Source: Candidatus Saccharibacteria bacterium HGW-Saccharibacteria-1
Lineage (GTDB): Bacteria > Patescibacteriota > Saccharimonadia > Saccharimonadales > Saccharimonadaceae
Length of the DNA: 64,000 nt
Assembly: GCA_002839415.1 (NCBI GenBank)
Contig: PGXZ01000002.1
Location: 66,098-130,097, forward strand
Direction: 5' to 3'
Made by a program: the position numbers and the translations under genes. Positions 1 to 64,000 of this stretch are shown in pieces (within the stretch, counting starts at the first letter, position 1; every line of letters begins with the position of its first letter). The notes below the pieces were generated by a model. It had not been told where the DNA came from and ran no database searches. It saw nothing but the letters and a program-made list of their open reading frames with translations.

Positions 1-1
1 G

Positions 2-127
2 GCTGTTGATATAGTCGACGCTAAAATTCAATCACAATTACGTGAATACAAGGAAATGACAGTTTCCCATATTGGCAAACGTGGAGTTATGGGCCGCTTT
101 AAACGAAGCTTCGCCCGCGAATTATAG
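2..127 (+). CDS. C-terminal fragment of a ribosome hibernation promoting factor (HPF/RaiA)-like protein (truncated by window start)
   Basis: Open frame from base 2 to TAG at 125-127: AVDIVDAKIQSQLREYKEMTVSHIGKRGVMGRFKRSFAREL; resembles HPF 'DxVxxKLxxQLRKYK'; position directly upstream of secA is common for hpf. Confidence 0.5.
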   Translation, partial: AVDIVDAKIQSQLREYKEMTVSHIGKRGVMGRFKRSFAREL

Positions 128-220
128 ATAGTTGTTATCTTGTCTAATTAGTGTTTTCGCCGTATAATAAAACCCAGTATTTTATTTTAGAACTTTCGAA
201 TAGGAGCGTGGTTTTTAGTT

Positions 221-2842
221 ATGGTGAACAAGAATAAGGTTCTAACCAAGGTATTTGGCGACCCACAGGTACGTCTATTAAAGGGATTACAGAAAAAAGT
301 TATTGCAATCAATGCTTTAACTGATAAATATAAAAGGTTTTCAAAGCCAGAGCTCAAGGCTCAAACTGAGGTTTTGAAAAAGAAACTACAGAAAAAAGGC
401 GTTACTTTGGACGCGATTATGCCCGATGCTTTTGCATTAGTGCGCGAGGCTAGCGAGCGTGTGCTGGGCATGCGGCATTTTGACGTGCAATTGATTGGCG
501 GCATTGCGCTACATGAAGGCAACGTGGCCGAAATGAAAACTGGTGAAGGTAAAACCTTGGTTGCTACTTTGCCGGTGTATTTGAATGCGCTAGAAGCTAA
601 AGGTGTTCACGTTGTTACAGTAAATGACTACTTGGCGCAACGCGACGCTTGTTGGATGGGCGAATTGTATGATTTCTTAGGTTTAACAACTGGTATTATT
701 ATTAACGACGCATCATTTTTGTTTGATCCAAAATATGAAAACGAAGATCACACTGACCCTCGCTTAAGGCATTTGCGTCCAGCGACTCGCAAAGAAGCTT
801 ACGCGGCTGATATTACTTATGGTACGAATAACGAGTTTGGTTTCGATTATTTGCGCGACAATATGGTTAACGAAGTTGATTTGTTGCGTCAGCGTGATTT
901 GAATTATGCGATCGTTGATGAAGTCGATAGCATCTTGATTGACGAGGCTAGGACTCCGCTGATTATTAGCGCGCCGGCTGCAGAAAATCCTGATAGCTAT
1001 TATCAGTTTGCCAAGATCGCGGCTAAATTAGTTCCCGAAGATTACATTATGGACGAAAAACATCGCACGGTGGCGTTAAGCGATGAAGGTACTGAAAAAG
1101 TACAAAAATTACTAGGAATAAAGAATCTGTACAGCCCAGATTATGTTCGTTCGGTTTACCACATGGATCAAGCCTTGCGTGCACAAGCTCTATTTAGGCG
1201 CGACAAAGATTACGTCGTAACGAACGAAGGTGAAGTGATTATTGTTGATGAATTTACGGGTCGTTTAATGCAAGGCCGTCGTTATAACGAGGGTTTGCAC
1301 CAAGCGATTGAAGCCAAAGAGGGCGTTCCGGTTCTTCAGGAAAGTATGACCTTAGCTACTGTTTCGTTTCAGAATTATTTCCGTTTATACAAGAAACTAT
1401 CAGGAATGACGGGTACGGCGTTTACCGAGGCCGAAGAGTTTCAACAAATTTATAGCCTTGATGTTATTCAAATTCCATCGAATCGCCCAATTGCGCGTAT
1501 CGACAAGCAAGATTTAATCTTTAAATCTGAAAAAGCTAAATTAAAGTCAGTCGCAAACGCGGTGGCCGAATATCATAAGCAGGGTCGACCAGTGTTGGTT
1601 GGTTCGGCTTCGATTGCTAAAAATGAGTTGATAGCGTCTTGGTTGGACGAGGCAAAAATACCTTATGAACTATTGAACGCCAAAAACAACGAACGTGAGG
1701 CCGCAATTATCGAAAAAGCCGGCGAAAAAGGTGCAATTACGCTTGCAACTAATATTGCTGGTCGTGGTACTGACATTAAATTAGGTGAAGGTGTTAAAGA
1801 GCTTGGTGGGCTAGTGGTCATTGGTTCTGAGCGACATGAATCACGTCGAATTGATAATCAGCTACGTGGACGCGGTGGACGACAGGGTGATCCAGGTGAA
1901 ACTCAATTCTACGTTTCAACCGAAGATGATTTGATGCGTATTTTCCAAGGTGAGCGAATTGCTGGTTTAATGGACAAACTAGGTCTCGATGAAGATACTC
2001 CGATTCAAAATAAAGCAGTGTCCAAAACACTTGAATCAGCTCAAAAACGCGTAGAGGGATTTAATTTTGATACTCGTAAAAACGTTGTTCAATATGACAA
2101 TGTCATAAACCGTCACCGTCGGGTTGTTTATACGATACGTCGCAAAATTCTAGAGGGCAGCGATATCAAGCCCGAGATCGAAATCTTGATCAAAGACAAA
2201 GTTCGAGAATTAACATTGTTACCTGCAAAAAACAACAAGAATTTTGCGGATTCGTTTGAAACGATCTTTCCACTCCCCGAGGATAAAATTAAACTAATCG
2301 GTGACGAGAAGAGAGACAAAGCGCGCTTGGAGCTTGCACAAAAGGAAGTTGCAAAGCTATATAAAGAAAAAGAGGCCGAGCTTGAAACTGATATAATCCG
2401 CAAAATTGAACGAGAAGTTTATTTGCAGGTGCTTGATACGCTTTGGATGCAACACCTAGAGAATATGCAACATCTTCGTGAGGGTATTCACTGGCGAAGT
2501 GTTGGTCAACGCGACCCATTAGTGGAATATCGAAGTGAATCACAAAACTTGTTTAGCAGTTTACAGGCGACTTTACGCGATGAAGTATTGCGCGCAATTA
2601 TGCACGTACATCGTACTGACATTATTGCCAAAAGCAATGAAGAATACGAAACGGAGCTAACACGCCTAGCTGAAAATGCAGTTGAAAAAGGTGTAAACGA
2701 AATTACTGGTGGTGAGGAAAATCGAGACCATGATTTCAAGGTAGCTAAAAAGACTTTAGTTCAAACTGCAAACCAAAAAAAGAATCAATCACGCAAGAAA
2801 AAGAAGTCTCAGCGTCAAAATCGCAAAAATAATCGCAAATAA
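221..2842 (+). CDS. secA: Preprotein translocase subunit SecA
   Basis: 873 aa; MKTGEGKTLVATLP Walker A, VDEVDSILIDEARTPLIIS, TNIAGRGTDIKLG, GRGGRQGDPG motifs. Confidence 0.98.
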   Translation: MVNKNKVLTKVFGDPQVRLLKGLQKKVIAINALTDKYKRFSKPELKAQTEVLKKKLQKKGVTLDAIMPDAFALVREASERVLGMRHFDVQLIGGIALHEGNVAEMKTGEGKTLVATLPVYLNALEAKGVHVVTVNDYLAQRDACWMGELYDFLGLTTGIIINDASFLFDPKYENEDHTDPRLRHLRPATRKEAYAADITYGTNNEFGFDYLRDNMVNEVDLLRQRDLNYAIVDEVDSILIDEARTPLIISAPAAENPDSYYQFAKIAAKLVPEDYIMDEKHRTVALSDEGTEKVQKLLGIKNLYSPDYVRSVYHMDQALRAQALFRRDKDYVVTNEGEVIIVDEFTGRLMQGRRYNEGLHQAIEAKEGVPVLQESMTLATVSFQNYFRLYKKLSGMTGTAFTEAEEFQQIYSLDVIQIPSNRPIARIDKQDLIFKSEKAKLKSVANAVAEYHKQGRPVLVGSASIAKNELIASWLDEAKIPYELLNAKNNEREAAIIEKAGEKGAITLATNIAGRGTDIKLGEGVKELGGLVVIGSERHESRRIDNQLRGRGGRQGDPGETQFYVSTEDDLMRIFQGERIAGLMDKLGLDEDTPIQNKAVSKTLESAQKRVEGFNFDTRKNVVQYDNVINRHRRVVYTIRRKILEGSDIKPEIEILIKDKVRELTLLPAKNNKNFADSFETIFPLPEDKIKLIGDEKRDKARLELAQKEVAKLYKEKEAELETDIIRKIEREVYLQVLDTLWMQHLENMQHLREGIHWRSVGQRDPLVEYRSESQNLFSSLQATLRDEVLRAIMHVHRTDIIAKSNEEYETELTRLAENAVEKGVNEITGGEENRDHDFKVAKKTLVQTANQKKNQSRKKKKSQRQNRKNNRK

Positions 2843-2866
2843 CGGGTTGGCAGAAGGAAGATAACA

Positions 2867-4147
2867 ATGAATCATACCATCGAAGAGATGCGATTAAAAA
2901 ATGGCGCCCGTGGCTTACTGATAGATGTGCCGGATGCTACAACGATGAGTATGCAATTTCATTTTCGTGCAGGCAATCGCTATGCTAAATCAAAGGATAT
3001 CGAGCAGGTCGCACATATAATGGAGCACATGGCGTTTGGCGCGAATGCTCGTTTTAAAAACGAGTCAGATTTTGAATTCGAATTTACTAAAAACGGCGCA
3101 TATCGCAATGCATATACTAGTGATTTATCAATGGTCTACGAAGCGGACTGTGCTGATTTTGAATGGGATAGGATTCTTGACTTACAAAAATTAGCAATTT
3201 GTCAGCCAAGATTTAATGAAGCCGAGTTAAATGCCGAAAAAGGCAATGTTCGCAGTGAATTGACCAATTACCTAAATGATCATCATCGTATATTGTGGCC
3301 AAGGGTTCAGCAGTTACTTGGAGAGGATGTGCTAACCTACAAGCAATCATTGCCTACGATTAGCGCCGTAACGTTAGCCGATGTCCGCGAGCACCACAGA
3401 CGCACTCATACGACGCGTAACATGCGTTTTGTTGTAGCGGGTAAGCTTCATGGGCGGAAAGCCGAGATTAAGCGACAACTTGAAGATTTTCAGCTGGCCG
3501 AAGGCGAGCGCTTTGAGATCCCCAAGGATGAGCTTAAAAAAGCCGGCCCATGTATTATTCGCCGTAAAAGTGCAACTAATTTAACTTTTGGGCTTTTTAT
3601 GGCCGTTCCCTGGGAGCTGAACGACGAAGACTTAGATGCGATGCATTACCTGAATCATATTTTGACAGGTACTATGCACTCACGTATTTTTGGTGCAGCT
3701 CGAAGCAAGGGTTTGGCGTACAATGTTAGCGCCTATACGGCGACTGGTTTTTACGACAGCGGTTGGGATATTACTGGCCAAGTAAATCACGAGGCGGCGG
3801 GTGACTTATTTGATATCATTACGCGTGAAGTCGATTGTGTATTGAATGGCAAAATCAAAGAGTCCGAATTAAACGCTGCAAAATCATTTGCACTTGGTCG
3901 TTACCAGATGGGTGCTCAGACTGTTTCGCAAATTAGCGGATTTTATACGGGGCGATATTTCGCTGACGGCTTTATAAAAGATTATTACAAAGTTCCCGAG
4001 ATGATTAAGAACGTTACTATGGAACGTATGGTAACGACCGCACGAAGCTTTATAAACGAAGATAAGTGGGTTCTTGCCGCAGTCAGCAATGGCGAAAAGC
4101 ATGATCTGGTAAAACTAAACGAAAAAGTAGAAACATTATTTAAATAG
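2867..4147 (+). CDS. M16 family zinc peptidase (insulinase-like)
   Basis: Inverted zinc motif HIMEH followed by MAFG; M16-type C-terminal half; SD upstream (agaaggaag). Confidence 0.88.
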   Translation: MNHTIEEMRLKNGARGLLIDVPDATTMSMQFHFRAGNRYAKSKDIEQVAHIMEHMAFGANARFKNESDFEFEFTKNGAYRNAYTSDLSMVYEADCADFEWDRILDLQKLAICQPRFNEAELNAEKGNVRSELTNYLNDHHRILWPRVQQLLGEDVLTYKQSLPTISAVTLADVREHHRRTHTTRNMRFVVAGKLHGRKAEIKRQLEDFQLAEGERFEIPKDELKKAGPCIIRRKSATNLTFGLFMAVPWELNDEDLDAMHYLNHILTGTMHSRIFGAARSKGLAYNVSAYTATGFYDSGWDITGQVNHEAAGDLFDIITREVDCVLNGKIKESELNAAKSFALGRYQMGAQTVSQISGFYTGRYFADGFIKDYYKVPEMIKNVTMERMVTTARSFINEDKWVLAAVSNGEKHDLVKLNEKVETLFK

Positions 4148-4162
4148 AGGTAATATTGTAGT

Positions 4163-5461
4163 ATGAATATCGCAATTGCTGGATACGGAATAGAGGGCGA
4201 ATCAAACTATAAATATTGGTCAAGTGATAAAAACAATCACATAACGATTTTTAATGAAGTTCAGCCAGAGCGTGAATTGCCGGTTGATAGCAATGCCGTA
4301 ATTGGCGAGAATGCTTTTGAAAAGATGAACGGCTTTGATTTGGTTGTTCGTACAGCCGGATTGGCGCCGCGTAAAATTATAACTGACGGTAAAATTTGGT
4401 CGGCGACTAATGAGTTTTTTGCAAAATGCCCCGCAAAAATAATTGGCGTAACTGGTACAAAGGGTAAGGGGACGACTGCCAGTTTGATTGCTAGTATTTT
4501 TGAGGCAGCCGGCAAAAAAGTCTGGCTACTCGGAAATATTGGCGTGCCATCGCTCGATTCGTTACCGATTATTCAGCCTGATGATATTGTGGTGTACGAG
4601 ATGTCTAGCTTTCAGCTTTGGGATTTAGAACGTTCACCTCATGTTGCTGTTGTGTTGTTGATCGAGCCTGACCATTTAAATGTCCACGATGATTTTGATG
4701 ACTATGTTAAGGCTAAGTCTAATATTAGGAAATATCAAAAAGCAGGTGATCTGTGTATTTTTAATCCGACAAATAAATATTCAGCCCAAATTGCGAAGAC
4801 TTCTAACTTAGGTGAGGCCGTTCGTTACGGAATTAAGGCCGACGGCGGTGTTTACGAAAAGGATAATAGTTTTTATCAATCTGAATACAAAATTTGTTCA
4901 ACATTAGCACTTCAGCTAATTGGTCAGCACAATATTGAAAATGCTTGTGCAGCCATAACTGTCGCAAAATTCTTTGAATTAACAGATGATGAAATTGAAT
5001 CTGGGTTGCAAAGATTCAAAGGCTTACCGCACAGAATCGAGTTTGTCCGTGATTTGAACGGTGTTTTATATTATAATGACAGTTTTTCGTCGGCCCCATC
5101 AGCTACGATTGCCGCTATGAAATCTTTCGATAAACCTGAAATCGTCGTTCTGGGCGGTGTAGACAAGGGGGCTGATTTTTCGGTTCTAGCGACGGAAATT
5201 AAAAACCGCGATAATATTAAAAAGGTAATTGTGATTGGCGAAATTGGGCAAAAATTAGCCAAAATATTAAAAGATGTAAATTCAGGTTTAGATATTGAAG
5301 TGTCGAATGCTAAGTCGTTACGGCTAATTATTGAGCAAATTCAATTAAGCGTATTACCAGGTGATGTTGTGCTATTCAGCCCAGCCTGTGCAAGTTTTGA
5401 TATGTTTAAAAACTTTTATGATCGAGGTGATCAATTTAGAGAGATCGTTAATAACTTGTGA
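4163..5461 (+). CDS. murD: UDP-N-acetylmuramoyl-L-alanine--glutamate ligase (MurD; possibly the L-Glu-using MurD2 type given the adjacent murL)
   Basis: Mur ligase GVTGTKGKGTTASL ATP loop, EMSSFQLW, EPDHLNVHDDFDDYVKAKSNI; 4-nt overlap (GTGA) with the next gene. Confidence 0.9.
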   Translation: MNIAIAGYGIEGESNYKYWSSDKNNHITIFNEVQPERELPVDSNAVIGENAFEKMNGFDLVVRTAGLAPRKIITDGKIWSATNEFFAKCPAKIIGVTGTKGKGTTASLIASIFEAAGKKVWLLGNIGVPSLDSLPIIQPDDIVVYEMSSFQLWDLERSPHVAVVLLIEPDHLNVHDDFDDYVKAKSNIRKYQKAGDLCIFNPTNKYSAQIAKTSNLGEAVRYGIKADGGVYEKDNSFYQSEYKICSTLALQLIGQHNIENACAAITVAKFFELTDDEIESGLQRFKGLPHRIEFVRDLNGVLYYNDSFSSAPSATIAAMKSFDKPEIVVLGGVDKGADFSVLATEIKNRDNIKKVIVIGEIGQKLAKILKDVNSGLDIEVSNAKSLRLIIEQIQLSVLPGDVVLFSPACASFDMFKNFYDRGDQFREIVNNL

Positions 5462-6735
5462 ATCGATTCATTTTCAAATCATATTTTTTCGATCAGGCTA
5501 GTAAAACGGCCAGTTTTAATTACGCATTTGAAGACGGCAGGGCCTTTACTGAGAAAGTTGCATTTAAATTAACAGATAATCATAATTACAACCGTGAAAC
5601 TCTTGATAGAGCGTTATTTTTATCGTTTATGCTAGTCGGTGTGTCATACTACAAGACTTTTCCTTCAGAAGATGTGTTAATTGATTTTCCGATTGATAAA
5701 TGGCAGGTTAATTTTTTTAATAAAGTTTATCAAGAGGGCTTGGGTCAATTTGCTTATGAGAATGGCTTGAAAAAGGATGATTTGGCGCATTTTGAGGCAA
5801 ACGCAGAATATTCAACAGTCATGGCGCCTAATTACACTGGTTCGGGTACTTTAGCTCTTCAAAGTGGCGGCAAAGACTCTTTATTGACAGCGTCACTTTT
5901 GAAAAGCAAAAGTATTGATTTTGCGGCTTGGTACCTATCGAGCGGTGAAGATTATCCGTCATTATTAGAATTTGTTAGCCCTGAACTGATTATTAGCAAT
6001 CGTTTGATTGACCGCAACAATTTAAACCAGGCGCTAGGTGACGGGGCATTAAATGGCCACGTGCCAATAACTTATATTGTTCAAAGTTTCGCTGTTATTC
6101 AAGCGATTCTAATGGGCAAATCGGATATCTTAGTCTCGATAGCTCACGAGGGCGAAGAGCCGCATCACTTTATAGGTGACTTATTAGTTTCGCATCAATG
6201 GTCAAAAACTTGGTTTGCCGAAGAAATGTTTGCTAGCTATGTTGCGCGCTACATTTCGCCAAATATCCGAATCGGATCACCGCTGAGATGCTATAGTGAG
6301 CTACGCGTGGCCGAGTTGTTTGTTGAAAACTCATGGAAACTATATGGCTATAAATTTAGTTCTTGTAACGTTTATAATTATCGTCAAGGGGCTAATAACA
6401 AGACGCTTGGTTGGTGTGGTGATTGTCCAAAATGTGTAAACTCTTATTTGCTATTTGCACCTTTTTTGCCAAAAAATAAACTTTGTAAATTATTTGGTGG
6501 CGTAGATTTGTTCGCGCGGAACGATTTAATTGACACATTCAAGGGTTTACTTGGGGTTGATGGATTTACAAAGCCTTTTGAGTGTATTGGAGAGGTCGAC
6601 GAGCTAAGAGTAGCTTATCATATGGCGATCAAAAAATATGATTATCAAAAACTGCCGTTTAAAGTGCCTGAGTCAAATTTTGATTACAAACTGCTGTACC
6701 AAGCTCAAAATTGGGCCCCTAAAGTGTTACAATAG
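5458..6735 (+). CDS. murL: MurL-type UDP-MurNAc-L-Ala-L-Glu epimerase (PP-loop-like protein)
   Basis: QSGGKDSLLTASLL PP-loop, SIAHEGEEPHHFIGDLLVSHQWSKTWFAE, WCGDCPKCVNSYLLFAPFLP; translationally coupled to murD. Confidence 0.78.
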   Translation: MNRFIFKSYFFDQASKTASFNYAFEDGRAFTEKVAFKLTDNHNYNRETLDRALFLSFMLVGVSYYKTFPSEDVLIDFPIDKWQVNFFNKVYQEGLGQFAYENGLKKDDLAHFEANAEYSTVMAPNYTGSGTLALQSGGKDSLLTASLLKSKSIDFAAWYLSSGEDYPSLLEFVSPELIISNRLIDRNNLNQALGDGALNGHVPITYIVQSFAVIQAILMGKSDILVSIAHEGEEPHHFIGDLLVSHQWSKTWFAEEMFASYVARYISPNIRIGSPLRCYSELRVAELFVENSWKLYGYKFSSCNVYNYRQGANNKTLGWCGDCPKCVNSYLLFAPFLPKNKLCKLFGGVDLFARNDLIDTFKGLLGVDGFTKPFECIGEVDELRVAYHMAIKKYDYQKLPFKVPESNFDYKLLYQAQNWAPKVLQ

Positions 6736-6740
6736 ATTTA

Positions 6741-7820
6741 ATGCAGCCACTTACAAAAAGATTAACTAATTTATTATCCGAAATTGATGCGGCGTTTTTA
6801 CGTTTGCAGATTACAAAAAAACAAGATGAGCTTGCAGAATTGAACGTGCAACTGTCATCGTCCGAAATTTGGAATAACCCCGTAAACGCTCAAGAGGTGA
6901 ATAAAAAGTTTTCAGCACTTTCAGCTATGGTAGAGCCATGGATAACATTAAAATTCCAAGTAACTGATATGGTCGAGCTAATGCAGCTTGGTGACGACAG
7001 CTTAATGGCTGAATTTGAGCAGCAAGTGAACGCTTTTGAGGCGGAGTTTAGTAAACTTCGCAAAGACCTTTTATTCAACGGTGAATACGACAATCACAAT
7101 GCAATCATCAGGCTAAGTGCTGGTGTTGGTGGTACGGATGCTCAGGATTGGACCGAGATGCTAGAGCGAATGTATTTACGTTGGGCGACTAAATCTGATA
7201 TGAAATCCGAAATTATTGAACGCTCGGTCGCTGAAGAGGCGGGGATTAAATCAAGTGTAATAGAAATCACTGGACTAAACGCCTATGGGCGGCTTAGGGG
7301 TGAACATGGTGTTCATCGTTTAGTGCGCCTAAGCCCGTTTAATAGCGATAACCTGCGTCAGACGAGTTTTGCGCTAGTCGAGGTCTTGCCGCAAATCGAT
7401 ACCCCAGATGAAGTCCAAATTGACGACAAAGATATCAAGGTTGACGTATATCGTTCGGGCGGCAAGGGTGGCCAATCTGTTAATACGACCGACAGCGCTG
7501 TTCGTGTAACTCATATTCCAACTGGAATTGTTGTGGCGATTCAAAATGAGCGTTCGCAGCTTCAGAATCGTGAAATGGCAATGAAAATTTTACGGTCCAA
7601 GCTAATTCAGCTGCAGCTTGAACAACACGCTTCAAACGTTTCTGAATTGCATGCTGGCGAATCAGCTAATTGGGGCTCGCAGATTAGAAATTATGTCTTG
7701 CATCCGTATACCATAGTCAAAGATACGCGCACTAAGCACGAGAATCAAAATGCTCAAGGAGTACTTGATGGCGACATTGATGAGTTTTCCGAAGCGTACT
7801 TGGAATCACTTCAGCAATAA
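6741..7820 (+). CDS. prfB: Peptide chain release factor 2
   Basis: GGKGGQSVNTTDSAVRVTH (GGQ), SPF tripeptide (RLSPFNSDNLRQTSF); continuous frame without internal TGA. Confidence 0.96.
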   Translation: MQPLTKRLTNLLSEIDAAFLRLQITKKQDELAELNVQLSSSEIWNNPVNAQEVNKKFSALSAMVEPWITLKFQVTDMVELMQLGDDSLMAEFEQQVNAFEAEFSKLRKDLLFNGEYDNHNAIIRLSAGVGGTDAQDWTEMLERMYLRWATKSDMKSEIIERSVAEEAGIKSSVIEITGLNAYGRLRGEHGVHRLVRLSPFNSDNLRQTSFALVEVLPQIDTPDEVQIDDKDIKVDVYRSGGKGGQSVNTTDSAVRVTHIPTGIVVAIQNERSQLQNREMAMKILRSKLIQLQLEQHASNVSELHAGESANWGSQIRNYVLHPYTIVKDTRTKHENQNAQGVLDGDIDEFSEAYLESLQQ

Positions 7821-7826
7821 CAAAGT

Positions 7827-8558
7827 TTATTTAACTTCCGTTCCGCCCCATTCAACAACCGTAAAGCCTTTTCGCTCAAATGAACTGATTGTTTGTGGTT
7901 TGATTTGCTGATATTTGTCAACTGCTTTATAAACCATAAATACGCGCAATATCGAATCAGGAGCAGGCGAGATTGATAATTTTGCGCCGTCGGTATAGTC
8001 TTTGCCGGCAAAATGGATTAAATTATATTTATTGTTTTCCATTTTAGGCAACCAAAATACTATCATTTCGTTATATTCTTTGGCGGTTAACCCTAAGTCT
8101 TTTAATGTTTTTTGTAAAAAAGATTTTGTGTCATAACCTGTTACGACAAAACCTGTGTCGAACTTTGAATAGTCAGTTTTCGATTTACCCTCCCAGAATA
8201 AATAACTATATGCAAGTCCATCAGCGTGATTAATTAAACTACCATCGGTTTTGGCGGTAACATCCCAGCCATTTAATGTTTTATTGTAGTCTGGATATGT
8301 TGACGTTAGCTTTCCGTCATAAAATAGTTTAACGCTAACATCTTCTGTCTTAGTTGGGTATAGATAAATCACTGGCTTCATTATCGTTATCGAACCATCA
8401 TCAGGTCTAGACTCAGTATATTCTTCGGAAGTATTCTCGATATAAACTTGGTATGCAAACACACTTCCAGACACCAAAAACAATATCGCCAAGATAAAAG
8501 TAAAGATTAAAGCCGTTCTTTTAATATTTTTCTTTGTCTTTTTGTTAGATTTAGGCAT
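7827..8558 (-). CDS. Membrane-anchored extracellular protein of unknown function (KPVIYLYP-motif family)
   Basis: ORF track start 8684 trimmed to MPKSNKKTKK at 8558 with SD AGAGGAAA; N-terminal TM; KPVIYLYPTKTEDVSVKL motif. Confidence 0.65.
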   Translation of the reverse strand: MPKSNKKTKKNIKRTALIFTFILAILFLVSGSVFAYQVYIENTSEEYTESRPDDGSITIMKPVIYLYPTKTEDVSVKLFYDGKLTSTYPDYNKTLNGWDVTAKTDGSLINHADGLAYSYLFWEGKSKTDYSKFDTGFVVTGYDTKSFLQKTLKDLGLTAKEYNEMIVFWLPKMENNKYNLIHFAGKDYTDGAKLSISPAPDSILRVFMVYKAVDKYQQIKPQTISSFERKGFTVVEWGGTEVK

Positions 8559-8659
8559 TATTTCCTCTAAACTTTTATATTTATTTTTAAAGTATAGCAC
8601 TTTTATTATCTTTTTTTCATTTTTATTGATAATGCTTGTTATGTTATAATTATCATTGA

Positions 8660-9343
8660 ATGATATTGCTTGATAGGGTAACAAAATCGTACGGTAAGGA
8701 TCTAAATCCGGCTATAAATCGGATTAGTTTGTTTATCGAGCCGCGTGAGTTTGTTATTTTAGTTGGGACTAGCGGTGCTGGCAAGTCGACACTATTAAAG
8801 CTTTTAACTCGTGAAGAAAAACCAACTAGCGGTAAAATCGTGGTTGGTGGAATTGATTATGACACCCTAAAAGACAGAGATATTCCAATGTTACGCCGTA
8901 AAATTGGCGTAGTTTTTCAGGATTTTAAATTATTACCACAGCGAACTGTTTTTGAAAACGTCGCCTTTGCACTAGAGATTGCCGGTATGACGCGCCACGA
9001 GATTAAAAACACCGTGCCAAAAGTAATTGAACTGGTTGGTTTAACTGGCAAGGAAAAACAGTTTCCGCATCAATTATCTGGGGGCGAACGGCAGCGCGTA
9101 GCAATCGCTAGGGCAGTAGTACGACAGCCAAAAATTCTAATTGCCGACGAGCCAACCGGTAACCTTGATCCGCGCCACAGCTGGGATATTATTCGCTTAC
9201 TTGAAAAAATCAATAAATACGGCACGACGGTGTTGCTGACAACCCACAATGCTGAGATTGTAAACAAGCTAAAGCGACGCGTTATTACACTTGAACACGG
9301 TAAAATTACCGGCGATCAAGCGCAGGGGAGCTACAGACAATGA
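8660..9343 (+). CDS. ftsE: Cell division ATP-binding protein FtsE
   Basis: GTSGAGKSTLLKLL Walker A, LSGGERQRVAIARA signature, ILIADEPTGNLD; followed by ftsX with ATGA overlap. Confidence 0.95.
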   Translation: MILLDRVTKSYGKDLNPAINRISLFIEPREFVILVGTSGAGKSTLLKLLTREEKPTSGKIVVGGIDYDTLKDRDIPMLRRKIGVVFQDFKLLPQRTVFENVAFALEIAGMTRHEIKNTVPKVIELVGLTGKEKQFPHQLSGGERQRVAIARAVVRQPKILIADEPTGNLDPRHSWDIIRLLEKINKYGTTVLLTTHNAEIVNKLKRRVITLEHGKITGDQAQGSYRQ

Positions 9344-10323
9344 TATCCAAGAAAAAAGCCGATTCAAAATCAATTGCAAAGCAAAAACGAAACAAACGCA
9401 AATTGCTTTCGTTTGCCAGGGTTTGTCGCTATGGCTTGGATAGCTTTGTTCGCAACTCTTGGCTATCCGTTGCGGCCACGGCTGTTATGACGATTACATT
9501 ATTGATCATTTTTGTTGCATTTATTGCCCAAAATATCTTAACCGATACGGTCGGCGAGCTTCGCAACAAGGTTGACATGTCGATTTATCTTAAAACTGAA
9601 ACAACCGACGAACAGGCAGCTGCAATATCAAAATTGCTTAAAAAACTACCATCAGTCAGAACTGTAACGTACGTCAGTGCAGCTAAAGCTAGGGAACAAA
9701 TTGTAGAGACGAATAAAAATAACAGTGACGTCCTCGAGGCGCTAAAGGTTGCGACTAATAAAAACCCAGCGACGCTTCGAATTGTAGTTAATGATATAAA
9801 TAACACCGCAGAGCTTGAAAAATTTGCTGAAAATAATGCCATATTGCAACGCTCAATCAACCAAGATTACAAGCCGTCCTTTGCGGGTGAGCGGCGCGAG
9901 ACTATCAAATCAATTGGTCGGGCGGTTAATTTTGCACAGGAGGTTGGTATTATAGCCGGTTCTATATTTGTAGCCATTTCATCTTTAATTATCTTTAATA
10001 CTATCCGCATGGCAATATTTAACCGCAAGGAAGAAATCCAGATGATGAAGCTGATTGGGGCTGACCAGTCGTTTATAAGGGGTCCATTCTTGATTGAGTC
10101 TATAATATATGGCTTTATTGCGGCCTTGATTGCAACAGGTTTAGGCGTTACGGGCTTTTTCCGATCATCCGAGCTGCTGGCTAGCTATCAGATTTCAGTA
10201 CAACCAACGCTTAGTTTGATTACTGTCTATTGGCCAGTCGTTTTGTTGAGTATGATTGTATTAGGTGCTTTTATAGGCATTGTTTCATCGTTATTTGCGA
10301 CACATCGCTATCTTAAATTATAA
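9340..10323 (+). CDS. ftsX: Cell division permease FtsX
   Basis: 4-TM FtsX architecture; overlaps ftsE; NTIRMAIFNRKEEIQMMKLIGADQSFIRGPFLIES. Confidence 0.93.
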   Translation: MISKKKADSKSIAKQKRNKRKLLSFARVCRYGLDSFVRNSWLSVAATAVMTITLLIIFVAFIAQNILTDTVGELRNKVDMSIYLKTETTDEQAAAISKLLKKLPSVRTVTYVSAAKAREQIVETNKNNSDVLEALKVATNKNPATLRIVVNDINNTAELEKFAENNAILQRSINQDYKPSFAGERRETIKSIGRAVNFAQEVGIIAGSIFVAISSLIIFNTIRMAIFNRKEEIQMMKLIGADQSFIRGPFLIESIIYGFIAALIATGLGVTGFFRSSELLASYQISVQPTLSLITVYWPVVLLSMIVLGAFIGIVSSLFATHRYLKL

Positions 10324-10379
10324 GCACAAGCTTTTTAGGGTTGATTTGTTATCATTCTTATGTTAAAATTTAATGTAAT

Positions 10380-11561
10380 ATGAAACTGCGTTCCACCACA
10401 CCAGCTTCGATCAATTTACCGGGTAAAATGTTGCTCGTTCTGTCAATTTTGGTAATTGCCGCTGCCGTACCAATTCAGATGATGAGTCGTCCGGCTTTGG
10501 CGGATGAATATGACGACAAAATTAGCGCGCTTCAATCAGAAATTGCACAGTTCAAGGCCGAGAGTGATCGCTTAAATAGCCAGGCGGCGTCTTTGCAAAA
10601 CGCGCTTGCACAATTAGGCAGTGAAAAAGCAGCTATCCAGACTCAAATTGACCTTAGTCAAGCAAAACACGATAAATTGGTTGCTGATATTACAGCGACG
10701 GAAAAAAAGATTGTTGATAACCAAGACGCACTTGGGACTACGATCGCCAACCTTTATGTTGATGATAAAATTTCACCAATTGAAATGATTGCAAGTAGCA
10801 GCAATATTAGCGAATTTATGGACAAGCAAGAATATCGTAATTCTGTCCGTGACCAGCTAACATCTACAATCTCAAAGATAAAAGAATTAAAAGCTATGCT
10901 GAGCACTCAAAAAGCGGATGTAGAAAAAGTCTTGGCCGATCAAAAAGAACAGCGCAGTTCGCTAGCTGCAAAACAAAACGAACAGCAGTCGTTGCTTGAC
11001 AAGACAAAGGGCGACGAAGCTAGTTATCAGCAGATGATTGGCAATAATCAGGCTGCTATTGCCGAAGCAAAGGCTACGCAAGCTTTGATGAATGCGAGGT
11101 TTGCTAGTGCTGGCGGCGGTACATTGATAGATACTGGTTCTTTAGGGGATTATCCATGGAATCAATCAAACTGTTGGATGTCAGGTTATTGGTCAATGGG
11201 CGGTGCTGATGGTAACGGTGGCGACGGTCGTGGTTATGGCTGTCGGCAATGTGCAAGCTATGTCGCTTGGAAAATAGCAAAAGTTACTGGTAAATATTAT
11301 TCATGGGGCAATGCAGTCAATTTTACTCAAAGCGCGATTAACGCTGGATACAAAGAAGGTGCGCCACAAGCTGGTTCGATTGCTGTAATGGATCCCGCGA
11401 CCTCAGGTGCATCAGAGGGGCACGTTGCTTGGGTAGAGGCGGTTAATGGGAATACTATTACGATTAGTCAGTATAATTACAATTACGGCGCCGGTTATGG
11501 TATGTATAGCATGATGAACATGTCGGCTAGTGCGTTTGACCATTACGTCCATATAAAATAG
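10380..11561 (+). CDS. PcsB/CwlO-like coiled-coil peptidoglycan hydrolase with C-terminal CHAP domain
   Basis: Signal/TM, long coiled coil, CHAP motif GCRQCASYVAWKIAK ... SEGHVAWVEAVNGNTITISQYN; downstream of ftsEX. Confidence 0.88.
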   Translation: MKLRSTTPASINLPGKMLLVLSILVIAAAVPIQMMSRPALADEYDDKISALQSEIAQFKAESDRLNSQAASLQNALAQLGSEKAAIQTQIDLSQAKHDKLVADITATEKKIVDNQDALGTTIANLYVDDKISPIEMIASSSNISEFMDKQEYRNSVRDQLTSTISKIKELKAMLSTQKADVEKVLADQKEQRSSLAAKQNEQQSLLDKTKGDEASYQQMIGNNQAAIAEAKATQALMNARFASAGGGTLIDTGSLGDYPWNQSNCWMSGYWSMGGADGNGGDGRGYGCRQCASYVAWKIAKVTGKYYSWGNAVNFTQSAINAGYKEGAPQAGSIAVMDPATSGASEGHVAWVEAVNGNTITISQYNYNYGAGYGMYSMMNMSASAFDHYVHIK

Positions 11562-11657
11562 CAATTCTTAGAAAGCATAACTTTTATAACGTAACTTTTA
11601 ATTAGTGCGCTATAATTATATATAGTAAAAAATCGATGTCAGATTAGGGGATAGTTA

Positions 11658-12929
11658 ATGACCGAAGACCAGCCAAAAGTAGCTCAAGCAAATCATCATG
11701 TATCAAAAAAAGCGCACAAGCGGAAGATGAAAAAGCCTGAATATAAAAAAGATCAAAATCAGCTGATGGTATTTATCTTTGTCGTATCAATGGCGCTGTC
11801 GGTCGCGCTTGGATATACGGCCGGTACTTATAACCGTCAAATAATTGCGATTATCAATCCTTTGTTCGGTGGACGATCTTATTCGGCAAATATCGATTTT
11901 AGCTCTCTACAGGCCACGTATGATCAACTTGCTAGTAAATTTGATGGTAGCCTGGATAAGACTAAATTGATTGAAGGCGCGAATCGTGGGCTAGTCGAGG
12001 CGGCGGGTGATGATTATACGGCTTATATGAGCGCAACTGAATCGACTGATTTCAATAATAGTCTATCTGGTAATATTGGCGGCGGCATTGGTGCCGAGGT
12101 TGGTATAAAAAATAATAAGGTAACCATTATTAGAACTTTAAAGGGTAATCCAGCTGAAAAAGTTGGTTTAATGGCTAATGATGTTATATTGAAGGTTAAT
12201 GATCAGGCGACGGGTGGTTGGACGGTAGAAAAGGCGGTAGGCTTGATTAGAGGTGAAAAAGGTACGACTGTTAAAATAAGCATCTTGAGGGGTACTGAAG
12301 TAAAAGAATTTACGATTACCAGGGATACTATCAACAATCCAAGCGTCGAGAGTGAAGTAGTTGATGGTATTGGCATAATGACTATCTCGAGGTTTGACGA
12401 GCAAACTGGAGTGCTGGCAAGGTCTGCAGCGCAAGACTTTAAAAAGCAGGGTGTAAAGGGCGTCGTGCTTGACCTTAGGGGTAATGGCGGTGGCTACGTT
12501 GAGGCTGGAAAAGACGTTGCGAGTTTGTGGTTGAATGATAAGATTATTGTTACCGAAAGAGTTGACGGCGTCATTAAGGTAACCGTAAAATCTGGTAAAA
12601 ATGCAATATTAGAGGGTTTGCCTACGACCGTTGTAGTTAACGGAAGTAGCGCTAGTGCTAGCGAAATTGTGGCTGGCGCTCTAAAAGATTATGGTGTAGC
12701 CAAGCTTGTTGGTGAAAAAACTTTTGGCAAAGGTAGTGTTCAGCAATTGGTTGATCTTAGCGGCGGTTCTCAGTTAAAAGTCACAGTTGCTAGGTGGTAT
12801 ACTCCAAAAGGCAAAAATATTAACAAAGAGGGGATAACGCCGGATACGGTTGTGTCTATTAGTCAACAGGACATTGACAGTAATATTGACCCTCAACTTG
12901 ATGCAGCAAAAAAGGCATTAGGCTTATAA
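11658..12929 (+). CDS. S41 family C-terminal processing peptidase (PDZ-containing)
   Basis: DYTAYMSATES, PDZ region, LRGNGGGYVEAGKDVASLW, NGSSASASEIVAGALKDYGVAKLVGEKTFGKGSVQ. Confidence 0.93.
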   Translation: MTEDQPKVAQANHHVSKKAHKRKMKKPEYKKDQNQLMVFIFVVSMALSVALGYTAGTYNRQIIAIINPLFGGRSYSANIDFSSLQATYDQLASKFDGSLDKTKLIEGANRGLVEAAGDDYTAYMSATESTDFNNSLSGNIGGGIGAEVGIKNNKVTIIRTLKGNPAEKVGLMANDVILKVNDQATGGWTVEKAVGLIRGEKGTTVKISILRGTEVKEFTITRDTINNPSVESEVVDGIGIMTISRFDEQTGVLARSAAQDFKKQGVKGVVLDLRGNGGGYVEAGKDVASLWLNDKIIVTERVDGVIKVTVKSGKNAILEGLPTTVVVNGSSASASEIVAGALKDYGVAKLVGEKTFGKGSVQQLVDLSGGSQLKVTVARWYTPKGKNINKEGITPDTVVSISQQDIDSNIDPQLDAAKKALGL

Positions 12930-12971
12930 CGCTTGTGTTTTTTAGCACTAGTGTAGTAACATAGAGGTAAT

Positions 12972-13364
12972 ATGGAAACAAAGAAAAAAATTTTACTAGT
13001 AGAAGATGATACAGCCTTATCAAATGTTTACAAGTCACGTCTGGATATGGAGGGCTTTGAAACTCACGCTGTCAGCAATGGCGAAGATGCCTTATCTGCC
13101 GCAGTGCAGCTTAAACCTGATTTGATACTGCTTGATGCAATGATGCCAAAAATTAGCGGTTTTGATGTATTGGATATTCTTCGCAATACTCCCGAGACCA
13201 AAGATATTCGAATTATCATGCTGACCGCACTTAGCCAGCCAAAAGACAAAGAACGGGCGGAGTCCCTAGGCGTAGATGATTACCTAGTCAAATCGCAGGT
13301 TGTAATTGGCGATGTCGTCGAGCGCGTTAAGTTCCACTTAGGCCTCTTAAAACACGAACAATAA
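12972..13364 (+). CDS. Single-domain response regulator (orphan receiver)
   Basis: LLVEDDTALSNVYK, DLILLDAMMPKISGFDVL, IIMLTAL, DYLVKSQ. Confidence 0.92.
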   Translation: METKKKILLVEDDTALSNVYKSRLDMEGFETHAVSNGEDALSAAVQLKPDLILLDAMMPKISGFDVLDILRNTPETKDIRIIMLTALSQPKDKERAESLGVDDYLVKSQVVIGDVVERVKFHLGLLKHEQ

Positions 13365-13385
13365 ATTGATTGTTTAAATCTAAAA

Positions 13386-13420
13386 TTAAAATAACTTCTC
13401 TGAGCGAGAAGTTATTTTAA
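13386..13420. terminator. Bidirectional intrinsic terminator between convergent genes
   Basis: TTAAAATAACTTCTC-tgagc-GAGAAGTTATTTTAA, 15-bp perfect stem with A/T flanks. Confidence 0.9.
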
Positions 13421-13437
13421 TTTGTATTATCAGTAGG

Positions 13438-13713
13438 TTAATTACTGACAATAACTTGAGTACGAGGTACTGTTTTGCCGGTAAAACGACTCTTGCGAAC
13501 CTTTTTGAAGCTTACGACTCCATCAACGGCTGCGTGAATAGTAAAATCACGGCTAATGAATGTACCAGGACCAGCAATCTTCGATGAACCTGTTTGACGT
13601 ACTAGAACTTCGCCAGTACTGACTTTTTGGCCACCAAAACGCTTGACGCCTAATCGACGACCGGCGTTATTATGAATATTTTTTGCTGAGCCGCCTGCTT
13701 TAACGTGTGACAT
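13438..13713 (-). CDS. rpmA: 50S ribosomal protein bL27
   Basis: MSHVKAGGSAKN...RLGVKRFGGQKVSTGEVLVRQTGSSKIAGPG. Confidence 0.95.
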   Translation of the reverse strand: MSHVKAGGSAKNIHNNAGRRLGVKRFGGQKVSTGEVLVRQTGSSKIAGPGTFISRDFTIHAAVDGVVSFKKVRKSRFTGKTVPRTQVIVSN

Positions 13714-13801
13714 GGAATAACTCCTTGAACTTTTATATCAAAATCTAATTAACTATATCAAAAATTAGAGGCAGCGTCAAGGTGTTTAATGGGGTAGCTG
13801 G

Positions 13802-14971
13802 TTATATTCTGGTTAAAACAAGAATCTCACGGGCAACAACTTGGCCTTCACGGTAATATAATAGGTCATTTTGCGAAACGTTCATAAATTCATGTGGCTT
13901 ATAGCCAAATCTAGCGATAGTGGCTACGAGCGGCAAGTGAGTAAATTTACCGTCTTTGCCGCACCAAGATGGTATAGCAATGCAAACAGGTGTGCCTGGC
14001 TGAATCTGTGAACCAAGGTTTTTGAGAAATTCGGTGATAATGTGATTACAGTTCTTCATTACCTCTTCAAGTTTAGCAGGGGACGGTGGGGCGCTAAACG
14101 GTTGCCCAAGGTAGGTCTCGCCAGCAACGGCATCGATTTGTAATTGCCACTGATATTTAGTGGCATCACCTTCTTTTACTTTGTAATCAAACTTGTCGCG
14201 ACGAACCTCTGATAGCCATTTAAGGTTTTCAAGACTGTATTCGATCATCTTTGCGGATAAATCCGTCCCATAGGCGCAGTAGCCCATCAGTAGGGCTTCT
14301 TGGAGGACGACACCAGTGCCGCAGAATGGGTCAAGTATCCGCATTGGTGGCTGAGCCCCACAAGTGGCTAAGTTGACCATTATTTGGGCTAATTTAGGTG
14401 GCAACATACCGACAAAGGCATCGCGCTTAGGTCTTTCTTGATCGCGCTTGGCATAGGCGGTGATATTTTGAGCACCGGTGCTTTCAGCAATAATCACTTT
14501 GTTGTTGTCGGTTTTGACGACTAATAATTCAACTTTGTTTTTGGATAGGCCAAGTTTATTGTGATGGCTAGTCGCAGAATTTAAGCTTGGTTCGGGGTTG
14601 GGGACTAGTCGGAGACTGGTGTTGTATTTTTTTAATTTTTGCTTTAGAATAATGCCGGTTTTTTGAACTTCTCGAGCATCGATATTAAAATTATAAGCAC
14701 TAATTCCAACCGTTATTTTGCCGTCAAAACTTGACCATTCGTTGGCATAGTATTGAACGATTTTCTGGCTAACTTGATGCCAGCTACTTATCTGCAACTC
14801 GGCGATTACTTTTCCGGCCTTTGGCACTCCGCCAAAACGCTGAATGTCAAATTCTTCGCAGTCAATACTGACGGCCTGATTATAAAGGGGTTTAACTGAT
14901 TTACCGCCAAAAACTCGTTCGAGCTCGGCGATGCCAAGTGCTGGCTGTCGTCCAAGGATTGCAATATACAT
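13802..14971 (-). CDS. TRM11-like RNA methyltransferase (putative tRNA guanosine N2-methyltransferase)
   Basis: ILDPFCGTGVVLQEALLMGYCAYGTDLSAKMIEYSLENL; RPKRDAFVGMLPPKLAQIMVNLA. Confidence 0.8.
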   Translation of the reverse strand: MYIAILGRQPALGIAELERVFGGKSVKPLYNQAVSIDCEEFDIQRFGGVPKAGKVIAELQISSWHQVSQKIVQYYANEWSSFDGKITVGISAYNFNIDAREVQKTGIILKQKLKKYNTSLRLVPNPEPSLNSATSHHNKLGLSKNKVELLVVKTDNNKVIIAESTGAQNITAYAKRDQERPKRDAFVGMLPPKLAQIMVNLATCGAQPPMRILDPFCGTGVVLQEALLMGYCAYGTDLSAKMIEYSLENLKWLSEVRRDKFDYKVKEGDATKYQWQLQIDAVAGETYLGQPFSAPPSPAKLEEVMKNCNHIITEFLKNLGSQIQPGTPVCIAIPSWCGKDGKFTHLPLVATIARFGYKPHEFMNVSQNDLLYYREGQVVAREILVLTRI

Positions 14972-15024
14972 ACATCTATTATACTTGGTGTGAAGCGTTT
15001 TTGGGTGTTATAATTATATGAGTT

Positions 15025-16053
15025 ATGTCATTTCGATCTATTGTAACCTTGATAACGCTTGTATTGTTGGCCTTCGTGGTTTTTTTTGGCTGGCCTCATA
15101 TTGAAAAGGCTTGGGTGTTAATGAGTGAAGTGAACCCTTGGATATTTGTGTTGATTCTGCCAGTTCAAATCATTAGTTATTATACGATTGGTGAAGTTGT
15201 ATTTTCGTACTTGCGACAAAAGGGTGATTTAAAAAATATTAGTCATTTTAAAATGACTCGAATTGCTCTTGAGTCAAATTTTGTTGATCACATAGTACCA
15301 GTACCGGCTGCGGCAGGTTTTTCGTTTCTAAGTTGGAGATTGCATCATTTAGGCGTCCGCACAAGCAGGTCTACAATGGCTCAAATGATAAGGTATATGT
15401 TGATATTTGTAACATTTGTAACTCTGATTTTTGTTTCTGTAGTTATTCTATTTTTTGATCACAAAGTTAACAAAAACATGGTTTTTTTAAGCCTGTCTTC
15501 TATATTACTTGCATTGCTAGTTGTTGGTTTTCTAGTGTACGTTATCAAAAGTAAAAAAAGGCTAGCTGTTTTAGCGGGTTGGTTCACGAAATTTGTAAAT
15601 CGATTAATTAAATTCATAACTTTCAATCGCAAGCAAAACATTATAAAGTTGGGTCCTGTTAGCGATTTTTTGAATGAGATGCACCAAGATTATATTGAAA
15701 TTAAACATGAAAAAAAATTATTACTTCGACCTGCTTCTTGGGCATTTATGACTAATATATTGGACGTTTCGTTGTTTTTTATTGCTTTTTTGTCGTTAGG
15801 CTATTTTATAAATCCAGCAGCTTTATTTATATCTTTTGGTATTGCTTCCGTTGTGACTATATTTGCAGCTACTCCCGGAGGAGCGGGTGTTTATGAGGCT
15901 ATTATGGTTGCAACTTTGATATCATTTGGGACGCCGGCAGAAATCGCGATTGCTGGTACATTGCTGGCAAGGGCTATATTATTGATTTTTACGATTTTAT
16001 TCGGTTATGTATTTTATCAATTAACGATCAACAAATATGGAAAAATCACTTAA
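15025..16053 (+). CDS. Flippase-like / lysylphosphatidylglycerol synthetase TM-domain family (UPF0104) protein
   Basis: Polytopic; ATPGGAGVYEAIMVATLISFGTPAEIAIAGTLLARAI. Confidence 0.82.
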   Translation: MSFRSIVTLITLVLLAFVVFFGWPHIEKAWVLMSEVNPWIFVLILPVQIISYYTIGEVVFSYLRQKGDLKNISHFKMTRIALESNFVDHIVPVPAAAGFSFLSWRLHHLGVRTSRSTMAQMIRYMLIFVTFVTLIFVSVVILFFDHKVNKNMVFLSLSSILLALLVVGFLVYVIKSKKRLAVLAGWFTKFVNRLIKFITFNRKQNIIKLGPVSDFLNEMHQDYIEIKHEKKLLLRPASWAFMTNILDVSLFFIAFLSLGYFINPAALFISFGIASVVTIFAATPGGAGVYEAIMVATLISFGTPAEIAIAGTLLARAILLIFTILFGYVFYQLTINKYGKIT

Positions 16054-17137
16054 CCCGGTTTTTAGTGTCAGTGATTTTATTGCTGTTGCTAATCAAACAC
16101 TTGAATATGCCTTTCCAACGGTTGAAATCGAAGGTGAGGTTGCCTCGTTTAAGGTTAATCAATCAAAATTCGTATTTTTCGACATCAAAGATACCGGTGG
16201 CAGCATAGGTTGTTTTATGACGGTTTGGCAAATGCGCGTGCCAATCGAAGATGGTATGAAAGTTATAATTTCGGCCGTCCCAAAACTTACTCAGTGGGGC
16301 AAATTTAGCTTAACTATAAAGTCGATTAGACCAAGCGGTGAAGGAGCGTTAAAAAAGAGCTTTGAGTTATTAAAGGCAAAATTGGATAAAGAAGGCTTGT
16401 TTGCGCCAGAACGCAAGCGTTTATTACCTAGGCTACCTCGCCACGTGGCTGTAATTAGCAGTACCCAAGCGGCAGGCTATGTTGATTTTATTAAAATTTT
16501 AAATGACAGGTGGGGTGGTATAAAAGTTGACGTTGCCCATGTCCAGGTTCAGGGATCTGGCGCCCCCGATCAGATTATCAAAGCAATTGACTATTTTAAT
16601 CAGCAAGAGCAATTGCCCGAAGTTATTGTGATAGTCAGGGGTGGTGGAAGCGCCGATGATTTGTCGACTTTTAACGATGAGCTGCTAGTCAGGGCGATTG
16701 CAGGCAGTAGAGTGCCAACACTACTGGGGGTTGGACATGAAATCGATGAGAGCTTATCGGATATGGTTGCTGACGTTCGGGCGGCAACGCCAAGTAATGC
16801 GGCTCAAATATTAGTGCCCGATAAACAGGAAATTATTAGATCTGTAAATAATCAGATCAAAGCGCTTTTACCCAGAATATTGCAAATAATATCCCAGCAA
16901 AAGCAAATTATTAGAGATAATTTGATGAGTGCGGTCAATTCAGTTGAAAGATCTTTAAACGATCAAATTTGGAAAATTAATTCACTTAAAAACACTTTAA
17001 ACCAGCTTAATCCAGAGGTTATTTTAGCCAGGGGGTATGCACTGATTCGCGGTAAGACAAGTGTGGGGCGTGTTATAGAGATCGAAACGAGTAAATATAT
17101 AATAGGAGCAGAGGTTAAAAATGTCACAGAAAAATAA
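16037..17137 (+). CDS. xseA: Exodeoxyribonuclease VII large subunit
   Basis: VEIEGEVASFKVNQSKFVFFDIKD, VAVISSTQAAGYVDFIKIL, VIVRGGGSADDLSTFND, GVGHEIDESLSDMVADVRAATPSNAAQ. Confidence 0.96.
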   Translation: MEKSLNPVFSVSDFIAVANQTLEYAFPTVEIEGEVASFKVNQSKFVFFDIKDTGGSIGCFMTVWQMRVPIEDGMKVIISAVPKLTQWGKFSLTIKSIRPSGEGALKKSFELLKAKLDKEGLFAPERKRLLPRLPRHVAVISSTQAAGYVDFIKILNDRWGGIKVDVAHVQVQGSGAPDQIIKAIDYFNQQEQLPEVIVIVRGGGSADDLSTFNDELLVRAIAGSRVPTLLGVGHEIDESLSDMVADVRAATPSNAAQILVPDKQEIIRSVNNQIKALLPRILQIISQQKQIIRDNLMSAVNSVERSLNDQIWKINSLKNTLNQLNPEVILARGYALIRGKTSVGRVIEIETSKYIIGAEVKNVTEK

Positions 17138-17327
17138 ATCAATTCAAGAAAAAACAGACGAACTGTCTAAATTAGTTTCATGGTTTGATAGTGAAGACTT
17201 TTCACTTGAACTAGCGCTTGATAAATTTAAACAAGCCGAAGACCTTGCGACGGAGATTGAAAAAGATTTGTCGACATTAAAAAATGAAATCAACATCGTT
17301 AAACAAAGATTTGATAGCGAAAATTAA
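17121..17327 (+). CDS. xseB: Exodeoxyribonuclease VII small subunit
   Basis: 68 aa, SLELALDKFKQAEDLATEIEKDLSTLKNEI; overlaps xseA 3' end. Confidence 0.9.
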   Translation: MSQKNKSIQEKTDELSKLVSWFDSEDFSLELALDKFKQAEDLATEIEKDLSTLKNEINIVKQRFDSEN

Positions 17328-17855
17328 ATGATCTGGTTTTGGTTGGCTGTAATTGTACTTTTGCCAACTTTTGGATTGGTAGTTTTTAGGGGTGCACCGT
17401 ACGTCCCAACTCGGAAAATGTATGTCAAACAGGCTTTAGCTGAGCTGTATCCTATATCAGGCAGGGATGTTTTGGTCGATATTGGTAGCGGTGATGGGGT
17501 GGTATTGCGCGAGGCGTCTAAACGTGGCGCTAGGGCAATAGGCTACGAGATTAATCCAATTTTAGTTTTGATTTCAAGATTACTATCTCGAAAAGACAAG
17601 AATGTTGAAGTGAGGCTAGCTGATTTTTGGCTATCTAGTTTGCCTGATGATGTCAGTGTAGTATATGTGTTTGCAGTTTCCAGGGATATAAATAAAATTC
17701 GAAAAATGATGCAAAACGAAGCTAATCGATTGAATCGAGAGTTTCATTTGATTACGTATGGCAGCGCCTTTAACGACCTTAAATCAATCAAAAATGTCGG
17801 AGCATACAATTTGTATTCTTTTAAATCTTTACATGCTGACAAAGCACAAGTATAA
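17328..17855 (+). CDS. SAM-dependent methyltransferase-like membrane-anchored protein
   Basis: N-terminal TM; VLVDIGSGDGVVLREASKRGARAIGYEINPILVLISR. Confidence 0.75.
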   Translation: MIWFWLAVIVLLPTFGLVVFRGAPYVPTRKMYVKQALAELYPISGRDVLVDIGSGDGVVLREASKRGARAIGYEINPILVLISRLLSRKDKNVEVRLADFWLSSLPDDVSVVYVFAVSRDINKIRKMMQNEANRLNREFHLITYGSAFNDLKSIKNVGAYNLYSFKSLHADKAQV

Positions 17856-17862
17856 TGGCGCT

Positions 17863-18522
17863 ATGATACAAATTAGAAATACGCGTGAAAGTGGGTCTGA
17901 AAAGGCTTTAATGATTATTACTATATGCTTGATTGTTCTGCTGGTCGGGGCTTCGGTACTATCAGTTTGGTTATATATAAATTATTCTGATCAAAAGAAC
18001 AATGTCGATACCAAGGTTAGTGCGGCGGTTGCGACGGCTAAAAATGAACAAGCTACGGTTGATGAAGAAAAATTTGCTCAACGCGAGAAAGAACCCTTAA
18101 GGCAATTTGTTGGCCCTGATGATTATGGTCGCGTTTCTTTTAGTTATCCAAAAACTTGGAGTGCTTATGTCAACAAAGATGTTTCGAGTGGTGGAACCTA
18201 CGAAGCATATTTAAACCCAATTACAGTACCTCCTATTTCAGCTACTCAGCAGTTTGCGCTTCGCGTAACGATTGAGGAGAAAGATTATGATAAGGTTATC
18301 GCAACCTATGATCCGCTAGTCAAAAAGGGTAGTCTAAAGACGAGCAGCGTTGCTGCGGACGGTAATAACGGCACTCGCCTTGACGGAAGCTTTTCAAAAG
18401 ATATCCGTGGTTCGGCTGTTATCTTTAAAATTCGAGACAAGACGTTAACCGTCCGTACTGACGCCGAGACTTTTACGCCTGACTTTAACGCATTAATTTC
18501 GACTATCAAAATAAATCAATAA
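17863..18522 (+). CDS. Hypothetical membrane-anchored extracytoplasmic protein
   Basis: Start revised from 17758 to ATG 17863 (MIQIRNTRESGSEKAL), 6 nt downstream of TATAAT; N-terminal TM. Confidence 0.7.
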   Translation: MIQIRNTRESGSEKALMIITICLIVLLVGASVLSVWLYINYSDQKNNVDTKVSAAVATAKNEQATVDEEKFAQREKEPLRQFVGPDDYGRVSFSYPKTWSAYVNKDVSSGGTYEAYLNPITVPPISATQQFALRVTIEEKDYDKVIATYDPLVKKGSLKTSSVAADGNNGTRLDGSFSKDIRGSAVIFKIRDKTLTVRTDAETFTPDFNALISTIKINQ

Positions 18523-18532
18523 CATAGCATAG

Positions 18533-18569
18533 TTTCAAAAACCATCACAGTTTGCGATGGTTTTTGAAA
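18533..18569 (+). terminator. Intrinsic terminator
   Basis: TTTCAAAAACCATC-acagtttgc-GATGGTTTTTGAAA, 14-bp perfect stem. Confidence 0.85.
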
Positions 18570-18617
18570 TTTATATATAGAATTTGTTCCGGTTTAACGT
18601 GCTACAATTAGTAGTAT

Positions 18618-19358
18618 ATGAGTGCGGCAAAAGGGGATCACAAAGAGCTTTTAAATGGGTCGTTTACTGATGACCTACCTTCGCTAGTTGCTGCTGCGCA
18701 CGAGCTAAAATCGCCACTTGCCTTAATTCGTCAACTTTCATTGATGCTTGAAGAAGGTGAAATCTCTATTGACGATCATAAAAAGATACTAAGGCAAATT
18801 AGCTTAACAAGCGAACGCGCCCTTAGGCTGACTAGTGATTTAACAAAATCGGTTCGATTAACTGATGCTATGTTTAATCTTGAACCAATCAATCCAAAGC
18901 AGCTATGTGAGGACGTTGTTAGCGAGTTATCGCCGCTATTTCTAGCACATGAACGTAAATTAAGGTTAGTCTCTAGAAAACACTCAACCTTGATAATTGC
19001 AAATCGCGACTTACTTAAACGGATTATTATAAATTTTAGTGACAACGCACTTCATTATGCCAAGGATAGCAGTGCAGTTGAAATAAAAGTTTCATCCCAC
19101 AGTTCAGGCAGGATAATTAGGCTCGGTGTGCGTGATTATGGGCCAGCGCTGCCGATTGATACATTTAAAAAACTACAATCTAAATTATCTAATTCGCCTA
19201 TGCCAGTTTACGCCAGGCCGCAAAGTAGTGGTTTGGGGCTTTATATATCAAGTCAATTTGCAGATATTATGAACGGTAATATAGGAATGATGAGGCACCG
19301 AGATGGCGCGACTTTTTACGTTGATTTACAGGCTTCTCGTCAAATGAATTTACTATGA
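18618..19358 (+). CDS. Sensor-less histidine kinase (HisKA + HATPase_c)
   Basis: AAAHELKSPLALIRQL H-box, NFSDNALHYAK N-box, SSGLGLYISSQFADIMNG G-box. Confidence 0.9.
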   Translation: MSAAKGDHKELLNGSFTDDLPSLVAAAHELKSPLALIRQLSLMLEEGEISIDDHKKILRQISLTSERALRLTSDLTKSVRLTDAMFNLEPINPKQLCEDVVSELSPLFLAHERKLRLVSRKHSTLIIANRDLLKRIIINFSDNALHYAKDSSAVEIKVSSHSSGRIIRLGVRDYGPALPIDTFKKLQSKLSNSPMPVYARPQSSGLGLYISSQFADIMNGNIGMMRHRDGATFYVDLQASRQMNLL

Positions 19359-19726
19359 ACCCAATATCGGTTTTAGTGATCGAGGACGATAAATGGTTGG
19401 CCGAACAGTACAAAAGATTGCTTGATAAGGCTGAATATGGTGTAGTAATCTGTTCAAGCGCCGACAATGCTATTCAACTAATTGATGATAGCCTGCCTGA
19501 TGTTATCGTTTTAGACATATTATTAACCGGAAGTACGGCTTTTGCCTTGCTTCACGAGCTTCAATCATACGGCGATACCTGCAATATTCCTATCATTATT
19601 TGTTCATCGCTGGTAAATGATTTAAATTTAGACACACTCAAAGATTATGGGGTTAAAAAAATTCTGGATAAAACCACTATGATTCCAGGTGATTTAATCG
19701 CTGCTATAAAAGGAGTTTTGCAGTGA
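19355..19726 (+). CDS. Single-domain response regulator
   Basis: VLVIEDDKWLAEQYK, DVIVLDILL; 4-nt overlaps with both neighbours. Confidence 0.85.
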   Translation: MNPISVLVIEDDKWLAEQYKRLLDKAEYGVVICSSADNAIQLIDDSLPDVIVLDILLTGSTAFALLHELQSYGDTCNIPIIICSSLVNDLNLDTLKDYGVKKILDKTTMIPGDLIAAIKGVLQ

Positions 19727-20397
19727 AAACCGTAAAAACTCAGGCTATAGTGTTGCGCCGGACAAATTACGGCGAAGCTGATAGGATATTGCAACTATTA
19801 ACGCCAAATGGCAAAAGATGCGTCATGGTCAAAGGCGCGCGCCGTGAAAAAAGCCGTCTAGCTGGTGGAATCGAATTATTTGCGATTTGTGAAGTCGTCT
19901 TAGGTGATGGTAAGGGCGAAATTGGCGTCTTGACCTCAGCTAGGCTGATCCATTTCTATCGTCATATTATGGAAGATTACGACCGTATGCAATTTGCATA
20001 TCTCGCCATTAAACTTGTTTCAAAGTCGTGTGATATGGTTGACGGGCCCGAGTGGTATGATGTACTAGCCGAGACTTTGGCTGGCCTTGACGCCCATTCT
20101 GTGAATTTAGGGTTGATTCAGACCTGGTTTTATCTTAAGTACTCGTCATTGATGGGTTATGAGCTGAGTTTATGGCATGATGTTTGTGGCGATAAGTTAC
20201 TAGCGGATAATTCATATAGCTATGATATCGCTGAGCGTGGTTTAAGATTGTCGGATAATGGCGATATCGGCTCGAATCATATAAAATTATTGAGGTTGAT
20301 TTCGACTAGGTCGTTAAAGGTTTTAGCCCAAGTTGGCGGAATCGAAGAGGTGATAGGTACTTGCATGGCAACCGTCAACACCCACGCCTCGATATGA
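19723..20397 (+). CDS. recO: DNA repair protein RecO
   Basis: KTQAIVLRRTNYGEADRILQLLTPNGKRCVMVKGARREKSRLAGGIELF. Confidence 0.9.
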   Translation: MKTVKTQAIVLRRTNYGEADRILQLLTPNGKRCVMVKGARREKSRLAGGIELFAICEVVLGDGKGEIGVLTSARLIHFYRHIMEDYDRMQFAYLAIKLVSKSCDMVDGPEWYDVLAETLAGLDAHSVNLGLIQTWFYLKYSSLMGYELSLWHDVCGDKLLADNSYSYDIAERGLRLSDNGDIGSNHIKLLRLISTRSLKVLAQVGGIEEVIGTCMATVNTHASI

Positions 20398-20400
20398 AAA

Positions 20401-20422
20401 GAGCACCTGAATTCAGGTGCTC
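20401..20422. terminator. Perfect palindromic hairpin between convergent genes; T-run immediately follows on the minus strand
   Basis: GAGCACCTGAATTCAGGTGCTC, 22-nt perfect palindrome; AAAA at its left (TTTT on minus). Confidence 0.8.
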
Positions 20423-20444
20423 GGGGGTATCCTTTTTTAAAGGC

Positions 20445-21224
20445 TTAAAAATTTTGACGGATGTATAACCTCATCCGTCTTGGATAGTAGACAAATTTGT
20501 ATAAACTTGATGCTTGGCTTAAACGTGATAAGTTATCAAACTCATATTTATCGTCTAAGTCTTTCAATATTTTATGGGCTGACTTGAGAAGCACTTTTGC
20601 TTCATTTTTGTTATCAAGCAGTAATAATACTTCACCCATAAAGCTTTCGCAAATTGCCATACGTTTAACATCGTTTTTCTTCGAGCTACATATTAAACTG
20701 TGGCATCTTTCAAAAACGACATTTGCTTCATCCAAGTAACGACTATCGTTACTTGATTTAAAGCGGTCAAGGTGGTTTATGCCAAGTTCCAATAGAGCCG
20801 AAATAATTAGCTCTCTGTCTTGTCCGCACAAACCTAAAGCATTCAAAAAAGCTTCTTCAGCCTTTATTAGCCATTTTTTGACTAATAATTTTTTGTACCA
20901 CTTTTTTGAATATAACCTGGCCGACAACCCCATCATCATTGCTGTATGATATCTTTCGATATCATTTTTGCAATATTTAAGGTTTACCTCAAACTGACCG
21001 TATGCCTGTATGTAGTTTTTTGACGTAAAATCATTATACGCAAGTTGATCAATTTTTTGATATTCCTTTTGATAGCATTCTTTCAAAAAATCCAGATAAT
21101 CTTCTTCTGGGTCGTCTAAAAAATCGGCCATGTAATCAATTTTATCGTTATCGTCCTCATCTAACTCGTCTTGATAATTTTGATTGCTTTCCCTGGGTTT
21201 AAACTCAAATATTTTCCCTGACAA
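20445..21224 (-). CDS. Hypothetical cytosolic helical (TPR-like) protein
   Basis: 259 aa, TTG start preceded by SD-like AGAGGTGG; helical repeat-like composition; no recognised family. Confidence 0.6.
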   Translation of the reverse strand: MSGKIFEFKPRESNQNYQDELDEDDNDKIDYMADFLDDPEEDYLDFLKECYQKEYQKIDQLAYNDFTSKNYIQAYGQFEVNLKYCKNDIERYHTAMMMGLSARLYSKKWYKKLLVKKWLIKAEEAFLNALGLCGQDRELIISALLELGINHLDRFKSSNDSRYLDEANVVFERCHSLICSSKKNDVKRMAICESFMGEVLLLLDNKNEAKVLLKSAHKILKDLDDKYEFDNLSRLSQASSLYKFVYYPRRMRLYIRQNF

Positions 21225-21332
21225 AAACTCACCACCTCTTGTTTTTTAAGGAACCCTTGCTTATATTTTATAACTTTTGACCACTAATGTCAAATGTAAA
21301 GTATTAAATATTGTGATATAATAACAGATATT

Positions 21333-22679
21333 ATGGCAAGTAAAAATGAAAAGATGGAAGCGATTGTATCGCTGGCAAAACGGCGCGGATTTATTTATCA
21401 AGGTAGCGAGATTTATGGTGGCCTAAGTGGTACTTGGGATTTTGGTCCACTAGGTACGGCATTAAAACGCAATATCATGGATTTGTGGTGGAAGATGTTT
21501 GTCGAAGATCGCGAAGACATGTATGGTGTTGATGCGGCGATTTTAATGAACCAAAAAGTATGGCAGGCGAGTGGTCATGTTGATACATTTGCTGATCCAT
21601 TGGTTGAGGACTTGGTGACTAATCAACGATATCGAGTAGATCACTTATTGAAAGACGCAGGTTTTAAAGTCGATGGTTTAAGTTTTGACGATTTGAATAA
21701 AATGATAATCGAAAATAAGGTTAAAAGTCCAAATGGAAATTCACTATCCGAAGTCCGCACCTTTAACATGATGTTTAAAACTAATGTTGGTCCGGTATCG
21801 GACGAATCAAGTATTAGTTACCTTCGTCCAGAAACCGCCCAAGGCATCTTCACTAACTTTAAAAATGTTGTCGATTGCTTTTATCCAGATTTACCATTCG
21901 GTATCGGTCAACAGGGCAAGGCATTTCGTAACGAAATTAGCCCACGTGATTTCATTTTCCGTTCACGCGAATTTGAACAAATGGAAGTCGAATATTTTGT
22001 TCATCCTGAAAAATGGGAAGAGTCATTTGAAATGTGGCGCAAGCTTGTTTGGGATTGGTGCGAGGCGATTGGCCTTCCAAAAGAGTCTGTTCATGAACTA
22101 GAAGTTCCAGCCGAGGACAGGGCACATTACAGCAAGCGCACAATCGATTTCGAATTTGATTTTCCAATTGGTCGCGAAGAACTGTTGGGTCTAGCATATC
22201 GAACCGACTTTGATCTTGGTAATATTCAACGTGTAGCTGGCAAAAACATGGATTACAGCGTCAAAGGCACAAATGAAAAATTCATTCCTCACGTAATCGA
22301 ACCTAGTTTTGGTGTTGAACGTGCTTTGATGGCAGTTATGTCATCTGCATATCGCGAGGATGAAGTAAACGGCGAAAAGCGCATATATCTCAAATTCCCA
22401 GAACACTTGGCACCAATCAAATTTGCCGTTTCGCCGCTACTAAAAAACAAACCAGAACTCGTCGCCAAAGCTCGTGAAGTTTTTACGATTCTCAAGAAAA
22501 AACATGGCGCAGTTATGTGGGATGACAACGGCAATATCGGTAAACGTTACCGTCGCCAGGACGAAATCGGTACGCCATACTGTGTAGTAATCGATTTTGA
22601 TACTCTTGAAGATAACACTGTAACTATCCGTGACCGTGATACGACCGAGCAAAAACGAGTCCCAATCGCCGAGCTTTAA
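21333..22679 (+). CDS. glyS: Glycyl-tRNA synthetase (single-chain, class II)
   Basis: KRRGFIYQGSEIYGGLSGTWDFGPLGTALKRN, RPETAQGIFTNFKNV, EPSFGVERALMAV. Confidence 0.96.
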   Translation: MASKNEKMEAIVSLAKRRGFIYQGSEIYGGLSGTWDFGPLGTALKRNIMDLWWKMFVEDREDMYGVDAAILMNQKVWQASGHVDTFADPLVEDLVTNQRYRVDHLLKDAGFKVDGLSFDDLNKMIIENKVKSPNGNSLSEVRTFNMMFKTNVGPVSDESSISYLRPETAQGIFTNFKNVVDCFYPDLPFGIGQQGKAFRNEISPRDFIFRSREFEQMEVEYFVHPEKWEESFEMWRKLVWDWCEAIGLPKESVHELEVPAEDRAHYSKRTIDFEFDFPIGREELLGLAYRTDFDLGNIQRVAGKNMDYSVKGTNEKFIPHVIEPSFGVERALMAVMSSAYREDEVNGEKRIYLKFPEHLAPIKFAVSPLLKNKPELVAKAREVFTILKKKHGAVMWDDNGNIGKRYRRQDEIGTPYCVVIDFDTLEDNTVTIRDRDTTEQKRVPIAEL

Positions 22680-22706
22680 ATAGTTACTCCTGTAAACTTA
22701 TAAAAT

Positions 22707-22740
22707 ATAAAAGAAACGCTAAATCTAGCGTTTCTTTTAT
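22707..22740. terminator. Intrinsic terminator
   Basis: ATAAAAGAAACGCTA-aatc-TAGCGTTTCTTTTAT, 15-bp perfect stem. Confidence 0.9.
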
Positions 22741-22760
22741 ATAAATTCCCCAAAAATTAA

Positions 22761-22847
22761 CTAATAAACTTTTTTCTCTTTTGCAGCCTTGTCTTTTGAT
22801 GGGGCTTTCTTTGTGCCTTTGCCTGGCTTTGATGCACCTTTTGCCAT
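22761..22847 (-). CDS. Tiny basic protein, 28 aa (MAKGASKPGKGTKKAPSKDKAAKEKKVY)
   Basis: ATG preceded by perfect SD (AGGAGGTTTTAAA ATG), clean TAG stop; below the size cutoff of the ORF track. Confidence 0.65.
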   Translation of the reverse strand: MAKGASKPGKGTKKAPSKDKAAKEKKVY

Positions 22848-22942
22848 TTTAAAACCTCCTGTTTAATCTTCATTATCTATTATGCGCTAACAAGCATAAT
22901 AATTTCAAGCAAACAGAGTATTTTATAGTAGAATAGATAGGT

Positions 22943-23380
22943 ATGATAACGTATTTTACTGATGGTAGCTGCAGTCCGAACCCTGGTCCAGGCGGATTTG
23001 CTGTGATAAAAAATGACGCCCCGGCTATTGTTGGACACGAACTAAATTCGACTAATATTCGCATGGAAGGCCTGGCGATGATCGCCGCCCTAACAGATGC
23101 AAATGGCGATGAATGCCAAATTTTTAGCGATAGTGAATTTTGGATTAACGTTGTTACAAAATGGTCACCGTCATGGGAGGCTAATGGCTGGAAAAAGAAA
23201 AACGGAGAGATTAAAAACCTTGATATAGTAGTGGAGTTGTGTGGACTATACAAGGAATCAAACGCCAAACTCACCTGGGTTCGCGGACACAACGGCAATA
23301 ATAACAACGAATTAGCTGACGTCTGGGCTAATAAAGCGCGAGAAGAAAAACTAACTGGTTACATAGAAGAGGGAATCTAA
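22943..23380 (+). CDS. rnhA: Ribonuclease HI
   Basis: YFTDGSCSPNPGPGGFAVI, RMEGLAMIAAL, FSDSEFWIN, VRGHNGNNNNELADVWANKA. Confidence 0.88.
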   Translation: MITYFTDGSCSPNPGPGGFAVIKNDAPAIVGHELNSTNIRMEGLAMIAALTDANGDECQIFSDSEFWINVVTKWSPSWEANGWKKKNGEIKNLDIVVELCGLYKESNAKLTWVRGHNGNNNNELADVWANKAREEKLTGYIEEGI

Positions 23381-23381
23381 C

Positions 23382-24359
23382 ATGGAAGAAAAAAACGAAC
23401 CAACTGATATTTTTTTGTGGGCAAATAATGTTGATGGAATTAAAAAAGAGTTAGACGTTCAGTTCTTTTTGTTCAACAAACATTACACGCCATACACAAC
23501 AAGCTTTAGTAGCGAGCTAAACACTCAGATCAAGCCGCTATTTTTATTTGATTTAATCAATTTTGTAAATCTGGGAGCAGGTACTGGTTTGTCGGTTCGC
23601 GATTTTGAACTATCTGAAAACGAAGAAAACGTTTTGTTGCGGACTGACCTCGAGAAGGTAGGTCGTGCTGAGACATTGCTGAATCTTATCGAGCATCAAC
23701 GTGGCGATATTGTTGAGTTTAGTGAGCAAGAGCACGAATTCAAGCGTATAAAGGGCATTTTAGCTCGTTTTACACACAAAGATTCACCAAACAAGCCTTT
23801 TTACGTCATTAAACAGATTTCTCAGGGCAACGTTCTAAACGGCTCGACCGCTTGGGAATTTCGCGATGGACGGTTTGGCGCTTTTCAGGCCGAAGTTGGC
23901 ATGAAGGTTCCGGCTGATAACCAGGTTATGATTGTCGACAAAGATATTTTTGTCTTTAATCAGCCAAAGTTTGAGCGGTTGTTTAATTACGATTACAAAA
24001 AACAAGCCCTAGCTGATCAAAAAGTTGCCGAGATTGAAAAGCAATTTAAGCTAAGTTTCCCAGAGGGAATGGATTTGCAATCATTGGTCCGTGAGCGTAA
24101 AAAGACGGTCAATAAACTTCAAAAAATTGAAGTTGGCGAAGTAACTCAAGAGCAGGTGATTGAATATGCTGATAGCATGCAGCTAGAGCTAATGACCGAT
24201 GACGCTGGCGCAATAATTATCATGGACGGCAACGACCTAGATGTATTTGTGAATTTGATTAACGAAGATTACATAACTAGTGAAATTACAGGCCGTCGTT
24301 ACGAGGTCAAAAGCAAGAAGTTGCTTGACGACCCAGAGGGTGAGCCACCGCGAGGTTAA
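23382..24359 (+). CDS. KwaB-like (DUF4868) domain protein
   Basis: PFYVIKQISQGNVLNG...DKDIFVFNQPKFERLFNYDYKKQALADQKVAEIEKQF...LVRERKKTVNKLQKI...LINEDYITSEITGRRYEVKSKKLL match the DUF4868 pattern from memory; starts 1 nt after the rnhA stop. Confidence 0.7.
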   Translation: MEEKNEPTDIFLWANNVDGIKKELDVQFFLFNKHYTPYTTSFSSELNTQIKPLFLFDLINFVNLGAGTGLSVRDFELSENEENVLLRTDLEKVGRAETLLNLIEHQRGDIVEFSEQEHEFKRIKGILARFTHKDSPNKPFYVIKQISQGNVLNGSTAWEFRDGRFGAFQAEVGMKVPADNQVMIVDKDIFVFNQPKFERLFNYDYKKQALADQKVAEIEKQFKLSFPEGMDLQSLVRERKKTVNKLQKIEVGEVTQEQVIEYADSMQLELMTDDAGAIIIMDGNDLDVFVNLINEDYITSEITGRRYEVKSKKLLDDPEGEPPRG

Positions 24360-24378
24360 ATCTCCTAATCTTTCATTT

Positions 24379-24403
24379 AAACCCCGCTAATTTGGCGGGG
24401 TTT
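24379..24403 (+). terminator. Intrinsic terminator
   Basis: AAACCCCGC-taatttg-GCGGGGTTT followed by T-rich tract. Confidence 0.88.
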
Positions 24404-24449
24404 ATTTTATATTATTTTTATTATATAAAGATATAGCTAATCAATACTA

Positions 24450-24478
24450 TTGACAATTATCATAATATATGCTAACAT
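24450..24478 (+). promoter_or_regulatory. Sigma70-type promoter
   Basis: TTGACA (24450) - 17 nt - TAACAT (24473). Confidence 0.65.
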
Positions 24479-24521
24479 TCATGTATAAATAAAACCAAAT
24501 AAAAAGGAATTAAAAAATAAT

Positions 24522-25490
24522 ATGTCTGCTGAAAAGTGTACAACAAGTAAAGAGGAATTCAGGGCCGTTGATACAAGCGACCTAGATTTTGATGATGCGG
24601 TTGAAGGATCGGGACGTAATAGTCGAGTTGCAAGGGCTGCTGACAATGTTAGGGATTTTGCTGATAATTTTGGTGATTTCGCTGAGAGCATGCACGAAAA
24701 GCGCATCGACTTCCAGAATGATCTAGTCGAGTCGATAAAGGACCGAGCTAATTTTATAAAAGAGAACGCTCAGGAAACTGGTGGTAAAGCACTTAGTTTT
24801 TTCCAGAAAGTCGGTGAAGTTAGTAAGAAGGTTGGTAAGACTATCGGGCTCGTTACGCTTGGTGCTGCTGTTATGGGCGTCGAAGCTGGTGCTAAGGTTG
24901 CAAATCATGTAAAAGAATCTGCCTCAGAGGCTTATTCGGACGGAAAGCAATTTGCTTCTGACAAGGTAGAATCTGGCAAGCAAACGATTAACAATACAGT
25001 TGAAAGTGTTAAGGGTTTTGCTGGTGATCGCAAGGCAGAGATCGTAGAAGTTATTAACGCTTGTAAAGATAAAAAAGCAGAGGCTGTTGCCCGTATTGAT
25101 GCTCGTCGCCAAGCTCGAGAAGACCGAAGGACTGCAAGGGCGGAAATAAAGGCAGAGAACGCAGCTGAAAAGGCTAACCAAAAAGCAATTGAAGCTAGGG
25201 AGAAGGCTTTGGACGTCGCCCTACAGGCTAAATTCCGTATGGCTGACAGAGAAGCTCGAAGATTAAAAATAGAAGAGATTAAGGGTTCTGTCGTGGATAG
25301 TATTAACGAAAAGAAAGATGCTATTTCTGAAAGGAAAGAAAAAATCGGCAATGGCGTTAGCAGTTTTGCCGAGTCAGCCTTAAATTTCTTTAAAAAGGCA
25401 AGGCAAACTGGTCAGGCGGCATACGAAGCAGCGACCGAAACCTGGAACTCTTACGACCAAAATAAAATAGACGATAATCCAGATTTATAA
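24522..25490 (+). CDS. Long charged coiled-coil / amphipathic-helix protein, unknown function
   Basis: 322 aa, Ala/Lys/Glu-rich helical repeats; SD-like upstream (aaaaggaatt). Confidence 0.7.
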   Translation: MSAEKCTTSKEEFRAVDTSDLDFDDAVEGSGRNSRVARAADNVRDFADNFGDFAESMHEKRIDFQNDLVESIKDRANFIKENAQETGGKALSFFQKVGEVSKKVGKTIGLVTLGAAVMGVEAGAKVANHVKESASEAYSDGKQFASDKVESGKQTINNTVESVKGFAGDRKAEIVEVINACKDKKAEAVARIDARRQAREDRRTARAEIKAENAAEKANQKAIEAREKALDVALQAKFRMADREARRLKIEEIKGSVVDSINEKKDAISERKEKIGNGVSSFAESALNFFKKARQTGQAAYEAATETWNSYDQNKIDDNPDL

Positions 25491-25536
25491 TTAGATAAAT
25501 AGTTTATAATTAAAACAAATAAAAGGAAAAAATGAA

Positions 25537-25851
25537 ATGAACAAAAATTACACAATTACAGCAGCAGATTTAACAACAATGGGTATTAACTTAACAGATG
25601 ACAAGATGACGTCTTTGTTGGACCATCTAAACCAAGAATTGAATGAGCGAGTCGGCACGGCTTTGCTACAGGAATTGGACGACGAGCAGATTGACGAATA
25701 TAATGAATTTATTAAAACCGCCAGCGAAGATCAAGTAGGTGAATGGTTAAGTTCAAAAATACCCGAGTTTACTCAAATTATCCAAGATGAAATCGATGTT
25801 ATGCTGGGTGATGTTGCCGAAAAGGCTGAGAAGCTTGGCGAAGAAGCCTGA
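25537..25851 (+). CDS. Small acidic protein (DUF5663-like)
   Basis: 104 aa, NQELNERVGTALLQELDDEQIDEYNEFI; SD aaaaggaaaaa. Confidence 0.65.
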   Translation: MNKNYTITAADLTTMGINLTDDKMTSLLDHLNQELNERVGTALLQELDDEQIDEYNEFIKTASEDQVGEWLSSKIPEFTQIIQDEIDVMLGDVAEKAEKLGEEA

Positions 25852-25872
25852 AAATATAATTTCTAAGATAAT

Positions 25873-25902
25873 AAACAACCCCTTTATAGTAAGGGGTTGT
25901 TT
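25873..25902 (+). terminator. Intrinsic terminator
   Basis: AAACAACCCCTT-tatagt-AAGGGGTTGTTT, 12-bp perfect stem plus T-tract. Confidence 0.92.
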
Positions 25903-25988
25903 TAATGAGGGAATCGCGTTAATTGGGTTATAATTAGTTATGCTAATGGCGCTGTTTAGTGGTGCCGATAATTACAGATAGAGATGAT

Positions 25989-26438
25989 ATGAAAGACGTA
26001 ATAATTGACGAATACATAGATTGTATCAGTGACTTGCTGAGTGAAGAAATTGTCTGGTCGATGGATGATTTGCCTCATCATGCTGATGTTAGCTGTTTAG
26101 ACCACTGTTTTAATGTGTCATTTTTAAGTTTTTCGATTTGTAAGCGGTTGGGATTTGACTATCGAGCGGCTGCTAGGGGCGGATTGTTGCACGATTTCTT
26201 TTTATATGATTGGCATGGTACGAAGTGGAGGAATGTTCATGGGATAAAACATCCTAAATTGGCATTAGCGAATGCTAGGCGATATTTTGAAATCAGCAAT
26301 AAGGAAGCTTCAATAATTAAAAAACATATGTGGCCGCTAACGATCTTTCCGGCGCTTCACAAGGAAGCTTATGTGGTGATGTTGGTTGATAAATATTGTA
26401 CGATTATGGAAATATTACGGCTAAAAACTAAAAAGTAG
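25989..26438 (+). CDS. HD-domain phosphohydrolase
   Basis: CLDHCFNVSFLSFSICKRLGFDYRAAARGGLLHDFFLYDW; start could be ATG 25989 or GTG 25959/25962. Confidence 0.8.
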   Translation: MKDVIIDEYIDCISDLLSEEIVWSMDDLPHHADVSCLDHCFNVSFLSFSICKRLGFDYRAAARGGLLHDFFLYDWHGTKWRNVHGIKHPKLALANARRYFEISNKEASIIKKHMWPLTIFPALHKEAYVVMLVDKYCTIMEILRLKTKK

Positions 26439-26488
26439 CTCTGGTTAAAAGTATCTATAAAAGCCAACATAGTTTATAATTAGTCTTA

Positions 26489-28006
26489 ATGAAACAGGGG
26501 ATGGCACTTGAGGTTATGCTTTCGGGAGAAAGTGTTTTGCTAACTGGCCCAGCGGGGGCTGGCAAGACTTTTGTGTTGAATCAATTTATTCGTCAAGCTA
26601 AGGGCGATGGAAAACATATATCTGTAACTGCGACGACGGGATTGGCGGCGACGCACCTGGGTGGGGCAACGATTCACTCGTGGAGTGGAATTGGTATAAA
26701 TGACGAGCTGTCCAGTAATTTCTTAGATTCGATGGCTAAGGGGCGACGAGAAATTATTGAAAAGACTGATGTGCTGATAATTGATGAGATTAGTATGTTG
26801 CATGACTTTCGCCTGGATATGATTGATGAGGTTTGTCGGGCTGTCAGAATGAAAGATGTACCATTCGGTGGGATTCAACTGATTATGAGCGGCGACTTCT
26901 TTCAATTGCCACCAATTAACCGTGGTGATTCGCGGGCGGGTGGTTTTGTAGTTAATAGCGAAGTTTGGCGTGAACTTGAGCCGGTTATTTGCTATTTGGA
27001 AGAGCAGCATCGCCAAGATGACGAACAATTGCTGGATATTTTGAATGCACTTCGGGCGGGCGATTTGAGGCGACATCATGCGCAGTGTTTATTGGATCGA
27101 GTTGACGTTGAGCCAAGTGGCGACGAGGTTTTGACCGAGCTTCATACGGTAAATATTGATGTTGATAAGTTAAATGATTCAAAACTGGATATGCTGGAGG
27201 GTGACGAACTTTTTTATACACAAAGTACGACTGGCAGTAAAAACTATGTTGAATCTTTGCAGCGATCGGTTCTAGCGCCGGCGACATTGCGGCTAAAAAA
27301 GGGTGCGCTAGTTATGGCTGTAAAGAATAGTTTAGAGCGAAAGTATGTTAACGGCAGCATTGGTACGGTGATTGACTTTGAGGCTGGGACGGAGTATCCA
27401 GTGGTAGAATTTAGGAACGGTAAAGTCTTGACGATGCAGCCTGACACCTGGGAACTACGTGATGGTGATAAAAAACGCGCTAGTATTTCGCAGATTCCAC
27501 TGCGTCTAGCGTGGGCGATTACGGTACATAAATCACAGGGAATGACGCTGGATTCGGCCAGGATTGACCTGCGAAAAGCTTTTGTTGAGGGTATGGGATA
27601 TGTAGCGCTTAGCCGAGTAAAAAACTTGAACAACCTTTATTTATCCGGAATCAATCAGATGGCGCTGAGGGTTAGCGAAGATGCGCAATTGATCGATGTT
27701 ACCTTGCGCGACAAGGCGGCCAAGGATTGTAAAAGGTTTAAACATCTGGAAGAAAAAGCGGCAAATAGGAAAATTAAACTTCCAAAAAAGAGCGAAAAAA
27801 AGGCGAGTGGTTGGAAAGAAAAGATTGAAAAAATGCGCGAAACCCACCCAAATGCTTATCGTCCCTGGGAAAATCAACAAGACGCGCTTTTAAAAGAAAA
27901 GTTTCAAAATGGTGCAACTATTAAAGAATTGAGTGATTTGCTAGGGCGGCACGAAGGCTCAATCAAGATGAGGTTACAGAAGTTTTTCGGTGAAGATGTA
28001 ATATAA
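26489..28006 (+). CDS. PIF1/RecD-like DNA helicase with C-terminal HTH-like extension
   Basis: LLTGPAGAGKTFVLNQFI, LIIDEISML, GDFFQLPP, AWAITVHKSQGMTLDSARIDL, YVALSRVKNL; C-terminus TIKELSDLLGRHEGSIKMRLQKFFGED. Confidence 0.9.
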   Translation: MKQGMALEVMLSGESVLLTGPAGAGKTFVLNQFIRQAKGDGKHISVTATTGLAATHLGGATIHSWSGIGINDELSSNFLDSMAKGRREIIEKTDVLIIDEISMLHDFRLDMIDEVCRAVRMKDVPFGGIQLIMSGDFFQLPPINRGDSRAGGFVVNSEVWRELEPVICYLEEQHRQDDEQLLDILNALRAGDLRRHHAQCLLDRVDVEPSGDEVLTELHTVNIDVDKLNDSKLDMLEGDELFYTQSTTGSKNYVESLQRSVLAPATLRLKKGALVMAVKNSLERKYVNGSIGTVIDFEAGTEYPVVEFRNGKVLTMQPDTWELRDGDKKRASISQIPLRLAWAITVHKSQGMTLDSARIDLRKAFVEGMGYVALSRVKNLNNLYLSGINQMALRVSEDAQLIDVTLRDKAAKDCKRFKHLEEKAANRKIKLPKKSEKKASGWKEKIEKMRETHPNAYRPWENQQDALLKEKFQNGATIKELSDLLGRHEGSIKMRLQKFFGEDVI

Positions 28007-28014
28007 TAGAGATT

Positions 28015-29037
28015 ATGGCATACAATTATGACACTCTATCTGAGCCCGTTACAAAGCAAGAAGTTATTGATTATAAACAAAAGATTTCTAAGGTTAGGAA
28101 TATTTATTCTACATTTAATCAATTAGGAACTATTTTTGGTTTTGTCATTAGTTTTATTCTTGCATTTATGCTAATCACTGTGGGTAGTTTTGAGTTTAAA
28201 AAAGGCAACTATACTTTATTGGTTGCCGGTATTGGTGTAATTTGCTTGACTACAATAGCAGGTCTTGTGACTTATTTTGTGAGTTATCTAAATAAGCTCA
28301 AGGATGACATTAAGCTGTCTCGTTTTTCTCAGGCGAATGGGCTGTCGTATGAGCCAGCTGTTGACGCGGTTGATTTAAAATATTCCGGTATGATATTTAA
28401 TGTCGGATATTCACATTTGTATAGAGGGCGACTAAGGGATAAAACTGGTGATTTATTCGAGATATCAAATTATCAGTACACCATTGGTAGCGGTAAAAAT
28501 AGGCGTACGATTGAAAATGGTTACGTTATGATAAAACTTGATCGTAATTTGCCGAATATCGTATTGGATTCAAACCAGAACAACTTTAAGTTATTGGGTT
28601 TGAACATGAGCAATTTACCAGTAAATTTAAAAAATAACCAAAAGCTTTCACTTGAAGGAGACTTTAATAATTATTTTACACTTTACGCGCCAGTAGGTTA
28701 CGAGCGTGATGCTTTGTATATTTTTACCCCTGATTTAATGGCCTTGTTTGTCGACAATTCAAGCATATTTGATGCTGAGGTTATTGATGATAAACTGTTT
28801 ATTTATTCAAGTAAATTTGATCTTGTGGATTCAAGCGTTCTTGATCGGTTATTCAAGATTATTGATACAGTTGGCAAGAAAACTTTATCTCAAACTGATA
28901 ATTATTCAGATGAACGAGTTGGTAATAGAACCGTTGATGAAGTATCCGTTAGGGGGATGCGTCTAAAGAAGCGATTTGTGTCGGTAGGCGTAGTGTTGTC
29001 TATTGTGATATTTATTTTAATGGTAATAGTATTTTAA
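28015..29037 (+). CDS. DUF3137-like membrane protein
   Basis: Two N-terminal TMs, soluble domain with YTLYAPVGYERDALYIFTPDLMALFVD-type motif, C-terminal TM. Confidence 0.65.
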   Translation: MAYNYDTLSEPVTKQEVIDYKQKISKVRNIYSTFNQLGTIFGFVISFILAFMLITVGSFEFKKGNYTLLVAGIGVICLTTIAGLVTYFVSYLNKLKDDIKLSRFSQANGLSYEPAVDAVDLKYSGMIFNVGYSHLYRGRLRDKTGDLFEISNYQYTIGSGKNRRTIENGYVMIKLDRNLPNIVLDSNQNNFKLLGLNMSNLPVNLKNNQKLSLEGDFNNYFTLYAPVGYERDALYIFTPDLMALFVDNSSIFDAEVIDDKLFIYSSKFDLVDSSVLDRLFKIIDTVGKKTLSQTDNYSDERVGNRTVDEVSVRGMRLKKRFVSVGVVLSIVIFILMVIVF

Positions 29038-29056
29038 TTTCGGCAACTAAATAATC

Positions 29057-30325
29057 ATGAGTGATAATAAAAATGACAATAAGCTAGATTTTCCAAAACG
29101 TTTTTTGTGGGGTGCTTCGGTATCGGCGCATCAGGTTGAGGGCGGAAATCATAACCAGTGGTCAGTGTGGGAACTTGAAAATGCCAAAGCTAGGGCTGTA
29201 ATGGCCGAGCGCGAGCTAGGCAAGCTTGATAGTTGGCAGCAGATAGAGCTGGAGGCAAAAAATCCACAAAATTATGTATCGGGTGATTTGGCTGATCACT
29301 ATGGTCGGCATAAAGAAGATTTTGATTTGTTGAAGCAAATGAATATGAACGCCTTTCGGTTTAGTATTGAATGGTCGCGAATTGAGCCGCAGGCTGGTGC
29401 GTGGAACGCGGCGGCAATAAAACATTACAAAGATTATGTTGATGAATTAAGAAAACGAGGGATTGAACCGATAGTTACGCTTTTTCACTTTACATTGCCG
29501 ATTTGGTTCTCTGAAATGGGTGGTTTCGAAAAACGTTCAAATGTTAAATATTTTACTAGATTTGCTAAAAAGATTATTAGTGAGCTTGGTACGAGTGTTA
29601 GATTGATAATCACTATAAACGAGCCAGAGATATATGCTATTCAAAGTTATCATTTTGGTAATTGGCCGCCAGCGATGGATAATAATTTTAAGTTTTGGCG
29701 TGTAATGAATAATTTGGCGTTTGCTCATCGCCAAGCATCCAAAGCTATTCATGGATTGAGCCGAAGATATAAAGTTTCGGTGTCTAAAAATTCGAAATTG
29801 TACCATGCGGGCGACGATGCACTCTTGAGCAGGGTTAGTGCGTCAGTTATGCAATATATCCAAGATGATTATTTTATTAAAAAAGTTATTCACCACTGTG
29901 ATTTTTTAGGCGTAAACTATTATTTTACTAGTCGTATTTATGGCAATAGGACGCATAATCCGAATGATAATTTGAGTGATTTGGGATGGGATTTGCAGCC
30001 TTCGGATATTCAACATGTATTAGAGCGACTATATGGCAAATATAAAAAGCCGATAATTATTACCGAAAATGGTATTGCTGATGCAAATGATGAAAAGCGG
30101 CAGTGGTGGATAACTAAAACTATTGTCGGTATTCAAAAAGCCATGAATAATGGCGTCAAGGTAGAGGGTTATATACATTGGAGTTTGATGGATAATTTTG
30201 AGTGGGCTTACGGAAAATGGCCAAGATTTGGGCTGGCTACGGTTGACTATAGGACAGGCGAGCGTAAACTTCGCTCAAGCGCGATTTGGTTTGGACGCGT
30301 AATTAAGAAAATGAGAGAGTTATAA
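29057..30325 (+). CDS. Glycoside hydrolase family 1 (beta-glucosidase-like)
   Basis: FLWGASVSAHQVEGG, TINEPEIYA acid/base, IIITENGIADAND nucleophile, GYIHWSLMDNFEWAYGKWPRFGLATVDY. Confidence 0.94.
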   Translation: MSDNKNDNKLDFPKRFLWGASVSAHQVEGGNHNQWSVWELENAKARAVMAERELGKLDSWQQIELEAKNPQNYVSGDLADHYGRHKEDFDLLKQMNMNAFRFSIEWSRIEPQAGAWNAAAIKHYKDYVDELRKRGIEPIVTLFHFTLPIWFSEMGGFEKRSNVKYFTRFAKKIISELGTSVRLIITINEPEIYAIQSYHFGNWPPAMDNNFKFWRVMNNLAFAHRQASKAIHGLSRRYKVSVSKNSKLYHAGDDALLSRVSASVMQYIQDDYFIKKVIHHCDFLGVNYYFTSRIYGNRTHNPNDNLSDLGWDLQPSDIQHVLERLYGKYKKPIIITENGIADANDEKRQWWITKTIVGIQKAMNNGVKVEGYIHWSLMDNFEWAYGKWPRFGLATVDYRTGERKLRSSAIWFGRVIKKMREL

Positions 30326-31350
30326 TGTCCAGCTTAAATGAACCTTTTGCAAAAAATGACATTAAGATTGCTGTTGTTGGAGGTGGAACGGGGAGCTTTA
30401 CACTGTTATCGGCTTTGAAAAATCATACAAAACAATTAGCGGCGATTGTAAATATGGTTGACGACGGTGGAAGTACTGGTGTTCTGCGTGATGAGCTTGG
30501 TACTTTGCCGCCTGGCGATGTCAGGCAATGTCTGGTGGCGCTAAGTGATTCGCCAAAAATAAGGGATTTATTCAGCTACAGGTTTGAAGAGGGCACGCTT
30601 GGTGGCCATTCCTTTGGTAATATTCTACTAACGGCGCTAGAAAAAGTTTCGGGGAGTTTTAACGGTGCGGTTGATACGGCTTCGGAGATTCTTCGGATAA
30701 AAGGTAAGGTTATACCAGCGACACTTGACAATGTAAGGTTAAAAATGGAATGGCCAGAGGCTAGCCTTACATTAAAGGGCGAGCGGGTGATTGATGCTTA
30801 TTATTTTAAACACGACCCAAGGCGGGCAACTTTGTCGTTAGAGCCAGAAGCGACGGCAAATTATATGGCTATAACCGCGATCGAGCAGGCGGATATGGTT
30901 GTGATTGCGCCAGGAGATTTATATACGTCGCTTGGACCACTACTAGTAATTGACGGAATCGCTGAGGCTTTGAAAAAAACTAAAGCGAAATGTGTTTATG
31001 TTTCGAATTTAGTTACAAAAGATGGCCAAACTTCTGATTTTACTGTTAGCGATCATGCCTGCGAAATTGAGCGGTTCGTTGGTGCGCCATTTTTGGACTT
31101 TGTACTCTATAATCAACAATTGCCAATAAAAGCTGCTGCGCGTAAATATAAGGCTGAAAAAGCATATTTGGTTAAAATTGATAAAAAGAAGCTTTCGAGC
31201 GCACCTTATGAGGCTATACCTGGCGATTTTCTTGGCAAAATTGCGTCTAGCAATAAGGCGGATAAATTACCAGTTACAAGGTCGTTGATACGGCACGATT
31301 CAGAAGCTGTGGCTAAGGCTTTGATTGAGCTTTGCGAAATAGCCAACTAA
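30325..31350 (+). CDS. yvcK: YvcK/CofD-family protein (gluconeogenesis factor)
   Basis: IAVVGGGTGSFTLLSALK, VDDGGSTGVLRDELGTLPPGDVRQCLVAL, GHSFGNILLTAL. Confidence 0.92.
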   Translation: MSSLNEPFAKNDIKIAVVGGGTGSFTLLSALKNHTKQLAAIVNMVDDGGSTGVLRDELGTLPPGDVRQCLVALSDSPKIRDLFSYRFEEGTLGGHSFGNILLTALEKVSGSFNGAVDTASEILRIKGKVIPATLDNVRLKMEWPEASLTLKGERVIDAYYFKHDPRRATLSLEPEATANYMAITAIEQADMVVIAPGDLYTSLGPLLVIDGIAEALKKTKAKCVYVSNLVTKDGQTSDFTVSDHACEIERFVGAPFLDFVLYNQQLPIKAAARKYKAEKAYLVKIDKKKLSSAPYEAIPGDFLGKIASSNKADKLPVTRSLIRHDSEAVAKALIELCEIAN

Positions 31351-31419
31351 TTTATATTGCTAAAAATGCTACAAACTTCGTTGTGCTCTTTAAAAACTTT
31401 TATCTGTTGGTAATCTAAT

Positions 31420-31441
31420 TTATCCACAGAACTGTGAATAA
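31420..31441. promoter_or_regulatory. Inverted pair of DnaA-box-like 9-mers
   Basis: TTATCCACA (31420-31428) - gaac - TGTGAATAA (31433-31441; reverse complement TTATTCACA). Confidence 0.6.
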
Positions 31442-31484
31442 CTCTAAGTTTGCTAGTAAAAATAATAAATGTTGGGGGTTGTAG

Positions 31485-31530
31485 TGGGTAGCAGTGGGTA
31501 GTATAGTTAGGGCAGTGGAAAGAAGTGGGT
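31485..31530 (+). promoter_or_regulatory. Putative MraZ-binding repeats upstream of mraZ
   Basis: TGGGT at 31485 and 31495, TGGAA at 31516, TGGGT at 31526: pairs with 10-nt period (5-nt box + 5-nt spacer). Confidence 0.75.
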
Positions 31531-31601
31531 AACACCACAGACAAAATAAACACCACTAATATTAAAAAAATAAACTAGGCAGGGCTCAGAAAAACACAAA
31601 A

Positions 31602-31973
31602 ATGGCGAGTGTAGATTATTTCGAACGAAAGCTTGATGACAAGCATCGGTTAACGATACCGACAGAACTTCGAGATGAATTTGCAAGCGGTGTCGTGTTG
31701 ACCAGGGGCTTTAACCGCTATCTCCATCTTTATCCTAAACAGGTTTGGGACAAAGAAGTAGAATCTGCGCTTGTTGGTAGTATTCTTGATGAGAATGTTG
31801 CTGATTTAAACGTAAAGTTTAGGCGCGGCAAGACCGAAGCAGAGCTTGACCAAAAACAAGGTCGAGTAACGATTGAGCAGCATTTGCTTGATTATGCCGG
31901 GATTGATCGAGAGATAGTTGCGATTAGGGCAGGCGCATATTGGCGCATAATTCCGCCCGAAGCCGACGTTTAA
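31602..31973 (+). CDS. mraZ: Transcriptional regulator MraZ
   Basis: ERKLDDKHRLTIPTELRDEFASGVVLTRGFNRYLHLYP. Confidence 0.9.
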   Translation: MASVDYFERKLDDKHRLTIPTELRDEFASGVVLTRGFNRYLHLYPKQVWDKEVESALVGSILDENVADLNVKFRRGKTEAELDQKQGRVTIEQHLLDYAGIDREIVAIRAGAYWRIIPPEADV

Positions 31974-32299
31974 AGCAAAAACAAATCCGCACTTTAACAA
32001 TCTATGATAAACAGCAAAGAAAACTCTCGAGATCAACTATCTGGTAGTTAGGCAGTGGGCTACGGGACCACATTAAAAAACTCGCGCACCTTCCTCTAAA
32101 ACACACCTCCCAAACAAAACTCCACCTCACACATAAGTCTCTCAACCGAATAACTTTTAAATTTTATGATTCGCCTTTGGCATTCATTATTAAAAAATTC
32201 GGTAACTTATAAACAAAAAACAAAAACATACAAAAACAAACAGCCATAGCTACCAGTTAGGTGATCTCGAACCGCAAATTATGTTATCATAAGGAGCGA

Positions 32300-33193
32300 A
32301 TGAGTAAAGAACATCCACCACACAATCTACATGTTCCAGTTTTGCTAGATGCGACAGTTGAAACGCTAAAGCCTAAAGTGGGCGAGAATTATCTCGACCT
32401 AACCGCGGGTTATGGTGGGCACGCTAGTCGTATTTTGGATATTACTGGAAATTATGCCGAATCTGTTTTAGTCGATCGTGACGAATACGCCATTGAGCGC
32501 TTGAAGTCATTTTCGGATAGAGGAGTTAGGCTATTGCATACCGATTTTGCGGCTGCCGGCCAGCAGTTAGCAGATGAGGGGCTGAAGTTTAATGTCATAT
32601 TGGTTGATTTGGGGGTGTCGTCACCACAACTCGATCAATTCGACCGAGGGTTTTCGTTTACAAATAGTGGCCCGCTCGATATGCGGATGGACCGACGCCA
32701 AGAAAAAAGTGCCAGTACGCTGGTAAATAACGCTTCGGAAGAGGAACTAACGCGTATCATTACTCAATACGGTGAAGAGCCGATTGGGTTCTCGAGGATA
32801 ATTGCTAAGGCGATTATCACAAACAGACCACTGTCGAAAACGGGAGAACTAGCTGATTTGATCAAAGATTCATATCGTGGCAAGTGGAAAAAAACCCACC
32901 CAGCTACGCGCACTTTTCAAGCAATCCGGATTGCAGTCAACGATGAGCTACGGCAAGTCGAAGACTTGTTGCCAAACTTGCCCCGCCTATTAAAACCAGG
33001 CGGGCGGGTAGGCATCATTAGCTTTCATAGTCTGGAAGACCGACTCGTTAAGCGATATTTCAAGGAGCAATTTGATTTGGGACTTGAATCTGAACTTCTG
33101 CCAATTACTAAAAAACCCATCGCTGGCGATATTTACGATGTTCACAACCCGCGATCACGAAGTAGTAAACTACGTGTCGCAGTGAAAAAATAA
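32300..33193 (+). CDS. rsmH: 16S rRNA (cytosine1402-N4)-methyltransferase
   Basis: HVPVLLDATVETLKPKVGENYLDLTAGYGGHASRIL, VDLGVSSPQLDQFDRGFSF, TFQAIRIAVNDEL, SFHSLEDRLVKRYFK; start trimmed to MSKEH with SD AAGGAG. Confidence 0.95.
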   Translation: MSKEHPPHNLHVPVLLDATVETLKPKVGENYLDLTAGYGGHASRILDITGNYAESVLVDRDEYAIERLKSFSDRGVRLLHTDFAAAGQQLADEGLKFNVILVDLGVSSPQLDQFDRGFSFTNSGPLDMRMDRRQEKSASTLVNNASEEELTRIITQYGEEPIGFSRIIAKAIITNRPLSKTGELADLIKDSYRGKWKKTHPATRTFQAIRIAVNDELRQVEDLLPNLPRLLKPGGRVGIISFHSLEDRLVKRYFKEQFDLGLESELLPITKKPIAGDIYDVHNPRSRSSKLRVAVKK

Positions 33194-33229
33194 AATAAAA
33201 ATAACAATAACAAGAAAGGGCAAAACACC

Positions 33230-33295
33230 ATGCCAATTCACATCCCAGTACAATACACAGACATCGCTCAAGTAGTGACTGTTCGCGTAAAGTAA
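33230..33295 (+). CDS. Micro-ORF, 21 aa (MPIHIPVQYTDIAQVVTVRVK), between rsmH and ftsL
   Basis: ATG with purine-rich upstream (aagaaagggc), TAA stop; not in the ORF track. Confidence 0.4.
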   Translation: MPIHIPVQYTDIAQVVTVRVK

Positions 33296-33304
33296 TTTAA
33301 AATT

Positions 33305-33336
33305 GCCCTTGCTGCGCCACTTGGCGTAGTAAGGGC
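33305..33336 (+). promoter_or_regulatory. Strong RNA hairpin without U-tract inside the dcw operon
   Basis: GCCCTTGCTGCGCC-actt-GGCGTAGTAAGGGC: 14 consecutive pairs, 2 of them G-U. Confidence 0.75.
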
Positions 33337-33369
33337 GCCAAAATAAATATAAAAAGAGACCCCACCACA

Positions 33370-33717
33370 ATGTCTTATTCACGTACTCAAAATTTTAGCA
33401 GCCGCAGGCAACAAAATTGGTCTCGTAACCAAAATACCGTCGCCTACGTATCGGCTATCAAACTCGGCCCCGTAACTCATACAGTCTTGATTGCACTTAT
33501 GATTACAGTTCTTGGCTTGATATATTTGACGCAAGCAACTCGTGCGACAAGTTATGATTATGCAACTCAAAAGATTGATAATCAAATTTCTGAATTAAAT
33601 ACCCAAAAAAGTGATTTAGAGATTGAGAATGCAAGATTGACGGCACTCGAAACGGTTAAAAACAGTAGCGTTGCTACGACTATGGCGGCTCCGACGGCAA
33701 CGGAGTACGCCCAGTAG
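33370..33717 (+). CDS. FtsL-like cell division protein
   Basis: 115 aa, single TM then coiled coil, between rsmH and PBP gene. Confidence 0.6.
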   Translation: MSYSRTQNFSSRRQQNWSRNQNTVAYVSAIKLGPVTHTVLIALMITVLGLIYLTQATRATSYDYATQKIDNQISELNTQKSDLEIENARLTALETVKNSSVATTMAAPTATEYAQ

Positions 33718-33724
33718 AAGGTTT

Positions 33725-35464
33725 ATGAATTTAGAACTTCAAAAAGGCAGCCGATCAAAGTTTTTGGCTGCTATTATTCTGTTTTTGATGGCGATATTTG
33801 TCATCAGGTTGTTTTATTTGCAAATAATTCAGCATGGATATTATGTTAGTTTAGCTAACAAAGAGCAAGTGAAGCGATTGACTATCCCTTCGAAGCGAGG
33901 TTTGATCTATGCACTTGACGGTCAGATACCTGTACCGCTTGTAATGAATCAGACGGTATATACTGTTTTTGCTGACCCAAAAACTACAACTGATAACTCA
34001 AAGGTTATAGAGGTGATTCACAAAATTGCAGGTGGTAATGCTAGGCCTAATCTTGAAGAACTGTTGAATAAAAAAGAAACACGCTATCAGATATTAGCGA
34101 CTAAAATTACACGTGCCCAGGCTGATAAGATTAAAAAAGAAAACTTAAAAGGCATTGGCTTTCAGGAAGAATCGCAGCGTGTTTATCCTGAGGGGTCATT
34201 GGCGGCACAGACTATTGGTTTTGTTGATTTTAGCGGTAGCGGTAAGTACGGAGTCGAGGGGAAATTGAATGAACGCTTGATTGGCACAGATGGGCTACTG
34301 CAATCCGTCACTGACGTTAGTGATGTGCCGCTAACAATTGGGAATAATAATATAAACAAGCCAGCCGTTGATGGTGAAAATATAGTGCTGACTATTGATA
34401 GAAATGTACAGTCCAAGACTGAAACTGCTCTGTCTGACGCTTTGAAGCGAACTGGTGCAACCAGGGGCAGTGCGATCGTATTGGATCCGCAGTCAGGCAA
34501 GATTATGGCAATGGCAAACCTTCCGACCTACAGTCCTGCAGAGTTTAATAAAGTTACGGATGCGGCTTTATTCAATAATGCTGTCGTTTCAGCGCCTTAC
34601 GAACCAGGCTCAGATGTAAAAACTTTGACTATGGCAACTGGAATTGATAAGGGGGTGGTATCGGCGAACGATACCTATGTGAATACTGACCGTATTCAGG
34701 TTGAAGATAGGGTAATTTCAAACGCTAGCTTGGGGCAAACCGGTACGATAACATTTCAACATGCCCTCAATTGGTCGTTAAACACCGGTTTCGTGACTGT
34801 CGCCCAGCGTTTGGGTAACGGCAAGAGTATAACGAAAGGTGCTCGTGATACTATGTATGATTACTTTCATAATCGGTTTAAATTAGGACAATTGACAGGG
34901 GTTGAGGTTTCTGGTGAAGCTGAAGGAACGGTCGTTTCGCCTGACACGGAAGAGGGCAATGCGGTTAGATATTCAAATATGTCATTCGGTCAAGGATTAG
35001 ATGCGACTATGATTCAGGTTTCGGCAGCTTTTAGTGCTATCGCCAATGGCGGAAAATATTATAAACCAACAGTAGTCGCTGGTACGCTTGATAAAAATGG
35101 TAAATATTCGGCTAATAAAGTTGCAGCACCAACAAGTCCTATCGCTAAATCAACCGCCGATCAAGTTCGCGAAATGACACATGTTGCCAGAAATGCATTC
35201 TTTACTAACGTCGACAAGCCAGGGTATTATATGGGTGGCAAAACTGGAACTTCACAGGTCATTAAAAACGGTGTATATGCTGACAATGAAACGGTCGGAA
35301 CCTATGTGGGTTATGGCGGCAGCGAAGAAGTCTCAAAGTATGTCATAATGGTACAGGTATCTGGTGATAACAAAGAATTGCAAGGCTCGAGAGATGCTTT
35401 GCCTATATTTACAGATATTTCAAATTGGATGATTGATTATTTAAAGATACAACCGAAAGCGTGA
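33725..35464 (+). CDS. Class B penicillin-binding protein (FtsI/PBP2-like transpeptidase)
   Basis: YEPGSDVKTLTMA (SxxK), WSLNTGF (SxN), MGGKTGTSQV (KTG); start trimmed to MNLELQKGS. Confidence 0.93.
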   Translation: MNLELQKGSRSKFLAAIILFLMAIFVIRLFYLQIIQHGYYVSLANKEQVKRLTIPSKRGLIYALDGQIPVPLVMNQTVYTVFADPKTTTDNSKVIEVIHKIAGGNARPNLEELLNKKETRYQILATKITRAQADKIKKENLKGIGFQEESQRVYPEGSLAAQTIGFVDFSGSGKYGVEGKLNERLIGTDGLLQSVTDVSDVPLTIGNNNINKPAVDGENIVLTIDRNVQSKTETALSDALKRTGATRGSAIVLDPQSGKIMAMANLPTYSPAEFNKVTDAALFNNAVVSAPYEPGSDVKTLTMATGIDKGVVSANDTYVNTDRIQVEDRVISNASLGQTGTITFQHALNWSLNTGFVTVAQRLGNGKSITKGARDTMYDYFHNRFKLGQLTGVEVSGEAEGTVVSPDTEEGNAVRYSNMSFGQGLDATMIQVSAAFSAIANGGKYYKPTVVAGTLDKNGKYSANKVAAPTSPIAKSTADQVREMTHVARNAFFTNVDKPGYYMGGKTGTSQVIKNGVYADNETVGTYVGYGGSEEVSKYVIMVQVSGDNKELQGSRDALPIFTDISNWMIDYLKIQPKA

Positions 35465-36504
35465 TTATTATGGGTATTACATTAGCCGAATTAACGAATG
35501 ATTTAAAAGGGACTTTCATACTTAGCGTCGGTGCGTTCATGTTAGCTATGGTATTGACGCCGATTTATACATATTTAGCCTATAAATATAAATTCTGGAA
35601 GAAACAGCGAACAACCAGTACGACTGGTGAAAAACTAACCGTTTTTAATAAGTTGCACGCAAAGAAATTTAAGCGAAATATTCCGACTATGGCCGGTGTT
35701 ATTTTTGTTGTTTCGATTACCCTTATAACGTTCTTTTTTAACCGAAATAGGGGACAGACGTGGCTACCACTGGCCGCGCTAGCTGGTGGGGCGTTCGTTG
35801 GGTTATTGGACGACATTATCAACGTCAGGGGCCATGGAGAGGGTGTTGCCGGGCTTCGCTCAAGTTTGAAATTTGCAATGATTGCGGTCATTGGGCTAGT
35901 GTTGGGCTGGTTCTTTTATGTAAAGCTAGGCGCGACAGCGGTACATATTCCGTTTATGGGTGATTTAGTGCTTGGTTGGTTGATGGTGCCTTTGTTTGCT
36001 TTTGCGGTCATTGCAACCGGAAATGCGGTTAATATTAGCGATGGTCTTGATGGCTTGGCTGGTGGGCTGGCGGCAATTGCTTTTGGTTCGTTTGGAATTA
36101 TTGCAATGCTACAATCGCAATTATTACTGTCTGGTTTCTGCTTTACAGTAGTGGGCGCATTACTGAGTTATTTGTGGTTTAATATTTATCCAGCTCGTTT
36201 CATGATGGGTGATGTCGGTAGTTTTGCGATCGGTGCGTCGTTAGGTGTAGTAGCGATGCTAACTAATACCTTGTTCTTGTTGCCAATTATTGGAATAGTT
36301 TTTGTAGCCGAAGCTGGCTCGAGCCTTATCCAGATTTTCAGTAAAAAGGTGTTTAAACGAAAGATTTTTATCTCGGCACCTTTCCATCATCACCTTGAAG
36401 CGACGGGCTGGCCTGAAACTAAGATTACGATGCGTTTTTGGGTTGTTGGCTATATAGCGGCGTTTATTGGCGTATTATTGGCGCTTGCTGGAGGTAATAT
36501 TTAA
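35461..36504 (+). CDS. mraY: Phospho-N-acetylmuramoyl-pentapeptide-transferase
   Basis: TMAGVIFV, NAVNISDGLDGLAGGL, MMGDVGSFAIGASLG, FHHHLEATGWPETKITMRFW; start 35461 (GTG) or 35470 (ATG). Confidence 0.95.
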   Translation: MIIMGITLAELTNDLKGTFILSVGAFMLAMVLTPIYTYLAYKYKFWKKQRTTSTTGEKLTVFNKLHAKKFKRNIPTMAGVIFVVSITLITFFFNRNRGQTWLPLAALAGGAFVGLLDDIINVRGHGEGVAGLRSSLKFAMIAVIGLVLGWFFYVKLGATAVHIPFMGDLVLGWLMVPLFAFAVIATGNAVNISDGLDGLAGGLAAIAFGSFGIIAMLQSQLLLSGFCFTVVGALLSYLWFNIYPARFMMGDVGSFAIGASLGVVAMLTNTLFLLPIIGIVFVAEAGSSLIQIFSKKVFKRKIFISAPFHHHLEATGWPETKITMRFWVVGYIAAFIGVLLALAGGNI

Positions 36505-36505
36505 A

Positions 36506-37825
36506 GTGAGGGCAAGCTTGCGCAAAAATCAAATTACATCGGTTGCCGAGCAATCTCAGTTTTCTGATATGACATCTGTGCGCAAGCACCGCCCCGATTA
36601 TTTAATTGTGCTTTACATGGGGCTTTTAATGCTCTTGGGGTTAGTGATTATATATGCAATTGGGCCGCAGCGGGCAAACGTTTTAAATAATGCTTACGGG
36701 GCTGATTATAGCGGTACTTATTTTTTCGTAAAGCAGATAATAAGCCTGGGTATTGCACTAGCTGCGTTTTTTGCGACGTCAAAGATTCCATATACTTGGT
36801 TAACCAAATATGCTGGCAGCTTATTGGCTTTGTCAATTGGTGCTTGTGTTTTACTTGCCGTGGCTGGTATTTTTCATTTGGGCTTTGCGCAGCAAACTTT
36901 GGGCGCGACTCGTTGGTTTAATTTTGGCCCGTTTGGTTTGCAGCCTGCCGAGATGCTAAAATTTGCGATTTTGATCTTTTCAGCCGGCTTTTTGGGAGCC
37001 AAGGTTAAACAGGGTAAACTAAACGACTTGCATGAAACGCTGATTCCGATTGGAATAATTATAGCAATTTCGATGTTCTTTGTAGTTGTTGTTCAAAAGG
37101 ACTTAGGTACGGGGTTGTCTATTGTTGGAATTATGGCATCGATGTTGTTTGTTAGTGGCTTAAATGGTCGCAATAGTTTGATGATTTTGGGGCTATTGCT
37201 AGCTGCGGGCGTGTTTCTAATCGCCATTGCGCCACACCGCATGGATCGTATTACAACTTATTTAAAAGGCGACAATTCTTCGACAAGTGATGCCGGCAGC
37301 TACCATATCGAACATGCTAAAATTGCAATTGGTACAGGCGGTTTATTTGGTGTTGGTATAGGTAATAGTGTCCAAGCAACTGGCTACTTGCCCGAGGCAA
37401 TTAACGATTCGGTTTTTGCAATTATGGGCGAGACATTTGGTTTTGTTGGTTTAGTTACTATATTAGCTATATTCGTAGCTTTGCTGATGCGGCTACTAAA
37501 GTTGATGGATCATTTGGTTGATATGAGGCTCAAGTTGTTGATAGCTGGTGTATTTGGTTGGCTTGGCTCGCATGTTATTCTAAATGTAGCGTCTATGGTT
37601 GGTGTTTTTCCACTTACAGGTATTACGTTGCCACTGCTTAGTCTCGGCGGTACTAGTATATTGTTTGTTGCCGCTGCGCTAGGCTTGGTGTTTCAATTAT
37701 CACATTACACAGTTCATCCGTCACATATAAAGGAGGTAAGGCATGAAAATCTTGGCAGTCGGCGGGGGGTCGGGCGGACACGTCACACCGGTCGTAGCGG
37801 TTCTTCGCGAAATAAAAAAATCTAA
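36506..37825 (+). CDS. ftsW: SEDS peptidoglycan glycosyltransferase (FtsW-like)
   Basis: FGPFGLQPAEMLKFAI, VQKDLGTGLSIVGI, GLVTILAIFVALLMR, FPLTGITLPLLSLGGTSIL; GTG start preceded by GGAGG. Confidence 0.92.
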   Translation: MRASLRKNQITSVAEQSQFSDMTSVRKHRPDYLIVLYMGLLMLLGLVIIYAIGPQRANVLNNAYGADYSGTYFFVKQIISLGIALAAFFATSKIPYTWLTKYAGSLLALSIGACVLLAVAGIFHLGFAQQTLGATRWFNFGPFGLQPAEMLKFAILIFSAGFLGAKVKQGKLNDLHETLIPIGIIIAISMFFVVVVQKDLGTGLSIVGIMASMLFVSGLNGRNSLMILGLLLAAGVFLIAIAPHRMDRITTYLKGDNSSTSDAGSYHIEHAKIAIGTGGLFGVGIGNSVQATGYLPEAINDSVFAIMGETFGFVGLVTILAIFVALLMRLLKLMDHLVDMRLKLLIAGVFGWLGSHVILNVASMVGVFPLTGITLPLLSLGGTSILFVAAALGLVFQLSHYTVHPSHIKEVRHENLGSRRGVGRTRHTGRSGSSRNKKI

Positions 37826-38894
37826 TCCAGATTCAGAGGTTAGATTCTGGTGTGACCGAAAATTCGCGACTCAGGCAGTCTCGATAATGTCTAATTTTGA
37901 TAAAAATATTCCTGTCCACAGGATATTTTCCGGTAAATTGCGTCGTTATCATCACTTGTCGGTGCTGCGTCAATTACTGTGGCCTTCACTAGTTCTGAAA
38001 AATGTTAGGGACGGTTTTTTGGTGCTTTTAGGTTTTTTTCAAAGCTTTTTCAAGCTAATAATTTGGCGACCTGATGTAGTTTTTACTAAGGGTGGATATG
38101 TTTGTTTGCCGGTTGGTATAGCTGCCAGAATACTAAGTATTCCGCTAGTCATTCATGACTCTGATGCTCACCCAGGCCTTACTAATCGCATTCTAAGCAA
38201 ATGGGCAACTAAAATAGCTACTGGAGCGCCACTGGAATATTATTCATATCCAAAAGAAAGATCACGTTATGTTGGAATACCGGTCGCATCAGAGTTCCAT
38301 GAATTTACGGAGTTCGAACAACTAGAAGCCAAAGAAAAGTGGGGGATAAGAACCGATCGACCGTTAATAGTGGTAACTGGCGGCGGGCTAGGGGCTAGTC
38401 GTATAAATGATGCCATAATGAAAGATTTGGGTAGTTTATTAAAGCTTGGCTCGTTAATACTTGTATCTGGAAAATGGCAATACGATGAAATTAAGGCTAT
38501 TGCGCCAAAAAATGATGATAATTTTCAATTGCACTCGTTTGTTTCAAATAATATGAATCTATTGCTGGGTGCGGCTGATGTTGTAATCGCACGAGCGGGC
38601 GCAACTACGATACTTGAACTGGCGGCGCTTGCCAAACCTACGATATTGATACCAAATGCCAAACTTACGGGTGGTCACCAAATTAAAAATGCTGAAGTGT
38701 ACAGAAAAGCTGGTGCAGTAAAGATTGTTGATGAAGATTTAATGATTGATAAACCGTCGATCTTAACAGATGTGGTTAATGAAATTTTGTCTAATCGCAA
38801 AGAAACCTTGCAGATGTCTCAACTATTCGCACCTTTTGCTCGTCCAGATGCAGCTACGGATGTAGCTGATATGATAATATCGTGCGTTAAATAG
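37743..38894 (+). CDS. murG: UDP-GlcNAc--undecaprenyl-PP-MurNAc-pentapeptide GlcNAc transferase
   Basis: ILAVGGGSGGHVTPVVAVLREI, VVTGGGLGASRIND, VIARAGATTILELAALAKPTILIP; SD AAGGAGGT inside ftsW. Confidence 0.95.
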   Translation: MKILAVGGGSGGHVTPVVAVLREIKKSNPDSEVRFWCDRKFATQAVSIMSNFDKNIPVHRIFSGKLRRYHHLSVLRQLLWPSLVLKNVRDGFLVLLGFFQSFFKLIIWRPDVVFTKGGYVCLPVGIAARILSIPLVIHDSDAHPGLTNRILSKWATKIATGAPLEYYSYPKERSRYVGIPVASEFHEFTEFEQLEAKEKWGIRTDRPLIVVTGGGLGASRINDAIMKDLGSLLKLGSLILVSGKWQYDEIKAIAPKNDDNFQLHSFVSNNMNLLLGAADVVIARAGATTILELAALAKPTILIPNAKLTGGHQIKNAEVYRKAGAVKIVDEDLMIDKPSILTDVVNEILSNRKETLQMSQLFAPFARPDAATDVADMIISCVK

Positions 38895-38948
38895 GCTATA
38901 ATAAGTACAAGCGTTATATTTTAAGGGGAAAGAAAATCTTAGTTTTAA

Positions 38949-39884
38949 ATGAGCTTATTTAAGAAGAAGAAAGCTGACATTCCGAGGCGACGAGTCGTTC
39001 AAGAGGAATCAACAAAACCGAAGCCCTCATCGGCCATTTTTAAGCGTAATCGTACTTTGATTGGATCTAGCTCTAATTTCCTTAAGGCCGCTGAGTCAAA
39101 TAAGGCTGACTTTGAATCGCCAAGGGCTCAGGTTCATCATCTAACCAATCAACGTCGTAGGATTTTTAGCATATTATTGATCATTCTGATGTCTTGTGCG
39201 GCGATATTATTGGTGTTAAGCAACTTTACCGCGTCGGCCTCGATAAGTCTGGCTGATGTTACTGTATCTAAAAAGATTGATAATGCTTTGTACGAAAAGG
39301 CTATTTTGGATTATATGAATGTTAATCCAATGAGCCGATTCCATTTCGCGCTTAATCAGTCGGCGTTAACAGATTATGTATCTAGTAAATTGCCAGAAGT
39401 AATGTCGATTGAGCAAAAAGGCATCGCCAATCTTGGCGCAACCGATTTTGTGATTACTATGCGTAAACCAATTGCTGGCTGGCAAATTAACGATAAGCAA
39501 TATTACGTTGATTCAAAAGGTATTCCATTCGAGCGTAATTATTTCGCCGCTCCTGATGTTCAAATTGTCGACAATAGCGGTATTTCACTACAAAAGACCG
39601 GAACGGCTATTGCTAGCAAGCGTTTCTTGAGCTTTGTGGGCCGCGTCGTTTCATTGTCCAAGGCAAGTGGCTATACGGTAACTCAGGCTATTCTGCCGGC
39701 GGATACAACCCGACAACTGCAAGTAAAGCTAAAAGAGGTGAATTACCTGGTAAAATTATCAATTGATCGACCAGCGGGGGAGCAGGTTGAAGATATGGCT
39801 AGGGCAGTAAAGTACTTTTCTGATCGTGGTCGTAGCTTAAGCTATATAGACGTCAGGGTTAGTGGTAAGGCATTTTATAAATAA
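38949..39884 (+). CDS. FtsQ-like cell division protein (POTRA-type)
   Basis: Basic N-terminus, single TM, extracytoplasmic domain; last gene of the dcw cluster. Confidence 0.65.
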   Translation: MSLFKKKKADIPRRRVVQEESTKPKPSSAIFKRNRTLIGSSSNFLKAAESNKADFESPRAQVHHLTNQRRRIFSILLIILMSCAAILLVLSNFTASASISLADVTVSKKIDNALYEKAILDYMNVNPMSRFHFALNQSALTDYVSSKLPEVMSIEQKGIANLGATDFVITMRKPIAGWQINDKQYYVDSKGIPFERNYFAAPDVQIVDNSGISLQKTGTAIASKRFLSFVGRVVSLSKASGYTVTQAILPADTTRQLQVKLKEVNYLVKLSIDRPAGEQVEDMARAVKYFSDRGRSLSYIDVRVSGKAFYK

Positions 39885-40762
39885 CAAGTATAGCTAAAAG
39901 AGTAGTCTACTAGCTCACTACTTCATGTTCTATTTTTGTTCTATTTAAATTTTTAATCTGCGTACTCAAAAAAACATATAAAAATATATAATTCAACAAA
40001 AAGCAAATAAAATCAAATATAGTAGAGAAGTAGGGTGTGGAAAAGTCTGGCTCGTTAAAAACGCTAAACAACAACAAATTGAGTATATTTGCAAATATAT
40101 AGCCAGCACACGCCAAGCCTGATCTTTGGGCGTTTTGGGCTGTGAAGGTTGTTATTGTTCGTGTAAATTATTTAAAGTTTTTATTAAATGTAAGTATGAT
40201 TTGCAGAAATGGTTATTGTAACAATAGCACTACTACATTCATGTAAAGCCAACTGTTTTTAACTGTTATTGATACATATAGGCTCATATTGAATCAACTA
40301 TGATTTATATACCTTATGTCGTAAAAGATATATTGTGCGACGTTAAGTTAGTATATATTTAATGAATACTAACTCACTAAAATTTGTGTTGTTTTTTCTA
40401 GCTACGGCCGGTTTTTGTTATTTCTCTTTTTTAAATACGCCAACCCTATTTTTAATAAGACTTTTGATATTTTAATGACTTTATATATAATTTATCAAAA
40501 TTTGTCTAATTTGTTGATTTTGGCTGTTTGTTTGCAATTTTGGGTTTTTTCTTTAAAATATGCATATTTATCAAAATACAGTATGTTCTATATTTGTTCT
40601 AATAATTGTTCGTATATGAAACAAAGACCACTTCTGCCCCACTGGGTAGATGTCGGTCTATTTAAAATTTTAAAATACGGTAACACGGTTTTTATTTGCA
40701 GCAGTTTATATCTGAGCCTTAGGGGTATAGTTTTTTGCACAATACGAGGCTTTAATAGTTTT

Positions 40763-43624
40763 CTAGTGTCTGATCCGTAGTGAACCTTCGGCGTCTCTTT
40801 TTGCGGGTTTAGCGTCTATAGTTGGTCTGGGTGCTTTTTGGATCTGAGGCGCCTGAGGCGCCTGAGGTGGCTTAGGTGGCTGTGGTTGGGTTGGCTTATT
40901 GGTTCCGCCAACTATATAGCCGCTAGCGATTTCTGGGGCAGAGCCTGTGACTACATAGGTTTTCTTTTTACGAGTTCTAGCCCGTTTACGCTTCGGCCTA
41001 TCTGTTTGTTTTTCGGTTTCAGAAACGCTAATTTCGGTTGCATCTGGTGCTTTTGGAATAACTATGGGTTTTGGCTGGCTAGGTGTCGGTTTAGCGGTAA
41101 TAGCACTAGCTGGAGGCGTCTGTGGGGTGTTTTCAGGCTTTCTTGCTGGCTTTTGATTAACTGGCCACTTCCTGGCCATGGCTTGTGATTCGGGACGTTT
41201 TTGAAGGGTTTCTGGTGGTCTGATGGCATCTGTAATCTCTTTTTCGACATCACTGCGACTTCGGCTATAATTGCGTCTGGTATTTTCAATAATCCGGCCA
41301 GTGTTATCTATTTGTGGCGGCGGCAGGGTTAAGGTCGTTGCGTTAAAAGCGGGTGACTTCTCACCTTTTATTACCATATTGATAACAAAATTTCGGTTGT
41401 GCATTTGCAATAAGTCATTTGGTTCAAACTGGGGCTCAAATTGCTTTGCCAAGATTGGAGCGTCGTCAGCCGAGACACGGAATGAAATCATCGTTCCGAC
41501 ATTGCCAAATACGGCGTCGCGAACAGTTTCGTTCATCTGGCTGATATATTGGTTGGCGACAGTTAAATTAAGGGCGTATTTACGTGCTTCTGATAAGATT
41601 GTAGCGAACGAATCGGTTGCGAAGTTTTGGAATTCGTCAACATATAGATAGAATGGCCGTCGATCTTCGATTTTATCGATATCACTGCGACTCATTGCGG
41701 CTAGCTGAATTTTGGTAACAAGGAATGAGCCCAGGATTGCGGCGTTGTCTTCGCCAATCAAGCCTTTTGAAAGGTTGACGATTAAAATCTTGCCTTCGTC
41801 CATAATTTGACGAATATTAAATGTTGATTTAGGCTGACCAATGATATTTCGAATAATTGGATTGGCCGTAAAGGCGCCGACTTTGTTAAGGACTGGTGAA
41901 ATTGCTTCGTTGACGAACTTGTCATTCCAGCTGCCGAATTCGATTTTCCAAAAGTTAAGCACGACTGTGTCTTGGCAATAATCCAAGGTTTCTTTGCGGA
42001 AATTCTTGTCAGTCAACATTCTAGCGATATCAAGTAATGTCGTTGATGGTCTGTCGAGAAGTGCTAGGATTGTATAACGCAGGATATATTCAAGTCGTGG
42101 CCCCCATGACTCACCAAACATGCGTTTTAAGACACCGATAACTTCAGAGCTAATATTTGATTTTTGATTAGGGTCATAAACCTCAAGAGGATTAAATCCA
42201 AGTGGAAATGCAGTATCGGCCGGATTAAAGTAAATGACGTCTTTTAGGCGGCTGCCAGGTATAAAGCGCATATTATCAACTGCAAAATCTCCGTGTGGAT
42301 CGATAATGGCGTAACCTTGGCCGTGAAATATGTCGCTGAGAGCAAGCAGTGCTAGTGTACCAGTTTTGCCGGCGCCAGTCTGGCCAATGATGTACATGTG
42401 CCTGGAACGGTCAGAGCGAAGCATGCCGAACTGATGATTGATGCCGCGGAAATTAGTCATACCAAAGGCACTAATATTTTCGTCAATGGCACTATTGCCG
42501 GTAATAATTGGTAATTTTGAAGGCGGTTCGGCGTTCTTGCTACTGGCCCAGACGACATTTGGCGTTTCGACGTTAGTATGCGGCAAGTGAAAAACGCTGG
42601 CAAGCTCTTCGATGTTTAGGATGTATCCCCCCTTGCCAAATGAACGGGTGCGATAGCTAGCTAAGTCTTCTTTTACAAAGGTTGGATTTGACATTTTAAA
42701 GCCGTTTAAATTAGTGCTGTTGAATTGTTTGAAGGTACCGACAATCGCTTGCATGCGAAGTTTAGCATTGACGTTACTCTCCCCCATATAAACTAGACGA
42801 ATTTTAACGCGATAACCTAATTTTGTGGCTTTTTTCTCAGCTTCGGCGATGCGAGTTTTATCGCGTTCGGATAGCTCTTTTGGCGCGGCTATGGCTGATT
42901 TACCAGCTTCGGGTGGTTGCCATAGCGCCCTTAGCACTTGACCGATCCACTCGACTTTAAAGCTGGCGCCTGATGCTTTGCCTTCTTTGACGCGCTTTAC
43001 CCATTGACCAGAGGCTTTGTGCCAGCTGTCTGCGATAGGTTTGGCTAAAATCTGGATACAAACTTCTTCACCAGTTGATTCGAGCTTTGCTAGTGCTCCA
43101 GTAATGCCTGCTAGAGGGTCGACTTCAAAATTTTGGAAAGTCTTAATTGGTAACATTTCGTTGTCGGTAAGAGTTATTTCGGACAGATATGATACGCTGT
43201 GTTGTTTTTCGTGTGAGATGTAATCTTCTTCATCGCTCGCCTCTCGGATTTGGACGCTTGGATATTGTGAATAAATCTGTCCCTCAACAAAGCTACGCAA
43301 AGTTTTTGGTACCCAGGTGTAAAACCTAATTTGTCCATTGACAGAGGCGATTTCAAAACTGAGGTGTTCTTGGACGCCGTTATTTAGGGAGAGTTCGTTT
43401 TTGTCGCGCAAAATACCGTGAAGACTGGCAAATAATTGCTCGGCCGCTAACTCGCTCTTGTCGTTGGCTTTTGGGATTTCGAGAATCAGTAAATCACTCT
43501 CGACGTCGTTTATCGATTCAATCTGTTGATAATTACGCCAAGTGAGGTACGCAAGTAACGCTACTAGCGGTATCCATACATACCATTGTAGTAAAAAATT
43601 TAATAAAGATAATAATATGCCCAT
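40763..43624 (-). CDS. VirD4/TraG-like type IV secretion ATPase with Pro-rich C-terminal tail
   Basis: IIGQTGAGKTGTLALLALSDIFHGQGYAIIDPHGDFA Walker A, RPFYLYVDEFQNFATDSFATILSEARKYALNLTVANQYISQM Walker B; PQAPQAPQ tail. Confidence 0.85.
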   Translation of the reverse strand: MGILLSLLNFLLQWYVWIPLVALLAYLTWRNYQQIESINDVESDLLILEIPKANDKSELAAEQLFASLHGILRDKNELSLNNGVQEHLSFEIASVNGQIRFYTWVPKTLRSFVEGQIYSQYPSVQIREASDEEDYISHEKQHSVSYLSEITLTDNEMLPIKTFQNFEVDPLAGITGALAKLESTGEEVCIQILAKPIADSWHKASGQWVKRVKEGKASGASFKVEWIGQVLRALWQPPEAGKSAIAAPKELSERDKTRIAEAEKKATKLGYRVKIRLVYMGESNVNAKLRMQAIVGTFKQFNSTNLNGFKMSNPTFVKEDLASYRTRSFGKGGYILNIEELASVFHLPHTNVETPNVVWASSKNAEPPSKLPIITGNSAIDENISAFGMTNFRGINHQFGMLRSDRSRHMYIIGQTGAGKTGTLALLALSDIFHGQGYAIIDPHGDFAVDNMRFIPGSRLKDVIYFNPADTAFPLGFNPLEVYDPNQKSNISSEVIGVLKRMFGESWGPRLEYILRYTILALLDRPSTTLLDIARMLTDKNFRKETLDYCQDTVVLNFWKIEFGSWNDKFVNEAISPVLNKVGAFTANPIIRNIIGQPKSTFNIRQIMDEGKILIVNLSKGLIGEDNAAILGSFLVTKIQLAAMSRSDIDKIEDRRPFYLYVDEFQNFATDSFATILSEARKYALNLTVANQYISQMNETVRDAVFGNVGTMISFRVSADDAPILAKQFEPQFEPNDLLQMHNRNFVINMVIKGEKSPAFNATTLTLPPPQIDNTGRIIENTRRNYSRSRSDVEKEITDAIRPPETLQKRPESQAMARKWPVNQKPARKPENTPQTPPASAITAKPTPSQPKPIVIPKAPDATEISVSETEKQTDRPKRKRARTRKKKTYVVTGSAPEIASGYIVGGTNKPTQPQPPKPPQAPQAPQIQKAPRPTIDAKPAKRDAEGSLRIRH

Positions 43625-43667
43625 GGTTGCCCTTTTATTGTCTCACTAGAGAGGCGACTTGGCAACT

Positions 43668-44723
43668 TTAGTTTGCCGTTTGTTCTAATGCGTAAGTTGC
43701 TTTGGCGACTCGTTTGAATTGAGGTTTGCTTTGTAGGTTTAATAAAATTGTCGTTTCTTTTACCTGGCGACTTTTTAGTACTCGTTTAACGATTTCGTCG
43801 CGGTGCAATGGTTCGGATGATTCTTTTAGGACATCGGCGATGATATCAGATACAGTTCCCTTGTTAAATCCCCAATTGTCGAGCGCATAGATACCGCGAC
43901 CGATTAGGACGAAACGTGAATCTTTGATTAGTTCGTTATGAATAGCCTGAGTTGTAACGTCTTTTCGTTTAAAACTACTATCCTTGATTGAATCAGCGAT
44001 TTCAGAAAAATGCATTGGTTTGCCATTCTCGGCTAAGATTACATAGATTTTATCACGAATATTCTTTGGATTGACGGTAGGCCATTTGACTAGTCCCCAA
44101 CTATCTTTTAAGTGTGCAAGTAATTTTGAAGTACTGGCAAGGGCGCGGACGTAACTGGGGTGTTCGTAGTTTAGTTTATCGTGTAATTCTTCGATCGTTA
44201 GGGGTTGGCCGTGTTTTTTGATAGTTGATACAATTGAGTCAACTTCGCTGCGCATTTTCTTTTCATCGCCGTACTCTAAGATACCAACACTAAGGAAATA
44301 GTTATCGTTTTTGTTTAAAACAGCGATGTTTGGAGCAAGCTCGGCAATAAATGCGACATGTGCACGTTCACGTTGATTGCTGATTCGCCCTAATAGTTGA
44401 TCTGTTAAATCTTGGACACGGGCGACACGACCCATTTCAGATAGCTCGCGAATGATGGTTTTTTCCATTGTGCCGACTGATACGATTTTATTACCTTCGG
44501 TGGCTGCCTTTAGACGGTTAAGGATGGCTTTTTCAAGTTGCCGGACTCGCTCGCGGGTAATACCAAGTAATTCACCGATTTGCTCGAGTGTTTCGCGTCG
44601 GTCATAAAGTCCAAATCGACGTGTGATAATTTCGCGCTCGCGCTCTTGATCTATGATTGCTAGGATATCATTAACACAGTTCTGGATGTTGGTCATTTTT
44701 TCTTTTTCTGATGTGTCGTTCAT
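43668..44723 (-). CDS. Sigma70-region-4-like HTH fused to HARE-HTH/winged-helix modules
   Basis: REIITRRFGLYDRRETLEQIGELLGITRERVRQLEKAILNRLKAA followed by GKPMHFSEIADSIKDSSFKRKDVTTQAIHNELIKDSRFVLIGRGIYAL. Confidence 0.75.
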   Translation of the reverse strand: MNDTSEKEKMTNIQNCVNDILAIIDQEREREIITRRFGLYDRRETLEQIGELLGITRERVRQLEKAILNRLKAATEGNKIVSVGTMEKTIIRELSEMGRVARVQDLTDQLLGRISNQRERAHVAFIAELAPNIAVLNKNDNYFLSVGILEYGDEKKMRSEVDSIVSTIKKHGQPLTIEELHDKLNYEHPSYVRALASTSKLLAHLKDSWGLVKWPTVNPKNIRDKIYVILAENGKPMHFSEIADSIKDSSFKRKDVTTQAIHNELIKDSRFVLIGRGIYALDNWGFNKGTVSDIIADVLKESSEPLHRDEIVKRVLKSRQVKETTILLNLQSKPQFKRVAKATYALEQTAN

Positions 44724-44879
44724 GATTCGTCTTCTCTCTGCCCACTTTTTAGAATATTATATGATTTTTATTCGTTACTGTCTATTATAAAAGATTATTT
44801 TTATAATGTCAAATATTCTGTATACTTAACTCATTATAGCATGAAGTAGACATGTTATGTAAATAGTGTTGTGAGTTTT

Positions 44880-47240
44880 TTATGACTTTTTTGGAGCAGC
44901 TTTTCGAACGGGCTTTTTGGCAGTTTTTTTGGCAGTTTTCTTGACGACTTTGCGTTTTTTTCCAGCAGGAGCCTCCTTAATCAGGGCTATAGCTTGCTCG
45001 TGAGTAATGTCCTTTGGCTCGGTGCCTTTGGGAATTTTGACATTCTTTGTGCCATCAGTAATGTACGGTCCGTAGCGGCCTTTTAGGACTTTTATGCCAT
45101 CGCCAAAATCAGCAATATTCTTCTCGGCTTCGGCTACTAATTTAGCGTCGTATAGTTCAAGTGCTTCTTTTAGGGTAATTGTGTGTGGATCGAGGGGCTT
45201 AATACTGACAAATAGCTTGCCTATTTGGATATATGGCCCAAAACGGCCAATATTTGCCTTGATGTCATCGCCAGCTTTGGTTTCACCAACGAGTCGCGGT
45301 AATTTAAAGGCGTGCAAGGCCTCTTCGAGGGTTACGTTCTCGATTTTACGGCCAGCAGGAAGTGGGGCGAATTTTGGCTTGTCTTCGCCCTCGTCACCAC
45401 TACCCAACTGTAGCATTGGGCCATAGCGTCCAAAGCGCGCTAGGACTGGTTTGTTTGTCTTTGGATCGATACCAATTTCACGAGCCTGAGCGACTGTGCT
45501 GCGGTCGATTCCGCCTGAATCTTCGATAAGTTTATGGAAGGGTTTGTAAAAGTCGTCCAACATGATATTTCGGGCCATTGCGCCGGTTGCAATCTTGTCA
45601 AAGCTAGTTTCAACTGAGGCTGTAAAGCCATAATCGACAATTTGCTCGAAATGATTGGTTAAAAAGTCACTAACAACTTCACCAGATGGAGTTGGTATTA
45701 ACTTACCACGGTTTGAACCGGTTTTTTCTTGAACGATTTCACGATTGACACTGTCATTTTCAAGGTTTAGGGTAATTACGTCGCGTGGCTGACCTTCGTC
45801 TTCGCCTTTTTCGGCGTAGCCACGGACTTGAACGGTGTTAATAATCGTGGCGTAGGTCGATGGGCGGCCAATGCCTAAATCTTCGAGTTTTTTAACCAGA
45901 CTTCCCTCTGTAAAGCGGGCTGGTGGACGAGCAAAGACTTGGCGGGCGTTTGCGGATTGGATTGATAAAATATCACCCGAACTGACAGCCGGCAAAATAT
46001 CAGGGTCTTTTTTACCGCCACCATAGACTTTCATAAATCCATCAAAGATTACAACTTCGCCTTTGGCTTCAAATACATTTTTACCGCTACTAATTTTGAT
46101 TGTAATGGTAGTTTTCTCTAATCTGGCAGGCGACATTTGACTGGCAAGCGTACGGCGACGTATCAGGTCGTATAGCTTTTGGTCGTATTCATTACTGCTA
46201 CCACGCTCTAGGCTCATGTCAGTTGGCCTGATGGCTTCGTGAGCTTCTTGGGCGCTGGCGCTTTTGGTTTTGAATGTTCGGTTTTGGCTGTATTTTTCGC
46301 CAAATTCGTTTTTGATATATTCAGCTGCCTTGGCGCGGGCTTCATCACCTAGATTAACCGAGTCGGTTCGCATGTAAGTGATTTTACCCTCTTGGTAAAG
46401 TTTTTGAGCGCTAGACATAGTAGCGCGGGCACCAAAACCAAGTCGGCTGTTAGCGTCTTGCTGCAAGGTGCTGGTCGTAAATGGCGCGCCAGGGTTACGG
46501 GTTGAGGGGCTGGTAGTAACATCTGAGACTGTAAATGTCGAGTTAATTAGGCTTTCTAAGAAAGTCTGGGCTTCGGCCTCGGTTTTGAATTTATCAGGTA
46601 ATTCGGCCTTAACGGTATCACCGTTGTGTGTAAATTCAGCTGCGACCTTGAACGAGAATGATCCGTTAAAACTTTCGATTTCGCGCTCTCGTTCGACGAG
46701 TAATCTAACGGCTGGTGACTGAACGCGACCAGCTGACTTGCCGCCAGGTACTTTACGCCAAACAACTGGTGACAATTCAAAACCAACTAGGCGGTCAAGT
46801 ATTTGACGTGCTTGTTGTGCCTGAACCAGGTCCATATCGACTGTACGCGGGTTTTTGACAGCTTGTTCGATAGCGGTTTTTGTGATTTCATGAAACACGA
46901 TACGTTTAGTTTTTTTAATATCAAGTTTCAAAACTTCACAAAGATGCCAGGCAATGGCCTCCCCTTCGCGGTCTTCATCGGTTGCTAGCCAGACGGTTTC
47001 GGCGACTTTTACGGCTTTTTTAAGTTGAGCGGCGACTTTTTTCTTTTCACTGTCGACTTCATAAGTAGTTTTATATCCATTTTTGACGTCAATTGGCGGC
47101 GTACCGTCGGTAGTTTTTTTGACGATACTACGGATATGGCCGACGCTTGAAAGCACAGTAAAATCCTTACCCAGATACTTCTCGATAGTTTTGGCTTTGG
47201 CTGGTGACTCGACTATTACTAAGTTTTTGCTCATAGACAA
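44880..47240 (-). CDS. topA: DNA topoisomerase I
   Basis: NLVIVESPAKAKTIEKYLG, WLATDEDREGEAIAWHL, ITYMRTDSVNL, RFGRYGPMLQLG repeats; Lys-rich tail. Confidence 0.97.
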   Translation of the reverse strand: MSMSKNLVIVESPAKAKTIEKYLGKDFTVLSSVGHIRSIVKKTTDGTPPIDVKNGYKTTYEVDSEKKKVAAQLKKAVKVAETVWLATDEDREGEAIAWHLCEVLKLDIKKTKRIVFHEITKTAIEQAVKNPRTVDMDLVQAQQARQILDRLVGFELSPVVWRKVPGGKSAGRVQSPAVRLLVEREREIESFNGSFSFKVAAEFTHNGDTVKAELPDKFKTEAEAQTFLESLINSTFTVSDVTTSPSTRNPGAPFTTSTLQQDANSRLGFGARATMSSAQKLYQEGKITYMRTDSVNLGDEARAKAAEYIKNEFGEKYSQNRTFKTKSASAQEAHEAIRPTDMSLERGSSNEYDQKLYDLIRRRTLASQMSPARLEKTTITIKISSGKNVFEAKGEVVIFDGFMKVYGGGKKDPDILPAVSSGDILSIQSANARQVFARPPARFTEGSLVKKLEDLGIGRPSTYATIINTVQVRGYAEKGEDEGQPRDVITLNLENDSVNREIVQEKTGSNRGKLIPTPSGEVVSDFLTNHFEQIVDYGFTASVETSFDKIATGAMARNIMLDDFYKPFHKLIEDSGGIDRSTVAQAREIGIDPKTNKPVLARFGRYGPMLQLGSGDEGEDKPKFAPLPAGRKIENVTLEEALHAFKLPRLVGETKAGDDIKANIGRFGPYIQIGKLFVSIKPLDPHTITLKEALELYDAKLVAEAEKNIADFGDGIKVLKGRYGPYITDGTKNVKIPKGTEPKDITHEQAIALIKEAPAGKKRKVVKKTAKKTAKKPVRKAAPKKS

Positions 47241-47370
47241 TGTCTTATGCTACACAATTTGTTGTAATTTGTAAACCGCATAATAAAATTTGCGATGTTT
47301 ATATTATGTATTGTTTATGGAAAATGCTTGTGTTAATATCGATTTAACTTAAAGGATGATTAGATTAAAA

Positions 47371-48234
47371 ATGAAAAACAAAAATGTTCGTTTAGCTCGT
47401 GGGTTTACAATCGTAGAGCTCCTAATAGTCATAGTAATAATAGGCATCCTAGCTGCCATAGTAATAGTATCCTACATAGGACTATCCAAAAAAGCCACCG
47501 AAGCTAGTCTAACCTCAGACCTGGACGGAGCTAAAAGACAACTAGAACTATACAAAACAGAACATGAAACATATCCAACAACAATGGATGCAAATAAATG
47601 TCCAACCGACCCTAGCCTGAAGCTGACTAGATCAGACATTACGTTTGAAGTAACTAGTGATAACGTGCCTATGACTGCGGTTGCCGTTGATCCTGATTGG
47701 GTCTCTATTGGTACACAAAAGTGGGCCAAGGCTAACTTAGATGTAGGCATAATGATAGCTGGAGTAACTACACAGACTGATAATTCAATTGTTGAAAAAT
47801 ATTGTTATGATAATGACGAAGCAAACTGTACAACTTACGGGGCACTTTATCAATGGGACGAGGCTATGAACTATGGAGATTCTGAAAAAGCTCGGGGTAT
47901 TTGTCCGGTTGGTAGCCATATTCCGAGTGATGATGAGTGGAAGATACTCGAAATATATCTTGGAATGACACAGGAGCAGGCTGATGCGGAAGGCGATCGG
48001 GGCACTGACCAGGCCGTGCAGATGAGAACTGGCGGAACTTCTGGATTGAATGTTCTTTCTGGTGGTTACGTGGCTTTCGGCGGTTTTTCTAACCTTTCTT
48101 GGGTCACTAGTTTATGGTCAAGTGCCGGTGTTTATTCGTATAATTACTTTCGTCAAATTACTCCTGGCGAAACAGTATATCGACATCAGGCAGATAGCTC
48201 CTTTGGCTTTTCGGTACGATGTCTAAAGGACTAA
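47371..48234 (+). CDS. Type IV pilin-like protein with C-terminal FISUMP-type domain
   Basis: RGFTIVELLIVIVIIGILAAI prepilin motif; TQKWAKANLDVG...YGALYQWDEAMNYG...RGICPVGSHIPSDDEWKILE...FGFSVRCLKD; ORF track start 47356 also possible. Confidence 0.82.
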   Translation: MKNKNVRLARGFTIVELLIVIVIIGILAAIVIVSYIGLSKKATEASLTSDLDGAKRQLELYKTEHETYPTTMDANKCPTDPSLKLTRSDITFEVTSDNVPMTAVAVDPDWVSIGTQKWAKANLDVGIMIAGVTTQTDNSIVEKYCYDNDEANCTTYGALYQWDEAMNYGDSEKARGICPVGSHIPSDDEWKILEIYLGMTQEQADAEGDRGTDQAVQMRTGGTSGLNVLSGGYVAFGGFSNLSWVTSLWSSAGVYSYNYFRQITPGETVYRHQADSSFGFSVRCLKD

Positions 48235-48296
48235 TTAAGCGATTGTGAGATATATAAGTTACTGTCATCTTGGCCTAAAGGGTTTCTAGTTTAAAA

Positions 48297-48817
48297 ATGA
48301 AAAATTAAATTACTCGTTTAAATAGTGTCTTAATAATTGTTGGCTTTTGGTTGTGATTATTGTGATCAGTGTATTAGCTGTTATTAATAACTGTTTAATG
48401 TAATGGTATTCAAGATTTTGTAAGAATTGCAAAAATAAAAACCGATCTAAATAATTTTACAAAGTTTATTCAAGCGGCTATTGTTAGTAGCTCAAAAACG
48501 TTAGCCGGCATTGCTGGCAATTATTGGACTGCTTGGTGTTTGCATATCAAAGGAAGCCGGCACTGGCCTGACTTTGTTTCAAAAGCTAATAGTTGTTGGA
48601 CTCGGCGTCTTTCTGAACTATATGCGATGAGTGTTGAGAGCGGAATTGATGTTCGTGGATTAACAGAACCTTTGGTTGGCCTTATTATATTGATGAAAAT
48701 GAAGGAGAGGATGGAGCCTGCCTACCCGATCATTTAACTGCATTTAACAAACAGCTCGGTGAAAATTTTGACGTTTCGGTTTTTAGAACAATTCCGTTTA
48801 GTGGCTTTTCTGTATAA
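48297..48817 (+). pseudogene. Decayed type IV pilin
   Basis: ATG AAA AAT TAA (nonsense codon 4); LLVVIIVISVLAVINN, then GIQDFVRIAKIKTDLNNFTKFIQAAIVSSSKTLAGIAGNYWTAW in another frame, then PYYIDENEGEDGACLPDHLTAFNKQLGENFDVSVFRTIPFSGFSV after a further frameshift. Confidence 0.75.
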
Positions 48818-48833
48818 AGATCAAGACTAAACT

Positions 48834-49691
48834 TTATCGCAAAGTCCACTGATTTCCACCTAGCCCACGAATTTTACCGTTAATTTCCATCATAGTGAGT
48901 GTCTGAGCGAATTCGCTGGCGTCGATGCTGGATTGATATTGCAACTCGTCGCCATCGCGGATACCGGATTGTAGTAATTCGATAATTATTGATTCTTGTG
49001 GATTTGCGCCAAGTGCTAATATTGATTGCGGTTGTAATAAATTAGGGGCAATGATTTCCAGAATGTCTTCGACGCAAGTGATTGGATGCGCGCCTTGTTT
49101 GATTAGGTTATTGCAGCCCGCCGATAAAGGACTGGTGATGTTGCCTGGTACGACAAATACTTCCCTGCCCTGTTCTAGGGCGTGCGAGACGGTTGATAGT
49201 GTTCCACTTCGAATTGCGGCTTCGGTAACGATGACAGCGTCCGACAGGCCGCTTACGATACGATTGCGTGCCAAGAACTGGAATGAACGTGCCGCGATGC
49301 CAGGTTCGTATTCACTTATAATTGCTCCGTCGCTATTTATAATGTCGTTTGCTAGACTTTTATGATTTGCGGGATAGATTGTATCGACTCCATTTGCCAG
49401 GACGGCAATAGTTTTGCCACCAGCCTCAAGCGCTGCCCTGTGGGCGATGGCGTCGACACCTAGTGCCAGACCGCTAATAATTATAATGCCACGGCTAGCT
49501 AGTTCGTAGGCAAATTTATGAGTTACCTCTTTGCCGTAAGCGGTTGGTTTGCGCGAACCAACAATTGCGACAGTGGTCATTCGCTCGCTTGGCAGTTTTC
49601 CTATAAAATGTAACTTTTCGGGACTTTTAGCAATAGTGCTTATGATCTGTAAATATTTACTGCTCTGGGGTGATATTCTATTGATTTTCAT
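48834..49691 (-). CDS. dprA: DNA processing protein DprA
   Basis: VAIVGSRKPTAYGKEVTHKFAYELASRGIIIISGLALGVDAIAHRAAL; start trimmed from TTG 49706 to ATG 49691. Confidence 0.93.
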   Translation of the reverse strand: MKINRISPQSSKYLQIISTIAKSPEKLHFIGKLPSERMTTVAIVGSRKPTAYGKEVTHKFAYELASRGIIIISGLALGVDAIAHRAALEAGGKTIAVLANGVDTIYPANHKSLANDIINSDGAIISEYEPGIAARSFQFLARNRIVSGLSDAVIVTEAAIRSGTLSTVSHALEQGREVFVVPGNITSPLSAGCNNLIKQGAHPITCVEDILEIIAPNLLQPQSILALGANPQESIIIELLQSGIRDGDELQYQSSIDASEFAQTLTMMEINGKIRGLGGNQWTLR

Positions 49692-49711
49692 ATAGTTTAT
49701 GTCCAAATGTG

Positions 49712-49740
49712 TTGACTTAATGTCAAATACGTGCTAATAT
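49712..49740 (+). promoter_or_regulatory. Sigma70-type promoter of the structured RNA
   Basis: TTGACT (49712-49717) - 17 nt - TAATAT (49735-49740). Confidence 0.75.
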
Positions 49741-49746
49741 TGGTTC

Positions 49747-49996
49747 TAGTTGGTTACATTGCGAGATTAACCAAAAGTACCTTATACCCCCTATTCTAAC
49801 TTATGTTAGGTTCTATGCAATGTGTTATGAGGTCGACTACCCTCCATCCTCATGACTATATAGCATTGCATAGATACTAACCCCTTTAACCACGGACATC
49901 TGCGATTGAATCGAGATAGTTGCGCATACCCCCGGGTGGGTTAAAGGGTAAAATGGTGCCCACAGCGATGCCCACCCTTGCTGTGGGCACTTTTTT
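49747..49996 (+). ncRNA. Unidentified structured noncoding RNA, about 250 nt, with own promoter and intrinsic terminator
   Basis: Helices: 49750-49756/49768-49774; 49796-49800/49805-49809; 49812-49822/49864-49874 (11 bp perfect) enclosing 49824-49832/49848-49856; 49882-49891/49939-49948; terminator at 3' end; no convincing ORF. Confidence 0.75.
49956..49996 (+). terminator. Intrinsic terminator of the structured RNA
   Basis: GTGCCCACAGC-gatgcccaccctt-GCTGTGGGCAC + TTTTTT, 11-bp perfect stem. Confidence 0.95.
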
Positions 49997-50017
49997 ATGG
50001 TTTTATTTTTTGTAATT

Positions 50018-50046
50018 TTGACATTTAGTACAATTTATGTTACACT
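50018..50046 (+). promoter_or_regulatory. Sigma70-type promoter for the 50099 gene
   Basis: TTGACA (50018-50023) - 17 nt - TACACT (50041-50046). Confidence 0.6.
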
Positions 50047-50098
50047 TAATATTGCGTGTAGTGATGAAGATAGTGTAACTTAAAAATGGAGGTGGAAA

Positions 50099-50569
50099 AT
50101 GATAGAAAGTATCACTTTCCTCGTAGGGGACTTCCTCTACATCTTACTGCCTGTCCTAATTGTTGCTGCTACCGTTTTCACTATGATTAGCTGGAAGCGA
50201 CAGCAGTACGGCCGCTGGGGCTTATCTGCCCTTGCGTTAGGTGGTATTGTTGCATTTGCCGCGACGTATGTTGGGACACTTAATGGTGTTTCATTGACGT
50301 TCGGTGCGTTTAATTTTGGTGCTGTTGCTATAGTTGGTGCTTTTATCGTGTCAAGCTATGCATTTGTTGCCTTGGTTAAGTTTTTAGATAAAGTTTCTGG
50401 GGTTCTGACCGAGTATATCGAGGAAAGAGCCGAAGCGCAGGAAGCTAGAATAAAACTTGATCATGAGAGAGAAGCAATTCGACAGAAAATGGAAGGGATT
50501 GATAAGCAAATTGAAGCAACCGAGGCTAAACTTAAGAAAAGAGACCTCATTAAGCGGATAGTTTCTTAA
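50099..50569 (+). CDS. Small polytopic membrane protein with C-terminal coiled coil, unknown function
   Basis: 156 aa, ~3 TMs plus EERAEAQEARIKLDHEREAIRQKMEGIDKQIEATEAKL; SD ggaggtgg. Confidence 0.75.
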   Translation: MIESITFLVGDFLYILLPVLIVAATVFTMISWKRQQYGRWGLSALALGGIVAFAATYVGTLNGVSLTFGAFNFGAVAIVGAFIVSSYAFVALVKFLDKVSGVLTEYIEERAEAQEARIKLDHEREAIRQKMEGIDKQIEATEAKLKKRDLIKRIVS

Positions 50570-50610
50570 AAAAATCTTCCAAACACACAGTCTCCGCAAC
50601 ACGCAAAATT

Positions 50611-50638
50611 GCCCTGTTAAATATTACAGGGCTTTTTT
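50611..50638 (+). terminator. Intrinsic terminator
   Basis: GCCCTGT-taaatatt-ACAGGGC + TTTTTT. Confidence 0.88.
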
Positions 50639-50688
50639 ATTTGTTTGAATTTTAAATACTTAAGTCTCAAAACCCATTTCGCGGGTGG

Positions 50689-50786
50689 CGTCCGGCGGGG
50701 CAGCGCCCGATTTACTACAAAACGGTAATCCGTTTTTATAAATCAGGGGCGGACCGGACGACAGGACCCGAGGGGTTGAGGTCCTG
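50689..50786. other. GC-rich structured element (two hairpins) downstream of pth
   Basis: CGTCCGG(50689)/CCGGACG(50754), GCCC/GGGC, GATTTA/TAAATC, AAAACGG-taat-CCGTTTT nested; second hairpin CAGGACC(50762)/GGTCCTG(50780). Confidence 0.6.
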
Positions 50787-50788
50787 GC

Positions 50789-51355
50789 CTAAATCGTTTT
50801 ATGACTAGTTATTTCGAGCTGGTTTTTGCAGAATTTGTCGATTAAATCGATGGCCTGGGGGATAATAATTTCTGATAATTGTTTCGATTCGTCGCTGCTA
50901 AATTTCGACAACACAAAACTTGCGTCGTCCATGTGCTGGCGAAGTTCGTTTGATGTGCCAATTTTGATGCGGGCGTAATTTTGATCAATTTGAGAATTGA
51001 TAGATTTGATGCCGTTATTTCCAGCCGCACTCCCCTGCTTGCGGATTCGAATCGTACCAAAAGGTAGCGACAGGTCATCGTAAATTACTAGTAGGTCAAG
51101 CTCTGGCACTAGCTTATAAAATGTGGTTATGGCGCGAACGGCCGAACCAGTCTCGTTATAATAAGTGGTCGGCTTGGCCAGCAGTACTTTTTCTCCATCA
51201 ATCGAAGTTTCAGCGATAATTGCGTGAAATTTTGACTTTGTTTCCCATTTGGCGCTCAGTTTGTTGGCTAAATCATTAAGCACGGCAATGCCGATATTGT
51301 GTCGAGTATTTTTGTAATCTGGTTCGGGATTGCCCTGGGCGAAGATCAGTTTCAT
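50789..51355 (-). CDS. pth: Peptidyl-tRNA hydrolase
   Basis: MKLIFAQGNPEPDYKNTRHNIGIAVLNDLA, LLAKPTTYYNETGSAV, LLVIYDDLSLPFGTIRIRKQGSAAGNNGIKSI. Confidence 0.95.
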   Translation of the reverse strand: MKLIFAQGNPEPDYKNTRHNIGIAVLNDLANKLSAKWETKSKFHAIIAETSIDGEKVLLAKPTTYYNETGSAVRAITTFYKLVPELDLLVIYDDLSLPFGTIRIRKQGSAAGNNGIKSINSQIDQNYARIKIGTSNELRQHMDDASFVLSKFSSDESKQLSEIIIPQAIDLIDKFCKNQLEITSHKTI

Positions 51356-51356
51356 T

Positions 51357-52739
51357 TTACTCGGTTTCTGTTGACCTAGCTAATTTTTCAGCTTCCTTTT
51401 GCTCTTTTTCGCGATTGGCTTTGATTTGTTTTTCATCGCGGAAGCTAAATTTGATTGGTGTTCCAGTGTAATTGTAGGTTTCGCGAATTTGGCGTTCAAG
51501 ATAGCGTTTGTAGCTCCAGTGTAGGAAACGAAGGTTTGAGCCATAAACCACGAACCAAGGTGGTGCGGTGTCGGTTTGGACAATATAGCGAAGTTTTGGA
51601 TGAGTGTTTTTGAGGCCAGCTGGTGGGTGTCGTTGGATGCTTTTTTGAAGTAAATCGTTTAGAACGCGAGTTTTAGTTGGTTGTTTGCGACGAGCTTCGA
51701 TATCAAGGGCTAGATCGAATAATTTGGTAACGTTTTGTCCAGTTACGCTGCTGGTAAAAATTAGTGGTGCCCATGGTGTGAAATCGAAAGTTCGGACGAT
51801 GGTTGGGGCGATTTCGTCGCGCGTAAAGGCATCTTTGCCTTCGACGCTGTCCCATTTAGTAATGACGATTGCCATGCCTTTGCCGGATTCATTAATGATA
51901 CCAGCGATTCGTTGGTCAAGCTGAGTGTTTAGTTCGTTGACGTCCATAAGTAGGAAGCAAATATCTGATTCTTCAATAGCCTGAAGGGTGCGCAATACGC
52001 TGAACTTTTCAATACCTACTTCTTGCTTGCCGGGTTTTCGCATACCAGCGGTGTCGAGTAGTTGAATGTCGCGGTCGGCGTAGCGGATTGAAACGCGGTT
52101 GACGTCGCGGGTGGTACCAGCAATGTTAGCAACAATCGCCTGCTGTTTGCCAGCAAGGGTATTAAACAAGAAACTTTTGCCGACATTTGGACGACCAATC
52201 AAGGAGATCCGCAAAATATCGTCAGATTCACCTTCGTTTTTAGCTGGAATTAGTTTAGTTACGTTGTCGAGGACTTCGGAAATACCAAAATTATGTTCAG
52301 CGCTGGTGCGAATAATTTCTTTGATACCTAGGCGTTTAAATTCTTCGATTGGTAGGCTGTTTTTGAGGTCAGCTTTGTTAGCAAGTAATAGCACCGGCTT
52401 TTTGCTGCGCAGAGCTTTTTTGGCAATAAATCGGTCCTGGTCGCTAACATATTGGCTGCTGTCAACGACAACTAAGATTACATCGGCAGCATCAGCGGCT
52501 TCGGTGATTTGCTCTTGGATCGAGGCTTCAAATTCGTCATTTGGATCCTTGAGGCCGGCAGTATCGACTAGCCAAAAACTGTGGTAGTTATATTCAACTT
52601 TGCCCAGGACGTTGTCACGGGTTGTGCCAGCTTCGCGCGCAACGATTGCTTGCTGTGATCTGACTAGGCGATTAAAAAGCGAACTTTTGCCGACGTTAGC
52701 TTGTCCAATAATTGCAACTGTGGGGAGTTTTGAGGCCAT
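51357..52739 (-). CDS. der: Ribosome-associated GTPase Der (EngA)
   Basis: Two G domains: IIGQANVGKSSLFNRL and LIGRPNVGKSFLFNTL; KH-like C-terminus; start trimmed from 52877 to MASKLPT. Confidence 0.96.
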   Translation of the reverse strand: MASKLPTVAIIGQANVGKSSLFNRLVRSQQAIVAREAGTTRDNVLGKVEYNYHSFWLVDTAGLKDPNDEFEASIQEQITEAADAADVILVVVDSSQYVSDQDRFIAKKALRSKKPVLLLANKADLKNSLPIEEFKRLGIKEIIRTSAEHNFGISEVLDNVTKLIPAKNEGESDDILRISLIGRPNVGKSFLFNTLAGKQQAIVANIAGTTRDVNRVSIRYADRDIQLLDTAGMRKPGKQEVGIEKFSVLRTLQAIEESDICFLLMDVNELNTQLDQRIAGIINESGKGMAIVITKWDSVEGKDAFTRDEIAPTIVRTFDFTPWAPLIFTSSVTGQNVTKLFDLALDIEARRKQPTKTRVLNDLLQKSIQRHPPAGLKNTHPKLRYIVQTDTAPPWFVVYGSNLRFLHWSYKRYLERQIRETYNYTGTPIKFSFRDEKQIKANREKEQKEAEKLARSTETE

Positions 52740-52799
52740 ATTGTTAGCTATTATAACAGAGAAAAGGCTGTGGCGCGAGCATAAGTGTGATATTAAAAT

Positions 52800-52827
52800 A
52801 GCCGCAGGTTTATTGTTACCTGCGGCT
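52800..52827 (-). terminator. Intrinsic terminator for the 52846-54309 gene
   Basis: AGCCGCAGGT-ttattgtt-ACCTGCGGCT, minus-strand U-rich tail. Confidence 0.8.
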
Positions 52828-52845
52828 GGAATGAATTTGCGAATC

Positions 52846-54309
52846 TTAGTTGGTGTGTTGCTGTTTATGCAGGGCAATTATAATCGTTTTTTTTGCATCT
52901 TTGCAGGCGTGGTTGTCCTTGACGACATCAAAATACGCTTTTAACTTGTTTTCTGTGATTTCAGCTGCTTCGTCATCAGTCATTTTTTTATAGAATTCAT
53001 TGATTTTGTCGTAAAATTCTTCCTCCATGCCTGGATATGACACTGCAACTGATACGATAGTGCTGCCAAAAGCTGATATTTGCTGAGGAGTTGGATTTAG
53101 CGAGAAGAAACGTTTTATGATTGTTCTGTAAATACACTTATCATCACAAAAATGAAAAGTCGAAGCGCTAATCAATAGCTCATAGATTGTGGCTTTATCA
53201 ATTCTGTCGATAAAGATTGCTTTTACAATCTCATCCTTTAGTATTCTTGCCATAACCTTGTCGCGCACGGAACCTTTTATCGAGTTGTTGATTATATCAT
53301 AAACAACCTGAAAGCTATCGTCCTCTGTGGTTTTAGCAAGAAATGATTTAATCAACTTGTCTTTGGCTAGAATTAGGCTGCCGATTTCTTTTGGAAACTT
53401 ATCTAGCAATTCTTGATAGATAAACCAATAATGAGACAGGTTATCCCTGAAGTTTAACAAACATTTAAGCAGAAAATCGCTTTGCTGTTGCTCGATTGTA
53501 AAATATTTATACAATTTAAGCATATCTCCGTCGCTAGACTCCTTTTCAATTTCTTGAGCTATGTACGTTATTAATTTATCGTCGCATTTTTCAGTCAAGT
53601 CTCTGTATAAATTATGAACCGCATTTCTAATCTCAAGTATTTCGTCTGGCGAATTGCTTCGATTTAAATCAAGTGAATAACCCCTTTTATTGCAGTAATT
53701 CAGAAAATCAGATCCGGCTGCGCAGGACTCAAATTGGACACACTTGCCTGTTTTAGTTTGATTTATATATAAATCAATCTCGGCTTTTGTTTGCTTATTG
53801 TCGACCTCTGCTTTGTAATGTGGTATTAGCTTCTTGATTCCAACCTCGTAAGCCGCGTATTGTCCAATTAGCTCGATTAGGATTGATTCGATCGCAGAGA
53901 CTTCATTTGTTTTATACATTTCTTTAACGTGAAGCTCTCGCCGTTTATCGATACATGCATTATTAGCTTTTGTGTACAATCTTGTTACCGATTTAATCAT
54001 GTCGAGCTTATCAAATTCGTTTATTGTCGCTATATCATCATAATAATCAATTTCGGTAATACTTTCTGCAATTTTATTATCTGTCATTTTTGCGAATTCG
54101 GCTATTTCGACTAGGTTATAGTTGGGTATCAGGTTTGACGTAGCGAAAGAATCAACTATGTCATAAACTACGTCGTTTATATATTTATGATGCGTGTCGC
54201 TGTGAAAACTATTCATGTTGTTTGAAATATCTGGCCTAACGATGCTGAGCATTTCTTCAACTTCTATAACTATTACTGGCTTGACGGCTTCTTCTTGTTG
54301 GATTTTCAT
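52846..54309 (-). CDS. Large hypothetical cytosolic helical protein (487 aa)
   Basis: Long ORF with SD-like AAAGGGGG upstream and terminator downstream; no recognised motif. Confidence 0.65.
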   Translation of the reverse strand: MKIQQEEAVKPVIVIEVEEMLSIVRPDISNNMNSFHSDTHHKYINDVVYDIVDSFATSNLIPNYNLVEIAEFAKMTDNKIAESITEIDYYDDIATINEFDKLDMIKSVTRLYTKANNACIDKRRELHVKEMYKTNEVSAIESILIELIGQYAAYEVGIKKLIPHYKAEVDNKQTKAEIDLYINQTKTGKCVQFESCAAGSDFLNYCNKRGYSLDLNRSNSPDEILEIRNAVHNLYRDLTEKCDDKLITYIAQEIEKESSDGDMLKLYKYFTIEQQQSDFLLKCLLNFRDNLSHYWFIYQELLDKFPKEIGSLILAKDKLIKSFLAKTTEDDSFQVVYDIINNSIKGSVRDKVMARILKDEIVKAIFIDRIDKATIYELLISASTFHFCDDKCIYRTIIKRFFSLNPTPQQISAFGSTIVSVAVSYPGMEEEFYDKINEFYKKMTDDEAAEITENKLKAYFDVVKDNHACKDAKKTIIIALHKQQHTN

Positions 54310-54478
54310 ATTGAAAAACCCCCTTTAAGTATTTGTTTTCAGGTAACGTTCTAAGATTTGCAAATTATTAAGGTACTGGCTTTGTTTTTTTCAAAAAAGC
54401 TAGCATAGGTCACTTTAGTATATATTATTCAATGTGTCAAATAATAATCCGAGCTTTAAGACCTTGCGGGTATTAAAA

Positions 54479-54502
54479 AGCCACAAGAATAAACTTGTGG
54501 CT
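54479..54502 (-). terminator. Intrinsic terminator for the 54526-56019 gene
   Basis: AGCCACAAG-aataaa-CTTGTGGCT with minus-strand TTTTT. Confidence 0.85.
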
Positions 54503-54525
54503 GAGCAATTTGTAAAACCAAGAAA

Positions 54526-56019
54526 CTAAATCGAACCAAGCGCCATTCTGTGAGCTTTTTCAATCGCAAGATCTTTTAGCCTATGTGTTGCCGCATTGTC
54601 GCAGCTGCTGATATATTCACATAAAGTTTCAAGTTCATCAGGGTTGACTGCCTGAATTATCTCTTGCTTGCATAAAAGAGCTATCGTTGTTGCAATTGTT
54701 TCGTCGATTTCCATGAGTTTTTTTATGGAAAAATCTATATTTTCACAGATTTCGACAATATCTTTGGTCAAACAACCAAGGCAAAGTAATCTATCGACAA
54801 AAGCTAGTGCAGCTTTTTTGCCACGACAATTTACGAGTAACGATTTGCTATGGGTCCGTAGTTCGTCGAGACTTGCGCTTCTTATGCTCTCGATAGTTTT
54901 TGACTGCACGGTTTCGTCTGTTGTTATGGCGGTATTTTCAACTGAATCTATCACCTTACAAATCTCGACAATGTTATTTTTTCCCTCGAAATAGTCAACT
55001 AACTGTCTTTTTAGGACGCTTATTTTACGCTTGTCGTATGGAAACAGTGATTTGAATTCCAAATAGATAAAAATGTTACTTTCGGAGTTACTATTTATGG
55101 ACTGCGACCATTTCATTAGGAAGTTTTTCTTAAGGCGCACGGGACATTGAGGGTATAGGTTTTCATAAATATTGTCGTCAGATACAGTACTTATCATATT
55201 TTTGAAAATCCGTCGCATTCTCAATTCACACAAAACAGTAATTACCAAGTAACTATTTTCATTTGCATTTTGCTTGATGTCTTGAATCTCTTGTAGCGAG
55301 TTTGTATTTTTTAGTTTCGCTATTTGCTCGACCTTGTTAATTTTTTTCAATCTTTTTGATAGATCATTGAAAAGATTCTCACTAAGGTATGCGTCAAGAT
55401 AATTCGGTATTTTGTTTTTGATGTCGTTTATGTGATATTGTAATTCACTGCTAGATATCTTTCGTTTCCCCTCGGATAAATAAATTGATACCAATTTTTT
55501 TGATCCAAAGCTATAGGCCTTGAGGTTGTAATCGTATGGATCGAGATTTTTTTCAATGCTTTTGAGTATTTTCTCGAGCGATTCTTTGCTGTTTGTGGCT
55601 TTTAACTTTGACGTATATATATGGTCAATTTTTTTATCACAGGCATTTTGAACACCGTAGCTCATGCGACTGTCCATAATTGATCTGATGCTAAGTAGTG
55701 TGTCGATTTTTTCAAGCCTGTTGATTTCGTCAATGTAATGCGATTCGAATCTTTCGTTAAGCAATAGAGCTGGAACTTTGCTACTGGTTTTATTGCCAGC
55801 TTTTTGAAGGCTAGCTAGGCTATAGTATGGAATTTCATTTATGAGATTCTTAATAACCGCAGTAACGTCACTATAGTTATAACTTACTTCCTTATGTTTA
55901 TATGTATTAGTGAAATAATAACCATGATTTTTTCTGCCAGTGATTTTTGCAATTGCCTCTACTCTTTCAATCAAACCATAAATATCAAGTTCGCTGACTT
56001 TCTTTGCTCGTTTTTTCAT
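54526..56019 (-). CDS. Large hypothetical cytosolic helical protein (497 aa)
   Basis: Long ORF, SD AAGGAGGTTTTTTCGCA ATG, terminator downstream; no recognised motif. Confidence 0.65.
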   Translation of the reverse strand: MKKRAKKVSELDIYGLIERVEAIAKITGRKNHGYYFTNTYKHKEVSYNYSDVTAVIKNLINEIPYYSLASLQKAGNKTSSKVPALLLNERFESHYIDEINRLEKIDTLLSIRSIMDSRMSYGVQNACDKKIDHIYTSKLKATNSKESLEKILKSIEKNLDPYDYNLKAYSFGSKKLVSIYLSEGKRKISSSELQYHINDIKNKIPNYLDAYLSENLFNDLSKRLKKINKVEQIAKLKNTNSLQEIQDIKQNANENSYLVITVLCELRMRRIFKNMISTVSDDNIYENLYPQCPVRLKKNFLMKWSQSINSNSESNIFIYLEFKSLFPYDKRKISVLKRQLVDYFEGKNNIVEICKVIDSVENTAITTDETVQSKTIESIRSASLDELRTHSKSLLVNCRGKKAALAFVDRLLCLGCLTKDIVEICENIDFSIKKLMEIDETIATTIALLCKQEIIQAVNPDELETLCEYISSCDNAATHRLKDLAIEKAHRMALGSI

Positions 56020-56248
56020 TGCGAAAAAACCTCCTTATAAAAAATTTGGAAATCTATATTAACAAGCCGATGGCTGAAATTATTTTTTGGTCTACAAATT
56101 GTTAACGTACAACCCTTTGATTGTGGTGTATTCAAGTAGGATGATACTTAGGTTCACTCTATTACATGACTTGTTTCGTGTCAAATCGCATGTAGCTAAA
56201 ATTGAAAAAATGGCAATTTTAATATTCTAAATAAAAATAAGAATAATT

Positions 56249-56947
56249 TTATTTGATTTCGACTATTTTGAATTTGCCCGTTTCGATGCCTTCAACTGAA
56301 TAGTTGCCAAAGTCGGTGCGGTGAAGTTTTTGGACAGAATAGCCAAGTGATCCAAAGGTGCGACGGATTTGGCGGTTACGACCTTCGTGCATAGTCACAA
56401 TCCAACTTTTTCGGTCGGCTTCGTTCATACGCTCGAGTTGTAATTTGCTTGATCCATCGTCAAGCTGCACTCCATAATCACTTATCATTTGTTGATGCAG
56501 TGGTGCAAGATCTTCGTAGAGTCTGACATTGTAAATTTTTGTCTTATAAAAACTTGGGTGTGTCATGTGATAAGCAAAATCGCCGTCGTTTGTAAGCAGT
56601 ATGATCCCACTACTCTCTCGGTCCAGGCGCCCGACGGGTTTTAGTTTGTGAAAAGAATTTGGTAGCAGCTCATAAATTGTTGGGTTATCACCCTGCTGTC
56701 GCCTTGAGCAGACATAGCCGGCCGGCTTATTTAGGGCTATGCACTCGTATGTGGTCGTACCTAGGATTTTTTTGCCATTGACGGTAATTACGTCACCTTC
56801 ATTAAAACGTGCGCCTAGAGTGGCCTTATTGCCATTTATCATAACATCTTGTTGGTCGATTAAATTATCGGCCTCACGACGAGATACGCCCATATTTAGG
56901 GCCAAATGCTTGTTCAAACGTAATAGTGCTGGGTTATTGTCGGTCAT
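56249..56947 (-). CDS. RsuA/RluB-family pseudouridine synthase
   Basis: S4 domain; KPVGRLDRESSGIILLTNDGDFAYHMTHPSFYKTKIY; EGRNRQIRRTFGSLGYSVQKLHRTDFG. Confidence 0.93.
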   Translation of the reverse strand: MTDNNPALLRLNKHLALNMGVSRREADNLIDQQDVMINGNKATLGARFNEGDVITVNGKKILGTTTYECIALNKPAGYVCSRRQQGDNPTIYELLPNSFHKLKPVGRLDRESSGIILLTNDGDFAYHMTHPSFYKTKIYNVRLYEDLAPLHQQMISDYGVQLDDGSSKLQLERMNEADRKSWIVTMHEGRNRQIRRTFGSLGYSVQKLHRTDFGNYSVEGIETGKFKIVEIK

Positions 56948-56965
56948 TTAATTAAGTATAACAGA

Positions 56966-57895
56966 TTACATCTGCGGTGGGTTGATTGGGCCCTGGCCGG
57001 GAATTTGTTGGGCTGCTGGGGTATTGCCTAATTCTTGTGCCATCATCGAGGCTACGTTAGTGGGCTGAGCTATTTCAGTCGGTTGTCGTAGGTTTGAAAT
57101 GTCCTGAATTGGGGCTTGTGGTGCCGGTTGAGCGATTGGCTGTGGCTGCATTGCGGGGTTGTATGAGGCAAACATAGCGTTAGGCTGTGCTTGTGGCGCT
57201 TCTGGCCGTGGAGTGGGTACTATTGGCCGTGGAGCTGTAAATGCGGGACTTGCGGGCTGAGGTCTAGCTGGCTGGGGCTGTACGGGATTTATGGTTTGGG
57301 AACCTAGTGATGCGGGTGCAGGTGAAGAAAAAGGTGCGGTTGGTTGTGGCATCATAGGTCTTTGCGTTGATGCAAAGCTAGGAATTGGCACTTGTTGAGG
57401 CGGTGCCGCTACTGGTCTTTGCGCCATTTGAGGATTAGACTGCGGTTGAGGTGTAGGCCGTGTGTTAATTGAAGCAGTTGGAACTGGCGAACCAAAAGCT
57501 TGAGACGCAGGCGCCGCTGCAATAGGTGAATCTTCTAATACGTCATGGACTGTTCGAACTACATCCTCTATACCAACTTGTGATTTAACTAAATAACGAT
57601 TAGCGCCTAGTGATTCGCCACGCATTCGCTGGTCTTCGCTGCTCAGTGCGGTCATCATAATAACTTTTATCTCTTTGGTTTCTGGCGTTGCGCGCAAAAT
57701 ATCGAGCATGTCAAAGCCGCTAATCTTTGGCATCATAACATCACTTAGAATTAAATCAGGATGTTCTTTTACTGCCATTGCGAGGGCCTCTTCCCCATCA
57801 CCGGCTGATACTATTTCGTAACCTTCTGCTAATAGCCGCACGCCGTAAATTTCACGTAGGCTTTTATCATCTTCAACTAACATTATTTTTGTCAT
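56966..57895 (-). CDS. Response regulator with long Pro/Gln/Ala-rich disordered C-terminal tail
   Basis: MTKIMLVEDDKSLREIYGV, LILSDVMMPKISGFDMLDIL; start trimmed to 57895 with SD GGAGG. Confidence 0.88.
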   Translation of the reverse strand: MTKIMLVEDDKSLREIYGVRLLAEGYEIVSAGDGEEALAMAVKEHPDLILSDVMMPKISGFDMLDILRATPETKEIKVIMMTALSSEDQRMRGESLGANRYLVKSQVGIEDVVRTVHDVLEDSPIAAAPASQAFGSPVPTASINTRPTPQPQSNPQMAQRPVAAPPQQVPIPSFASTQRPMMPQPTAPFSSPAPASLGSQTINPVQPQPARPQPASPAFTAPRPIVPTPRPEAPQAQPNAMFASYNPAMQPQPIAQPAPQAPIQDISNLRQPTEIAQPTNVASMMAQELGNTPAAQQIPGQGPINPPQM

Positions 57896-57956
57896 ATTTA
57901 CCTCCATTGTAACCAAGTATTTTTAAAATTGCCATAGTTCTTATGATTATTTATTG

Positions 57957-59861
57957 TTAATAGTATATATTCCTTTTAGGAACTGGGGTGTTTTGCGGCC
58001 GATTTGCCGTTTTTATTGTCGTCTCGGCTGTTTGTTGTTGAGCAAGTGCGCGTTGTTTTGCGACATAGGCAGCAATTTGATCTGGCGTAAGCGCCTGGCC
58101 TCGAGGAACGTTATTTGCGGCCGCAGCCGGTGCGGGTTGAGGTTGTTTTAGTACTATGGCTGGCTGATCACTAACTGGCTTGATCAAGGCTTTGTCGATG
58201 ATGTCCTGCTCGTTCATGTGCTTTTGATTTTCAATCATATTCATATTAGCGACGTTGCTATTATTTACCCTTGGAAGCTCAACGTAAAATGTGCTGCCAC
58301 TGTTTCTAACGCTATTTGCCCAAATGCGTCCACCAATTATTTCGGTCAATTTTCGGCAAAGATATAATCCAAGTCCTGTACCGCCGATATCACGAGTGTC
58401 TTTGTTGTCGACTCGATAGAATTTTTGGAATAGATGCGGGATATCTTCGGCTGGTATTCCTATGCCGCTGTCTTTGATGCTAATAACTACGTGATCGTCG
58501 TCGCCGTCTATGTCGACTGTTATTTCGCCAGCCGGCGTATATTTAATAGCATTTTCAACTAGATTATTTATGATTTCACGAACATGATCATTGTCGACAT
58601 TGACCGAGTACGCCGGAGCGATAAAACGTTCAGTCGTGTCATCGGGCATTGGCTTGAATCTAAGTTTGAGGCCTTTTTCAGCTGCTTTTGGAATTAAGCC
58701 CTGAACTACATCGTGCACAAATGTAACTATATTTACTACCTGTGGATTGTTTGAAATTCGCCTATCGTCAGCTTTCGATACGTCTAGCAAGTCCTGGAAT
58801 AGATGTCCAAGATGCTCGGCCGAGGCATGAGCTTTTTCAATGTAATCTCTGGCCCTTAAATCAACTTGAGCTGTTTGAGGGTTCAAAGCTAGGCCAAGAT
58901 ATCCTTCGATTGATGCAACCGGTGTACGCATTTCGTGGCTGGCAGTGCTAATAAACTCGGCTTGTTCACGTTCTTCTGCGCGTTCTTTTGTAACATCGCG
59001 AAAGACTGCAATGACGCCAGAGCCAGTATCTCCTACGGGCGACACCACAAGTGAGACCATTATTTTTTTGTCATTTTTTGTCATGACCGATAGGTCGTTT
59101 TCGCGAACCTGTTGGTTATTGTTTAAAACTTGTTGAATTGGATTCACGCTGGGATCGAGGACTTCGTTATTTTGATTTATTAGTTTTAGGACTGATTTAT
59201 AATGTAAAGACAATGCGTCTTGTTTGCCCCAGCCTATAATCTGTTGCGCCGCTGGATTTATTAGTTGAATAATGCCCTGGCTGTCGATTGCTATGACGCC
59301 ATCACCGATAGCGTTAATAACTACTTCTGATTTACTGGCAACTTCGTTTAATTCGTTGGCCAGGTTTTTATAAGCTCGGTCGTCGCTATCAAGTTCGTCT
59401 CGGCCAGATTTGCTGCGCCAGACTGCCATACTGAATATTAACGGCAAGACTCCATCAATTATAAGGATGATAATTTCGCTAGTCGTTAGTCCACTGTGAA
59501 TGTATTTTGCAGCTGCAAACACACAGGCGGTTATAAATACCGGTAAAAGCCCCCATTGCCCAAATATACCTGAAAAAATACCGAGTAAAACCCATAAGAC
59601 TATAAAAGGTGAAGCTAGGCCACCCGTACTGGTAATTAGTAACGTGATTGTTATCGCCGATAAATAATAGATGGACAAACAAGTAATAAATATATATTTT
59701 CGGGGCATAAAAAAATATGTAACCAGACATATCAACGTGGTAATAGTAGCTGGAACTATGGCGTATATGTTAACCGACAATGAGCTGTCGATAACCGCCT
59801 TAGTTGAAAATGTTATCCATGCGTAAAAAGCAATAATTGAAATCGAAACTAAAAAAGCCAC
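57957..59861 (-). CDS. Polytopic membrane histidine kinase with PAS domain and disordered C-terminal tail
   Basis: N-terminal multi-TM region; PAS (VINAIGDGVIAIDSQGIIQLINPAAQQIIGW); STASHEMRTPVASIEGYL H-box; NLVENAIKYTPAGEI; GTGLGLYLCRKL. Confidence 0.92.
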   Translation of the reverse strand: MAFLVSISIIAFYAWITFSTKAVIDSSLSVNIYAIVPATITTLICLVTYFFMPRKYIFITCLSIYYLSAITITLLITSTGGLASPFIVLWVLLGIFSGIFGQWGLLPVFITACVFAAAKYIHSGLTTSEIIILIIDGVLPLIFSMAVWRSKSGRDELDSDDRAYKNLANELNEVASKSEVVINAIGDGVIAIDSQGIIQLINPAAQQIIGWGKQDALSLHYKSVLKLINQNNEVLDPSVNPIQQVLNNNQQVRENDLSVMTKNDKKIMVSLVVSPVGDTGSGVIAVFRDVTKERAEEREQAEFISTASHEMRTPVASIEGYLGLALNPQTAQVDLRARDYIEKAHASAEHLGHLFQDLLDVSKADDRRISNNPQVVNIVTFVHDVVQGLIPKAAEKGLKLRFKPMPDDTTERFIAPAYSVNVDNDHVREIINNLVENAIKYTPAGEITVDIDGDDDHVVISIKDSGIGIPAEDIPHLFQKFYRVDNKDTRDIGGTGLGLYLCRKLTEIIGGRIWANSVRNSGSTFYVELPRVNNSNVANMNMIENQKHMNEQDIIDKALIKPVSDQPAIVLKQPQPAPAAAANNVPRGQALTPDQIAAYVAKQRALAQQQTAETTIKTANRPQNTPVPKRNIYY

Positions 59862-59986
59862 CTCACATATACGGCGATGCCAAAAACGGTTTAACGTGAC
59901 TGATTTAATTGTTGCCCCCTAATATTTAAAATATTCTTTAGTGGATATTATGACGATTATGTTTAATTTTTACAAGTGATTATGCT

Positions 59987-60226
59987 CTATTTTTTACAGT
60001 TAATCCAGGAAAATGAAGCAATTAGTGCAAGCAATGCGAGTAGGCCAAATCCAATTACAACTGCGATTACAGATGCTGAATTTGCTTCGTTTTGAATATT
60101 TGAACCTAATCGAAATAATACAATTGATACAACAGCCATAATTGCGATTATCAAATAGACTCTCGAAAGCTCACTGCGTAGGTCTTTGACTTTTAAGTCT
60201 TGGTTCTTTTTTAGAAATTTTTTCAT
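59987..60226 (-). CDS. Small two-TM membrane protein
   Basis: 79 aa, two hydrophobic segments, SD aggagagagt upstream. Confidence 0.6.
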   Translation of the reverse strand: MKKFLKKNQDLKVKDLRSELSRVYLIIAIMAVVSIVLFRLGSNIQNEANSASVIAVVIGFGLLALLALIASFSWINCKK

Positions 60227-60279
60227 TTTAGCTACTCTCTCCTTTTTTAAAGTAAAGTTATGCCTTAAGATTAACGCGC

Positions 60280-60720
60280 TTATGATTCCCTGTCAACAAC
60301 TGACTGAGGCTGGCTTAATTCAAAAAGTTTTTTAGATGATTTGTATAATAATTGCGTGTTATTTTCGAGTAGATAATAATGCCTGATATAGCAAGCTTCG
60401 ACAATCAATAATATCAAACTAACGCATAATGATAAATTTAATATTGTTTGAACATTATCGGACATTGGAAACATAACAAATGACATTGAAACTGCAAGTG
60501 ATAGTAATAGTAGGCCGGCAAAAAAGAATGTAACGATTAAATGAATGAACCGCTCGTGCTGAAAATTACGAATTGTATTGTTATGATAATTTGATAATTC
60601 GGTTATTCTTTTATTGATTGAGTCTTTGTCAGGTCTGCCTTTGGCGCTGGCAACTTCCCTGCTAATCTTGTCAATTTCATTTTCAATAAACTGTTTGTAT
60701 TTTTTTAAATCTTTGTCCAT
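60280..60720 (-). CDS. Small two-TM membrane protein with coiled coil
   Basis: 146 aa; central TM pair. Confidence 0.6.
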   Translation of the reverse strand: MDKDLKKYKQFIENEIDKISREVASAKGRPDKDSINKRITELSNYHNNTIRNFQHERFIHLIVTFFFAGLLLLSLAVSMSFVMFPMSDNVQTILNLSLCVSLILLIVEACYIRHYYLLENNTQLLYKSSKKLFELSQPQSVVDRES

Positions 60721-60728
60721 GTAACTTA

Positions 60729-60956
60729 TTATATACCCATTATGTTAATTATTTTATGACGAGATGTACTTCCCTTTAAAATGATTATATTTGTTTTAGG
60801 AACGTTATAATGTTTAGCTAGTAATTTAATAACGCCTGCATTCGCTTTGCCGTACGCAGCAATTTCGCGTATATAGATATTTAATGATCCGTCGGGCTGA
60901 ATTTCGACGAGCGGTCCTTTTTTGCTATTTGGCTTGACTGTGGCGCAGATTCTCAT
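60729..60956 (-). CDS. DUF167 (YggU) family protein
   Basis: VKPNSKKGPLVEIQPDGSLNIYIREIAAYGKANAGVIKLLAKHYNVPKTNIIILKGSTSRHKII. Confidence 0.85.
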   Translation of the reverse strand: MRICATVKPNSKKGPLVEIQPDGSLNIYIREIAAYGKANAGVIKLLAKHYNVPKTNIIILKGSTSRHKIINIMGI

Positions 60957-61024
60957 TTAGTTTATATTATATATTGTTTTAATTTGTACAGTAGCTTGTC
61001 GCAGGGCTATAATAGTAATTAGTT

Positions 61025-61597
61025 ATGGAAATGATCTCAGAAACAAGAGCTGTATCAATGAAGCATTTATTTACAGAGTTTCAAAAACTGTTTATTGTTT
61101 TTTGGGTTTTTTCGTTTCTTGGTCATTATTTAGAGATTATTTGGTCTTGGTTTAATTATGTTGTTTTTGGATCGCAGTTTTGGATACCAACTGTTCCGAC
61201 GATTTTGCCGCTAGCGCCACCCTATGGACTGGGTGTTGTGGCGGTGATTATATTCACTTATCCGCTGATTAAACAGCGTGAGCTGGGGCCGATTGAAGCA
61301 TTTATTATAAATGTATTTATTAGCGGTATTGTTGAATATATATGTGCGGCATTTTTAGTCCAGGTCGTTGGCTATAATCAATTTTGGGATTATTCGAACC
61401 AGCCATTTAATATAAACGGCTATATATGTTTGGAGAACAGTTTGTTGTTTGGTTTTGGGGTTACGCTATTTTTATATTACATATACCCTTTTTATACAAA
61501 AAACATTAAGAAATTAAGACCCGAGCAAATGGATACTTTGTTTTGGATGTTATTTATTAGCTATGGAATCGATTTGATTTATTTAAACATTAAATAA
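61025..61597 (+). CDS. Putative ABC-transporter-like integral membrane protein
   Basis: 190 aa, ~5 TMs; FSFLGHYLEIIW, WIPTVPTILPLAPPYGLGVVAVIIF, EYICAAFLVQVVGYNQFWDYSNQPFNINGYICLENSLLFGFG. Confidence 0.7.
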   Translation: MEMISETRAVSMKHLFTEFQKLFIVFWVFSFLGHYLEIIWSWFNYVVFGSQFWIPTVPTILPLAPPYGLGVVAVIIFTYPLIKQRELGPIEAFIINVFISGIVEYICAAFLVQVVGYNQFWDYSNQPFNINGYICLENSLLFGFGVTLFLYYIYPFYTKNIKKLRPEQMDTLFWMLFISYGIDLIYLNIK

Positions 61598-61614
61598 ATT
61601 TGTTGTTGGCAATA

Positions 61615-61640
61615 AAAAGCCCCATAAACATGAGGCTTTT
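61615..61640. terminator. Intrinsic terminator between convergent genes
   Basis: AAAAGCCcCAT-aaac-ATGaGGCTTTT. Confidence 0.8.
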
Positions 61641-61661
61641 CGCTCCTTAATGGTGATGTAT

Positions 61662-62249
61662 CTAAGCTATACTCAGTAGATTATTGGCCACTCTATCGGC
61701 TTTTGCCGCATAATTGGGGTTGCTCAAGTAATTTTGCGGTCCTTTTGGTTCGCCAATCTCTCTTTTGTAATACGGGCCGCTATTTTTTATTGCATAATGG
61801 CCATGTTTGGGTGCGAATGTATTTGGGCTGTCGTTAAAATAAATGTTTATTGCGTTTCTAACGTGATCATTTCTAACGACGACAAAATCCAAATAGGTTT
61901 CGCTAACGCCAGCTTTTTTTGCAATTGAACGTTGGCGGTTGATTTCTGCAATCTGTTTTCTTAACTTCTCAACTTTTTCTTCGGCTTTTTGAAGGCTGTT
62001 TAGTGAGACTCCATAAAGCTTTTCAAGTTTTTGAATTTCTTTTTCCAGCTTGCTGGTTTCTTTTTTAAGAAAAGAGCTTGAAGCGCTTTGTTTAAGAACT
62101 TCGATTACAGGTTCGTTTTCTAGCTTGATCGCCTGATAATTATTCCAGGCGTTACTTTCTTCATCTGATGCCAACTTTACGTCTTGATGGGCTAATTTTA
62201 ATTTGCCATTTAAATCATCAAGCCTGGCACGAGAATCCATTAAGATCAT
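61662..62249 (-). CDS. Hypothetical coiled-coil protein
   Basis: 195 aa, central coiled coil; C-terminal APKHGHYAIKNSGPYYKREIGEPKGPQNYLSNPNYAAKADRVAN. Confidence 0.65.
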   Translation of the reverse strand: MILMDSRARLDDLNGKLKLAHQDVKLASDEESNAWNNYQAIKLENEPVIEVLKQSASSSFLKKETSKLEKEIQKLEKLYGVSLNSLQKAEEKVEKLRKQIAEINRQRSIAKKAGVSETYLDFVVVRNDHVRNAINIYFNDSPNTFAPKHGHYAIKNSGPYYKREIGEPKGPQNYLSNPNYAAKADRVANNLLSIA

Positions 62250-62355
62250 CTCCTTTCCATAGATTTTAAGGGGGCGAATTGCATACTTTGTATGACACTT
62301 TTATAGTACGCCCAATCGAAATAAAGTCAATAGTGTTTATGGATAAAATATTTGG

Positions 62356-64000
62356 TTAGTTATATACAACGCCAGTGACTTCACCGCCGTAACCTTCTTG
62401 GACGCTTGAGTCTGTCGACATGCAAGCTTTGAGTGTAGATCCTGGTGTGAATATCGTGTCGATATATTCGTCTGTGTAGGCGCCAGATTTGTTATATACT
62501 TCTGTATCATCGAGTGATACTATAAAAAAATCATAACTTGATTCGGTTTCTTGGGAAACTAGAAACCCTTTAATTTGCTTGCCAGTCGGTGCGGTCCATT
62601 CTTTACAGGTACTTTGACTTTCGCCTGGATATGCAACGTATAATTCTTGGCTAGAAAAAGTAATTGTCATTGGTGGTATTGGTATTGGTATTGGATTTGT
62701 TGTAGGGACGGTCGGACTGGAGACTGTTGCGTTTGGGCTAGCTGTTGACGCAGAAGGATTAGTAATATTAGCAACTGGGCTAGTAACCGTTGCAGTCAGA
62801 TTAGTACTGGTTGCTGATGGAGACTGACACATTAATGAAGGGCAGTTGTTTATGAGGCCATCGGCAGTGAATTTAATAATTAATACATCGTCGTTTCCCA
62901 TGCCATAGCTATTTGTATCGCCAGCTACCGCATATCCACCATCACTAGTTTGGACCAAGGATTTAAAGTCGTCACTATTTGCACCACCCCATGTCCGACT
63001 CCAGGATAAAGTACCATCAGCGGTGAATTTAGAGATAAAAGCATCGAGGCTGCCTGCACCATAACTAGACGTGCCTCCAGCTACCGCATATCCACCATCA
63101 CTAGTTTGGACCAAGGATTCAATTTGGTCACTATTTGCACCACCCCATGTCCGATTCCAAGACAAACTACCATCAGCGGTGAATTTAGCGATAAAAGCAT
63201 CGCCGTTATTTATGCCATAAATATTCGCGCCATATTTATCCGTAGCATCGACGCTACCCATGCCATAACTCAACGTGTATCCAGCTACCGCATACCCACC
63301 ATCATTAGTCTGGACCAAAGATTCAATTCCGTCGTGATCTACACCACCCCATGTCCGACTCCAAGACAAATTACCATCAGCGGTGAATTTAGCGATAAAA
63401 GCATCGAGGCGACCCATGCCATAGGTAGACGTGGATCCAGCTACCACATACCCACCATCGCTAGTTTGAACTAAGGAATTGACAAAATCACTGTTCGTTC
63501 CGCCCCAAGTCCGGCTCCATGATAAGGTGCCGTCGGCGGTGAATTTAGCTATATAGGCGTTATTATCAAGAAAACCCGTGCCATAGCTAACCGTATCTCC
63601 AGCTATCACATACCCACCATCGCTAGTTTGAACTAAGGAACTAATGTAGTCCCAGCTTGTACCACCCCAAGTACGACTCCAGGATAAAGTACCGTCGGAG
63701 GTGTATTTAGCGATAAAAGCGTCACGACTGCCGCCGGCGCCGTAACTATATGTATCTCCAGCTACCGCATACCCGCCATCATTAGTTTGAATCAATTTAA
63801 ATGCGTAATCGTTACTACTACCACCCCAAGTCCTGGCAAATGTATTTGCTAGATTACCCCCAACATTCCCCACTGGACACCCGCCCTGCACGGGCACTCG
63901 TCCCTCAGAGTTTATGTAATAAGACCGACCTTCCTTGGTTGCCGTAAGGCAATAACTATTATCCCCACTACTATATGCATAATCTAATGTAGTACCATCA
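62356..64000 (-). CDS. Pilin-like surface adhesin with six WGG/DGGYAVAG repeats (N-terminus beyond window edge)
   Basis: Frame stays open to 64000 upstream of the ORF-track start (63897): DGTTLDYAYSSGDNSYCLTATKEGRSYYINSEGRVPVQGGCPVGN, a pilin-type tail; six SRTWGG...DGGYAVAG...DAFIAKFTADG repeats; Ser/Thr/Pro stalk. Confidence 0.8.
   Translation of the reverse strand, partial: DGTTLDYAYSSGDNSYCLTATKEGRSYYINSEGRVPVQGGCPVGNVGGNLANTFARTWGGSSNDYAFKLIQTNDGGYAVAGDTYSYGAGGSRDAFIAKYTSDGTLSWSRTWGGTSWDYISSLVQTSDGGYVIAGDTVSYGTGFLDNNAYIAKFTADGTLSWSRTWGGTNSDFVNSLVQTSDGGYVVAGSTSTYGMGRLDAFIAKFTADGNLSWSRTWGGVDHDGIESLVQTNDGGYAVAGYTLSYGMGSVDATDKYGANIYGINNGDAFIAKFTADGSLSWNRTWGGANSDQIESLVQTSDGGYAVAGGTSSYGAGSLDAFISKFTADGTLSWSRTWGGANSDDFKSLVQTSDGGYAVAGDTNSYGMGNDDVLIIKFTADGLINNCPSLMCQSPSATSTNLTATVTSPVANITNPSASTASPNATVSSPTVPTTNPIPIPIPPMTITFSSQELYVAYPGESQSTCKEWTAPTGKQIKGFLVSQETESSYDFFIVSLDDTEVYNKSGAYTDEYIDTIFTPGSTLKACMSTDSSVQEGYGGEVTGVVYN

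What the first reader, a model, noticed from the sequence alone, without database searches (positions are those of the whole stretch)
49700..49996. Orphan structured RNA with its own promoter and terminator, possibly a cis-regulatory switch
Between dprA (minus) and the gene at 50099 (plus) lies a complete transcription unit with no convincing ORF. It has TTGACT-17-TAATAT, then helices 49750-56/49768-74 (TTGGTTA/TAACCAA), CTAAC/GTTAG, an 11-bp perfect TCTATGCAATG/CATTGCATAGA arm enclosing a 9-bp arm, a 10-bp CCCTTTAACC/GGTTAAAGGG arm, and an 11-bp terminator with T6. I cannot match it to tmRNA, RNase P, SRP, a tRNA-like RNA or a riboswitch I know. 6S RNA cannot be excluded, but the ends do not close on each other.
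Basis: partly seen in the sequence, partly recalled or inferred. Interest (0 to 1): 0.8.

Follow-up and report, generated by a model that had tools for sequence, protein, structure and literature searches.

The report
Saccharibacteria-wide RNA reused by phages
The window holds a previously undescribed non-coding RNA of about 250 letters that almost every Saccharibacterium carries once, and whose three invariant C-rich pieces recur in many phage genomes, pointing to an unknown cellular partner that both host and phage RNAs bind.

Summary
In detail: 49747-49996 (+) is an autonomous transcription unit with an extended -10 promoter, a strongly folding RNA (z = -6.5) and an intrinsic terminator. 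It matches no Rfam family. A covariance model finds it, essentially as a single copy, in 256/295 genomes of the order (37 families) and in none of 265 other Patescibacteria; named hits are Saccharibacteria. 37 of 46 pairs show compensatory changes. It lies between dprA and pth; the downstream gene (50099) is not conserved, so cis-regulation is unlikely. tmRNA and RNase P lie elsewhere. Three C-rich modules sharing URCCCNCC are near-invariant: M1 ACCUUAUACCCCC, M2 loop CUACCCUCC, M3 terminator loop UGCCCACCC. Unexpectedly, phages carry them: M1+M2 as stand-alone mini RNAs in four phages or prophages, and M3 as a hairpin with phage-specific complementary stems in about 50 IMG/VR contigs, in two versions matching the host lineages' two versions, often at transcript starts or before scaffold/capsid genes (reversed-pattern control: 3 hits against 38). 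Best explanation: an order-wide multivalent RNA that binds a conserved trans-acting factor, with phage RNAs using the same binding modules. Partner, expression and phage hosts are unproven.

The parts
49712..49740 (+). Promoter: -35 TTGACT, 17-nt spacer, extended -10 TGC-TAATAT
   Evidence: Sequence; -35 TTGAC invariant and TGCTA core invariant in 24 aligned relatives
49747..49996 (+). The structured RNA (start inferred from the -10 box; end at the T-run)
   Evidence: z = -6.5; R1 covariance model hit at 1.4e-69 in own genome and in 256/295 genomes of the order; covariation
49750..49774 (+). P1 hairpin UUGGUUA/UAACCAA
   Evidence: 7/7 pairs with changes on both sides, 95.4% of cells paired
49779..49796 (+). 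Module M1, single-stranded ACCUUAUACCCCCUAUUC
   Evidence: Strict form in 52/72, loose form in 62/72 relatives; also in phage mini RNAs
49796..49809 (+). P2 hairpin CUAAC/GUUAG; GUUAG can instead pair with CUAAC 49877-49881 (P2')
   Evidence: P2 345/350 and P2' 347/350 cells paired
49812..49874 (+). P3 long hairpin UCUAUGCAAUG/CAUUGCAUAGA
   Evidence: 11/11 pairs with changes on both sides, 97.1% of cells paired
49837..49845 (+). Module M2, apical loop of P3, CUACCCUCC
   Evidence: TACC(C)TCC in 70/72 relatives; in phage mini RNAs
49882..49948 (+). P4 arm CCCUUUAACC/GGUUAAAGGG with inner helices
   Evidence: 8/10 pairs with changes on both sides, 97.5% of cells paired
49956..49996 (+). Intrinsic terminator GUGCCCACAGC/GCUGUGGGCAC with U6
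   Evidence: Sequence; inner stem 4/4 and outer stem 5/5 pairs covary
49965..49981 (+). Module M3, terminator loop GCGAUGCCCACCCUUGC
   Evidence: TGCCCACCC in 66/72 relatives; once in own genome at up to 1 mismatch of the 15-mer; hairpin with other stems in about 50 viral contigs

Best explanation
49747-49996 encodes a new trans-acting structured RNA that is a near-universal single-copy core RNA of the order Saccharimonadales. Shown: its own promoter and terminator signals, a covarying fold, order-wide distribution, three near-invariant C-rich modules (shared core URCCCNCC: M1 UACCCCCU, M2 UACCCUCC, M3 UGCCCACC), and recurrence of M1+M2 and of M3 in phage genomes as separate small RNAs or leader hairpins with unrelated stems. 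Inferred: the modules are binding sites for a conserved trans-acting partner (an RNA-binding protein or a ribosome-associated factor). The host RNA displays several sites at once and so stores or titrates that partner, much as CsrB does for CsrA or 6S RNA for RNA polymerase. Phages put the same site at the start of, or inside, their own transcripts (often just before scaffold/capsid genes) or make mini RNAs, to recruit the partner or pull it off the host RNA. Because GUUAG can pair with either of two CUAAY strands, binding may be coupled to a P2/P2' rearrangement (inferred).
For: Order-wide, single copy, no cis gene. Covariation in stems with near-invariant loops. Phage mini RNAs with M1+M2 on unrelated stems. 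M3 17-mer in 38 viral contigs against 3 for the reversed pattern; 34 of those 38 plus L059 with at least 4 extra complementary stem pairs, all phage-specific, against 1.9% at random; -10-like box within 22 nt upstream in 20/39 against 9% at random. Second lineage version of the host loop in 17 other viral contigs, 16 with stems. M3 hairpins precede scaffold and major head genes in unrelated phages. One prophage holds M1+M2 and M3 as two RNAs.
Against: No expression data and no partner identified. Phage hosts are inferred from the shared motif; no prophage with M3 was found in 393 Saccharimonadales genomes, and one carrier is a prophage in an actinobacterium. The loop part of phage M3 was imposed by the exact-pattern search. 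The g2 group has lost M1. Antisense pairing could also explain C-rich loops.
Confidence: 0.5

Rival explanations
1. RNAIII-like antisense regulator: the C-rich loops base-pair with G-rich Shine-Dalgarno regions of several mRNAs and block translation; phages carry extra copies to redirect host translation.
For: Three C-rich loops, as in S. aureus RNAIII loops 7, 13 and 14 (PMC2837412). M2 resembles an anti-SD; in the g2 group it reads ACCUCC.
Against: 7-mers complementary to M2 and M3 are not enriched at 532 start regions (3 against 10.0 and 5 against 12.5 expected; upstream regions are AT-rich, so depletion itself proves little). Many genes look leaderless. Loops are invariant across 37 families, whereas antisense seeds drift with targets. 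M3 placed in phage leaders in the same sense as the host RNA does not fit pairing to SDs.
Confidence: 0.18
2. Functional analogue of 6S RNA (or of mycobacterial Ms1): it binds RNA polymerase and tunes transcription.
For: Abundance-type promoter and near-universal single copy; no 6S found over cut-off in the genus or in the sampled order members.
Against: No RF00013 match; not one long hairpin with a central bubble, and the ends do not close. The C-rich loops do not resemble an open promoter.
Confidence: 0.1
3. M3 is only an efficient terminator or 5'-protective hairpin used independently by host and phages, and the RNA itself has some unrelated function.
For: In the host and in 9 of the M3 viral cases the hairpin is followed by a T-run; many phage hairpins sit at the 5' end of transcripts.
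Against: The loop, not the stem, is invariant; the pattern occurs once in the host genome, so it is no general terminator; M1+M2 are also shared with phages; the loop version tracks the host lineage.
Confidence: 0.12
4. Cis-regulatory leader or riboswitch of the gene at 50099.
For: It lies 103 nt upstream of that gene on the same strand.
Against: Complete terminator before the gene; the gene was not found at relatives' loci while the RNA persists, and what lies downstream varies.
Confidence: 0.03

Closest known systems
CsrB/CsrC-type sponge RNAs
   Same: Several copies of a short recognition motif displayed in loops and single strands of one structured RNA
   Different: Motif is C-rich URCCCNCC, not GGA; three non-identical near-invariant modules; partner unknown; modules recur in phages
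Staphylococcus aureus RNAIII and UCCC-loop sRNAs
   Same: Several conserved C-rich hairpin loops in one trans-acting RNA (PMC2837412)
   Different: No sequence relation shown; order-wide loop invariance; no enrichment of complements at start regions
6S RNA / Ms1
   Same: Single-copy, constitutive-looking, lineage-wide RNA
   Different: No RF00013 match and different architecture
Large orphan structured RNAs such as OLE, GOLLD and ROOL
   Same: Big, conserved RNA of unknown function without Rfam match to known roles (comparison from general knowledge)
   Different: About 250 nt; order-wide single copy; separable modules shared with phages
Phage leader elements such as put and boxB/nut sites
   Same: Short hairpin with fixed loop and variable stem near the start of phage transcripts (comparison from general knowledge)
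   Different: The same loop is part of a host chromosomal core RNA and its version tracks the host lineage

Membership tests
Any Rfam 15 family | Match at gathering score | tested here: not met
   0 matches in the window; best sub-threshold matches 12-20 bits
6S RNA (RF00013) | Covariance-model match | tested here: not met
   No hit at this locus; none over cut-off in 20 genus genomes
6S RNA (RF00013) | Single long hairpin with central bubble and closing ends | tested here: not met
   Separate P1, P3, P4 and terminator helices
6S RNA (RF00013) | Binds RNA polymerase | not testable with these tools
   Needs biochemistry
tmRNA (RF00023) | tRNA-like ends and tag reading frame | tested here: not met
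   ARAGORN finds none; the genome's tmRNA is at G000:C21:31303-31717
RNase P RNA (RF00010) | Covariance-model match | tested here: not met
   The genome's RNase P RNA is at G000:C21:28156-28498
SRP RNA (RF00169, RF01854) | Covariance-model match / helix 8 motif | tested here: not met
   No match at this locus; genome-wide search of the genus negative but B. subtilis control also missed
RNAIII-like C-rich-loop antisense sRNA | Several exposed C-rich hairpin loops | tested here: met
   M1, M2, M3
RNAIII-like C-rich-loop antisense sRNA | Complementary targets at ribosome-binding sites | tested here: inconclusive
   No enrichment at 532 start regions from many genomes; own genome not scanned as a whole
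CsrB-type sponge RNA | Repeated short recognition motif in loops | tested here: met
   URCCCNCC in three modules, motif derived here by inspection
CsrB-type sponge RNA | GGA loops binding CsrA | tested here: not met
   Loops are C-rich
Cis-acting riboswitch/leader | Conserved downstream gene | tested here: not met
   50099 gene not found at relatives' loci; downstream gene varies

The most novel reading that the evidence does not exclude
Saccharimonadales possess a previously unknown core regulatory RNA whose three C-rich modules are the recognition code of an unknown essential factor. Their phages have detached these modules and use them, in host-lineage-matched versions, as leader hairpins and mini RNAs to capture that factor for capsid gene expression: a host-phage RNA mimicry system in the Candidate Phyla Radiation.
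Probability: 0.4. Interest if true: 0.93.

Novelty: categorically new. Interest (0 to 1): 0.82.

Why it matters
Saccharibacteria are ultra-small obligate epibionts with reduced genomes, and no regulatory RNA of theirs turned up in the papers searched. A near-universal, single-copy, strongly covarying RNA implies a core function that has escaped annotation. Its modules also give a sequence handle on phages that probably infect this hard-to-culture group (M3 in two lineage-matched versions), and point to a shared trans-acting factor that could be fished out with one biotinylated hairpin. 'Categorically new' refers to the RNA family and the host/phage sharing of its modules; the proposed way of working (multivalent binding) is of a known kind.

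Tried and rejected
Rfam at gathering and relaxed thresholds gave nothing credible. tmRNA, RNase P and 6S were each tested and excluded for this locus. SRP RNA was searched as a possible missing housekeeping RNA; neither SRP model hit the genus, but B. subtilis was missed too, so no conclusion. Antisense to host SDs showed no enrichment. A pseudoknot of GGGUGGG (P4) with the CCCACCC terminator loop was considered: it is perfect in the window, but relatives change GGGUGGG to e.g. GAGGUGC while the loop stays, so rejected. INPHARED phages hold no close copy of the RNA or the hairpin. Viral hits L239, L240 and L266-L268 look like chance matches inside coding sequence. No viral relatives of the L059 prophage terminase were found. 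Apparent second M3 copies in G138 and G719 lie at contig ends and are treated as assembly splits. Literature searches found no description of this RNA. A first alignment (A1) mixed strands and was discarded.

Full report
Observation. No tRNA or tmRNA and no Rfam family is present. The RNA folds far better than shuffles (z = -6.5).

Conservation. blastn finds the element in 136 of 199 genomes of the same family, 44 of 61 genera. The alignment shows an invariant -35 TTGAC, a nearly invariant extended -10, and a terminator. A covariance model built from 22 sequences (R1) finds it in 256 of 295 genomes of the order, 124 of 143 genera, in families across f1-f37, almost always once per genome. Across the phylum all 22 matching genomes are in the order and none of 265 outside has it. 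Only three genomes of the class outside the order were sampled. A motif scan of 85,462 species gives 91 loci, nearly all titled as Saccharibacteria or as unnamed bacterial MAGs.

Structure. On 76 distinct sequences, 93.2% of pair cells are standard pairs and 37 of 46 pairs have changes on both sides; the covariation score is 0.488 against 0.155 in shuffles and at most 0.092 in slid controls. The alignment was fitted to this model, so the counts lean towards it, but P1, P3, P4 and the terminator stem all covary. GUUAG (49805-49809) pairs equally well with CUAAC upstream (P2, 345/350) and CUAAY downstream (P2', 347/350): a candidate conformational switch (inference).

Surroundings. The RNA lies between divergent dprA (topA beyond it) and convergent pth (der beyond it) in most families. 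The window's downstream gene 50099-50569 has no Pfam match and was not found at the relatives' loci. dprA is decayed or not detected beside the RNA in some genomes where the RNA remains. The RNA is therefore autonomous, and its position looks inherited rather than a sign of cis control. tmRNA and RNase P are encoded elsewhere.

Invariant modules. Against covarying stems, three C-rich stretches barely change across the order: M1 ACCUUAUACCCCC(N)AUUCUAAC, M2 the P3 loop CUACCCUCC (TACC(C)TCC in 70/72), M3 the terminator loop UGCCCACCC (66/72). They share URCCCNCC (seen by inspection). M3 has two lineage versions: GYGAUGCCCACCCUURC in families f1 and f26, and AGYGGUGCCCACCCCCUCU in most of the other families looked at. 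The g2 group has lost M1 and has M2 as UACCUCC.

Phages. A scan of IMG/VR for M1 gave L147 and L148, and later patterns gave L265 and L269. L147, L265, L269 and the prophage L059 are mini RNAs of about 110-130 nt with M1, P2 and a P3-like hairpin that carries M2 and also serves as terminator; L148 holds the full host-type RNA. The exact 17-mer GTGATGCCCACCCTTAC is in 38 viral contigs, while the same pattern read backwards is in 3. 34 of those 38, and L059, have at least 4 further complementary flanking pairs with differing stems, against 1.9% at random positions; several of these contigs are close relatives of each other, so they are not all independent. 20 of the 39 have a TATAAT-like box within 22 nt upstream (most 4-10 nt from the hairpin) against 9% at random, and 9 are followed by a T-run. 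The second lineage version occurs in 17 further viral contigs, 16 with stems. The hairpins commonly precede SD-led genes; where identified these include head scaffolding protein followed by major head protein, head maturation protease, terminase and replication initiation. Among 397 genomes searched in the Antrihabitans phylum only Antrihabitans itself has the pattern, inside an integrase-, portal- and terminase-bearing region of about 46 kb with GC near 0.53 in a chromosome of about 0.63. That prophage carries M1+M2 and M3 as two separate RNAs.

Interpretation. Shared loops on unrelated stems, in host and phage, in matching lineage versions, are best explained by a trans-acting factor that recognises the loops (inference). 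The host RNA would then be a multivalent ligand or store of that factor, and the phages use the site in cis or as mini RNAs. An RNAIII-like antisense role has precedent (PMC2837412), but loop complements are not enriched at 532 start regions. A 6S-like role cannot be excluded functionally, but family membership is not met.

Limits. No expression data; partner unknown; phage hosts inferred from the shared motif only; E-values from R1 are rough; start sites were assigned mechanically; viral hits were found by exact patterns, so their number is a lower bound and their loop invariance is partly imposed by the search (the stems are not).

Noticed in passing
L059 3780-4900 (G686:C1, about 994-1040 kb): A prophage in the actinobacterium Antrihabitans carries both the M1+M2 mini RNA and a separate M3 RNA of Saccharibacteria type. 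Actinobacteria are the usual hosts of Saccharibacteria; how the phage came by these RNAs is unexplained.
   Followed up: partly
532 ORF starts in L056-L146 and the window: TATAAT-like boxes lie at -17 to -3 of the ATG in 173 of 532 starts (63 in a control stretch) against 43 with an SD core (9 in control), suggesting many leaderless mRNAs in Saccharibacteria.
   Followed up: partly
G000 and 8 genus relatives: Neither small (RF00169) nor large (RF01854) bacterial SRP RNA was found; B. subtilis was missed by both as well, so absence is not shown.
   Followed up: partly
L015 1336-1500 and L017 1440-1500: Insertions of about 165 and 60 nt in the P2 loop of the RNA; the L015 insert is flanked by an inverted repeat GTGAACTTACCGC/GCGGTAAGTTCAC, so P2 seems to tolerate structured extensions.
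   Followed up: no
window 47356-48234 (+): A protein with a type IV pilin-like N-terminal methylation motif (PF07963) fused to a Fib_succ_major domain (PF09603).
   Followed up: no
window 50030-50083: Another inverted repeat (GTTACACTTA ... TAGTGTAAC) lies between the RNA terminator and the 50099 gene; it is outside the RNA.
   Followed up: no
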